From Bacteroidota bacterium (GTDB lineage Bacteria > Bacteroidota > Bacteroidia > AKYH767-A > OLB10), in assembly GCA_947453935.1 (NCBI GenBank), contig CANGJU010000008.1, forward strand, positions 1 to 49,936: 49,936 bases of DNA. Reading direction: 5' to 3'. The stretch's first letter is position 1. Each line of letters starts with the position of its first letter. The notes beneath the pieces are model-generated. The model was given only the letters and a program-made list of their open reading frames with translations. It ran no database searches and was not told the origin of the DNA. Below, piece by piece: positions 1 through 49,936 of the stretch. Both the position numbers and the translations under genes were made by a program.

Positions 1-180
1 ACATGTCAGTATGATATTACAGGTTCTCAACCATCAGCTCCAACAGGTCTTGCATGTTACCAAACAGCAACATTCAATGGAACAACATGTCAGTATGATA
101 TTACAGGTTCTCAACCATCAGCTCCAACAGGACTTGCATGTTACCAAACAGCAACATTCAATGGAACAACATGTCAGTGG
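1..180 (+). repeat. 84-bp (28-aa) tandem repeats inside the adhesin CDS
   Basis: Copies begin at 1, 85 and (partial) 169. Copies 1 and 2 differ by a single synonymous base (ggtctt/ggactt). The array is cut by the left window edge. Confidence 0.95.
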
Positions 181-2163
181 GATGTAACAGGATCACCAGC
201 TGCTGCGATTGTAACAAACGCAACAGGATGTGATAGCTATGTATGGTCAGCTAACGGTACTACGTATACGCAATCTGGAACATACAACTACTCTTCAAAC
301 TGTCAGGATTACACATTAAACTTAACGATCAACGCATCTACTACTTATTATGCAGATGTTGATAATGATGGTTATGGAGATGCAGGTAATACAACAACAT
401 CATGTAATGGAGCACCATCAGGATACATTTCACAAGCTGGTGATTGCAACGATAACAATGCGAACATCAACCCAGGAGCTACGGAATTATGTGGTAACGG
501 AATCGATGACAACTGCGATGGAAACATCGACGAAGGCTGTGGATGTACAAATCCTCCAACAGCAAATGCAGGATCAAATACAGCAGTATGTTCAGGTCAG
601 TCATTATCATTAAACGGTTCAATTGGTGGAGGCGCATCAAATGCAACATGGTCAACAAGTGGAACAGGAACATTCAGTCCATCAGCAAACGTGTTAAATG
701 CATCTTATGTACCATCAGCGGATGATATCGCAGCAGGAACAGTAACATTAACATTAACTACGGATGCGGTTGCACCATGTACAGCAGCATCAAGTTCAAT
801 AACAGTTACAATAAATCCATTGCCAACAGTTCCAGGAGCGATCAGCGGTCAAAATTCGATCTGTTATCCATTAAGTAACATCTTCACGTACTCAATTGCC
901 CCAGTAGCAGGAGCTAGCTCTTATACATGGACAGTACCAGCTGGTGTAAGCATCCAAGGAAGCGCAACAGGATCATCAATCCAGGTTAAGTTTATCGATG
1001 CATTTGTACAATTAGGAATTGTAGGAAACATCACAGTTACACCAAACAACAGCAATGGATGTGGAAGTGCAACGTCATCATCGTTAGCAATCAATGTAGC
1101 GGTATCAGCACCGGTACAGCCTTCATCAATATCAGGACCTCAGGCGGCATGTAATGGTGATATTGGAACGTATTCAGTAGCGTTAGTAGCTCGTGCAGGT
1201 GTATACAACTGGACAATGCCAACGGGCGCAACGATTATCAGTGGTGCAGGTACAAACGTAATTACAGTACAATACGGAGCAAGCTTCACAGGTGGAAATA
1301 TTTCGGTAACGGCAGGTAACCAGTGCGGAACAAGTGCAGCACGTGTACGTACAGTAACATTAAACTACTTAACAGCACCAGGGGTGATCAGCGGACCAAT
1401 CGATGGATTATGTAATGCAGCAAATGCTACTTACTCAGTAGCGTCAGTTTCAGGAGCAAGTTCATACAACTGGACAGTACCAGCGGGAGCAACAATTACA
1501 AGTGGAGCAGGAACAAATGCAATCACAGTTAGCTTCGGCGGTACATTCACAACAGGAAACGTAACAGTAGCAGCGGTTAATGGTTGCGGAATAGGAACAG
1601 CACGTAGCTTAGCAGTGAAAGCAGTACCATCACAACCGGTATCAATCACAGGTGCTACATCAGTATGTGTGAACAGTACACAAACATATTCAACAGCAAC
1701 TGTAACGGGAGCATCAAGTTATGTATGGACAATCCCAGGTGGTGGTACAATCAACTCAGGTCAAGGAACGAAAATTATTTCTATGACATATGGGCCAGTA
1801 GCATCAGCAACAGGTATCGTAACTGTTAAAGCATCTAACGCATGTGGAGTATCAGCAGTACGTGTATTAGCAGTGGTATCTACGGTATGTCCACGTGTAG
1901 GAGAAGGATCATCATTAACAATGATAGCATATCCAAATCCAACACATACAAACTTAACAGTAGAGTTTACAGCTGAACAATCACAAGATGTAAACATGAC
2001 AATGCGTGATGCATCAGGTCGCGTAGTTTATTCTGAAATGAAAGCAGTAGCTGCTGGAGCAAATGCAAATACAATTGATGTATCTTCATTCGCGAAAGGT
2101 ATCTACATGTTACAAGTTCAGTCGAACAACACAACTGAAACGTTACGTGTAATCGTAGAATAA
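1..2163 (+). CDS. Large secreted adhesin-like protein, C-terminal part (5' end outside window): 28-aa tandem repeats, MopE-type Asp/Cys motif, PKD/Ig-like repeats, T9SS type A C-terminal sorting domain
   Basis: Frame 1 is open from base 1 through the listed 691..2163 ORF. Translation starts TCQYDITGSQPSAPTGLACYQTATFNGT (repeated), then YYADVDNDGYGD...GDCNDNNANINPGATELCGNGIDDNCDGNIDEGC, Ig-like repeats, and the terminal YPNPTHTNLTVEF...GRVVYS...GIYMLQVQ...RVIVE typical of a T9SS CTD. Confidence 0.9.
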   Translation, partial: TCQYDITGSQPSAPTGLACYQTATFNGTTCQYDITGSQPSAPTGLACYQTATFNGTTCQWDVTGSPAAAIVTNATGCDSYVWSANGTTYTQSGTYNYSSNCQDYTLNLTINASTTYYADVDNDGYGDAGNTTTSCNGAPSGYISQAGDCNDNNANINPGATELCGNGIDDNCDGNIDEGCGCTNPPTANAGSNTAVCSGQSLSLNGSIGGGASNATWSTSGTGTFSPSANVLNASYVPSADDIAAGTVTLTLTTDAVAPCTAASSSITVTINPLPTVPGAISGQNSICYPLSNIFTYSIAPVAGASSYTWTVPAGVSIQGSATGSSIQVKFIDAFVQLGIVGNITVTPNNSNGCGSATSSSLAINVAVSAPVQPSSISGPQAACNGDIGTYSVALVARAGVYNWTMPTGATIISGAGTNVITVQYGASFTGGNISVTAGNQCGTSAARVRTVTLNYLTAPGVISGPIDGLCNAANATYSVASVSGASSYNWTVPAGATITSGAGTNAITVSFGGTFTTGNVTVAAVNGCGIGTARSLAVKAVPSQPVSITGATSVCVNSTQTYSTATVTGASSYVWTIPGGGTINSGQGTKIISMTYGPVASATGIVTVKASNACGVSAVRVLAVVSTVCPRVGEGSSLTMIAYPNPTHTNLTVEFTAEQSQDVNMTMRDASGRVVYSEMKAVAAGANANTIDVSSFAKGIYMLQVQSNNTTETLRVIVE
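346..540 (+). other. MopE-like putative metal-binding motif region within the adhesin
   Basis: DVDNDGYGD...GDCNDNNANINPGATELCGNGIDDNCDGNIDEGC matches the recurring DxDxDGxGD / GDCxDxxxxxxPGAxExCxxxxDDxCxGxxDEGC pattern. Confidence 0.8.
826..1884 (+). repeat. Series of divergent ~80-aa PKD/Ig-like repeats
   Basis: Recurrent I(S/T)G...C...TYSVA.V.GASSYNWTVPAGATI.SGAGTN.ITV.(Y/F)G..F..GN(I/V)(S/T)V.A.N.CG units. Confidence 0.8.
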
Positions 2164-2200
2164 TTCAACCGGGATTTATCCCTGAATTACATACAACACT

Positions 2201-2230
2201 AAGAGCGGCAGCCATTCGGCTGCCGCTCTT
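2201..2230 (+). terminator. Rho-independent terminator-like hairpin
   Basis: Perfect inverted repeat aagagcggcagcc-attc-ggctgccgctctt downstream of the adhesin stop. Confidence 0.75.
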
Positions 2231-2272
2231 GTTTTATACCATAACCAATAAATAATTAACTTCGGCATTGAA

Positions 2273-4021
2273 ATGAAATCGATGGAAGTTTTAAACGTAA
2301 AAGAGTTAAGCGTTTCTTTTAAAAATGGAAATGAACTATTCACAGCAGTGAATAAGATTTCCTTTTCGCTGTATTCCGGAAAAACACTTGGCATTGTAGG
2401 TGAATCAGGTTCGGGTAAATCTGTAACCTCACTAACGCTCATGCAGCTTCTTCCAAAATCAAAAGGGACTTCGATTAATGGAATAGCTTCCTTTAACTCA
2501 AAGAGTAATCAGCAGCTCGATTTAATTGCACTATCGGAAGAGGATATCCGTAAATACAGAGGAAGTGATATGGCAATGATTTTTCAAGAACCTATGACTT
2601 CGCTAAATCCTGTTTTTACCTGCGGAAATCAAGTGGCCGAAGCAATCAAGCTTCATCAAAAAGTATCATCGAAAGAAGCGCGATTAAAAACAATAGAATT
2701 ATTTAAAAAAGTAAAGCTGCCTCGTCCAGAGCAAATGTTTGATGCGTATCCTCATCAATTGTCAGGAGGACAAAAGCAACGCGTGATGATTGCAATGGCG
2801 ATATCTTGTAATCCGAAAGTGCTTATAGCAGATGAACCAACAACTGCGTTAGATGTAACGGTACAGGCCAGTATACTAGAGTTGCTAAAAGAGCTACAGC
2901 AGGAAACAGGAATGGCTATGATTTTTATTACGCATGACCTTGGAGTAATAGCACAAATAGCAGATGAAGTAGTTGTCATGTATAAAGGGAATATTGTAGA
3001 GCAAGGTCAAACTAAACAGGTACTTGAAAATCCGCTTCACCCATATACAAAAGGTTTGCTGTCGTGCCGTCCAGCAAGCAATATCAACCTAAAAAAGCTA
3101 CCTACTGTATCTGATTTTATGAAAGTGAATGAAGATGGTTCATTTTCTGAAACGGGTATAACGATTACGCAGCTACGAAATGAATTAGTTTTATCAGAAC
3201 AAGATAGAAATAATCAAAAATTAAAACTCGAAAGTCAGAATTCTATTTTGTCAGTAAATAATCTGGTTGTATCTTTTCCAACCAGTAAAAATATTTTTGG
3301 TAAAGTAACTTCCTCTTTTACTGCCGTAGATCATGTTTCGTTTGATGTACGAAAAGGAGAAACTTTAGGAGTAGTAGGTGAGTCCGGTTGTGGCAAAACA
3401 ACACTAGGAAGAGCTATTCTACGGTTAGTTAATTCATCAAGTGGTGAAGTGAATTTTGAAGGGAATAATATTCTGAAGTATTCGGATAAAGAAATGAGAT
3501 TGCTTCGTAAGAAAATGCAGCTGGTATTTCAAGATCCTTATTCGAGTTTGAATCCGCGACTCAAAATAAGTGATGCAATCACTGAACCTATGATTGTACA
3601 CGCTATTGGCTCTGGCAAGGAAGATCGATTGCACTTAGCAGAGCAATTATTGTTTAAAGTAGGATTGAATGCAGATGCACTTAATAAATATCCGCATCAG
3701 TTTTCGGGAGGTCAGCGACAACGAATTTGTATTGCCCGCGCTTTATCTGTTCAGCCATCGTTTTTAATTTGTGATGAGTCTGTTTCTGCATTGGATGTAT
3801 CAGTGCAAGCACAGGTTTTGAATTTGCTTAACGAATTGAAAGTAGAAAACAACCTGACTTATATTTTTATCTCTCACGATTTATCGGTTGTTCGCTATAT
3901 GAGTGACACGATGATTGTTATGAAGAACGGTAAGATAGAAGAAGTAGGAGAAGCAAAGGCTGTTTATGAAGATCCTCGTTCTGAGTATACCAAGAGTTTG
4001 TTATCGTCAATTCCTCATTAA
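2273..4021 (+). CDS. ABC transporter ATP-binding protein with two fused ATPase domains (dipeptide/oligopeptide, DppD-DppF/YejF-like)
   Basis: Two Walker A (GESGSGKS, GESGCGKT), two LSGGQ/FSGGQ signatures, two Walker B; oligopeptide ABC C-terminal segment ENPLHPYTKGLL. Confidence 0.93.
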   Translation: MKSMEVLNVKELSVSFKNGNELFTAVNKISFSLYSGKTLGIVGESGSGKSVTSLTLMQLLPKSKGTSINGIASFNSKSNQQLDLIALSEEDIRKYRGSDMAMIFQEPMTSLNPVFTCGNQVAEAIKLHQKVSSKEARLKTIELFKKVKLPRPEQMFDAYPHQLSGGQKQRVMIAMAISCNPKVLIADEPTTALDVTVQASILELLKELQQETGMAMIFITHDLGVIAQIADEVVVMYKGNIVEQGQTKQVLENPLHPYTKGLLSCRPASNINLKKLPTVSDFMKVNEDGSFSETGITITQLRNELVLSEQDRNNQKLKLESQNSILSVNNLVVSFPTSKNIFGKVTSSFTAVDHVSFDVRKGETLGVVGESGCGKTTLGRAILRLVNSSSGEVNFEGNNILKYSDKEMRLLRKKMQLVFQDPYSSLNPRLKISDAITEPMIVHAIGSGKEDRLHLAEQLLFKVGLNADALNKYPHQFSGGQRQRICIARALSVQPSFLICDESVSALDVSVQAQVLNLLNELKVENNLTYIFISHDLSVVRYMSDTMIVMKNGKIEEVGEAKAVYEDPRSEYTKSLLSSIPH

Positions 4022-4026
4022 TCTTC

Positions 4027-4494
4027 ATGGAAAAAAGCAAGAAGTATATTTCTAACGCGGAAGCCTATACGAAGATTACCAAATGGTGTGCTTATCAAGA
4101 AAGAGCACAACAGGAAGTTCGAGACAAATTATACGATTTTGGTTTGCATAAAGAGGAGGTAGAACAGCTTCTTACTCGGATAATATCAGAGGGTTTTGTG
4201 AATGAAGAGCGATTTGCCATTTCATTTGCTAATGGTAAATTAAATCAGTTGGGGTGGGGTAGAATTAAAATCAGTTATGCGCTTAAAGCAAAACGCGTTT
4301 CCGACTATTGCATAAAAAAAGCATTGAAAAGTTTAGATGAAGGCAAGTATATACAGATGCTGGAAGATGCTTATTTAAAGCGCAGCAAAATGGAAAAAGA
4401 AAAACATCCTTTGAAAAGAAAATACAAATTGATTTCTTATTTGTCTAGCAGGGGATTTGAAAGAGATTTAATAGAAGAAATTATTAGAGAATAA
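4027..4494 (+). CDS. recX: Regulatory protein RecX family
   Basis: 155 aa, three-helix RecX pattern: CAYQERAQQEVRDKL, GFVNEERFAISFANGKLNQLGWGRIKISYALKAKRVSDYCI, YLSSRGFERDLIEEII. Confidence 0.88.
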   Translation: MEKSKKYISNAEAYTKITKWCAYQERAQQEVRDKLYDFGLHKEEVEQLLTRIISEGFVNEERFAISFANGKLNQLGWGRIKISYALKAKRVSDYCIKKALKSLDEGKYIQMLEDAYLKRSKMEKEKHPLKRKYKLISYLSSRGFERDLIEEIIRE

Positions 4495-4526
4495 AAAATG
4501 GTCGACAAATTTGCCGACCATTTTTT
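4493..4526. terminator. Bidirectional terminator between convergent genes
   Basis: aaaaaatggtcg-N10-cgaccatttttt inverted repeat. Confidence 0.85.
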
Positions 4527-4541
4527 ATTTAATACCGTATT

Positions 4542-6620
4542 TTATTGAATGGTGATTTTCTTAGTTAGTATTTTATCGTTATTGTTAAGCTTAATTATAT
4601 AAGTTCCTTTCGCCATTCCTTCAAGATTTAATTCTGCTTGATTATTTTTAAATTCGATTGAAGTATTTACAATTAATTTACCAGTTAAATCCATCATTTG
4701 TAAAGTTGATTTTCCTATAAATTCAGCTTGAATAGTAACTAAACTATTTATAGTAGTTGGGTTTGGATAAACAATTATTGCAGATGAATTCAATTCATTT
4801 AATCCAACTGTTCCTAATAAATTGATGGTATATGTTGGACTATTACCGCAATCATTACTTGCTTGAACATATAAAATTCCACCAGTAAATGACGAAGGCC
4901 ATGTAACACTAATACTAGTATCCGCTGATGAATAAGTAGTTCCTTGATTTGAATTTATTTGAGCTCCACTTACGTTGGTTGTCCAAGTATAAGTTGTTGC
5001 ACCTTGAGAAGCATTGATCGTGTAATTAATAGTTTGACCGAATACATTTAGATTATTACCATTAATAGCAGTGATTGCTGTAGGATATACAATAGCCAAT
5101 CCCGTTTTCTCTACGCTCGATCCGCATCCATTATTTGCTTTTACGTATAATGTAGTATTAGAAGTTAAATTTGATGGCCATGTCACATTTACAGTTAATA
5201 CAGTATCAGTAAAAGGTCCAGGAGCTCCATTAATTAATACATTCGGATTGCTTGCTCTCCAGGTATAATTATCTGCATTGGCAACAGCAGGTATTGTATA
5301 ACTTAATGTTTTACCACATACATTTAATAATTGTCCTGTTAAGCTAATTGGTGTAATTGGAGTCATACACATGCTGTCATTTAATAATCGTGTAATGATA
5401 CAATCATTTGCAGTGCCTGCTAAGGATGAACGGAAACCTGTCACGCCGACTTTACCATTAGAAAATATGCATAATCCATAAGCATCAGCGAATACGTTTG
5501 CGCCAAAAAGATGAGTTACTTTACCATTTGTTCCAAAAGTTGGATCTATTAATCCGTTAGCGTTGAATCGCGCTATCATCCAACCACGGGTAAAATTCGT
5601 TTGACCACTTGAGCCGCAAACAACAATTTTACCATCCCATTGACGAGCAATTCCAGCAAGGTATGTAATAGCACCACCACCGTTAAGCGATACATAATTC
5701 CCATTGTTAAATGAACTAGGAATAACGCCTAATGTATCTAACTTGGTAATAAAAGTTGAGACTGAATTGTTCCCTACGATATAATACTGATATCCATCAC
5801 TCAAAATAGCACTTGCTCTTGAATCTGAACCGCTGCTAAGATTAACTATACCACCTAGGGGATTTCCTGAGTTGTTAATTCTAAAAGCAATCGCACTGTT
5901 TCCTCCAGTGCTAAATGTTTTAAAACCTGCAGCTACAATGCTTCCGTCTGCTAATTGATCAATGCCGGTAATCTGATCGGTTGATGCGCCTGCATTGGTA
6001 ATTATTAACGTTCCATTTGTTCCGAAAGAAGAATCTACAACTCCGTCTGTTGTGTACTTTACTAAAGTAGAACGCTTGTTTGGTTGTCGTGAATACCCAG
6101 CCACCAATATGCTTCCATCACTCAAAACTTTTACTGAGTTGGCTGCATCTTCATTGGTTCCAAAACCATATTCAGCATATCCATTAATGCCAAAAGTGGA
6201 ATCAATTGTTCCATTTGTATTAATTCTACAGGTTATAAAGTTTGCATCTGAAACAGTAACATAAGATAATCCTGTTGCTAAAATTTTTCCATCTGATTGC
6301 AATGACATTGAATACATATAAATTGATGTACCGTATTGCATAATTGCTCTGCCGACATTTCCGAAAGAGCTATCGATAGTTCCATTTTCCTTGATATGCA
6401 TTACTACTGAAGAGGTGATGTTGTTTATACTTGCTGCACTCAAAACATACATAGAAGAGTCTTGCAATCCAGCAATACTGTAACCTAAATCGTTTACAGT
6501 ACCTGGCATATAGGTGCCAAATCCTGCATTGGCAAAGGTTAAGTCATAAGCACCTGCTTGCGAGTATGATTGCTGTTGAAGGCAAATAAAACTCAATAGT
6601 AATAGTAGTTTTTTGATCAT
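4542..6620 (-). CDS. Delta-60 repeat (beta-propeller-like) secreted protein with PKD-like domains and T9SS sorting domain
   Basis: Repeated (I/V)DxxFGxNG...DGKI(L/V)(A/V)xG units; signal peptide MIKKLLLLLSFICLQQQSYSQ; C-terminus VYPNPTTINSLVTIQ...GTYIIKLNNNDKILTKKITIQ. Confidence 0.9.
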   Translation of the reverse strand: MIKKLLLLLSFICLQQQSYSQAGAYDLTFANAGFGTYMPGTVNDLGYSIAGLQDSSMYVLSAASINNITSSVVMHIKENGTIDSSFGNVGRAIMQYGTSIYMYSMSLQSDGKILATGLSYVTVSDANFITCRINTNGTIDSTFGINGYAEYGFGTNEDAANSVKVLSDGSILVAGYSRQPNKRSTLVKYTTDGVVDSSFGTNGTLIITNAGASTDQITGIDQLADGSIVAAGFKTFSTGGNSAIAFRINNSGNPLGGIVNLSSGSDSRASAILSDGYQYYIVGNNSVSTFITKLDTLGVIPSSFNNGNYVSLNGGGAITYLAGIARQWDGKIVVCGSSGQTNFTRGWMIARFNANGLIDPTFGTNGKVTHLFGANVFADAYGLCIFSNGKVGVTGFRSSLAGTANDCIITRLLNDSMCMTPITPISLTGQLLNVCGKTLSYTIPAVANADNYTWRASNPNVLINGAPGPFTDTVLTVNVTWPSNLTSNTTLYVKANNGCGSSVEKTGLAIVYPTAITAINGNNLNVFGQTINYTINASQGATTYTWTTNVSGAQINSNQGTTYSSADTSISVTWPSSFTGGILYVQASNDCGNSPTYTINLLGTVGLNELNSSAIIVYPNPTTINSLVTIQAEFIGKSTLQMMDLTGKLIVNTSIEFKNNQAELNLEGMAKGTYIIKLNNNDKILTKKITIQ

Positions 6621-6699
6621 CTGATTTATGGTTTATTTATTCAAAAATATAATTTTTTTTGAAATAAATTTTGTTGCTACAATTTATCACCTTTGCAAC

Positions 6700-7281
6700 A
6701 TGTATAACTATTACCTATTCTACAAGCCCTATAACATCCTGTCTCAATTTACCGACGAAGGAAATAAGAAAGGCTATGGTTCACTTATTACAATTCCGAA
6801 AGATGTTTACAACGTTGGAAGGCTGGATTCAGATAGCGAAGGACTTATGATTCTTACGAATGATAAATCATTAAATCAATTATTGCTGCATCCCAAGAAT
6901 GCTCATAAGCGAACGTATTATGTGCTGGTGGAAGGTGTTGTTACGGAGAAAGCAATTCAACAATTAAGAGAAGGTGTTTCCATCACAATTGATGGTCAAT
7001 CTTACGATACTCGTCGTGCAGATGCGCGAATTATTGATACCCCTGAATTACCTGAACGCAATCCGCCAGTCCGTTTTCGTAAAACTGTAACAGATACTTG
7101 GATCGAACTAAAATTAACAGAAGGAAAAAATCGACAGGTTCGTAAGATGACAGCCGCCGTTGGATTCCCGACCTTGCGATTAGTGCGTGTGGCGATAGGA
7201 GGAATAACTATGGATGATCCAACACCAGGGAAATTGGTGGAATTAACACGTAATTTTATCATTCAAAATATGGATGTTTAA
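6700..7281 (+). CDS. rluE: Pseudouridine synthase, RsuA/RluB/E family (ORF extends to 6628 but the likely start is ATG 6700)
   Basis: YYLFYKPYNILSQFT, VGRLDSDSEGLMILTND, EGKNRQVRKM motifs. Confidence 0.85.
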   Translation: MYNYYLFYKPYNILSQFTDEGNKKGYGSLITIPKDVYNVGRLDSDSEGLMILTNDKSLNQLLLHPKNAHKRTYYVLVEGVVTEKAIQQLREGVSITIDGQSYDTRRADARIIDTPELPERNPPVRFRKTVTDTWIELKLTEGKNRQVRKMTAAVGFPTLRLVRVAIGGITMDDPTPGKLVELTRNFIIQNMDV

Positions 7282-7318
7282 TTTCTTTTCTTCAATTTTG
7301 AAAACTTATTATCGAATT

Positions 7319-9373
7319 ATGAAAACAATTAAATTATTAGGGATGCTTGTTTGTTTATCAAGTATCTCCTTAGGGCAAGATGTGCTTACTCCGGAAGCTT
7401 TATGGAAAATCGGTCGAGTATCTGACCCACGTTTATCGCCCGATGGAAGTAAAGTAGTATTTGGTGTTCGCACGTTTGATATTGCTGCTAATAAAGGCCA
7501 AGGTGATTTATACATAACTAATCCTAACGGTGGCGCAGTAACTCCATTGTTAAATTCACCAGTTGATGAAAGCAGTGCTCGCTGGCGTCCCGATGGAAAG
7601 AAAATTGGTTATATGACCGCTGATGCAAATGGCGATTCTCAGTTATGGGAAATTAATCCTGATGGCACTGACAAACAGCAAATCACTTTTGTAGCGGGTG
7701 GTATTAATTGCTTCGGATATGCACCTTCTATGAATCAAATATGGTATGCTGCCGATGTAAAGCTTGATAAAAAGCCAAGTGAAATCTATCCTGATCTTCC
7801 TAAAACTGAGGGCGCTCGTATCATTGATGGTTTAATGTTTCGTCATTGGAATGCATGGCACGACTATGCTTACAGTCATATTTTTGTTGCTGGATATTCT
7901 GCTGGAAAAATTAACGGAGAATCAAAAGATATTTTACTAAATGAAAAATGGGATGCGCCAACTGGTCCTTTTGGTGGCGACGAGCAAGTAGCTTTTTCTC
8001 CGGATGGGAAAACACTTGCTTATACTTGTGAAAAGCTTTGGGGTAAGGATGATGCAATGAGTACGAATACAGAAATTTATTTGTACGATTTAACATCGGG
8101 AAAAACTACAAATCTTACCGAAGGAATGAATGGTTATGATAATGATCCTGTATGGTCGCCAGATGGTAAAATGTTATTATGGCATTCAATGGAAACACCA
8201 GGTTATGAGTCCGACAGAAATCGTTTGTTCTCTTATAACTTCACAACAAAAACTAAGAGCGAATTAAGCACTAAGTTTGATTATAATATCGATGCTGTTC
8301 AGTTTACTTCAGATAGTAAGAAGTTTTATTTTCTTTCTCCTATTAATGCAACGCATCAATTGTTTGTTTATGATTTAACAAGTCAATTTAAGTTTCCAAT
8401 TACGCAGCTTACTTTCGATCAAGCTGATTATAATGAACTAACAGTAGCGGGTATGGGTAATTCAACAAAAATTGTTACTGCCCGCGTTGATATGACAATG
8501 CCATCGGAATTGTATTCAATTAATGCTTCCGATAATAAGGTTACTAAGATTACCACTATTACAGATCCTGCATGGGCTAAATTCAAAAAGGCCACTGTGA
8601 AAAAACGCATGGTCAAAACTACCGATGGCAAAGAAGAACTGGTATGGGTTGTTTATCCTCCTGATTTCGATCCGAATAAAAAATATCCTGCATTGTTATT
8701 CTGCCAAGGAGGACCTCAAAGTGTAGTTAGTCAGTCATTCTCTTACCGCTGGAATTTTAGTTTGATGGCGGCAAAGGGTTATATCATTGTGGCTCCTAAC
8801 CGTCGCGGATTACCGTCATTTGGCGAATCATGGAATGATCAGATTCAAGGTGATTGGGGTGGACAACCAATGAAAGATTTATTGTCGGCGATTGACGATG
8901 TAAGTAATGAGCCTTATGTAGATAAAGGTCGTTTAGGTGCAGTAGGAGCAAGCTATGGTGGGTTTTCAGTATATTGGTTAGCAGGTAATCATAATAAGCG
9001 ATTTAAAACATTTATTTCGCATTGCGGAGTTTTTAATTTAGAATCTGAATTTGCTTGCACAGAAGAATTATTCTTTGCGAATCACGATTTAGAAGGTCCC
9101 TATTGGAATACGCCACAACCAAAAAGCTACAATGCTTTCTCTCCAAATCGCTTCGTAAAAAACTGGGATACTCCAATTTTAGTAATTCATAACGAGAAAG
9201 ATTTTCGTGTTCCATTAAATCAAGGGATTGAAGCATTCACAGCAGCGCAAATGAACAATGTTCCTTCTCGTTTCTTGTATTTTCCTGATGAAGGACATTG
9301 GGTGTTAAAACCACAAAACAGTATTTTATGGCAACGTGTTTATTTCGATTGGCTGGATAAATATTTAAAGTAA
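7319..9373 (+). CDS. S9 family peptidase (acylaminoacyl/dipeptidyl peptidase type), secreted; likely start ATG 7319
   Basis: Signal peptide MKTIKLLGMLVCLSSISLGQ; TolB-like propeller repeats (LSPDGSKVVF, SPDGKTLAYT, WSPDGKMLLW); GASYGGFSVYW nucleophile motif; C-terminal DEGHW. Confidence 0.92.
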   Translation: MKTIKLLGMLVCLSSISLGQDVLTPEALWKIGRVSDPRLSPDGSKVVFGVRTFDIAANKGQGDLYITNPNGGAVTPLLNSPVDESSARWRPDGKKIGYMTADANGDSQLWEINPDGTDKQQITFVAGGINCFGYAPSMNQIWYAADVKLDKKPSEIYPDLPKTEGARIIDGLMFRHWNAWHDYAYSHIFVAGYSAGKINGESKDILLNEKWDAPTGPFGGDEQVAFSPDGKTLAYTCEKLWGKDDAMSTNTEIYLYDLTSGKTTNLTEGMNGYDNDPVWSPDGKMLLWHSMETPGYESDRNRLFSYNFTTKTKSELSTKFDYNIDAVQFTSDSKKFYFLSPINATHQLFVYDLTSQFKFPITQLTFDQADYNELTVAGMGNSTKIVTARVDMTMPSELYSINASDNKVTKITTITDPAWAKFKKATVKKRMVKTTDGKEELVWVVYPPDFDPNKKYPALLFCQGGPQSVVSQSFSYRWNFSLMAAKGYIIVAPNRRGLPSFGESWNDQIQGDWGGQPMKDLLSAIDDVSNEPYVDKGRLGAVGASYGGFSVYWLAGNHNKRFKTFISHCGVFNLESEFACTEELFFANHDLEGPYWNTPQPKSYNAFSPNRFVKNWDTPILVIHNEKDFRVPLNQGIEAFTAAQMNNVPSRFLYFPDEGHWVLKPQNSILWQRVYFDWLDKYLK

Positions 9374-9377
9374 AAAG

Positions 9378-9408
9378 AAAACCCTGACTGTTTAGTCAGG
9401 GTTTTTTT
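9378..9408. terminator. Bidirectional terminator between convergent genes
   Basis: aaaaccctgac...gtcagggtttt followed by T run. Confidence 0.85.
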
Positions 9409-9743
9409 GTGGCTGCATCTTTACTTAATTGGGTGAGCACTTCTTTGTAAAGTTCACTCATTTCTTTCGGATGATTTTTGTACCAATCAAATGTGGTAGT
9501 AAAATCTTCAGGAGCTATTTTATGTTTCTCTAAAATAAATTTATAGTTCCCGTACGCAATTGCTTTTGTACTGTCGGTATAACTAAGATTTTTAAGTTGA
9601 ATAATTGCCTCAGCATATTGTAAATCGGCTAGTAGCGGAATTAACTTTTTGCGCTGAATAAGATTGTTAGGAATTTTCTCTTGACTTTTATTGCAGGAGA
9701 TAATCGTCAAGGTACAAGCAAAAGCAATAAGTAGTTTTTTCAT
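9396..9743 (-). CDS. DUF4296-type small lipoprotein
   Basis: Lipoprotein signal MKKLLIAFACTLTIISC; IPNNLIQRKKLIPLLADLQYAEAII... pattern of the family. Confidence 0.75.
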   Translation of the reverse strand: MKKLLIAFACTLTIISCNKSQEKIPNNLIQRKKLIPLLADLQYAEAIIQLKNLSYTDSTKAIAYGNYKFILEKHKIAPEDFTTTFDWYKNHPKEMSELYKEVLTQLSKDAATKKP

Positions 9744-11080
9744 CTTCTCGAAAAAGTTAAACGATGTCCATTAGCCATCTCGTTAAAATTCCCTTGATGA
9801 TAAATTCTATTGCCATTCACAATTGTACTGTCAATAGCACCTTTAAAAGTTGTTCCTTCAAATGGCGACCAGCCACATTTGTATAAGATATTTTCTTTTG
9901 TAACAGACGTAGTTTTATTTAAATCAACTAATACTAAATCGGCATAATATCCTTCTCTGATAAATCCTCTTTCTTCTAAATTAAAACAAGTAGCTACTGA
10001 GTGCGACATTTTCTCAACGACTTTTTCTAAAGTTATCCAGCCTTCACTCACCGCGTTCAACATAGCAGGTAGTGCATGTTGTACTAATGGACCTCCAGAT
10101 GGTGCATTTAAATATTTGTTACTTTTTTCTTCAATGGTATGAGGAGCATGGTCGGTAGCAATTACATCAATGATATTATTATTCACTGCTGCACGAATAG
10201 CATCTCTGTCGCGTTGTGATTTTACTGCAGGATTCCATTTTATAAGCGATCCTTTAGTTTTGTAATCTTCATCTGTAAAATACAAATGATGAATACACGC
10301 TTCTGCAGTGATTTTCTTATCTGCTAACGGCATGGCATTGCTGAAAAGAGATAATTCCTTTTCAGTAGAGATATGAAGAATATGTAAACGTGTTCCTTTT
10401 TTAATGGCTAATTCTGCAGCAAGTGATGAGGACAAATAACAAGCCTCTTCATCTCTGATGATAGGATGCATTTCCATAGGAATATCTTCACCGTATTGTT
10501 CTTTCGCAGCTGCAAGATTTCTTTTTACTGTTGCTTCATCTTCACAATGCACCGCAATTAGAGTAGGGGCATTGCCAAATATTCTACAAAGTACATTCGT
10601 ATCGTCTACTAGCATATCGCCCGTACTTGAACCCATAAATATTTTAATGCCACAAACATTTAAAGGATTAGTACGAACAACTTCTTCATAGTTGTGATTG
10701 GTCACACCCATAAAGAAACTATAATTAGCTAATGAACATTCAGATGCACGTTGATATTTTGCTTCTAATAATTCTTGAGTAATGGTCTGCGGATTAGTAT
10801 TTGGCATTTCCATATAACTGGTAATGCCACCAGCTACAGCAGCTTTCGCTTCTGTGTAAATTTCTCCTTTATGCGTTAATCCTGGCTCTCTAAAATGCAC
10901 CTGATCATCAATACAACCGGGTAATAAATGCAAGTGTGAAGCATCAATCTCTAAACAATTCTCCGTTACAGAAATGGACTGATCAATTTTTTCAATCCTT
11001 CCGTTTTTTATTAAGACATCGCCTCTGAAAATTTTATTTTCATTAACAATACTTGCGTTTTTTATTAGAGTTGTATTCAT
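9740..11080 (-). CDS. pyrC: Dihydroorotase
   Basis: LPGCIDDQVHFREPGLTHKGEIYTEAKAAVAGGITSYMEMPNT; DVIATDHAPHTIEEK. Confidence 0.92.
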   Translation of the reverse strand: MNTTLIKNASIVNENKIFRGDVLIKNGRIEKIDQSISVTENCLEIDASHLHLLPGCIDDQVHFREPGLTHKGEIYTEAKAAVAGGITSYMEMPNTNPQTITQELLEAKYQRASECSLANYSFFMGVTNHNYEEVVRTNPLNVCGIKIFMGSSTGDMLVDDTNVLCRIFGNAPTLIAVHCEDEATVKRNLAAAKEQYGEDIPMEMHPIIRDEEACYLSSSLAAELAIKKGTRLHILHISTEKELSLFSNAMPLADKKITAEACIHHLYFTDEDYKTKGSLIKWNPAVKSQRDRDAIRAAVNNNIIDVIATDHAPHTIEEKSNKYLNAPSGGPLVQHALPAMLNAVSEGWITLEKVVEKMSHSVATCFNLEERGFIREGYYADLVLVDLNKTTSVTKENILYKCGWSPFEGTTFKGAIDSTIVNGNRIYHQGNFNEMANGHRLTFSRR

Positions 11081-11090
11081 AATAATAATG

Positions 11091-12494
11091 TTATGACGGT
11101 AATTCGCCCACCATCGTTAAAGGATCAACCCACTGATCAAATTCTTCAGCAGTTACATAACCTAATTCAATAGCAGTTTCTTTTAATGTTTTACCATTGC
11201 GATGTGCTGTTTGTGCAATCTCAGCCGCTTTGTAATATCCAATATGTGTATTCAACGATGTAACTAACATCAATGAATTATTCAGGTTGTTTTTAATGTT
11301 CGCTTCAATCGGTTCAATACCAACTGCGCACTTATCATTAAACGACATACAAACATCTCCAATCAAACGAGCAGAATGTAGGAAGTTATAAATCATTACA
11401 GGCTTAAATACATTCAGTTCAAAATGTCCTGTAGCACCTCCAATATTAATTGCAACATCATTACCCATTACTTGTGCAGCTACCATGGTCATCGCTTCGC
11501 ATTGTGTAGGATTTACCTTGCCTGGCATAATAGACGAGCCTGGTTCGTTATCAGGAATAAATAATTCACCAATACCGCAACGTGGTCCGGATGCTAATAA
11601 ACGAATATCATTTCCAATTTTCATCAAGCTTACAGCAACTGTTTTTAATGCACCATGCGATTCAACAATTGCATCGTGAGCTGCTAATGCTTCAAATTTA
11701 TTTTCTGCTGTTATAAATGGTAATCCAGCAAGTTCTGCAATGTTCATAGCAACATCCTCAGCATATCCTTTCGGAGTATTTATTCCTGTTCCTACTGCTG
11801 TTCCTCCTAAAGCAAGCTCAGCTAAGTGATGTAGTGTATGCTCAATTGCACGAATACCGTGGTCTAGCTGTGACACATAGCCGCTAATTTCTTGTCCTAG
11901 GGTTAATGGCGTAGCATCCATCAAATGCGTACGACCAATTTTCACTACATGCATGAATTCTTTCGACTTTGCTTTTAATGTATCACGTAAAGTACGTAAG
12001 CCCGGTAACGTTACATCCATCAAAATTTTATAAGCTGCAATATGCATCGCAGTAGGGAAGGTATCGTTTGATGATTGTGATTTATTTACATCATCATTCG
12101 GATGTACCGCTTTCTTTTCATCCATCAATGATCCACCTTGCATTACATGCGCACGATAAGCAACAACTTCGTTCACATTCATATTGCTCTGTGTTCCTGA
12201 CCCTGTTTGCCATACAACTAATGGAAACTGATCGTCTAATTTTCCCTCTAGTATTTCATCACACACTTTTCCAATCAACGCACATTTATCAGCTGTTAAA
12301 ACACCTGCATTCATATTCGTAATTGCAGCAGCTTTTTTCAAAATAGCAAATGCTTTGATAATTTCCTTCGGCATTTTATTGATATCCTGTGCAATTTTAA
12401 AATTCTCAATAGAGCGTTGTGTTTGCGCTCCCCAATAAACATTAGCTGGAACCTGCACTGTTCCCATTGTGTCTTTTTCTATTCTGTATTCCAT
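11091..12494 (-). CDS. fumC: Fumarate hydratase class II
   Basis: [55 protein letters not shown]. Confidence 0.96.
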
Positions 12495-12529
12495 TTTATG
12501 TATGATTTATTCTTTTATTTATGTTGATT

Positions 12530-13613
12530 TTATTCTGCGTATTCCATTAAGTAAGCTTTGATGAATTCATCAATCTCTCCATCAAGTACAGCTCCTGTAT
12601 CAGAAGTTTCATAATCGGTACGTACATCTTTCACTAATTTATAAGGATGTAATACATAACTTCTAATCTGACTTCCCCATTCAATTTTTTTCTTTGAACT
12701 TTCAGTCGCTGCTTTAGCTTCGTTGCGTTTTCTTATTTCAAGCTCGTATAATTGAGAACGTAACATTTGCATTGCTCGCTCTTTATTTCCTCCTTGCGTA
12801 CGCTCTACCTGACAAATAACAACAATACCCGTTGGATGATGTGTGAGCTGTACTTTGGTCTCGACTTTATTTACATTTTGTCCACCCGCACCACCAGAAC
12901 GAGATGTCTGGATTGATATATCCGCATCCTTAATTTCAATATTGATTTCATCATCAATCAAAGGGTAAGCATATACCGATGCAAACGAAGTATGTCTTTT
13001 TGCGTTCGCATCAAACGGCGATATACGAACTAAACGATGAACGCCATTTTCACTTTTCAAATAACCATAAGCATAGGCCCCTTCAATTTCATACGTTGCA
13101 GATTTAATTCCTGCACCATCACCATCTAGGTAATCTATTTCAGTTACTTTAAATTTATGTCGCTCTGCCCAACGTAAATACATACGCAGTAACATCGAAG
13201 CCCAATCCTGACTTTCAGTTCCGCCGGCACCAGAGTTAATCGTAAGCACAGCGCTTAGTCGATCTTCTTCTCCACTTAACATGTTTTTGAATTCAAGATC
13301 TTCCAGCAATTTTAATGTTTGCTTATATGAAGCGTCCACCTCATCTTCTGTAGCTTCACCTTCTTTGTGAAAATCAAAAAGTACTGTTAAGTCATCAACT
13401 GCCGATTGAACTTCTTTAAAAGCGTTGGTCCAGTCTTTTTTAAGATTGATATTTTTTAAAATTTGCTCCGCGCGTTTAGGGTCATTCCAAAAATCGGGAG
13501 CGTGAGTTAATTGCTCTTCCTGAGCTATTTGTTGAAGTCGGTTATCGACGTCAAAGATGCCTCCTCAGAGCATCTGTTCTATCAGAAAGGTCTTTTAATT
13601 GCTCTATAATCAT
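12530..13613 (-). CDS. prfB: Peptide chain release factor 2, programmed +1 frameshift at 13551-13556 (the ORF-track start at 13339 is a truncation)
   Basis: [21 protein letters not shown] motif. The upstream minus strand encodes [20 protein letters not shown] then TGA; a +1 shift continues [36 protein letters not shown]... in frame with the listed ORF. Confidence 0.96.
13551..13565 (-). promoter_or_regulatory. RF2 autoregulatory programmed +1 frameshift site
   Basis: Minus-strand sequence AGGAGG-CAT-CTT-TGA-C: SD-like stimulator 3 nt before the CUU UGA C slippery site. Confidence 0.96.
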
Positions 13614-13684
13614 AATGCGGCAAAATTAGCCAATTAAGACGCACAAATAGCTGTCGATTGTTAAACTTTTGTATTATTTCAAAA

Positions 13685-13713
13685 AAAGAGGCCACCTTTA
13701 CGATGACCTCTTT
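13685..13713 (-). terminator. Terminator-like hairpin downstream of the OmpA-like gene
   Basis: aaagagg...cctcttt inverted repeat with a flanking A run (T run on the minus strand). Confidence 0.65.
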
Positions 13714-13723
13714 AAATTATTTT

Positions 13724-15079
13724 TTAACGATTTACTTTAAACTCCACTCGTCGGTTTTTCGCTTTGTTTTCTTCGGTATCGTTAGGTACCAGTGGACGAG
13801 TATCACCAAAGCCTTGTGCAGTTAATCGCTTTTCATCAATGCCTTTAATCACTAAGTATTTTTTAATTGTATTTGCTCTGCGTTGCGATAAATCCATATT
13901 CTTAGCAGCATCACCAGTGTTATCGGTATGTCCTGCAATTTCTAAAGTATAATTAGGATTTTTCTTCATTAACTCAGCCACTTGATTTAATGCATCGCTG
14001 TAATTGTTTTGAATAACATCTTTTCCTAACTCGAAATAAACATTGTCTGCTTTTTCCATAATTGCTACCTGGTCTTTTTCATAAGGGCAGCCTTTGTTCT
14101 CAATTGGGCCTGCAACATCAGGACATTGATCAACATTGTCGGCTAATTTGTCGCCGTCTTTATCAGGGCATCCTTTCATGCTGATATCCCCTTTTTCAGT
14201 AGGACATAAGTCATCAGCATCCGTAATACCATCTCCATCTTGATCAGGGCAACCTTTCATAGCAATTACTCCAAATACATCCGGGCATTTATCATCAGCA
14301 TCTGCAATACCGTCTTTATCTTTATCAGGACAACCTTGCGTTGCAGCAGTTCCCTTTACATCCGGACATTTATCAACTGCGTCTAAAATTCCATCTCCGT
14401 CACGGTCTAAAGGACAACCATGCTCGTCAACAGCTGTCCCCTTTGGCGTCTTCGGACAATTATCTTCTTTATCAGGCACGCCATCTTTATCACTATCTTT
14501 TAGTAACCCGAAGTTTTTTGTAACTCCAATGCTATGCATCAAATAAGAATCATTGTCGTTTCTTACTTCATAGTCGCGGTTATCATGGTCAGTATATAAA
14601 ACCGTTTCAGATAAATAAACATTCCATAACTCGTTTATGCGATAACGAACACCAGCCCCAAAGGGGAAGCAAAAGTCTGTTCCTTCAACGACTTCCTTAC
14701 CGCTTAATTTGTGAAAACCAATTCCTCCTTGAGCAAAAGGAGATAATACGTTCTTATCTGTATTTAAAAGATATAATCGAACTTCGGCATTCCAAGCAAT
14801 TTGATTTGCTTTAAATCCTTTGCCTAAATTTTCTCTATAGCCTACAGATCCAAATGAAAGGTTTGAAATAAAGTCGACATTGGGAGTAATATAATGACTG
14901 TAATTAAAGCCAAAATGCGCATGAGAAGCCTGGCCTTTGCCGAAGAATCCCTGTCCTAAGTCTCCATTGTATTGAGATAACCCAATAAATCCTCCAATTG
15001 CCTGAGGACGTTTAGCAGTTTGTGAGAACGCTAACATAGATGTTAGTGTCAAGAAACAAACGATCATTAATTTTTTCAT
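13724..15079 (-). CDS. OmpA family outer membrane protein with thrombospondin type-3 calcium-binding repeats
   Basis: Signal MKKLMIVCFLTLTSMLAFSQ; DxDxDGxxDxxDxCP repeats; C-terminal LEIAGHTDNTGDAAKNMDLSQRRANTIKKYLVIKGIDEKRLTAQGFGDTRPL. Confidence 0.94.
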   Translation of the reverse strand: MKKLMIVCFLTLTSMLAFSQTAKRPQAIGGFIGLSQYNGDLGQGFFGKGQASHAHFGFNYSHYITPNVDFISNLSFGSVGYRENLGKGFKANQIAWNAEVRLYLLNTDKNVLSPFAQGGIGFHKLSGKEVVEGTDFCFPFGAGVRYRINELWNVYLSETVLYTDHDNRDYEVRNDNDSYLMHSIGVTKNFGLLKDSDKDGVPDKEDNCPKTPKGTAVDEHGCPLDRDGDGILDAVDKCPDVKGTAATQGCPDKDKDGIADADDKCPDVFGVIAMKGCPDQDGDGITDADDLCPTEKGDISMKGCPDKDGDKLADNVDQCPDVAGPIENKGCPYEKDQVAIMEKADNVYFELGKDVIQNNYSDALNQVAELMKKNPNYTLEIAGHTDNTGDAAKNMDLSQRRANTIKKYLVIKGIDEKRLTAQGFGDTRPLVPNDTEENKAKNRRVEFKVNR

Positions 15080-15191
15080 CTTGTTTTTATTAATTGCGGG
15101 GAGCAAAGGTAAAATTGCCTTTGATATAAACCTCAAATTATGAGATAATATTCATATTTCGTTGCTATTTTTTATTTGATGTCATTTGTTA

Positions 15192-15199
15192 TAACTTTG
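15192..15199 (+). promoter_or_regulatory. Bacteroidetes -7 promoter element (TAACTTTG) upstream of the metH leader
   Basis: Perfect TAnnTTTG 37 nt upstream of the riboswitch P1. Confidence 0.7.
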
Positions 15200-15235
15200 C
15201 CTCGCGTTCTTAATAATAACTATTCAACAAAGCAA

Positions 15236-15395
15236 TTATCCAGAAAGGTGGAGGGACTGAGCCCTATGATACCTTGGCAACCCTTGAAAGAGAAGGTGCC
15301 AATTCCTGATTCAATTCATTTGAAAAAAGATAACTGCCGAAAGATTTCTAAATAAAAGTACATGTAAATCTCTTCCGGCTATCCTGAAGAGATTT
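15236..15395 (+). promoter_or_regulatory. SAM-I (S-box) riboswitch (aptamer ~15236-15333) with intrinsic terminator (15366-15395)
   Basis: TTATC...aaaggtggagggactgagccctatgataccttggcaaccc...gaaggtgccaattcc...GATAA S-box core; perfect 10-bp stem AAATCTCTTC/GAAGAGATTT plus T run before metH. Confidence 0.93.
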
Positions 15396-15413
15396 TTTAT
15401 TTTATAACCATTG

Positions 15414-18400
15414 ATGAAAATGAGTAAGAGTATAGAAAGTGATTTAAAACAACGTATTCTCGTTATTGACGGGGCTATGGGTACAATGATTCAGCGCTAT
15501 AAGCTAGAAGAGGCTGATTACCGAGGCGAGCGATTTGCTAATTGGGCAAGTGATGTTAAGGGCAATAATGAATTGCTGAACTTAACGCGTCCTGATATCA
15601 TCAAAGCAATCCATTTAGATTATTTGAATGCAGGTGCGGATATTATTGAAACTAATACTTTTTCGGCACAGGTAATATCTATGGCCGATTATAACATGGA
15701 AGCTCTTTCTTATGAGTTAAATGTGGAAGCTGCAAAATTAGCAAGACAAGCAGTTGATGAATATTATGCAGCTAACGGTAATGAATATACGAAGTATGTT
15801 GCTGGTGCTATTGGTCCAACTAATCGTACGGCCTCTATTTCGCCGGATGTGAATGATCCAGGCTATCGCGCCGTAACTTTTGATATATTGGTTAATGCTT
15901 ATGCAGAGCAAGTAAAAGGGTTGATAGAAGGTGGTGTTGATTTATTATTGATTGAAACAATATTTGATACGCTGAACGCGAAGGCTGCATTATATGCTAT
16001 TCAACTGGTGCAAGAAGAAAAAGGTGTTGAGTTACCAGTTATGATTTCAGGAACTATCACTGATGCTAGTGGAAGAACTTTAAGCGGACAAACAGTGGAA
16101 GCATTTTTAACTTCGCTTTCTCATGTAAACTTGTTAAGTATCGGATTAAATTGTGCATTGGGTGCAAAAGAAATGCGTCCTTATCTAAAAGAACTTTCTG
16201 ATAAAGCACCATTCTTTATTTCTGCTTATCCTAATGCAGGGCTACCCAATCAGTTTGGTGGCTACGATGAAACGCCGCATGCAATGGGACATCAGATCAT
16301 TGATTTTCTAAACAGCGGATTCTTAAATATAGTTGGTGGATGCTGTGGTACTACTCCAGATCATATTGCTGAAATTGCGCGTATAGCCTCAACCGTTAAG
16401 CCTCGTGTGCGTCCTGAGCGTGACCATTTATTACACCTTAGCGGACTAGAAGCAGTGACGTTGCGACCTGAAAGTAATTTCATGAATGTAGGGGAGCGTA
16501 CAAACGTTACCGGTAGTCGTAAGTTTGCTCGTCTTATTGCTGAAGAAAATTATGAAGAAGCATTATCCATTGCCCGCGATCAGGTAGAAGGAGGAGCGCA
16601 AGCAATTGATGTAAACATGGATGAAGGGATGCTCGATTCTGAAAAGGCAATGGTGAAATTCTTAAATCTGATTGCTGCCGAGCCCGATATTTCAAAGCTT
16701 CCAATTATGATTGACTCTTCGAAGTTTCATGTTATAGAAGCAGGATTGAAATGTGTGCAAGGGAAGAGTATCGTTAATTCCATTTCATTAAAAGAAGGAG
16801 AAGAAATTTTTATTGCGCAAGCAAAAACTATTTTGCGTTATGGCGCTGCCGTTATAGTAATGGCCTTTGATGAAGTGGGTCAGGCAGATTCATTACAACG
16901 CAGAATTGAAATTTGTGAACGAGCGTACCGTATTTTGGTAGATAAAGTAAAATTTCCTCCTCAGGATATCATCTTTGATCCGAATATTTTTCCTGTTGCA
17001 ACAGGAATGGAAGAACATCGTCGTAATGCACTCGATTTTTTCGAAGCTACTGCATGGATAAAAGAGAATTTGCCTTATTCAAAGGTGAGTGGAGGAGTAA
17101 GTAATGTTTCGTTTTCTTTTAGAGGGAATGATCATGTTCGTGAAGCTATTCATGCTGCGTTCTTGTTTCATGCCATCAAACATGGAATGGACATGGGAAT
17201 TGTAAATCCTGGACAATTGCAGGTGTATGACGATATTGATAAAGAACTTTTATTGCGAGTAGAAGATGTGTTATTTGATAGAACAGATGATGCCACTGAA
17301 AACTTAATCAATTATGCTGAGCAAATTAAAGGGGCTGGTAAAAAGGTAGAACGAGAAGTCCTTTGGCGAAACGAAAGTTTAGTAGAGCGAATTAAATATT
17401 CGCTCGTGAAAGGTGTTGTTGATTTTATTGATGCTGATATGGAAGAGGCTCGATTGAAGTATGATAAAGCCTTGCATATTATTGAAGGTCCATTAATGGA
17501 CGGGATGAATGTAGTAGGTGATTTATTCGGCGAAGGAAAAATGTTTTTACCCCAAGTAGTGAAGAGCGCACGTGTGATGAAAAAAGCAGTAGCGTATTTG
17601 TTGCCTTATTTAGAAGCAGAAAAAACGAGTGCAAGTTCAAAGGCAGGAAAAATTTTAATGGCTACTGTGAAAGGGGATGTGCATGATATTGGGAAAAATA
17701 TTGTAGGGGTTGTTATGGCTTGTAATAATTATGATGTGGTTGATATTGGTGTGATGGTTCCGTGTGATAAGATATTAGCAGCAGCTATCGAACATAATGT
17801 TGATGCAATTGGGTTAAGCGGATTAATTACTCCTTCACTCGATGAAATGGTGCATGTAGCAAAAGAGATGGAACGTACAGGAATGAAAATACCATTAATG
17901 ATTGGAGGTGCTACAACATCGAAAGTGCATACTGCTGTTAAAATTGCGCCGCATTACAGTGGACCTGTCGTGCATGTGAATGATGCTTCGCGAAGTGTTC
18001 CTGTATTAGGATCACTTTTATCAAACGATTTAAGAGAAAATTTTATGAAAGGTGTTTCTGATGATTATTCAAGAATCAGAACACAGCATGAAAATGCAAA
18101 TAATCAAAACAAGTTTATTTCGTTACAAGAAGCGCAACAAAACAAAGTCAAGATTGATTGGGAAAAGCAAGTTGTTGTAGCTCCGAAAAAATTAGGAACA
18201 CAGATTTTAGAAAATTATCCGTTGGATAAATTAGTTCCTTATATCGACTGGACACCATTCTTCCATAGCTGGGAGATGAGGGGCTCTTATCCAAAAATTT
18301 TAGAGGATAAAGAAAAAGGTGTTGAAGCAAAAAAATTATTTGATGATGCGCAAGCAATGCTTGATAAAATTATCAATGAAAAATGGTTGCAGGCAAATGC

Positions 18401-19082
18401 GGTGATTGGATTGTTTCCTGCAAATGCTATTGGAGATGATATCGAAGTCTATACAGATGAAAACAGAAATGAACTACTGACTAAATTTCATACGTTACGA
18501 CAGCAGACATTAAAACCAGAAGGTCATCCGAATATTGCATTGAGCGATTATGTTGCTCCAAAGTCTTCTAGTGTGAATGATTATGTAGGCGCATTCGCAC
18601 TTACTGCAGGACAAGGAATTGATAGCAAAGTAGAGGAGTTTGAAAAAAATCATGATGACTACAGCGCAATTATGCTGAAAGCATTGGCAGATCGATTAGC
18701 AGAGGCCTTTGCAGAACATTTACATGAGCGTGTGAGAAAAGAATATTGGGGTTATGCGAGCGAAGAACAGTTTTCTAATCAGGAATTGATACAAGAACAC
18801 TATAAAGGTATCCGACCAGCACCTGGTTATCCTGCTCAACCTGATCATACAGAAAAAAATCAGTTGTTTGAATTATTAAAAGCATCGGATGCAACTGGTA
18901 TTACATTAACAGAAAGTTTAGCGATGTTGCCAACGGCCAGTGTTTGTGGATTGTATATCGGAAATGAAAATGCGCAGTACTTTGGACTAGGGAAAATTAA
19001 TAAAGAGCAGGTGGAGGACTATGCCAAGCGAAAAGGGATGGATACGGAAGTAGTGGCGAAATGGCTTGCTCCAGTATTATAA
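15414..19082 (+). CDS. metH: Cobalamin-dependent methionine synthase, full length
   Basis: Homocysteine-binding ([34 protein letters not shown]), pterin-binding ([14 protein letters not shown]), B12-binding ([13 protein letters not shown]), activation domain ([15 protein letters not shown]). TTG 15411 is the ORF-track start; ATG 15414 is likelier. Confidence 0.97.
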
Positions 19083-19101
19083 TTGAAAATTGAGATAAAA
19101 T

Positions 19102-19132
19102 AAAAAAGGTTCGGAATTTCCGAACCTTTTTT
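19102..19132. terminator. Bidirectional terminator
   Basis: aaaaaaggttcgg-aattt-ccgaacctttttt. Confidence 0.88.
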
Positions 19133-19153
19133 ATTTATTAGAACTGAATCTAA

Positions 19154-19351
19154 TTAAATACCTGTTGTTGAAGCAGCAGTTTCAGTAGAAGCTGTAGCGT
19201 CAGTAGACTCAGTAGCTGGCATTTCAGTAGCAACTTCTTCAGTAGCAGTTACTTCTTCAGTAGCAGTAGCTTCTTCAGTTTTTGCTCCACCGCAAGATGA
19301 TAATGCAACAACGAAAGTTGCAACAGCAAAGAATGTGAATAATTTTTTCAT
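19154..19351 (-). CDS. Small low-complexity (Ala/Thr/Glu-rich) lipoprotein
   Basis: MKKLFTFFAVATFVVALSSCGGAKTEEATATEEVTATEEVATEMPATESTDATASTETAASTTGI; lipobox LSSC. Confidence 0.75.
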   Translation of the reverse strand: MKKLFTFFAVATFVVALSSCGGAKTEEATATEEVTATEEVATEMPATESTDATASTETAASTTGI

Positions 19352-19566
19352 TTTGTTTGTTTTTGATTTTGGTTAAACTTACTGCTTAATACCCCAATTA
19401 AATTTTAGTAACCCAATTTTTTCTCGATTTTTTGAAATATTTCTTAAATTATTGAAAATCAATATTAAAAATTGAAACTGAATGCGGGTTACTACAAAAT
19501 AATTGCGGACATTTGCTTTTAGTAAGGGTTACCTTTTACAATAAAACGAATTAAAGACAAACCAGC

Positions 19567-20163
19567 ATGAATCAGGTTCAACCTGTTGCCGAAATTCAAG
19601 TATTGGAACTGCTCCAGGCAGGTGATGATAAAACACTTAAACTAGTTTATCGTCAGAATTACCAAACTGTTGTAAGTTTCATTTTAAATAACGGCGGCTC
19701 CCTGCAGGAAGCGAAGGATACTTATCAGGAAACAATTATTGTTTTTTGTGAGAAACTAAAGCAGGATGGATTTGAGTTAAACTGTAGCATTAAAACGTTC
19801 TTGTATTCAATTGGTCGCCGCCTTTGGCTGAAACAGCTAAAACGTAAATCGCGTTTTACAACCGAGGAGTTGAATGATAGTGAAGACTATCTTCCCTTCG
19901 AAGAAGATAAAACCGATGAACGCGAAGAGCAATTCTACGCAATGAATCAAGCTCTTGAACAATTAGGCGAACCGTGTAGATCTATTCTCAAAGACTTTTA
20001 CATCAATGGTAATAGTATGGAAGAGATCACACAGAAGTTTGGATATACAAATGCTGATAATGCAAAGAATCAGAAGTATAAATGTTTGAAAAGGCTCAAG
20101 AAGAGTTTTTTCGAAGTCTTTAATAACGGATTAGTAACCAATGAAGAACTCCAGAGAGATTGA
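19567..20163 (+). CDS. RNA polymerase sigma factor, sigma-70 family (ECF type)
   Basis: Region 2: AKDTYQETIIVFCEKL...SIKTFLYSIGRRLWLKQLKRK. Region 4: LGEPCRSILKDFYINGNSMEEITQKFGYTNADNAKNQKYKCLKRLKK. Confidence 0.9.
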   Translation: MNQVQPVAEIQVLELLQAGDDKTLKLVYRQNYQTVVSFILNNGGSLQEAKDTYQETIIVFCEKLKQDGFELNCSIKTFLYSIGRRLWLKQLKRKSRFTTEELNDSEDYLPFEEDKTDEREEQFYAMNQALEQLGEPCRSILKDFYINGNSMEEITQKFGYTNADNAKNQKYKCLKRLKKSFFEVFNNGLVTNEELQRD

Positions 20164-21241
20164 TGAGATTATTGAAAGGTACTGTTTCGGGGAATTAACT
20201 CCCGAGGAGCTTCGTATTTTTGAGCAGTGGTTAGAAAATGACCCTCAATTATCAGCATCAGTAAATGATTTTTTATCACTTAAAAATGCGTTTGAAAATT
20301 ACCGCGAACGCTTAGCACTAAAAAAGAAAATAGAACGTATTCACGAAGAAGTTGAATATGATTTATTCAATGCACCTGCACCTTTAAAAGTTGTGAAGTC
20401 GGCTAGGGCTTCAAGAGTAATTTTCGGAAAAGAGCGCAGTTATTTTTCAATCGCAGCGGCTATCAGCATCTTCTTATTAAGTGCTGTTTCATTGTCACTA
20501 TGGATATTTGGAAATGGTTCTTCAAAAAATCAAAATGCCTACCGCGAATTACGTCGTGAGGTAGAAAAGATTAAGAAGAATCAGAAAGAAATCATCAAAG
20601 GAATCAATGCCGATGATGTGAAAGGTGATTTAAAACAATTTACAGGAACAGGTTTCGCAATTACAAAGAATGGTTATGTATTAACTAGCTATCACGTTGT
20701 TCAGGATGCTAAACAAATTTATATCAGCAACGAGTCTGTTGGTCAGTTGCAGGCAGAAGTTGTTTATTCTGATAAATCACTTGATTTAGCAATGCTGAAA
20801 GTAAAAGAAGACAGCTTCCCAGGATTTAAAGAAATTCCGTTTGCTCTAAAAAAATCAATATCTGATCCAGGTGAAAAGGTGTTTACACTTGGTTTCCCTC
20901 GCGAAGATTTAGTATTTGGTGATGGATCTATCAGTTCGTACACCGGTTTCGAAGGTGATACAACCGCTTATCAGATAAGTATTCCAGTTAACCCAGGTAA
21001 TTCTGGCGGACCATTATTCGATAATCAGGGTAATTTAATAGGAATTATCAGTGGTAAAAATGAATCAGCAGAAGGTGCTTCCTTTGCTGTTAAGTCTAAA
21101 TGGATAAGCGACTATATCAATTCTAGAAATGATGACAACGCTGTCCTTTTACCAACTAATAAATTATTAATTGGTGTTGATCGAGCAACTCAAATTAAAC
21201 GACTCAAAGAAGTAGTTTTTATGGTCAGAGTTTTCAATTAA
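20141..21241 (+). CDS. Membrane-anchored trypsin/HtrA-like serine protease with anti-sigma-like cytoplasmic N-terminus
   Basis: N-term IIERYCFGELTPEELRIFEQWLENDPQLSASV, one TM helix (YFSIAAAISIFLLSAVSLSLWIF), then GTGFAITKNGYVLTSYHVV (His), SLDLAMLKV (Asp), NPGNSGGPL (Ser). Starts inside the sigma-factor CDS. Confidence 0.85.
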   Translation: MKNSREIDEIIERYCFGELTPEELRIFEQWLENDPQLSASVNDFLSLKNAFENYRERLALKKKIERIHEEVEYDLFNAPAPLKVVKSARASRVIFGKERSYFSIAAAISIFLLSAVSLSLWIFGNGSSKNQNAYRELRREVEKIKKNQKEIIKGINADDVKGDLKQFTGTGFAITKNGYVLTSYHVVQDAKQIYISNESVGQLQAEVVYSDKSLDLAMLKVKEDSFPGFKEIPFALKKSISDPGEKVFTLGFPREDLVFGDGSISSYTGFEGDTTAYQISIPVNPGNSGGPLFDNQGNLIGIISGKNESAEGASFAVKSKWISDYINSRNDDNAVLLPTNKLLIGVDRATQIKRLKEVVFMVRVFN

Positions 21242-21262
21242 GAATATCAAAAAAAACATAAT

Positions 21263-21290
21263 AAGCGGGTCTCATAAAGCCCGCTTTTTT
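21263..21290 (+). terminator. Rho-independent terminator
   Basis: aagcggg-tctcataaag-cccgctt + T run. Confidence 0.85.
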
Positions 21291-21329
21291 ATTGCCCTAA
21301 CTTTAACAATTTATATCAAACCCTTTACT

Positions 21330-21337
21330 TAACTTTG
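21330..21337 (+). promoter_or_regulatory. Bacteroidetes -7 promoter element (TAACTTTG)
   Basis: Perfect TAnnTTTG 19 nt upstream of the tolC-like ATG. Confidence 0.65.
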
Positions 21338-21356
21338 CGAGCAAATAATTTTAATT

Positions 21357-22790
21357 ATGAATGTTAGTTATCGGTCGTTTTATTTGTTGCTGCTTTTGTT
21401 GCTCCTATATCCGATAAGCGGTTTTTCGCAAAAGCAATGGAGTTTGCAGGAATGTGTCGATTATGCAGTGCAACACAACCTCTCCGTAAAGCAACAGTTT
21501 ATTGCTACGGTATCGCAAGAGAATGCAGTAAATCAAAGTTTCTATTCTTTTTTCCCTACGTTGAATGCATCAGGAAGCGGAAGTTTTAATTGGGGACGAT
21601 CAGTAGATCCTTTTTCTTATCAATTCTATAACACCGAAATTAAATCGATAAATCCATCGTTAAGTTCCAACGTAACCATTTTTAATGGATTTCAATTGCA
21701 AAATACACTCAAACAAAGCAAGCTGAATTTTATGGCAGGTCAAAACGACTTAAAGAAAATTCAAAATGATATTTCGTTGAGTGTCGTTTCTGCATACTTG
21801 CAATTTTTATATACCAAAGAACAACTTAAATTAACACAGGCAAGAGTAAATGAATCTCAACGCCAGCGCGACAGAACAAAAGCTATGACCGATGCTGGTG
21901 TTATGACACAAGGCAATTTACTGGATGCCGAATCGCAATTAGCAAATGAAGAACTAAATAACATAACGGCCGAAAATCAAAATACAATTGCGCGTTTATC
22001 GCTTGCTCAATTACTCGAATTAGATAGTATAGCCAACTTCGATATTGTTACACCGCAAGTAGATATTCCAACGTCGTCGGTATTGAATTCGACGGCAGAT
22101 GAGTTGTTTCAGTTGGCATTATCACACTTACCAGAAATCAAAAGCGCAACATTCAAAGAAGAAAGTGCATTAACATCAGTAAGCATTGCAAGAGGAAGTT
22201 ATATGCCTCGTTTAACAATGTTTGGATCATTGTCGACAGGTTATTCCAGTACTGCTCGTAATGCTAATGGGGAGCCTTTTTTCTTAGGTTATTTCCCAAC
22301 TGGGTATGTTACTACTTCGGGAGAGAATGTTTTAGCGCCAGTGTCTATCACTGATTATGTAAAAACTCCTTTGTCAACGCAATTTGATAACAACATTACC
22401 AAGGCGGTTGGGGTAAGTTTGAGCATCCCCATCTTCAATGGTTTTTCTTCGCGCTATAGAGTTAGTAACGCAAAATTGAATTTGTTATCTGCTGAAACAA
22501 GTTTACAACAATCAAAAAATACAGTTTTTAAAAGTGTGCAACAAGCGGTGACTGATGCAAATGCTGCTCAGAAGAAATTTCAAGCGCTTACCAAAAGTGT
22601 AACCGCGCTTAATGAAGCGTATATGTATGCCGAGAAAAGATATAATGCAGGCTTGACAAGTTCGCTGGAGTTTCTAACGGCTACGAATAACCTAACTCGT
22701 GGTAAGGTAGAGTTGCTACAAGCAAAGTTTGATTTGATATTTAAAATTAAAGTACTTGATTTTTATGCAGGCAATCCGCTTGCATTCTAA
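21357..22790 (+). CDS. TolC family outer membrane efflux protein
   Basis: Signal peptide; WSLQECVDYAVQHNLSVKQQ; coiled-coil repeats ending AEKRYNAGLTSSLEFLTATNNL. Confidence 0.92.
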   Translation: MNVSYRSFYLLLLLLLLYPISGFSQKQWSLQECVDYAVQHNLSVKQQFIATVSQENAVNQSFYSFFPTLNASGSGSFNWGRSVDPFSYQFYNTEIKSINPSLSSNVTIFNGFQLQNTLKQSKLNFMAGQNDLKKIQNDISLSVVSAYLQFLYTKEQLKLTQARVNESQRQRDRTKAMTDAGVMTQGNLLDAESQLANEELNNITAENQNTIARLSLAQLLELDSIANFDIVTPQVDIPTSSVLNSTADELFQLALSHLPEIKSATFKEESALTSVSIARGSYMPRLTMFGSLSTGYSSTARNANGEPFFLGYFPTGYVTTSGENVLAPVSITDYVKTPLSTQFDNNITKAVGVSLSIPIFNGFSSRYRVSNAKLNLLSAETSLQQSKNTVFKSVQQAVTDANAAQKKFQALTKSVTALNEAYMYAEKRYNAGLTSSLEFLTATNNLTRGKVELLQAKFDLIFKIKVLDFYAGNPLAF

Positions 22791-22802
22791 CATATTTATT
22801 GT

Positions 22803-24110
22803 ATGAAAAAGAAAATAGGAATTGCGGTTGTTATAATAATTATTGGACTGGTCATAGCTAAAAAGGCAGGATGGATTGGATCAAACGATGCGACGAAGGT
22901 CAGCGTTGAGTCTGCCGCTAAGCGTGATATCGTAGAAACGGTTTCTGCAAGCGGAAAAGTACAGCCTGAAAAAGAAATTAAAATTACAGCCGATGTATCT
23001 GGTGAGATAGTAGAGCTTTATGTGAAAGAAGGTGATGTTGTAAAAAAAGGAACCTTGCTTTGTAAAATAAATCCTGAAATTTATTTATCAAGTTTAGATC
23101 GAGCTCAAGCAGCCGTTAATGGATCGGTAGCAAATTTATCAAGTAGTAAATCACGATTAGCACAAGCCGAATCGCAATTGCAAAAAGCAGAGTTAACATT
23201 TAATCGTAATAAAAAATTATACGATGATAAAGTAATTTCTTCTCAAGATTTCGAATCAATCAAGTCGGCATATGAAGTTGCTAAAGCAGAAGTAGATGCA
23301 GCACGAATGGCGATTGCTTCATCTGAATTTACAATCAAAAGCTCACAAGCGAGTTTGAAAGAATCTAAAGAGAACTTAAACAAAACAAATATCTATGCTC
23401 CGGTTGATGGAACAGTTTCTAAGTTGAGTAAGGAAAAAGGAGAGCGTGTTGTAGGAACAAATATGATGGAAGGAACTGAGATCATGCGTTTGGCAAACCT
23501 AAATGAAATGGAAGTGAGTGTTGATGTAAGTGAAAGTGATATCGTACGCGTTTCAAGAGGAGATACTGCCGAAATAGAAATTGATGCATATCTTGGAAGG
23601 AAGTTCAAAGGAGTAGTAACTGAAGTTGCTAATTCTGCCTCTGTATCTGGTGTTCAATCTACCGATCAGGTAACAAATTATACTGTTAAAGCAAGAATTT
23701 TACGTGAGTCGTATCAGGATTTGTTAGAGGGTAAGTCCATCGACTTTAGTCCGTTTCGCCCTGGAATGTCAACTACAATTGATATTATCACTAATCGTGT
23801 TGCAAGTGTTTTATCTGTTCCAATTGCAGCTGTTACCACACGCGATACATTAAAATCTGACAGCAAAAAAGTTGCTGAAGTCTCGAATTCAAAAGTGAAA
23901 GAATGTGTATTTGTTGTTGCCGAAGGGAAAGTGAAAATGAAATTTGTAAAAACAGGTATTCAGGATAATATGAATATTCAGATTTTAGAGGGAATAACTG
24001 ATGCAGATCAAGTGGTAACATCTCCTTTCAGAGCAATTTCGAAATCATTGAAAGAAGGAGATGTTGTTAAGGTTGTACCTAAAGAAGAGCTTTTTGCTAC
24101 CGAAGAATAA
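22803..24110 (+). CDS. Efflux periplasmic adaptor (HlyD/MacA-like membrane fusion protein)
   Basis: N-terminal TM; SGKVQPEKEIKITADVSGEIVELYVKEGDVVKKGTLLCKI lipoyl-like motif; long coiled coil; NIYAPVDGTVS. Confidence 0.9.
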   Translation: MKKKIGIAVVIIIIGLVIAKKAGWIGSNDATKVSVESAAKRDIVETVSASGKVQPEKEIKITADVSGEIVELYVKEGDVVKKGTLLCKINPEIYLSSLDRAQAAVNGSVANLSSSKSRLAQAESQLQKAELTFNRNKKLYDDKVISSQDFESIKSAYEVAKAEVDAARMAIASSEFTIKSSQASLKESKENLNKTNIYAPVDGTVSKLSKEKGERVVGTNMMEGTEIMRLANLNEMEVSVDVSESDIVRVSRGDTAEIEIDAYLGRKFKGVVTEVANSASVSGVQSTDQVTNYTVKARILRESYQDLLEGKSIDFSPFRPGMSTTIDIITNRVASVLSVPIAAVTTRDTLKSDSKKVAEVSNSKVKECVFVVAEGKVKMKFVKTGIQDNMNIQILEGITDADQVVTSPFRAISKSLKEGDVVKVVPKEELFATEE

Positions 24111-24790
24111 TGATTTTACATATTGAAACAGCAACCGATATTTGTTCTGTTGTTTTAGCAGACAATGGATTTATTGTTGCCGAGAAAACATCTGAACCTA
24201 TTCGCGATCACGCTTCTTCACTTGCTGTTTACATTGATGAAATTTTAAAGGAAAGCGGAGTAAAGCCTTTCGATCTTAAAGCAGTTGCTGTAAGCAAAGG
24301 GCCAGGAAGCTATACCGGATTACGTATTGGAGTTTCAACAGCAAAAGGATTATGTTATGCATTGAATATTCCACTTATTGCCATTGCAACTACCAAGTCG
24401 ATGGCTCAACTCTTTTATTTGAATAATCCTGATTATAACGGCTATGTAGTACCGCTTTTGGATGCTCGACGTATGGAGGTGTATGGAGCAGTTTATAATG
24501 CACAATTAGATGAAGTTAATCCGATAGTGGCAGAAATTTTACATACAGATAGTTTTTCATTTCAGTCAGCATTAAACTATACGCTAGTTGGAAGTGGAGC
24601 TGCTAAGTCGAAAACTTTTTTTGAAAGTAAATCGAATGTTGTCGTTGATGAGGCCTTTTCAGTTTCAGCTATTGGCTTGGTAAAACCAGCATTAAAAGCA
24701 TATCAGGAAAAGGCATTTGAAGATGTTGCTTACTTTGAACCTTTTTACTTAAAAGATTTTGTAAGTCCGCATTTTAAATCGGAAAACTAA
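24110..24790 (+). CDS. tsaB: tRNA t6A biosynthesis protein TsaB
   Basis: MILHIETATDICSVVLADNG...KAVAVSKGPGSYTGLRIGVSTAKGLCYAL. Confidence 0.94.
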   Translation: MILHIETATDICSVVLADNGFIVAEKTSEPIRDHASSLAVYIDEILKESGVKPFDLKAVAVSKGPGSYTGLRIGVSTAKGLCYALNIPLIAIATTKSMAQLFYLNNPDYNGYVVPLLDARRMEVYGAVYNAQLDEVNPIVAEILHTDSFSFQSALNYTLVGSGAAKSKTFFESKSNVVVDEAFSVSAIGLVKPALKAYQEKAFEDVAYFEPFYLKDFVSPHFKSEN

Positions 24791-24852
24791 AAAATGTTTG
24801 GGTTGTTGTAAGTTTTAGTATTTTCAAACGACTAATCTGAAAACTAACAGCT

Positions 24853-25515
24853 ATGAAACAGTATTTAATCAGTTTAGCAGGAGCCATTCTATTTATGGCT
24901 TGTACTAACCCTGGAAAAGGGAATCAAAAAAAATCTGAAGAATTAAACAACAATCAAAAAAGTAAAGTTATGGAAACAAAAAATTTAGATACCGCTACAT
25001 TCGGTGGAGGATGTTTCTGGTGTGTTGAAGCTGTTTATCAGCAATTAAATGGTGTCGTTTCTGTTGCCAGTGGTTATTCAGGTGGGCAACGTGCGAATCC
25101 CACTTACGAGCAGGTTTGCAGTGGTGCTACCGGTCATGCAGAAGTAATCCAAATTGTTTATGATACAACTAAATTATCTTTTGATGAGTTGTTAGAGGTG
25201 TTCTGGACAGTTCACGATCCAACTACTTTAAATCGCCAGGGTGCCGACGTAGGTACGCAATATCGTTCAGTCGTTTTTTATCATAACGAACATCAAAAGG
25301 AAACAACAAATTCCTACATTGAAAAATTAAATGCCGAACATGCTTTTAATAATCCTGTTGTAACCGAAGTAAGTCCGTTTACTACTTTTTATAAAGCCGA
25401 AGATTATCATCAGAACTACTACAATGAAAATCAAAATCAGCCTTATTGCTCATTGGTAATTCAACCCAAAGTAGAGAAATTTAAAAAGGTATTTGGTGAT
25501 AAATTAAAAAAATAG
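24853..25515 (+). CDS. msrA: Peptide-methionine (S)-S-oxide reductase, predicted lipoprotein
   Basis: TATFGGGCFWCVEAVYQQLNGV catalytic motif; HQNYYNENQNQPYC; N-terminal lipobox LFMAC. Confidence 0.94.
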   Translation: MKQYLISLAGAILFMACTNPGKGNQKKSEELNNNQKSKVMETKNLDTATFGGGCFWCVEAVYQQLNGVVSVASGYSGGQRANPTYEQVCSGATGHAEVIQIVYDTTKLSFDELLEVFWTVHDPTTLNRQGADVGTQYRSVVFYHNEHQKETTNSYIEKLNAEHAFNNPVVTEVSPFTTFYKAEDYHQNYYNENQNQPYCSLVIQPKVEKFKKVFGDKLKK

Positions 25516-25536
25516 TCTCGGAAAAGGACTATGCTG

Positions 25537-25564
25537 AAAAGGGGGGCATAAAAACTCCCCTTTA
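25537..25564. terminator. Bidirectional terminator
   Basis: aaaagggg...cccctttattttt between convergent genes. Confidence 0.75.
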
Positions 25565-25568
25565 TTTT

Positions 25569-26789
25569 TTAATTAATCTTGAAATGCTGTTTAGCCATTT
25601 CTGTAACCGCACTTCCTATTGCTAAACAGGCCGTTGCTGCTGGTGATGGCGCATTTAAAACATGCAATGCATTATCGCTATGCACAATTTTAAAATCGTC
25701 TATCATTTGACCCGTAGAATCCAATGCCATTGCACGTACACCTGCTCTTCCAGGAACAATATCTTCCATCTTTAATTCAGGAATCAAGCGTTGTAGTCTT
25801 TGCAGGAATAATCGTTTGCTAAATGCTCTGCGGTATTCATCTAATCCGAATTGCCAATGCTTGAAAAATAATTTCCAAGTGCCACCATAACTTAGTGCAT
25901 CAACTGTATCTGCTAAATTGAAATCTGTTTTACCATATCCTTCACGCTTAAAAACAAACACTGCATTAGGACCACATTCTGTTGGGTGGTTAATCATACG
26001 CGTGAAATGCACGCCTAAAAATGGGAACTGCGGATTAGGTACAGGATAAATCAAATGCTTTACTTTATGTTTTGCTTCTTCCGTTAATTCATAATAATCA
26101 CCTCTAAAGCCAACAATTTTCATATCCAGATCAACACCATCTTTTTTAGCAATACGATCAGTTTGTAGTCCTGTGCAATTAACAATATAATCTGATGTAA
26201 AATTGCCTTTCGGAGTAACAACCGTTGTTTTACCATCTGCTTTTATAAAGGCGGTTACTTCATGTTCGAGCGCCACCTTGCTTCCAGGAAATTTCTGTTC
26301 GATTAAATCAGCAAGCACTTTACAAACTCCAACAAAATCTATTATGCCAGTACATCCAACACGAATTCCTTCAATGCCCGCACAATAGGGTTCAATTTCT
26401 TTGATTTTATCTGCTGAAATCAACTCAATGTCTTCAACACCATTTTGCAATCCGTGATTAAACACTTTGTGCATATGAGGTAATTCAGACGGGTCGGTTG
26501 CAACAATTAGCTTCCCACAAATGTCGTGGGCAATGTTATGTTCTTTTGCAAATGCAACAAGCTCTCTTCTACCATCGACACAATTTTTTGCTTTGTAACT
26601 TCCCGGCTTGTAGTAAATACCTGAGTGAATTACTCCTGAGTTTCTTCCCGTTTGATGATAAGCGACGGCGTTCTCTTTTTCAAGAACTAATATTTTCAAA
26701 TCAGGTCGGTGCAGATTTAACTTGTAGGCTGTCGATAATCCAACAATTCCTCCTCCGATAACAATAATGTCGAAGTGCTTATTTTCCAT
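25569..26789 (-). CDS. lhgO: L-2-hydroxyglutarate oxidase family FAD-dependent oxidoreductase
   Basis: FDIIVIGGGIVGLSTAYKL; GRNSGVIHSGIYYKPGSYKAKNCVDG; FLGVHFTRMI; PGRAGVRA. Confidence 0.93.
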   Translation of the reverse strand: MENKHFDIIVIGGGIVGLSTAYKLNLHRPDLKILVLEKENAVAYHQTGRNSGVIHSGIYYKPGSYKAKNCVDGRRELVAFAKEHNIAHDICGKLIVATDPSELPHMHKVFNHGLQNGVEDIELISADKIKEIEPYCAGIEGIRVGCTGIIDFVGVCKVLADLIEQKFPGSKVALEHEVTAFIKADGKTTVVTPKGNFTSDYIVNCTGLQTDRIAKKDGVDLDMKIVGFRGDYYELTEEAKHKVKHLIYPVPNPQFPFLGVHFTRMINHPTECGPNAVFVFKREGYGKTDFNLADTVDALSYGGTWKLFFKHWQFGLDEYRRAFSKRLFLQRLQRLIPELKMEDIVPGRAGVRAMALDSTGQMIDDFKIVHSDNALHVLNAPSPAATACLAIGSAVTEMAKQHFKIN

Positions 26790-26940
26790 GCAACAAATGT
26801 AATACGTACAACTTTAACTTCCGAAGTGAAAACCATTTTATTATCTCTGCGTAAAACCACACCTCTGTGTTAATAAATAGCTACCGAACTAATTATTTAA
26901 TACTAAATGAGACGTAAATTTGTTTATTCTATTGTCTTTT

Positions 26941-28161
26941 ATGCGACTACTTAGCCGACTTGTCTTACTTTTATTTTTTCCTGTGGTTTCGTTTGCAGGT
27001 ATTGCGGATAATCCACTTTTAGGAATAAAATCATCTGCAATGGGTGGTACAATTACAAGTATTGGTTTCGATGGAAGTGCTGCTTTTTATAATCCTGCAA
27101 CTATGACTTTTTTGAAAAAGAATTATTTAAACCTCGGTTTAAATTATAACTCCCCGAAAACACTATTTTTAATGAACACAGGTGAAAAATATTATTCATC
27201 AAAATCGGGTTTATTACCAATTAGCTTGTATGGAGTTTATAAATTTACTGATAAAGTGGATTTAGGACTCGCTATAAATAATCCCTTCCAAAATAATATT
27301 TCATGGGATAAGAATTGGGCAGGTAAATACATCTGTATTTCTAATAAAACAAATGTTCAGAATATTCAACCTGCAATTTCATATCGTGTGAATAATAAAT
27401 TTTCTGTTGGAGGAGGATTGATGTTTGCTTTTTACCATCATCAGGTTTCAAGAGCGCTGAATTATGAAAACGCCAGCGGAGATGTAATCATGAATTACGA
27501 ATTAAAAGGTACAGCATTAGGATTAAATCTCGGATTAAACTATAATGATAAAAAATGGCATTTCGGTTTTGCTTTACGCAGTGGACTAAACTATAAAAAT
27601 GCAAAAGGAGAAGCAACACTCGAAAATGCCCCTTCCTCGTTATTGGCTAATGGTGTATTGCCATCTTCAAATTCTGAGGTAACAGCAAATATTAAATTAC
27701 CGTCTGTTGTTTCATTAGGCGCAGCTTATGAGCTCGACCAAAACTGGTTAGTTACAATGGATATGAATATTTACAATTGGGCTAATATAGATTCATTAGA
27801 AATTAAAGTTTCAAATTACCAACAATATAATTTTAGTATTAACCAAGACTTGGCGGGATCTTATGCCATTAGATTTGGAGCACGTTACAATTACTCAAAA
27901 AAACTGATTTTGCGAGGAGGATTTGCATTTGATTTAGCTCCCGTATTAAACACTTATGTTCATCCCGCTTATCCAGAATACAATAAATTCATTTATACCT
28001 GTGGTGCATCATATCATCTGAAAAAATCATTTTCAGTAGACGCATTCGTAGGTTATTCAGACATTAAAGAACGAAAAGAAACAAAAAACATTAATAATTT
28101 TAACGGAACCTATAAGGCTAACGCATTTATTGGTGGTATCGGATTGAACTATGAATTTTAA
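26941..28161 (+). CDS. OmpP1/FadL/TodX family outer membrane transport protein (ORF extends to 26920)
   Basis: NPLLGIKSSAMGGTITSIGFDGSAAFYNPATM; beta-barrel alternation; SYRVNNKFSVGGGL; DQNWLVTMDMNIYNW. Confidence 0.88.
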   Translation: MRLLSRLVLLLFFPVVSFAGIADNPLLGIKSSAMGGTITSIGFDGSAAFYNPATMTFLKKNYLNLGLNYNSPKTLFLMNTGEKYYSSKSGLLPISLYGVYKFTDKVDLGLAINNPFQNNISWDKNWAGKYICISNKTNVQNIQPAISYRVNNKFSVGGGLMFAFYHHQVSRALNYENASGDVIMNYELKGTALGLNLGLNYNDKKWHFGFALRSGLNYKNAKGEATLENAPSSLLANGVLPSSNSEVTANIKLPSVVSLGAAYELDQNWLVTMDMNIYNWANIDSLEIKVSNYQQYNFSINQDLAGSYAIRFGARYNYSKKLILRGGFAFDLAPVLNTYVHPAYPEYNKFIYTCGASYHLKKSFSVDAFVGYSDIKERKETKNINNFNGTYKANAFIGGIGLNYEF

Positions 28162-29497
28162 TTGGAAAATAATAGCAGTCGCATTAATCACTTCGATTGT
28201 ATCTTGCAAGCCTGATTTAAATGAGCCCAGATACACGAGTGGTCAGGCTGATTTTTCTCGATTTGTTTCAATTGGAGATGATTTTGGTGCAGGTGTTTCC
28301 GATGGGGCTTTAACCCGCAACGGGCAGCTATCAGCAGTACCTTATTTATTAGCAACCAAGTTTCAATTAGCAGATGGTGGAGATTTCACGCAGGCTTTAA
28401 TGCAGGATGGTAATGGAGCAGGGTATAATTTTATCAGTAATTCTTTAACAGGCTCAATTTATTTATCGTCTTATACTAATTGTCAGAATAAGACATCATT
28501 AAAAATTCTAAATAATACATTTGATAATAGAAGTTTTGATTGGTTAGGTGCTAATCATTATAATAATTATTGTATTCCAGGATTGAAATCGTTTCAAACA
28601 TATAGTCAGTTCACTGGCAAATCCTATCCTGCTGGAAATTTGTTTTATCATCGTATGGCTTCTGATACAGGTGTTTCAGGATTGTCATCTACGGTGCTTG
28701 GTGATGCTCAATATTTGAATCCCACTTTTGTAATGGTTTGGATTGGCGCATCAGACGTTTACAACTATGCGTTTTCTGGAGGTATAGGCGAGGTAGGAGG
28801 TTTAACCCCGTTCGATATAACTCCTGTGGATACTTTCGAAGCTGCCATCAGTTATATATTTAATGGGTTAATAGGTAGTGGCCAAAAAGGAATAGTAGTT
28901 AATATACCCGATTTGCAAGACATTCCTTACTTTAATTCTTTGCCCTATAATGGGTTGAAATTAACTGCTCAACAGGCAAGTGATTTAAATGCTATTTCTC
29001 CTCCAGGAATTAGTTTTTCAGAGGGTAATAACGCATTAGTAATAACTGAGCCAACAGGAGGAATCATACGACAAATAAAGCGAGGGGAGTATATTTTGAA
29101 TGTCATTAATGCTGATTCGATTACCTGTGGTGGCTGGGGAACGCCTCAAAAACCAATTCCTGCTAATTATGTATTAGATAGTTTAGAAGTAAGTAAAATT
29201 GATAATCGTATAGCTATTTTTAATTCTGATTTGAGAACAGCTGCTAACAGTAAGGGTTTTGCATTCTTCGATTACAATCGTTTTATGGCTAATTTGAAAA
29301 ATGGTTATTCATTTAGCGGGGTATCTGCAACGTCAAATATGTTTTATGGCGGAGCGGTGTCGTTAGATGGATATCATCTCACACCAAGAGGTTGCGCTAT
29401 GGTTGCTAATGAATGTATTAAGTCAATAAATGCTAAGTATAAAAGCAATCTTCCATTGATTAATACAGTCGATTATAGTGGCGTCTTGTTCCCATAA
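28151..29497 (+). CDS. SGNH/GDSL-hydrolase-like lipoprotein with atypical active-site blocks
   Basis: Lipobox VSC; FVSIGDDFGAGVSDGAL (block I), MVWIGASDVYNYA (block III), SLDGYHLTPRGCAMVANE (block V). Confidence 0.75.
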   Translation: MNFNWKIIAVALITSIVSCKPDLNEPRYTSGQADFSRFVSIGDDFGAGVSDGALTRNGQLSAVPYLLATKFQLADGGDFTQALMQDGNGAGYNFISNSLTGSIYLSSYTNCQNKTSLKILNNTFDNRSFDWLGANHYNNYCIPGLKSFQTYSQFTGKSYPAGNLFYHRMASDTGVSGLSSTVLGDAQYLNPTFVMVWIGASDVYNYAFSGGIGEVGGLTPFDITPVDTFEAAISYIFNGLIGSGQKGIVVNIPDLQDIPYFNSLPYNGLKLTAQQASDLNAISPPGISFSEGNNALVITEPTGGIIRQIKRGEYILNVINADSITCGGWGTPQKPIPANYVLDSLEVSKIDNRIAIFNSDLRTAANSKGFAFFDYNRFMANLKNGYSFSGVSATSNMFYGGAVSLDGYHLTPRGCAMVANECIKSINAKYKSNLPLINTVDYSGVLFP

Positions 29498-29502
29498 CTT
29501 TT

Positions 29503-29527
29503 AATGGAATAATTCCTTCCATTTTTT
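29503..29527 (+). terminator. Terminator-like hairpin after the SGNH-like gene
   Basis: aatggaa-taattcc-ttccatttttt. Confidence 0.6.
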
Positions 29528-29551
29528 CGATGATATTAAGAGGTTAAACTT

Positions 29552-29559
29552 TATCTTTG
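29552..29559 (+). promoter_or_regulatory. Bacteroidetes -7 element (TATCTTTG) for sucA
   Basis: Perfect TAnnTTTG upstream of ATG 29588. Confidence 0.65.
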
Positions 29560-29587
29560 CGCTTGTATAATCAGGCGTTTAATCAAA

Positions 29588-32326
29588 ATGAGTCAACATA
29601 GTATTATCGGAAATATTTCTCCAGAGTTAATGGATGAAATGTATCGTCAGTATCTGAGCAATCCAGATAGTGTAGATGCAAGCTGGAAACAATTTTTTTT
29701 AGGGTTTGATTTTGCCCGTGCCCGCTTTGGTGATGAAACTGATGTGGTTCCCGAAAAAGTAAATAAGGAATTTAAAGTTATAAACCTGATTAATGGGTAT
29801 CGCTCTCGAGGACACCTTTTCACAAAAACAAATCCTGTTCGCGAAAGAAGAAAATATCAACCTACTTTAGCAATAGAAAATTTCGGACTTGAACAGTCTG
29901 ATATGGAAACAGTTTTTTCAGCTGGGCAAGAATTAGGAATTGGTCCAGCTAAGCTAAAAGATATTATTGCTCACCTAGATGAAACATATTGCCAGAGTGT
30001 AGGTGCAGAGTATAAATACATCCGTAATCCTGAGGTTATTAAATGGCTTCAGTCGAGAATGGAAAGCTCTAAAAATCGTCAGGCGTTTTCTATCGAAGAG
30101 AAAAAGAGAATCCTTCATAAATTAAATGAAGCAGTTGCATTTGAAAATTTCTTACATACTAAATTTACAGGACAAAAGCGTTTTTCATTGGAAGGAGCAG
30201 AGTCTGCTATTCCTGCGTTAGATGCAGTGATTGATTCAGGAGCTGAGTTAGGCATCAAGGAGTTTGTTATCGGGATGGCGCACCGTGGAAGATTAAATGT
30301 GCTTGCTAATATTCTAGGTAAAAGTTATGAAGATATTTTTTCTGAATTTGAAGGAAAAGAATTTGATGCAAATGCTTTTAATGGTGATGTAAAATATCAT
30401 TTAGGTTTCTCTACAGATGTTGAAACAATGCATAAGAAGAAAGTGCATTTGAGTTTAACGCCAAACCCATCTCACCTCGAAACAGTTGATCCGATTGTTG
30501 AAGGAATTGTACGCGCTAAATTAGATGAAACCCCTGATTACACAGTAAACAGTATTGCACCAATTTTAATTCATGGTGATGCAGCTATTGCTGCGCAAGG
30601 AATCGTTTATGAAGTAATTCAGATGTCGTTGCTGAAAGGTTATTCTACAGGTGGAACCATTCATCTTGTAATTAATAATCAAGTAGGATTTACGACTAAC
30701 TATACGGATGCCCGTTCAAGTACGTATTGTACGGATATCGGAAAAGTAACATTGTCTCCTGTATTCCATGTGAATGGTGATGATGTTGAAGCGTTGATTT
30801 ATACGATTCGTTTAGCTATGGAATATCGTCAGACTTTCCATCAGGATGTGTTTATTGATATTTTATGTTACCGTAAATACGGACATAACGAAGGGGATGA
30901 ACCAAGATTTACGCAGCCTTTGTTGTACAAAGAAATTGCAAAGCATTTAAATCCTCGTGAGATTTATAATCAGAAGTTGTTATCAGAGGGAATTGTTGAG
31001 GCTAACCTTGCGAAGGAAATGGAAAAGTCGTTCAAAGACCTATTGCAAAGCAACCTTGATAATTCAAAGCTTCGTGAGAAAACAAAGGTGACACCTTTCA
31101 TGGAAGGCCGATGGTCAGAATATCGTTTAAGTACTCCTTCCGATTTTGATCAGTCGCCAAAAACAGCAGTCGATAAAAAAACGATAGTTGCTATTGCAGA
31201 AAAAATAACCTCGCTTCCTTCCGACAAAAAATTCTTCAATAAAATTGTTCGTCTCTTCGACGACCGTAAGCAAATGATGAAAGAGCCTGGTCGCCTAGAT
31301 TGGGCAATGGGTGAATTACTTGCTTATGCAACATTGATGAATGAAGGCTATCCCGTTCGCGTGAGTGGTCAGGATGTTGAGCGTGGTACATTTTCCCATA
31401 GGCATGCCGTTATACGCTTAGAAGATTCTGAAGAGCAGTATGTACCTTTAAACAACATTTCTGATAAGCAAGCACCGTTTTATATTTATAACTCGTTATT
31501 GAGTGAGTATGGTGTACTCGGATTTGAATATGGTTATTCATTTGCATCTCCTGATTCATTAGTTATCTGGGAAGCACAGTTTGGTGATTTTGGTAATGGA
31601 GCTCAAATTATCATCGATCAGTATTTAAGCAGTGCCGAAGACAAATGGCGCCGCATGAACGGATTGGTAATGTTGTTACCACATGGTTACGAAGGACAAG
31701 GGGCAGAGCATAGTAGTGCACGTTTAGAGCGTTTCTTACAATTATGTGCTGAACATAACATGCAAATAGCTAATTGTACAACCCCCGCTAATTTCTTTCA
31801 CTTGTTGCGCCGTCAGATGCATCGCGATTTTAGAAAACCATTAGTAGTATTTACTCCTAAGAGCTTATTGCGTCATCCAAAATGTGTTTCTGAAATTGCT
31901 GAATTAACCAATGGAGGATTCCAGGAAGTAATTGATGATGCTAAAGCAACTGCAAAATCTATACGCCGAGTTGTGTTCTGTTCTGGTAAAGTGTATTACG
32001 ATTTGTTGGAGCGTCAGGAAGCAGATAAAGAAAGTGGAGTAGCGGTAGTTCGTGTTGAGCAATTATATCCTTTCCCGCAAAAACAACTAGATGCAATTGT
32101 AGCGAAATATAAAAATGCAGCAGAATTAGTTTGGTTGCAAGAAGAGCCTGAAAATATGGGTGCTTGGTCGTACTTATTACGCACTTGGACCAATGTTGAT
32201 TTGAAATTAATTTCGCGTGATGCATGTGCGAGTCCTGCAACAGGTTCGCATAAACAACACGATAAAGAACAGCATGCACTTATTGAAAAAGCATTTGCAA
32301 AATCAGAAATACCAGTATTAATTTAA
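29588..32326 (+). CDS. sucA: 2-oxoglutarate dehydrogenase E1 component
   Basis: ELMDEMYRQYLSNPDSVDASWKQFF; GMAHRGRLNVLANILGKSYEDIFSEFEG; YEGQGAEHSSARLERFLQLCAEHNMQ; EEPENMGAW. Confidence 0.97.
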   Translation: MSQHSIIGNISPELMDEMYRQYLSNPDSVDASWKQFFLGFDFARARFGDETDVVPEKVNKEFKVINLINGYRSRGHLFTKTNPVRERRKYQPTLAIENFGLEQSDMETVFSAGQELGIGPAKLKDIIAHLDETYCQSVGAEYKYIRNPEVIKWLQSRMESSKNRQAFSIEEKKRILHKLNEAVAFENFLHTKFTGQKRFSLEGAESAIPALDAVIDSGAELGIKEFVIGMAHRGRLNVLANILGKSYEDIFSEFEGKEFDANAFNGDVKYHLGFSTDVETMHKKKVHLSLTPNPSHLETVDPIVEGIVRAKLDETPDYTVNSIAPILIHGDAAIAAQGIVYEVIQMSLLKGYSTGGTIHLVINNQVGFTTNYTDARSSTYCTDIGKVTLSPVFHVNGDDVEALIYTIRLAMEYRQTFHQDVFIDILCYRKYGHNEGDEPRFTQPLLYKEIAKHLNPREIYNQKLLSEGIVEANLAKEMEKSFKDLLQSNLDNSKLREKTKVTPFMEGRWSEYRLSTPSDFDQSPKTAVDKKTIVAIAEKITSLPSDKKFFNKIVRLFDDRKQMMKEPGRLDWAMGELLAYATLMNEGYPVRVSGQDVERGTFSHRHAVIRLEDSEEQYVPLNNISDKQAPFYIYNSLLSEYGVLGFEYGYSFASPDSLVIWEAQFGDFGNGAQIIIDQYLSSAEDKWRRMNGLVMLLPHGYEGQGAEHSSARLERFLQLCAEHNMQIANCTTPANFFHLLRRQMHRDFRKPLVVFTPKSLLRHPKCVSEIAELTNGGFQEVIDDAKATAKSIRRVVFCSGKVYYDLLERQEADKESGVAVVRVEQLYPFPQKQLDAIVAKYKNAAELVWLQEEPENMGAWSYLLRTWTNVDLKLISRDACASPATGSHKQHDKEQHALIEKAFAKSEIPVLI

Positions 32327-32362
32327 AATATAACGTAGCGCACCTACGAAAAAAATAAAATT

Positions 32363-33598
32363 ATGGCAGTAGAAATAAAAGTTCCTTCCCCAGGTGAGTC
32401 GATTAGTGAAGTACAAATTGCACGTTGGATTAAAAACGATGGTGATTATGTTGAAAAAGACGAAGAGATTGCAGAAATTGATTCTGATAAAGCAACGCTT
32501 ACATTAGTTGCTGAAGCGGATGGTGTTTTAAAAACATTAGCTAAAGAAGGTGAAACAATAGCTGTTGGATCAGTGGTTGCTTCAATCGATACATCAGCTA
32601 AAGCTCCAGTAAAGAAAGAAACTAAGAAAGCAGAACCTGCAAAGGTAGAAGCAGTAGCAGCACCAGTAGTAGCTGTAGCCGCAAGTGCAAAAGATTCATA
32701 TGCTAACGGACATCCAAGTGTAGCAGCTAAAAAGATGATGGACGAAAATAATATCGCCCCAAATCAGGTAGCTTCATCAGGAAAAGATGGTAGAATAACA
32801 AAAGGCGATGTGGTAAATGCAATGACGAATGGAACGCCACGTTTAGCAATGCCAACGCATGAAATATCTCGTGATCAGAAGCGTGAGAAAATGACAATGT
32901 TGCGCAAGAAAGTTTCTGAACGATTAGTTTCAGTAAAGCGTAATACAGCCATGCTAACTACTTTCAACGAAGTAGATATGAGTGCTGTAATGAATTTAAG
33001 AAAGCAATACAAAGATGCATTTAAAGAAAAACATGGAATTGGATTAGGCTTCATGAGTTTCTTTACAAAGGCAGTTACAGAAGCACTTCAGGCATTCCCT
33101 GCTGTGAATGCACAAATAGATGGAGATGAAATCGTATATCACAACTATTGCGATGTAGGTATTGCCGTTAGTGCTCCAAAAGGTTTGATGGTTCCTGTAA
33201 TTCGCAACGCTGAGGCATTAACCCTAGCTGAAATTGAATCGACAATTGCTACGCTTGCATCTAAAGCACGCGACGGAAAAATTACTATTGATGAAATGAA
33301 TGGCGGTACATTTACAATTACTAACGGCGGTGTATTTGGGTCAATGATGTCAACGCCTATTATTAATCCTCCTCAAAGTGCAATCTTAGGTATGCATAAT
33401 ATTGTTGAGCGTGCAGTGGTGGTGAATGGAAAAGTAGAAGTACGACCAATTATGTATCTGGCGCTTTCATATGATCATCGTATCATCGATGGCCGTGAGT
33501 CGGTGGGATTTTTAGTTAAGGTTAAACAAATGATAGAAGACCCTATTAAATTGATGACAGGCGGAACCGATCCTCTGAAAATATTATTAGGTGTATAA
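32363..33598 (+). CDS. sucB: Dihydrolipoyllysine-residue succinyltransferase (2-oxoglutarate dehydrogenase E2)
   Basis: Lipoyl domain [21 protein letters not shown]3-binding [13 protein letters not shown]; catalytic [18 protein letters not shown]. Confidence 0.97.
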
Positions 33599-33603
33599 TT
33601 TAT

Positions 33604-33630
33604 AAAGGCTCTTCAAAAAGGGCCTTTTTT
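33604..33630. terminator. Terminator between convergent sucB and the Nfu-type gene
   Basis: aaaggc...gcctttttt. Confidence 0.65.
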
Positions 33631-34261
33631 ATTCTGCAACTGCAATTACCTCGTGCACTTCAGGAAGCATTTGCTTTAATAAGTTTTCAATGCCCGATTT
33701 CAACGTAACTGTTGAAGAGGGACATCCACTGCACGCCCCTTTTAAAACAACGCTTACTGTTCCGTTATCAAACGATTTAAAATGAATTGCACCACCATCA
33801 CTTTCTACGGCTGGCTTTACATATTCTTCTAAAAGTTCAGTAATCTTTTTTTCTAATTCAGGCGATGAAGGAATAGATGGTCTTTCTTTCGTTTCTGCTA
33901 CTACCTCGTTTACTTTGACCTCTACTTTTTTTGAAGATGCAGGAACGTGCTCAGCATCAAATGGAGATCCAATAAATAAGGGTTCGCCCGACATTAAATA
34001 ACCACGAATAAATTCTCGAATGATATTGGTAACATCAAACCAGTCAACATCTGATTCTTTGTTTAGCGTTATGAAATTACTTGTGATAAAAACTTTGTTA
34101 ATCCCACTGAAAGAAAATAATGAAACGGCCATCGGGCAATTCACCGCAGCTTCTTTCGATTCGTATTCTACAACACCACCTTCCAAAAGGTTTATGTTAG
34201 CTACGAATTTCATACTATTAGGATTTGGCGTAAGTTCAGCGTAAATATTAATCGGTGTCAT
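33629..34261 (-). CDS. NifU/Nfu family Fe-S cluster scaffold/carrier protein
   Basis: N-terminal Nfu domain (AELTPNPNSMKFVAN) and C-terminal NifU domain with CxxC (LKGACSGCPSSTVTLKSGIENLL). Confidence 0.93.
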   Translation of the reverse strand: MTPINIYAELTPNPNSMKFVANINLLEGGVVEYESKEAAVNCPMAVSLFSFSGINKVFITSNFITLNKESDVDWFDVTNIIREFIRGYLMSGEPLFIGSPFDAEHVPASSKKVEVKVNEVVAETKERPSIPSSPELEKKITELLEEYVKPAVESDGGAIHFKSFDNGTVSVVLKGACSGCPSSTVTLKSGIENLLKQMLPEVHEVIAVAE

Positions 34262-34348
34262 AATTTTTCTAGGTAGTACGCAAAGTTAAACAACGCAATT
34301 TGTGTTTGGTTCACTTTCTTGTAAATTTAATTCAAACAATACTTATTG

Positions 34349-34356
34349 TAACTTCG
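34349..34356 (+). promoter_or_regulatory. Bacteroidetes -7-like element (TAACTTCG), near-leaderless
   Basis: 8 nt before ATG 34365. Confidence 0.5.
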
Positions 34357-34364
34357 CCCTTGGA

Positions 34365-35348
34365 ATGAGCTACCAACCAGAAAACTGTTTTACCATTTCA
34401 TCAGAGGATGAATTTAATGACTGTGCATTGGCCACTTTTCACTATCAGGCGGATAACGTTTTAGTTTATCAGCAATATATGCAGTTGTTGGGTATTAATC
34501 CTTTGGACGTTCATCACTATTCTCAAATACCTTTTCTTCCAGTTTCTGTTTTTAAATCTAAGTCGATTATTTCGGCACAGCAAATACCAGAAATTATTTT
34601 TACCAGCAGTGGCACAACAGGTATGATTACCTCGCAGCATCAGGTTGCCAAAGTTGATTTATATGAACAAAGTTTTAATCGGTGCTTTGAAATGTTTTAT
34701 GGGCCCGTTCATGACTATTGTATCATTGGATTATTGCCTGCTTATTTAGAGCGCAGCGGATCAAGCCTCGTTTACATGGTTGATCAGCTGATAAAGAATA
34801 GCAAACATATTAACTCAGGATTTTATTTAAATCAATATGCGGAGTTGCAGCTGTTGCTACAACAACTGAAAACGCAAAAGCAAAAAACAATTCTGATTGG
34901 TGTTACATTCGCTTTGTTGGATATGGCAGAAAATTTTTCGGTCGATTTCCCAGAGTTAATTGTGATGGAAACAGGAGGCATGAAGGGCCGGAGGAAGGAA
35001 ATTGTTCGCGAAGAATTACATCAGGTACTAACAAAAGGTTTTGGTGTAGAAAAGATTCATTCAGAATATGGAATGACAGAACTTTTGTCGCAGGCGTATT
35101 CAAAAGGTAATGGATTATTTAAGTGTCCTCCTTGGATGAAAATATGTATCCGTGAAATTAATGATCCGAAGCAACTGGTAAATGATGGTATAACTGGCGG
35201 GGTTAATATTATTGACTTGGCAAATTATTTTTCATGTTCCTTTATTTCAACGCAGGATTTAGGCAAAATTCATCCCGATAATCAGTTTGAAATAGTGGGG
35301 CGTTTTGATAACGCAGATTTACGTGGTTGTAATTTATTGGTTCAGTAA
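34365..35348 (+). CDS. Acyl-protein synthetase/LuxE-family protein (ORF extends to 34302)
   Basis: IPFLPVSVFKSKSI; IIFTSSGTTGMITSQHQV; VIMETGGMKGRRKEIVREELHQVL; IHSEYGMTELLSQAYS. Confidence 0.8.
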   Translation: MSYQPENCFTISSEDEFNDCALATFHYQADNVLVYQQYMQLLGINPLDVHHYSQIPFLPVSVFKSKSIISAQQIPEIIFTSSGTTGMITSQHQVAKVDLYEQSFNRCFEMFYGPVHDYCIIGLLPAYLERSGSSLVYMVDQLIKNSKHINSGFYLNQYAELQLLLQQLKTQKQKTILIGVTFALLDMAENFSVDFPELIVMETGGMKGRRKEIVREELHQVLTKGFGVEKIHSEYGMTELLSQAYSKGNGLFKCPPWMKICIREINDPKQLVNDGITGGVNIIDLANYFSCSFISTQDLGKIHPDNQFEIVGRFDNADLRGCNLLVQ

Positions 35349-35400
35349 AAATCTACTATAATTTAGACTCATTTCATCTTGTAAATAGATTGGTTTAAGT

Positions 35401-35408
35401 TACATTTG
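35401..35408 (+). promoter_or_regulatory. Bacteroidetes -7 element (TACATTTG), near-leaderless
   Basis: Perfect TAnnTTTG, 7 nt before ATG 35416. Confidence 0.65.
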
Positions 35409-35415
35409 CGCTCGC

Positions 35416-36306
35416 ATGGAAAACACGTTGCCTGCATCAAATACCTTGGAACTAAAACAAAAACTTCGCGATTATTCACAGCTCACAAAAATGAGACTTG
35501 CTACGCTAGTGGTTTTCTCTGCGGCAATGGCCTTTATGACAGCACCTGGTGAAGTTGATTTTGTCAAAATGGGATGGTTGGTTTTAGGTGGATTTTTAGT
35601 GACAGGCTCTGCCAACGGATTTAATCAGGTGATGGAGCGGGAGCTTGATAAGTTAATGGACAGAACTAAATCAAGACCATTACCCTCAATCAGAATGGGC
35701 GTTAACGAAGCATTAATGGTATGTATAGTTACGGGCTTAGTAGGGGTTTTTATTTTATGGTATTATACGAATCTGGCAAGTGCAGTTTTAGGACTCTTAG
35801 CTATTTTACTTTATACATTAGTTTATACACCTATGAAGCGTAAGTCGCCAATAGCAGTGTTTATTGGAGCGGTACCTGGGGCTATTCCTCCTTTATTAGG
35901 ATGGATTGCTGCAACAGGAAACTTTAATACGGCTGCATTGTTATTATTTGCGATACAGTTTTTATGGCAGTTCCCGCACTTTTGGGCAATTGCGTGGGTG
36001 ATGGATGACGATTATAAAAAAGCTGGATTTAATTTATTGCCAACAGGGAAGAGAGATAAAGGATCTGCCATGCAAACGGTTTTATATACGATAAGCCTTG
36101 TTCCCGTTGCAGTTATGCCATGGGTATTTGGTGTTTCAGGATGGCTTTCGTTAGTGCTCATGCTTGCAGTAACATTTTACTTTCTGTTTCAGGCAGTGCA
36201 GTTATACAGAGATTGCACAATTGAGTCGGCCAGAAAATTAATGTACGGGTCATTCTTCTATCTTCCAGTAGTTCAAATAGCAATGGTAATTGATAAAATA
36301 GGTTAA
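35416..36306 (+). CDS. ctaB: Protoheme IX farnesyltransferase
   Basis: SQLTKMRLATLVVFSAAMAF; GSANGFNQVMERELDKLMDRTKSRPLPS; YTPMKRKSPIAVFIGAVPGAIPPLLGW. Confidence 0.95.
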   Translation: MENTLPASNTLELKQKLRDYSQLTKMRLATLVVFSAAMAFMTAPGEVDFVKMGWLVLGGFLVTGSANGFNQVMERELDKLMDRTKSRPLPSIRMGVNEALMVCIVTGLVGVFILWYYTNLASAVLGLLAILLYTLVYTPMKRKSPIAVFIGAVPGAIPPLLGWIAATGNFNTAALLLFAIQFLWQFPHFWAIAWVMDDDYKKAGFNLLPTGKRDKGSAMQTVLYTISLVPVAVMPWVFGVSGWLSLVLMLAVTFYFLFQAVQLYRDCTIESARKLMYGSFFYLPVVQIAMVIDKIG

Positions 36307-36309
36307 TCT

Positions 36310-36891
36310 ATGGAAAATACAATCTCACAAAACACAAACGGAACAGAACCGATGATTCCTACACAAAAAATATTATTGTGGATAGCATTAGCAGGTATCA
36401 TCATGTTTTTTGCAGCTTTGATGTCGGGCTATATTGTCCGTCAGGCAGAGGGTAATTGGCTGGTATTTGAAATCCCATCCATGTTTTATGTTTCAACGGT
36501 TGTCATTCTTTTAAGTAGTTTGACAATGGAATTGTCTAAGTCGGCAATCAGAAAGGATGAGAATAAAAAGGCTTACCAGTATTTAGCTTATACATTAGCA
36601 TTAGGGTTAGTTTTCGTTGTTTGTCAGTTTATGGGCTGGAACCAACTAGTTGCAAATAACATCCATTTTTCTGGCGGAAATCCATCGGAATCATTCTTTT
36701 ACGCGATGTCGGGTTTGCACCTTGCCCATTTATCCTTTGGAGTAATAAGCATGTTGGTAACAACATATAAAGCAAAAAAGAACCGCTATTCTGCGAAAAA
36801 TCACTTGGGAATTTCACTTTGTGCCATATATTGGCACTTTTTAGATTTTCTTTGGTTGATTTTATTTGTATTTTTGGCGCTCTTTAGATGA
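36310..36891 (+). CDS. Cytochrome c oxidase subunit III family protein (short)
   Basis: MSGYIVRQAEGNWL; FFYAMSGLHLAHLSFGVISM; CAIYWHFLDFLWLILF. Confidence 0.88.
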   Translation: MENTISQNTNGTEPMIPTQKILLWIALAGIIMFFAALMSGYIVRQAEGNWLVFEIPSMFYVSTVVILLSSLTMELSKSAIRKDENKKAYQYLAYTLALGLVFVVCQFMGWNQLVANNIHFSGGNPSESFFYAMSGLHLAHLSFGVISMLVTTYKAKKNRYSAKNHLGISLCAIYWHFLDFLWLILFVFLALFR

Positions 36892-36933
36892 AATTTAGAT
36901 AATCTTTAAACTTTAAAACACTCTAACTACCGT

Positions 36934-37785
36934 ATGGCTGCAGAAGCTACACTTAACAACGAAAACTCTAACTCCAAACCTTGGGGTGGAGGAGTTTCTC
37001 CATTTGGAATCAGCTGGGGAAAAATGATGATGTGGTTCTTCCTTGTGTCGGATGCATTTACATTCTCCAGTTTAATTATTGCGTATGGTGCATTTCGTCA
37101 CCGTCATACTCAGGTGTGGCCTACTGCGAATGATGTGTTTACGCATTTTCCGTTTGTTCACGAACACTTGCCTTTGGCTTATGTAGGGTTAATGACCTTC
37201 ATCCTTATCATGAGTTCGGTAACAATGGTATTAGCTGTTGATGCAGGGCATAGAAGAGATAACCGCAGTGTTGCTATCTGGATGGGATTAACTATTATCG
37301 GCGGATTTATGTTCGTTGGTTCTCAGGCATGGGAGTGGTATAATTTCATTACAGGTACACCAAAAGGAGCTTTAATTACAAACATGGGTGAGATTTACCG
37401 TTTCCCAGAAAATGCTCCTAGCTTACATGCGCACACACATACTGCAATTCCTGATTGGGCATTAATTTCTCCTGATCATAAAGTTATTTCTGATAAAGCT
37501 GAAGTAGAAAGAATTAAATCGATTTCAAAACCTATCAAAGGTGCAAACCTTGTTAATAACGAATACGGACATCCGTTGTTTGCAGATTTCTTCTTCTTTA
37601 TTACGGGATTCCATGGGTTCCACGTATTTAGTGGGGTTGTAATTAACCTGATTATCTTCTTTAATGTTCTAAGCGGAGTTTATTCTCGTCGTGGTCATTA
37701 TGAGCATATTGAAAAAACAGGATTATATTGGCACTTTGTCGATTTAGTTTGGGTATTCGTATTTACCTTCTTCTACCTGGTTTAA
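36934..37785 (+). CDS. Cytochrome c oxidase subunit III (long, with soluble insertion)
   Basis: KMMMWFFLVSDAFTFSSLI; FFFFITGFHGFHVFSGVVINL; TGLYWHFVDLVWVFVFTFFYLV. Confidence 0.92.
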   Translation: MAAEATLNNENSNSKPWGGGVSPFGISWGKMMMWFFLVSDAFTFSSLIIAYGAFRHRHTQVWPTANDVFTHFPFVHEHLPLAYVGLMTFILIMSSVTMVLAVDAGHRRDNRSVAIWMGLTIIGGFMFVGSQAWEWYNFITGTPKGALITNMGEIYRFPENAPSLHAHTHTAIPDWALISPDHKVISDKAEVERIKSISKPIKGANLVNNEYGHPLFADFFFFITGFHGFHVFSGVVINLIIFFNVLSGVYSRRGHYEHIEKTGLYWHFVDLVWVFVFTFFYLV

Positions 37786-37815
37786 TTATTCAAAATCTTA
37801 AAAAGGAAATTAGTC

Positions 37816-38187
37816 ATGAGCGAACATCATAATCACGAAATGCACGGTTATTATACCGGCGACATTCATAATCAGTTTGTACCTGAACATTACGATCCTA
37901 AAAATCGTTCTGTTATCTGGAAAACGTTCTGGATTTTATTAATCATTACAATTGCAGAAGTAGCTATTGCATTTACAAGTATTTCTAAAGAAGTGCTAAT
38001 GGTTATTTTCATTACACTTACAGTAGTGAAGGCATACTTTATTGTTGCTTTCTTTATGCACTTGAAGCATGAGAAATTATCATTGGCGTATTGCATTTTA
38101 TTACCATTTATTCTAATTGTTTATTTAATAGCAATGTCGTTGACAGAAGCAAATTACTTAAACCTTTGGGATTTGATCTTTAAATAA
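37816..38187 (+). CDS. Cytochrome c oxidase subunit IV family protein
   Basis: Three TM segments, VWKTFWILLIITIAEVAIAF...VVKAYFIVAFFMHLKHEKLSLAY. Confidence 0.88.
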   Translation: MSEHHNHEMHGYYTGDIHNQFVPEHYDPKNRSVIWKTFWILLIITIAEVAIAFTSISKEVLMVIFITLTVVKAYFIVAFFMHLKHEKLSLAYCILLPFILIVYLIAMSLTEANYLNLWDLIFK

Positions 38188-38189
38188 GA

Positions 38190-38879
38190 GTGAAAAAATT
38201 CTGGATCTTATTCGGTTTATTGGCTGTCCCTTCCATCGCGTATTTGTATCTGCAAACAGGGAAAAACAATTTTAAACCACTCGAAATTTTAGGTCCGATA
38301 GAAGTAATTTCAAAAACCGTTGATGGTCGTCAGGTAAACGATACTGTTTATCACACTATCAACGGTTTTTCGCTTTTAAATCAGGATAGCGTTGTTGTTA
38401 CTGATTCGATTTTCAAAGGTAAAATTCATATTGCGAATTTTATGTTTACTACCTGCGGATCAATTTGTCCTAAAATGTCTAATGAAATGATGCGTGTTCA
38501 ACATGCATTTGAAAAAGATACCGATGTGGTTATTGTTTCTTACACGGTAGATCCAGAGCATGATACTCCATCTATTCTTAAAGAATATGCATTTAAGCAT
38601 AAGGCAATTACCAATAAATGGTTCTTTCTGACAGGAGACAAAAAAACAATCTATGACTTAGCTCGTAACTCGTATTTTCTGGTTGCTGGTGAAGGTGATG
38701 GCGGCCCTGAAGATTTTATTCATTCAGAGATGTTTACGCTTATAGATAAAGATGGTAGAATTCGTGGAGGAAAAGATAAGAAAGGAAATATGCTTACATA
38801 CGACGGCACTAACATTTTAGATGTAAACAGATTGATTGAAGATATTGATGTGCTGAAACGCGAATACAACAAACAATAA
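38190..38879 (+). CDS. SCO1/SenC family copper chaperone (GTG start)
   Basis: HIANFMFTTCGSICPKMSNEMMRVQ with CxxxC; SYTVDPEHDTPSILKEYA; IHSEMFTLIDKDGRIRG. Confidence 0.93.
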   Translation: MKKFWILFGLLAVPSIAYLYLQTGKNNFKPLEILGPIEVISKTVDGRQVNDTVYHTINGFSLLNQDSVVVTDSIFKGKIHIANFMFTTCGSICPKMSNEMMRVQHAFEKDTDVVIVSYTVDPEHDTPSILKEYAFKHKAITNKWFFLTGDKKTIYDLARNSYFLVAGEGDGGPEDFIHSEMFTLIDKDGRIRGGKDKKGNMLTYDGTNILDVNRLIEDIDVLKREYNKQ

Positions 38880-38914
38880 ATAATAATACTTGTTTTAAAG
38901 AAAATCCAACTAAT

Positions 38915-39457
38915 ATGTTCTCTAATTTATCCGAAAAAACAGTATTCCGAATTGTACTCTCATTATCGGTAGTAGTTTTTTTAGTAGTAGTATTGCTTAA
39001 TCAAAAAGTACTGCCTCGCCCAGAAGTATTACCTGCATTCGCAACGTTTTTACCTAAGCTAAATGCAATTATCAATGCAGCATGCACAATTCTTTTAATC
39101 CTTTCGTATCGTGCAATCAGAAGAAAAGACATCGCAACTCATAAACAATTAAACCTACTTACATTTTGTTTGTCTGCATTATTCCTTGTCTCATATGTAG
39201 CTTATCATTGGATGGCCGATGAAACAAAATTCCCTCTTGACAATCCATTAAGAACTGTATACCTTGCAATACTTATCTCTCACATTATATTAGCAGCAAT
39301 CGTATTACCGTTGGTGTTGATTTCTTTCTGGTACGGATTAAACAATAAGGTAGAACAGCATCGTAAGTTAACTCGCTTTTCATTTCCAATCTGGTTGTAT
39401 GTAACAACAACAGGTGTCATCGTTTATTTTATGATTTCACCTTATTATTCGTTTTAA
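38915..39457 (+). CDS. DUF420 family membrane protein
   Basis: LPAFATFLPKLNAIINAACTILLILSYRAIRRKDIATHKQLNL...TKFPLDNPLRTVYLAILISHIILA; located after SCO in the oxidase operon. Confidence 0.88.
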   Translation: MFSNLSEKTVFRIVLSLSVVVFLVVVLLNQKVLPRPEVLPAFATFLPKLNAIINAACTILLILSYRAIRRKDIATHKQLNLLTFCLSALFLVSYVAYHWMADETKFPLDNPLRTVYLAILISHIILAAIVLPLVLISFWYGLNNKVEQHRKLTRFSFPIWLYVTTTGVIVYFMISPYYSF

Positions 39458-39499
39458 TTATTGCAAATAAAAATTGTAGTCCGTAAATTTGATTTCACT

Positions 39500-39739
39500 A
39501 TGAAAAAAGCAATTCTTATTATCGCCTTATTGATTAATTTCTCTGTTATCACAGAAGTTAGCGCGCAATGTTCTATGTGCCGACAAGCAGCAGAGTCAGG
39601 AATTAAAAAAGGAGAGGTACAAGGACGAGGACTAAACAAAGGGATTTTATTTTTGATGGCCATTCCTTATGTATTAGGAGGCACCGCATTTATTATCTAT
39701 AAAAAGAATAAACGAAAGCAAACTACAATTGAACAATAA
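39500..39739 (+). CDS. Small secreted/membrane protein with CxxC after its signal peptide (ORF extends to 39461)
   Basis: MKKAILIIALLINFSVITEVSAQCSMCRQAAESGIKKGEVQGRGLNKGILFLMAIPYVLGGTAFIIYKKNKRKQTTIEQ. Confidence 0.75.
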   Translation: MKKAILIIALLINFSVITEVSAQCSMCRQAAESGIKKGEVQGRGLNKGILFLMAIPYVLGGTAFIIYKKNKRKQTTIEQ

Positions 39740-39743
39740 AATT

Positions 39744-39768
39744 AAAGTCGGTTAATCCCGACTTTTTT
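39744..39768 (+). terminator. Rho-independent terminator of the oxidase operon
   Basis: aaagtcgg-ttaatc-ccgacttttttt. Confidence 0.85.
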
Positions 39769-39774
39769 TATACC

Positions 39775-40452
39775 ATGAAAAAAGAAACAAAAGCTGCCTT
39801 AGAAAATTTAGTATTGACTTTTCAAAAAAATGCAGACGCATATCAAGCGGAAAGAATGAAAGCCTATATGCGAAACATGTTCGATTTTTATGGCTTGCAA
39901 AAAGCTAAGCGTGCTGAATTGGCAACTCCTTTTTTGAAAGAGCTTGTTGCATCATCCGAAGAAAATATCGATGAAATAGTAAAGTTTTTATGGCAGCAAC
40001 CTCATCGCGAATGCCAGTATGTTGCGATGGAATATATTATGAAGGTTCATAAAAAATGGACACCAGAGACATTGTTATTATTTGAATACATGATTGAAGA
40101 AAAATCATGGTGGGATACAGTAGACTTCGTAGCTTCATCATTAGTAGGAAAGTTGCTTCAAAAGTATCCGAAGCTGGTCATGCCTTCTGTTGAGAAGTGG
40201 GATAACGAAAATCTATTTTGGTTTCATCGCACAACGCTGATTTTTCAATTGAAATATGGTGCTAAGACTGATCAGCATTTGTTGTTCGCTCAATGCGAAA
40301 AATACCTGAGTTCCAAAGAGTTTTTTATGCAAAAGGCCGTTGGCTGGGCACTCAGGCAATACAGTAAATTCAACCCCGAAGCAGTACGTAGATTTGTTTA
40401 TGCCCGTCAACTGTCAACAGTAAGCCTTCGCGAGGCAAAGAAATATCTGTAA
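39775..40452 (+). CDS. DNA alkylation repair protein (AlkD-like HEAT-repeat)
   Basis: RNMFDFYGLQKAKRAELATPFLKEL; LWQQPHRECQYVAMEYIMK; EKSWWDTVDFVASSLVG; FFMQKAVGWALRQYSKFNPEAVRRFV. Confidence 0.92.
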   Translation: MKKETKAALENLVLTFQKNADAYQAERMKAYMRNMFDFYGLQKAKRAELATPFLKELVASSEENIDEIVKFLWQQPHRECQYVAMEYIMKVHKKWTPETLLLFEYMIEEKSWWDTVDFVASSLVGKLLQKYPKLVMPSVEKWDNENLFWFHRTTLIFQLKYGAKTDQHLLFAQCEKYLSSKEFFMQKAVGWALRQYSKFNPEAVRRFVYARQLSTVSLREAKKYL

Positions 40453-40494
40453 AATATCAGTATTTTATTTTTGCAGTGTAAAGAGTAGGGTTTG

Positions 40495-40502
40495 TATCTT
40501 TG
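40495..40502 (+). promoter_or_regulatory. Bacteroidetes -7 element (TATCTTTG), near-leaderless
   Basis: Perfect TAnnTTTG, 7 nt before ATG 40510. Confidence 0.65.
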
Positions 40503-40509
40503 CCTTGTT

Positions 40510-41586
40510 ATGCTTCACAATAAATACGATAAAGCTACGCTGCAAAAGAAATTAGACAGCGAAAATTTCAAACGAATTACGCTTTCATTTTATCGTTATG
40601 TATATATTGATAACCTGGAGATGTATCGTGCCGACTTATACCGTCGCATGGAGGAGTTGGAAATTCTTGGACGAGTGTATGTGGCAAATGAGGGAATTAA
40701 TTCGCAAATCAGTATTCCTGAACATAACTTCGAAGCGTTTAAAAATTTGCTTGAAAGCGATGCGCATCTGAAATCAATGCCATTAAAAATTGCAGTAGAA
40801 GATAATGGTAAGTCATTTATTAAATTAATTGTTCGCATACGTAAGAAAGTTGTTGCAGATGGTTTAGATGATAATACATTTGATGTTACAAATGTTGGTA
40901 AGCATTTGAATGCTGAAGAGTTTAATAAAGCACTCGAAGATCCTAACGCAATTGTGATTGATATGCGTAATCACTATGAAAGTGAAGTTGGCCATTTTGA
41001 AAAAGCTTTGCTGCCAGAGTCTGATACTTTTAGAGATTGCCTGCAGATGGGTCTTGATATGGTGGAGGATAAAAAGGACCATAAGATATTGTTGTATTGC
41101 ACAGGTGGTATTCGCTGTGAAAAAGCAAGTGCATGGTTTAAGCATCACGGATTTGATGATGTAAACCAGTTGCATGGTGGTATTATTAATTATGCGCAAG
41201 AGATAAAAGAGAAAGGTATTCCTTCTAAATTTATTGGAAAAAATTTCGTGTTTGATGACCGTTTAGGGGAGCGTATTACAGATGATATTATTTCTACTTG
41301 TCATCAATGCGGACAACCTTGCGATGATCATACAAATTGTGCTAACGACGATTGTCATTTACTCTTTATTCAGTGTAATGATTGCAAAGAAAAGATGAAA
41401 GGTTGTTGTACACCACAATGTTTAGAAATTGCACAGCTACCCATCGTTGAGCAACGTAAATTGAGAAAAGGAAAAATTAAAACAGATACTCTTTCCGTTT
41501 ATAGAAGTCGACTGCGTCCCGACTTAAAACAGATTTTGAAATATGATCATGAGTTAGCAAAATCGACGAATACAAATAGCAACTAA
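40510..41586 (+). CDS. trhO: Rhodanese-related sulfurtransferase / tRNA uridine(34) hydroxylase TrhO
   Basis: [60 protein letters not shown]-terminal Cys-rich segment. Confidence 0.92.
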
Positions 41587-41618
41587 TTATCTTTTAAGAC
41601 TAAATAAAATCGTTTTTG

Positions 41619-41646
41619 AAAATCCGTATCACTGATGCGGATTTTT
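41619..41646 (+). terminator. Rho-independent terminator after trhO
   Basis: aaaatccg-tatcactgatg-cggattttt. Confidence 0.8.
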
Positions 41647-41726
41647 GTTTTCATGAAATAACTAAGCGTTTGTAATTGAATATAAACGGTTAATAACCGA
41701 ATAATTATTTTCTATCTACTAATTTT

Positions 41727-41775
41727 ACCGCGGTCCCGAGGTTTTCTCGGGATTCGGTGGGGCTGCTGTCCCCCC
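41727..41775. other. GC-rich tandem-hairpin element, possible REP-like repeat or structured RNA
   Basis: ACCG-cgg-TCCCGAG-gtttt-CTCGGGA-tt-CGGT immediately followed by GGGG-ctgctgt-CCCC in an A/T-rich intergenic region. Confidence 0.55.
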
Positions 41776-41996
41776 ATGGTATTGAGTGCTGACTTTTGAG
41801 CAGTTTTAATTACTTAAAACTAATAGTCTTTAAAATTCTGAGTTTTTAAATTACTAATGCTTCTAAACTAATAGTCTAGTTTTATATCCCAAATTTATTT
41901 CTACTTAACTCCCTTATTGCGAGCTTTTAAAGTCTCATAATTTTTGATTTGTCAATAACTTAGAAAGTAATACTCGGGAAATTGACATTTGGATTG

Positions 41997-42004
41997 TATA
42001 TTTG
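41997..42004 (+). promoter_or_regulatory. Bacteroidetes -7 element (TATATTTG) for recJ
   Basis: Perfect TAnnTTTG 29 nt upstream of ATG 42034. Confidence 0.6.
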
Positions 42005-42033
42005 TAATTGCCTCAAATATATAGTCAAAAGAA

Positions 42034-43776
42034 ATGGAAAAAAGATGGGTGTTATTGCCTACAGGAAATTCGGAAACCATCCAAAAGTTGGCGGGGGAGT
42101 TGAATATCCATCCCATTTTAGCGCAGTTATTAGTGCAGCGTGGAGTAAATACATTTGATGAGGCTAAGCATTTTTTCAGACCTTCTTTGAGTGACCTACA
42201 TGATCCTTTTTTAATGAAGGATATGGATAAGGCGGTCGAGCGAATTTCCACTGCTATTTTAAATAAAGAGAAGATTCTTGTTTATGGCGATTATGATGTG
42301 GATGGAACTACAGCTGTTTCGTTGGTCTATACTTTTTTGCATAATCAATATGTTAATGTTGAATACTACATTCCGGATCGATATAAGGAAGGATATGGGA
42401 TTTCATTGCAAGGAATCGACTATGCCAAAGAACATGGTTTTAACCTGATTATTGCACTCGATTGCGGAATAAAAAGTATTGATAAGATTGAATACGCTAA
42501 TAAATTAGGTGTCGATTTTATTATTTGCGATCACCATCGACCAGGAAGCGAGCTTCCCGATGCAGTAGCTGTTCTAGATCCTAAACGTGCCGATTGTGAA
42601 TACCCTTATAAAGAATTAAGCGGTTGTGGAGTAGGGTTTAAGTTAATACAGGCAATAGCTCAGCAAAAAGGAATTCAGTTTGATGATTTAACACAGTACC
42701 TCGATTTGGTGGCTGTGTCTATTGCTGCTGATATTGTACCGATTACAGGCGAGAACAGAATTCTTGCATTTTACGGATTGAAATTGTTGAATGAAAATCC
42801 TCGTCCAGGATTCAAAGCAATACTAGAACTAAGCAATTTTAAGAAAGACGAAATAACAGTTAACGATGTTGTGTTTTTAATTGCACCACGCATTAATGCT
42901 GCAGGCCGAATTGAATCTGGAAAGAGTGCTGTGGAACTGTTAGTTTCAAAAAATGATAATGTTGCCGGATTACTTGGCGATGGTATCAATGAACATAATT
43001 TGAAGCGTAAAGATTTAGATGCAAGTATTACCGAACATGCGCTTCAGCTTATTGAAGAAAGTGAAGATCATAAATATCGTAAGTCAACAGTGTTGTATAA
43101 TTCTGCCTGGCATAAAGGCGTGATTGGTATTGTGGCTTCACGTTTAACAGAAAAGTACTACCGACCTACAATCGTACTAACAAAAAGTAATGATGAAAAT
43201 AATATGGTGTCGGGGTCAGCACGCTCGGTGAAAGATTTTGATGTTTATAATGCTATTGAAAGTTGTAGCGATTTGTTAGAGCAGTTTGGTGGACATATGT
43301 ATGCGGCAGGATTAACAATGAAAGAAGAGAATGTGCCAGCGTTTATTGAACGCTTCGAAGAAGTGGTGTCGTCAACAATAGAAGACAGAATGCTCGTGCG
43401 TGAAGTAGAAATCGATGCTGAATTAAATCTGAACGATATCAATCAGAAGTTTTTTAATATATTGAAACAGTTTGCGCCATTTGGCCCTGGTAATATGTCG
43501 CCTATTTTTAAATCATCTAACTTGCGCGATAACGGCAGAGGTAAAGTAGTTGGTAACAATCATCTTAAATTAACGCTTGTTCAGCATGAAGATTATGAGT
43601 CTACTTTTGATGGTATCGCATTTCAATTAGGACATCATCATCCGCAAGTAGAACAACAAGATGCTTTTGAAATAGTATATCACATTGAAGAAAATAACTT
43701 CAACAACCGTACAACCCTTCAGTTGAATATAAAAGATCTGAAGTTTGTTAAATCGGATGTGATGGCCAAAGTTTAA
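42034..43776 (+). CDS. recJ: Single-stranded-DNA-specific exonuclease RecJ
   Basis: LVYGDYDVDGTTAVSLVY; LIIALDCGIKS; FIICDHHRPG; RINAAGRIESGKSAVELL; GSARSVKDFDVYNAIE. Confidence 0.96.
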   Translation: MEKRWVLLPTGNSETIQKLAGELNIHPILAQLLVQRGVNTFDEAKHFFRPSLSDLHDPFLMKDMDKAVERISTAILNKEKILVYGDYDVDGTTAVSLVYTFLHNQYVNVEYYIPDRYKEGYGISLQGIDYAKEHGFNLIIALDCGIKSIDKIEYANKLGVDFIICDHHRPGSELPDAVAVLDPKRADCEYPYKELSGCGVGFKLIQAIAQQKGIQFDDLTQYLDLVAVSIAADIVPITGENRILAFYGLKLLNENPRPGFKAILELSNFKKDEITVNDVVFLIAPRINAAGRIESGKSAVELLVSKNDNVAGLLGDGINEHNLKRKDLDASITEHALQLIEESEDHKYRKSTVLYNSAWHKGVIGIVASRLTEKYYRPTIVLTKSNDENNMVSGSARSVKDFDVYNAIESCSDLLEQFGGHMYAAGLTMKEENVPAFIERFEEVVSSTIEDRMLVREVEIDAELNLNDINQKFFNILKQFAPFGPGNMSPIFKSSNLRDNGRGKVVGNNHLKLTLVQHEDYESTFDGIAFQLGHHHPQVEQQDAFEIVYHIEENNFNNRTTLQLNIKDLKFVKSDVMAKV

Positions 43777-44722
43777 AATCACTTCGAGTGATTAGTCTAA
43801 CGGCAGCCCCTATCCTAATAAAATAATTTTCTGCTGGATGATAGCTGGATTTATTATCACTACCAGCAGCTTTAAATTCGTATAGCCTATTTACCGATTG
43901 GCCACCTTCTACTAAGAATACAATACCGATTTTCTGATCCTTGTTAATCAGATAATAATTCAAATAAAGTTTTACGTGCCCTTCTTTGTCGCGAAAGTAA
44001 GAATGGTAACCTTCGCTATACGACTCTTCAATTCCTCGAAAAGCAAATCCTGCATGAACTTTATTAAAAGAAACATCTACGTTAGCTGAATTAGGTAATA
44101 GTCCCCAACAGTAAATATTCTTGGACGCTTTCCATTCAAAACCTAGGAGCGGTAAAAAGTTATTTCCCCAACACTCGCGATTATAATAAAGCCCGCCTTT
44201 TAATTTGAATTTAGCATTGTAGGTTTTTGTGTAAAGAAAGGCTCCACCCAACTGGTCGGTGTACTTTCCAAAGCTTCTTTCATATACTTTATTTTGACGA
44301 TAAACTAATGTTGCACTTATGCTGTTTTGATTTTCAAATTTATAGATGAATGTTAAAGGAAGTGCATAGGAAATATAATGTTGATGAAATCGACTGTAAG
44401 CTGTTGTGGTTGTGTTCCCGTTTTGTTGTGTCGTTAAGGTGCTATCACTTTGCTGATAAATTTTATTATTTATCTCAGGACTAATCAATAATAGTTTTTT
44501 ATCGCTTAGCTTTAATGGGGCGTTAAATAGGTAAGACTTCCATTCGTGATTAACCTTGAATTCATCTTTGCCTTTATATAATTTCGAAATAGATGTTTGA
44601 GCGTATTGTATATTCAGTAAATCAATAAATGGTTGTGAAAAAGCATCGCTGCTAAGAAATATGTAAGTTAAAACAAGTATAAGTTTGCGCATCTGTCGAA
44701 GATAAAAATAATGTAAATACAT
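43748..44722 (-). CDS. Outer-membrane beta-barrel protein of unknown function (resembles DUF6268-type)
   Basis: Signal peptide MRKLILVLTYIFLSSDAFSQ; alternating beta strands; KVHAGFAFRGIEESYSEGYHSYFRDKEGHVKLYLNYYL. Confidence 0.65.
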   Translation of the reverse strand: MYLHYFYLRQMRKLILVLTYIFLSSDAFSQPFIDLLNIQYAQTSISKLYKGKDEFKVNHEWKSYLFNAPLKLSDKKLLLISPEINNKIYQQSDSTLTTQQNGNTTTTAYSRFHQHYISYALPLTFIYKFENQNSISATLVYRQNKVYERSFGKYTDQLGGAFLYTKTYNAKFKLKGGLYYNRECWGNNFLPLLGFEWKASKNIYCWGLLPNSANVDVSFNKVHAGFAFRGIEESYSEGYHSYFRDKEGHVKLYLNYYLINKDQKIGIVFLVEGGQSVNRLYEFKAAGSDNKSSYHPAENYFIRIGAAVRLITRSDFKLWPSHPI

Positions 44723-44755
44723 GCGAACTATTTAGTATGTAGTTTTTTAGTATCA

Positions 44756-45595
44756 TTGTTGAATAATAATTGCTTTATGATTCGAGTATTTATTTCATCA
44801 ATAATTACAGCACTCCGCTACCAAGGAAATGTAATTACGCGAATGGAATTGTTTACTAAACTATTTTCGCTTTCTCTTTTGCGCAAAACAGAAAAATCCC
44901 GCGACAAAGAGGTTGCAACCAGCATTTTTGGAAATAAATTTTATGCGTTTAGTTATCATACATTGAATTACTTAATCAGAGAGATATTTGTTAACGATGA
45001 ATATCAATTTAAAAATTCAAATGCCAATCCTTTAATCATTGATTGTGGCGCCAACATTGGGATGTCTGTATTGTACTTTAAACGTTGTTATCCTCAATCG
45101 ACCATAATTGCCTTTGAACCAAATCCCACTACTTATAGTTTGCTCGATAAAAATGTAAAGTCGTTTGAATTAAAAAATGTCACGTTGCATAATCTTGCTT
45201 TAGCTAATTCTGTAGGTAGTATCCCGTTTCATTTTAACGATGATAAAGGAACGCTTACGGGATCTATTCAATCGAACCGAGGTGGTAAACGAGTAGTAGA
45301 AGTTAAATGTGAAAAGCTATCAAGTTTTATTAATGAGTTGGCGCAGGTCGATTTGATAAAAATGGATGTGGAAGGTGCTGAATTAAAAATTGTGGAGGAC
45401 CTGATGCAGTCTGGTGCTATTTCAAAAGTAAAAGAGTTGATAGTTGAATATCATCATAACATACCTGGAGAAAATAATTCACTTTCACACTTTCTGAAAA
45501 TGTTTGAGCAGGCAGGTTTTGATTATAGTATTCGCACTGGTTTTTCATCGCTGGGTGTAATGCAAGATGTGTTGTTACATTTGTATAGAAAATAA
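44756..45595 (+). CDS. FkbM family methyltransferase
   Basis: LIIDCGANIGMSVLYFKRCYPQSTIIAFEPNPTTYSLLDKNV; LIKMDVEGAELKIVEDL. Confidence 0.9.
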   Translation: MLNNNCFMIRVFISSIITALRYQGNVITRMELFTKLFSLSLLRKTEKSRDKEVATSIFGNKFYAFSYHTLNYLIREIFVNDEYQFKNSNANPLIIDCGANIGMSVLYFKRCYPQSTIIAFEPNPTTYSLLDKNVKSFELKNVTLHNLALANSVGSIPFHFNDDKGTLTGSIQSNRGGKRVVEVKCEKLSSFINELAQVDLIKMDVEGAELKIVEDLMQSGAISKVKELIVEYHHNIPGENNSLSHFLKMFEQAGFDYSIRTGFSSLGVMQDVLLHLYRK

Positions 45596-45640
45596 TTTTT
45601 TCACGCATCAATTATTAAATGATAAACGTAGCTTCACGCC

Positions 45641-46498
45641 GTGAAAAGTAAGTTTATTACTCCTGGTGTAAAGTACATGCTGCTCTCCACTTTTTGGTTT
45701 GCACTCATGAATGTAATGGTGAAAAAACTTTCTTACCTGCCATCTATGGAGTTGGTTTTTTTTAGATGCACCGTTGCGAGTATTATCGGATTTACATTAT
45801 TAAAAAATCAAAATATTTCATGGATTGGGACAAACCGCAAGTTGCTTTTTTTACGAGGCTTGTTTGGGACAATTGCACTTTATACTTTCTTTTTAACATT
45901 GAAGCATATGCCTATTGGAACCGCGGTTACTATTCAGTATTTGTCGCCGGTTTTCACAACTATTTTTGCTGTATATATACTTCGTGAAAAAGTAAAGCCC
46001 ATTCAATGGTTGTTTTTTCTCATATCATTTATTGGGGTATTGGTTATTAAAGGATTTGATGCCCGTATAAGTGGAACTATGCTAGCAGTAGGATTGTTTT
46101 CGTCAGTTTTTTCTGCACTCGCTTATAATATGGTTCGATCACTGAAACAAAAGGAGTATCCGTTAGTTGTAGTACTCCATTTTCAATTGTTCGGTGCTGT
46201 TGCAGGTGCTGTTTTTACGTTGTTCGATTATCAAGCTCCAATTGCATTTGATTGGATTTATATTTTACTGATTGGGATAGTAACTCAATTAGGTCAGTAT
46301 TACCTTACCAAATCGCTGCAGGCCGAAAAGATTGCTAAAGTTTCTATTCTTAATTACCTCGGAATTATTTACGCCTTGTTTTTTGGATGGTGGCTCTTCG
46401 ATGAGCACCAGCACCTTAGTACTTTAATCGGTATTTTATTGGTTGTAGGAGGCGTTGTGATTAATATTTTAATCGCAAATAAGAAAAACCCTATCTGA
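45641..46498 (+). CDS. EamA/DMT superfamily transporter (GTG start)
   Basis: Ten hydrophobic segments in two EamA halves; VFFRCTVASIIGF; GTAVTIQYLSPVFTTIFAVYILREKV. Confidence 0.9.
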   Translation: MKSKFITPGVKYMLLSTFWFALMNVMVKKLSYLPSMELVFFRCTVASIIGFTLLKNQNISWIGTNRKLLFLRGLFGTIALYTFFLTLKHMPIGTAVTIQYLSPVFTTIFAVYILREKVKPIQWLFFLISFIGVLVIKGFDARISGTMLAVGLFSSVFSALAYNMVRSLKQKEYPLVVVLHFQLFGAVAGAVFTLFDYQAPIAFDWIYILLIGIVTQLGQYYLTKSLQAEKIAKVSILNYLGIIYALFFGWWLFDEHQHLSTLIGILLVVGGVVINILIANKKNPI

Positions 46499-46656
46499 TT
46501 TCCCTATTCAGCACTCATAATTGCCTGCTCAACAACTATTGATTGCAGGAGTACGGTGGATGCCTTTACTTTACGAATAGCAAATTAATGCTAATCAATT
46601 TAGTCTTATCTAATCGTTCTTTATACAGAAAAGTTCAGAGGCTTTTCAAAGCGTGG

Positions 46657-46687
46657 AATAAAGCGACCCCCCGAAGGTCGCTTTATT
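46657..46687 (+). terminator. Terminator before ileS
   Basis: Perfect 12-bp stem aataaagcgacc-ccccgaa-ggtcgctttatt plus T-rich tail. Confidence 0.85.
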
Positions 46688-46695
46688 ATTTTCAG

Positions 46696-46703
46696 TAATT
46701 TTG
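46696..46703 (+). promoter_or_regulatory. Bacteroidetes -7 element (TAATTTTG) for ileS
   Basis: Perfect TAnnTTTG, 12 nt before ATG 46716. Confidence 0.6.
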
Positions 46704-46715
46704 CACCTCTGTATC

Positions 46716-49700
46716 ATGGCTAAATATCCCGAACACAAACAACTAAATTTGCCTGCTGTAGCTGATGATGTGCTTCAGTATTGGCAAGATAAAAGCATTT
46801 TTGAACGCTCTGTATCGGAGCGCGAAGGTAAACCTGCGTATACTTTCTACGAAGGACCACCATCTGCAAACGGATTACCTGGTATTCACCACGTAATGGC
46901 TCGTAGCATAAAAGATATTTTTTGTCGCTATAAAACACAAAAAGGATTTCAGGTAAAACGCAAAGGCGGATGGGATACTCATGGATTGCCAATTGAAATC
47001 AGCGTTGAGAAAACACTAGGAATTACTAAGGAAGATATCGGTAAGAAAATTTCTATTGAAGATTATAATAAAGCCTGCCGCAAGGAGGTGATGAAGTATA
47101 AGTCGGTATGGGATGACCTTACCCGTAAAATGGGGTATTGGGTCGATCTTGAATCCCCGTACATTACGTTCGAAAATAATTACATCGAAACTTGCTGGCA
47201 TTTACTGAATGAGCTTTACAAAAAAGATTTACTCTACAAGGGTTATACAATCCAGCCTTATTCGCCAGCTGCTGGTACAGGATTAAGTTCGCATGAATTA
47301 AATCAGCCGGGCACTTACAAAATTGTAAAAGACACGACGGTGGTTGCGCAGTTTAAAGCCATCGAAAATGATACGAGTAAGTTTTTATTTGAGAAGGCAA
47401 ATGCTCCGGTTTATTTCCTTGCCTGGACAACTACTCCATGGACACTTCCTTCAAATGCCGCACTTGCAGTAGGCGCAGATATTACCTATATATTAGTTAG
47501 AACATTTAATCCCTATACTTTCGAACCTGTTTGTGTAGTACTCGCAAAAGAGTTATTCTCGAAACATTTCAATCCGAAGAATGCGGAGCTGGTGCTTGAA
47601 GAATATCAGCAAGGCAATAAAGCGATTCCGTTTAAGGTGATTGATGAGTTTAAAGGGAAAGCCCTTCAGGATATTTCTTACGAGCAGTTAATGGCCTATG
47701 TGCAACCGGAGGGAAATGCGTTTCGTGTTATTACTGGCGACTTCGTTTCTACCGAGGATGGAACAGGTATCGTGCATATTGCACCAACGTTCGGTGCCGA
47801 CGATTTTCGTGTAGCAAAACAACATAATGTACCAGCAATCATGGTACAGGATGAGAACGGTAAGGCAGTTCCGTTAGTTGATAAGCAAGGTCGCTTCGTT
47901 GAAGAGGTATCAGACTTTGCGTTGGAATACGTGAAGGAAGAATATCTCAACGAAACAGAAAAAGAAGAGGCACTTGTAAAGCAAGGTCGCGATAAATATT
48001 TGTCTGTTGACGAGCGTATCTCTATTAAATTAAAAGGTGAAAATAAGGCATTCAAAGTAGAGCGTTACGAGCATACTTACCCACATTGCTGGAGAACCGA
48101 TAAACCTGTTTTATATTATCCACTCGATTCGTGGTTTATAAAAACTACCGCTTGTAAAGAGCGAATGATTGAACTCAATAAAACCATCAACTGGAAGCCT
48201 GAAAGTACAGGTACAGGTCGTTTTGGTAATTGGTTAGATAATCTTGTTGATTGGAATTTATCTCGCTCGCGTTACTGGGGAATTCCTTTGCCAATCTGGC
48301 GTAGCGAAGATGGAGAAGAAAAATGCATTGGCTCAATTGAAGAGCTGAAAAAGGAATTAGATAAAGCAGTAGCAGCAGGTGTAATGGATGCTGATAAAAT
48401 GAAAGCGTTAAACCCTGATAGCCCTGAATTCGATTTACACCGACCATATGTAGATCATGCTGTGTTGGTGTCATCTACAGGATTACCAATGCATCGCGAA
48501 CCAGATTTAATTGATGTTTGGTTTGATAGCGGTGCTATGCCGTATGCACAATGGCATTTTCCATTCGAGAATAAAGAAATATTTGAAAAAGCATTTCCGG
48601 CAGATTTTATCGCAGAAGGGGTTGATCAAACACGTGGATGGTTCTTTACGCTACATGCGATTGCAGTTATGTTGTTTGATAGTGTTGCATTTAAAAATGT
48701 TGTATCAAACGGATTAGTGCTGGATAAAAACGGCAATAAAATGTCGAAGCGTTTAGGCAATGCGGTAGATCCTTTTGAAACATTAGAAGCTTATGGTCCT
48801 GACGCAACACGCTGGTATATGATCAGCAATGCGCAACCATGGGATAATTTAAAATTCAATGCTGAAGGAATTGGTGAAGTACAGCGAAAATTCTTTGGTA
48901 CACTTCATAACACGTATTCTTTCTTTGCACTCTATGCAAATATCGATGGATTTAATTTTTCTGAAAAAGAAATTCCGTTGGAAGAACGAACAGAATTGGA
49001 TCGTTGGGTATTGTCATTGTTGAATTCGTTGATAGTGGATGTGGATGACTGTTATAACGACTACGAACCTACTAAAGCTACACGCTTGATTACTGATTTT
49101 GTTACTGAGCATTTAAGTAATTGGTATGTTCGTTTAGGTCGCCGTCGTTTCTGGAAAGGAGATTATTCATCAGATAAAATAGCGGCTTATCAAACGTTAT
49201 ATACATGTCTTGATACAATAGCTCGTTTGATGGCTCCAGTAGCTCCGTTTTATGCCGATCGTTTATTCCGTGATTTAAACTTTACTTCGGGAAAGGATAA
49301 AAATGAAAGTGTTCATCTGGCTGATTTCCCTGTGAGTGATGCTACTATCATCAATAAAGAGCTTGAAGCACGCATGCAATTGGCGCAGGATATTTCTTCA
49401 ATGGTATTAGCTTTAAGAAAGAAAGTCAATATTAGAGTGCGTCAGCCATTACACCGAATTATGATTCCTGTAAGTGATCAAGATTACAAAAATCGTATTG
49501 AAGCAATTCGCGATTTAGTATTAAGTGAAGTGAATGTGGAGGAGCTGGAGTATATGTCGGAGGATAATTCCATTTTGATAAAAAAGGTAAAACCAAACTT
49601 CAAGGCACTTGGACCAAAAATCGGAGGACTTATGAAGCAGTTGGCAGTAACGGTAGGAGAACTTAGTCAAGAGCAAATAGCACACTTGGAAAGAGAAGGG

Positions 49701-49936
49701 ATGTTGCCTTTACATTTCGGTGAAGTTATCTTTGATTTATTGTTATCGGATGTGGAAGTGTTAAGCGAAGATATTCCTGGTTGGCAGGTAGCTAATCAAG
49801 GCCGTTTGACCGTTGCATTAGATATTACAATCACAGAAGACTTGAAAGAGAAAGGGTTAGCTCGTGAAGTGATTAATCGTATTCAAAATCTCCGTAAGGA
49901 TAATGGCTATGAAGTAACCGACCGAATCACGGTTAA
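46716..49936 (+). CDS. ileS: Isoleucyl-tRNA synthetase, type 2 (IleRS2-like), 3' end outside window
   Basis: Frame open from ATG 46716 to the window end (absent from the ORF track). [32 protein letters not shown]...[62 protein letters not shown]. Confidence 0.95.
   Translation, partial: [1073 protein letters not shown]

Follow-up and report, generated by a model that had tools for sequence, protein, structure and literature searches.

Can a membrane anti-sigma factor and the protease that would initiate its own destruction be parts of a single polypeptide? The question is raised by a locus in a 49,936-nucleotide stretch of Bacteroidota DNA (contig CANGJU010000008.1, assembly GCA_947453935.1; the whole stretch is called the window here), in which an ECF sigma factor gene is followed by a gene whose product, the initial annotation suggested, may merge envelope sensor, protease, and sigma anchor in one protein.

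A conserved two-gene locus

The sigma gene (19567..20163, + strand) encodes 198 amino acids and overlaps by 23 nt the gene for the 366-amino acid fusion protein (20141..21241, +), with coordinates, lengths, and overlap as initially annotated. The sigma factor matches the Sigma70_r2 profile (E 7.5e-8) and the TIGR02937 sigma70-ECF model (E 7.1e-18), and the second protein has anti-sigma-like, transmembrane, and HtrA-like protease segments in series. The operon consists of these two genes, and a terminator-like repeat read from the sequence, AAGCGGG/CCCGCTT followed by a T-run (21263..21290, +), lies 3' of the fusion gene. Two cysteines of the sigma factor, Cys137 (LGEPC) and Cys173 (KYKC), are invariant across 23 diverse members and could have a structural or redox-related role.

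The full-length fusion was found in 59 of 395 sampled Bacteroidia genomes, representing roughly a dozen families and including the cultured genera Pontibacter, Hymenobacter, Adhaeribacter, and Rufibacter. In all 149 testable fusion loci, the fusion gene is immediately preceded by a sigma gene in the same orientation (120/120 in a first set and 29/29 in a second; a 121st locus of the first set, L132, runs into a contig end and was left out). These loci include some genomes taken twice, and the number of distinct fusion proteins is 136. The linkage to a sigma gene, proposed earlier as a check on the reading, is therefore invariant, with no unlinked fusion among the testable loci. Since order, strand, and near-contact are the same in 149 loci from many families, the pair is neither a chance reading frame nor an assembly artefact. 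No sigma gene adjoins any of 28 protease relatives without a detectable N-terminal domain; two of the 28 (L016 and L044) are fusions cut at a contig start, making the strict count 0/26. Conversely, a sigma homologue scoring above 229 bits occurs in 57 genomes, every one of which carries the fusion; in the remaining two fusion genomes, the sigma factor is divergent or the contig ends. The flanking genes otherwise vary between lineages. TolC/HlyD-type efflux genes downstream were considered as part of the system and rejected, being present only in the window's own family.

Domain architecture of the fusion protein

Residues 1-78 (20141..20374, +) are predicted to form a cytoplasmic three-helix domain resembling those of anti-sigma factors. 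An AF2 model of the domain alone has helices at residues 4-15, 21-33, and 35-77 (pLDDT 92.5). When the model was compared by Foldseek with 350,542 PDB chains, the best eight matches were all anti-sigma domains (RslA, DdvA, and RsiW), with MucA and the SigK anti-sigma factor at lower rank; for so short a domain, each E-value exceeded 1. An anti-sigma profile from NCBIfam, NF052375, recognises 40 of 49 family members (best E 1.6e-7), with the window protein scoring under the curated cut-off. When the domain's sequence was searched against PDB entries for an anti-sigma structure, no match was significant (DdvA, E 1.2), and no RseA family profile in Pfam or NCBIfam matched the fusion protein. The initial annotation had noted a single cysteine and the absence of a zinc motif, and both observations hold: Cys15 is the sole cysteine of the window protein and is conserved in close relatives only, so there is no HxxxCxxC motif. 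Distance-tree correlation (mirror-tree) did not single out the N-terminal domain as coupled to the sigma factor. The partial distance correlation of sigma with the N-terminal domain given the protease was 0.40, and that of sigma with the protease given the N-terminal domain was 0.67; the method was not discriminating and was dropped as evidence for coupling.

The one transmembrane helix described initially is a single hydrophobic segment at residues 104-122 (20450..20506, +), located by hydropathy, covered by a helix at 99-123 in the model, and with an excess of K/R on its N-terminal side. Its flanking residues predict an N-in/protease-out orientation in 102 of the 136 distinct fusion proteins and the reverse in 10, which would place the protease outside rather than in the cytoplasm; a cytoplasmic protease had been named as evidence against the reading. 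Following the membrane is a predicted periplasmic juxtamembrane helix (residues 130-158; 20528..20614, +) with the conserved sequence YxELRREVExIKxxQ.

The HtrA-like protease domain occupies residues 165-330 (20633..21130, +) by profile and fold matches, and the fusion protein matches Trypsin_2 across the entire model (E 1.4e-25). The intact His, Asp, and Ser motifs reported at the outset are confirmed as His185 in SYHVV (20693..20695, +), Asp215 in SLDLAML (20783..20785, +), and Ser288 in GNSGGP (21002..21004, +), each invariant in 108 of 108 distinct proteins. A crude motif test had suggested that triad residues were missing from some proteins; this was rejected, as all are intact in the alignment. 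Such invariance favours an active enzyme over a dead ligand-binding fold. Invariant catalysis could also serve general protein quality control instead of self-cleavage.

The nearest folds to the protease domain are DegS-deltaPDZ and MucD. In agreement with the lack of an obvious PDZ domain in the first reading, no PDZ model is among the Pfam families matched by 49 family members or by the window protein. The position of the PDZ domain is taken by a conserved helix-strand tail (residues 346-366; 21176..21238, +), seen in both the alignment and the model. This tail was considered as a signalling element and rejected: protease relatives without a sigma gene have it too, and it is therefore a trait of the protease subfamily, a PDZ-less Bacteroidia group to which the fusion protease belongs. 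Relatives of the protease at L020-L023 and L172-L182 have varied N-termini, including MORN-like repeats in L021, with the same tail and without linkage to a sigma gene. In L028, L032, and L034, a gene on the opposite strand adjoins a canonical htrA/degP-type gene and has an N-terminus matching the anti-sigma-like domain (E 1.7e-5 to 2.3e-7).

The next-closest sigma factors, mostly in genomes without the fusion, help to place the architecture. In 18 of 20 cases, these sister sigma genes are followed by the same N-terminal domain and transmembrane helix joined to a different, unannotated periplasmic part, for which no Pfam family was matched. In the sigma tree, one branch divides the fusion-linked from the sister sigma factors (support 94/92). 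The recurrence of this N-terminal domain and membrane helix after sister sigma genes, with another periplasmic part attached, puts the protease in the position that a membrane anti-sigma factor uses for its sensor. From sequence, the most fitting description of the fusion is a membrane anti-sigma factor in which an HtrA-type protease came to occupy the sensor slot on a single occasion. The merged sensor, protease, and sigma anchor of the initial annotation is partly supported, at the level of sequence, by the anti-sigma-like N-terminal domain (from NF052375, the fold matches, and its recurrence after sister sigma factors), the predicted outside location of the protease, and the invariant linkage and triad. 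The sister systems show the protease to be one of several domains in the sensor slot. The proteins with an anti-sigma-like N-terminal domain and transmembrane helix encoded after sister ECF sigma factors (L213-L230 and L232), some of 700-790 amino acids, are candidates for uncatalogued Bacteroidia anti-sigma factors.

A divergent lipoprotein gene and a shared promoter-like element

The initial account of the locus was correct for the sigma factor and the fusion, but it missed, besides the sister systems, a small lipoprotein gene divergent from the sigma gene and a promoter-like element that the two share. The lipoprotein gene (19154..19351, - strand) is an open reading frame of 65 amino acids with a signal peptide, the lipobox ALSSC, and an acidic tail rich in Thr, Glu, and Ala; 3' of it is a terminator-like inverted repeat read from the sequence, AGGTTCGGAA/TTCCGAACCT, followed by a T-run (19095..19128, -). 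An equivalent reading frame is present at 117 of 132 fusion loci, compared with 2 of 573 control genes and 1 of 20 sister sigma genes. Members of the family have a lipobox followed by a tail of 40-70 residues, of which about 89% are T/E/A/D/S/V/P. In one family the gene is tandemly repeated and the copies have their own promoter-like element; at L134, L137, L129, L120, L131, and L111, small lipoproteins are encoded in tandem 5' of the sigma gene, and the genes have GGGTTAC-N15/16-GTATTAA copies of their own. The lipoprotein is a candidate output, protease substrate, or feedback ligand.

Alignment of sigma upstream regions revealed GGGTTAC-N15/16-GTATTAA, conserved some 10-15 nt 5' of the probable start of the sigma gene. 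In the window, the sigma operon has GGGTTAC-N15-GAATTAA (19526..19554, +) 12 nt before the start codon, and the lipoprotein gene has GGGTTAC-N15-GTATTAA (19386..19414, -), the only exact match in its genome. The GGGTTAC heptamer occurs in 125 of 134 sigma upstream regions, compared with 1.9 expected from shuffles. A slightly relaxed two-block pattern precedes 117 of 132 sigma genes and none of 573 control genes, and a divergent copy faces the lipoprotein gene at 89 of 132 loci compared with 1 of 573 controls. A pattern search for the element was used to seek the regulon in the genomes: exact sites were found in 37 of 59 fusion genomes and 13 of 336 other genomes, comparisons for which P-values overstate independence, as control genes share loci and genomes share ancestry. 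The spread of the element over about ten families is a better argument than the P-values. Some fusion genomes are without an exact site, which indicates that the element varies.

Few sites lie elsewhere. The window's own genome, an 80%-complete assembly, has exactly two relaxed sites, both in the region between the sigma and lipoprotein genes. In fusion genomes, sites away from the locus precede further small acidic lipoprotein genes in three families (L274, L277, and L279), a 287-amino acid lipoprotein gene in two members of a single family, and, in two genomes of another family (L267 and L290), a gene for a 96-amino acid protein (M[LI].KTYFKTKDYCKVKF...) with no evident signal peptide. In two species of the window's genus (L240 and L263), the element is followed by genes for a 61-amino acid protein with two transmembrane segments (MIVLKxYLI...) and a protein of 186-189 amino acids; this operon is a candidate second target in that genus. 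The element is also found immediately 5' of one sister sigma gene, G264. Most promoters predicted from the pattern therefore belong either to the switch or to genes for tiny lipoproteins. At L049, L062, and other Pontibacter loci, genes for a fasciclin-domain lipoprotein, a YflT-like stress protein, and a DUF4142 lipoprotein lie 3' of the fusion; these downstream stress genes were considered as targets and rejected, being without the element.

Models of signalling

The reading that we narrowly favour is a self-contained, three-part envelope-signalling unit composed of the sigma factor, an anti-sigma factor with a built-in site-1 HtrA-type protease, and tiny lipoproteins. The fusion would be a single-pass membrane anti-sigma factor whose cytoplasmic N-terminal domain holds the ECF sigma factor inactive and whose periplasmic part is the HtrA-type serine protease. 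An envelope signal would activate this protease to make the initial (site-1) cleavage in a periplasmic stalk, either its own or that of an adjacent copy. After further cleavage by a site-2 protease and by proteases of the cytoplasm, the freed sigma factor would transcribe the operon that encodes it and a small number of other genes, mainly for tiny acidic lipoproteins, from GGGTTAC-N15/16-GTATTAA promoters. From the RpoE/RseA/DegS/RseP pathway we infer, by analogy, the signal, protease activation, stalk cut, site-2 cut, sigma release, and autoregulation; sigma binding, promoter recognition by this particular sigma factor, and cleavage in self or in trans are putative in the same way. Sensing, cutting, and release may thus reside in one molecule. 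A site-2 protease is present in 24 of 24 relatives, and was not seen in the window's own 80%-complete assembly.

The alternative with the best standing, possible if doubtful, is a titration sensor. The protease would be a working periplasmic quality-control enzyme or substrate receptor, and binding of misfolded proteins or of the acidic lipoprotein tails would alter the conformation of the anti-sigma factor or expose it to another protease, with no self-cutting. The invariant triad is compatible with this, the predicted regulon is rich in small lipoproteins whose disordered-looking tails are possible feedback ligands, and the S1C-like domain of RsgI9 has been described as cellulose-binding (PMC12203970); however, invariance of the triad in 108 diverse proteins exceeds what ligand binding needs, and contact with the lipoproteins is putative. 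Somewhat less probable is an elaboration of the three-part unit into a feedback homeostat for a layer of surface lipoproteins or for their trafficking, with the tails of small acidic lipoproteins made under sigma control occupying the protease and stopping the signal.

It is improbable that the protease has a constitutive housekeeping role and is joined to the anti-sigma domain by chance, the signal passing through the membrane or juxtamembrane helix and another site-1 protease. The conserved YxELRREVE of the juxtamembrane helix and the separate DegP-type protease encoded in the window's genome are consistent with such an arrangement, but the protease has kept its slot across about a dozen families, and sister sigma factors use other domains there. 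That the N-terminal domain does not bind the sigma factor and the two genes are merely co-transcribed is very improbable. The stronger partial distance correlation of sigma with the protease is in its favour; against it are the anti-sigma profile and fold matches, the same N-terminal domain after sister sigma factors without the protease, and a predicted topology that puts this domain with the sigma factor.

If the protease does cut its own anti-sigma factor, as in the three-part unit, a multi-protein stress relay has been compressed into two genes, and Ser-to-Ala mutants would directly probe how envelope signals start regulated proteolysis. The predicted regulon is very small, which should make the output easy to measure.

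Comparison with described systems

A literature search found no paper on this fusion or its promoter; the ECF reclassification (10.1093/nar/gkaa1229) was outside that search and may list the fusion group as an unnamed group. The RpoE/RseA/DegS/RseP pathway of E. coli and AlgU/MucA/AlgW of Pseudomonas have in common with the present system an ECF sigma factor, a single-pass membrane anti-sigma factor, and a periplasmic HtrA-type protease. The similarity to the RpoE pathway extends to the protease fold, closest to DegS-deltaPDZ and MucD, and to the site-2 protease of relatives. Here, however, the anti-sigma factor and HtrA protease are one polypeptide with no PDZ domain and no RseA-family match, and the predicted targets are tiny lipoproteins rather than factors for outer-membrane-protein folding. 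DegS/MarP-type S1C proteases also have an N-terminal membrane anchor followed by an HtrA protease domain, but the fusion differs in lacking PDZ and in having a cytoplasmic anti-sigma-like domain and the C-terminal helix-strand tail.

The class I anti-sigma domain (ASDI) proteins, as described in the relevant parts of PMC7406223, have an N-terminal helical domain of sigma-binding type and variable sensor domains, and are encoded beside an ECF gene; 44% of the anti-sigma class are without the zinc motif. The fusion shares the N-terminal helical domain, the absence of zinc, the fused domain in the sensor slot, and the adjoining ECF gene, and those parts of the paper do not mention a trypsin/HtrA fusion. 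According to the same source, ASDIs adjoin only 6% of Bacteroidetes ECF genes, leaving most Bacteroidetes ECF sigma factors without a recognised anti-sigma neighbour; the fusion family supplies a partner, a predicted promoter, and predicted targets in four genera that can be grown.

RsgI9 from Clostridium thermocellum (PDB 7sjy; PMC12203970) is an anti-sigma-I factor with S1C and NTF2 domains, and resembles the fusion in being a membrane anti-sigma factor with an outside S1C peptidase-like domain. Its partner family is sigma-I (its own partner sigma is unassigned), whereas the partner here is an ECF sigma factor of the TIGR02937 type. RsgI9 also has a self-cleaving periplasmic domain in addition to NTF2, and its S1C domain is described as both protease-like and cellulose-binding (PMC12203970). 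Neither the RsgI N-terminal domain nor the self-cleaving periplasmic domain had a Pfam match in the fusion, in which a helix is predicted at 130-158. The closest precedent for the architecture is RsgI9, an anti-sigma/S1C fusion associated with another sigma family.
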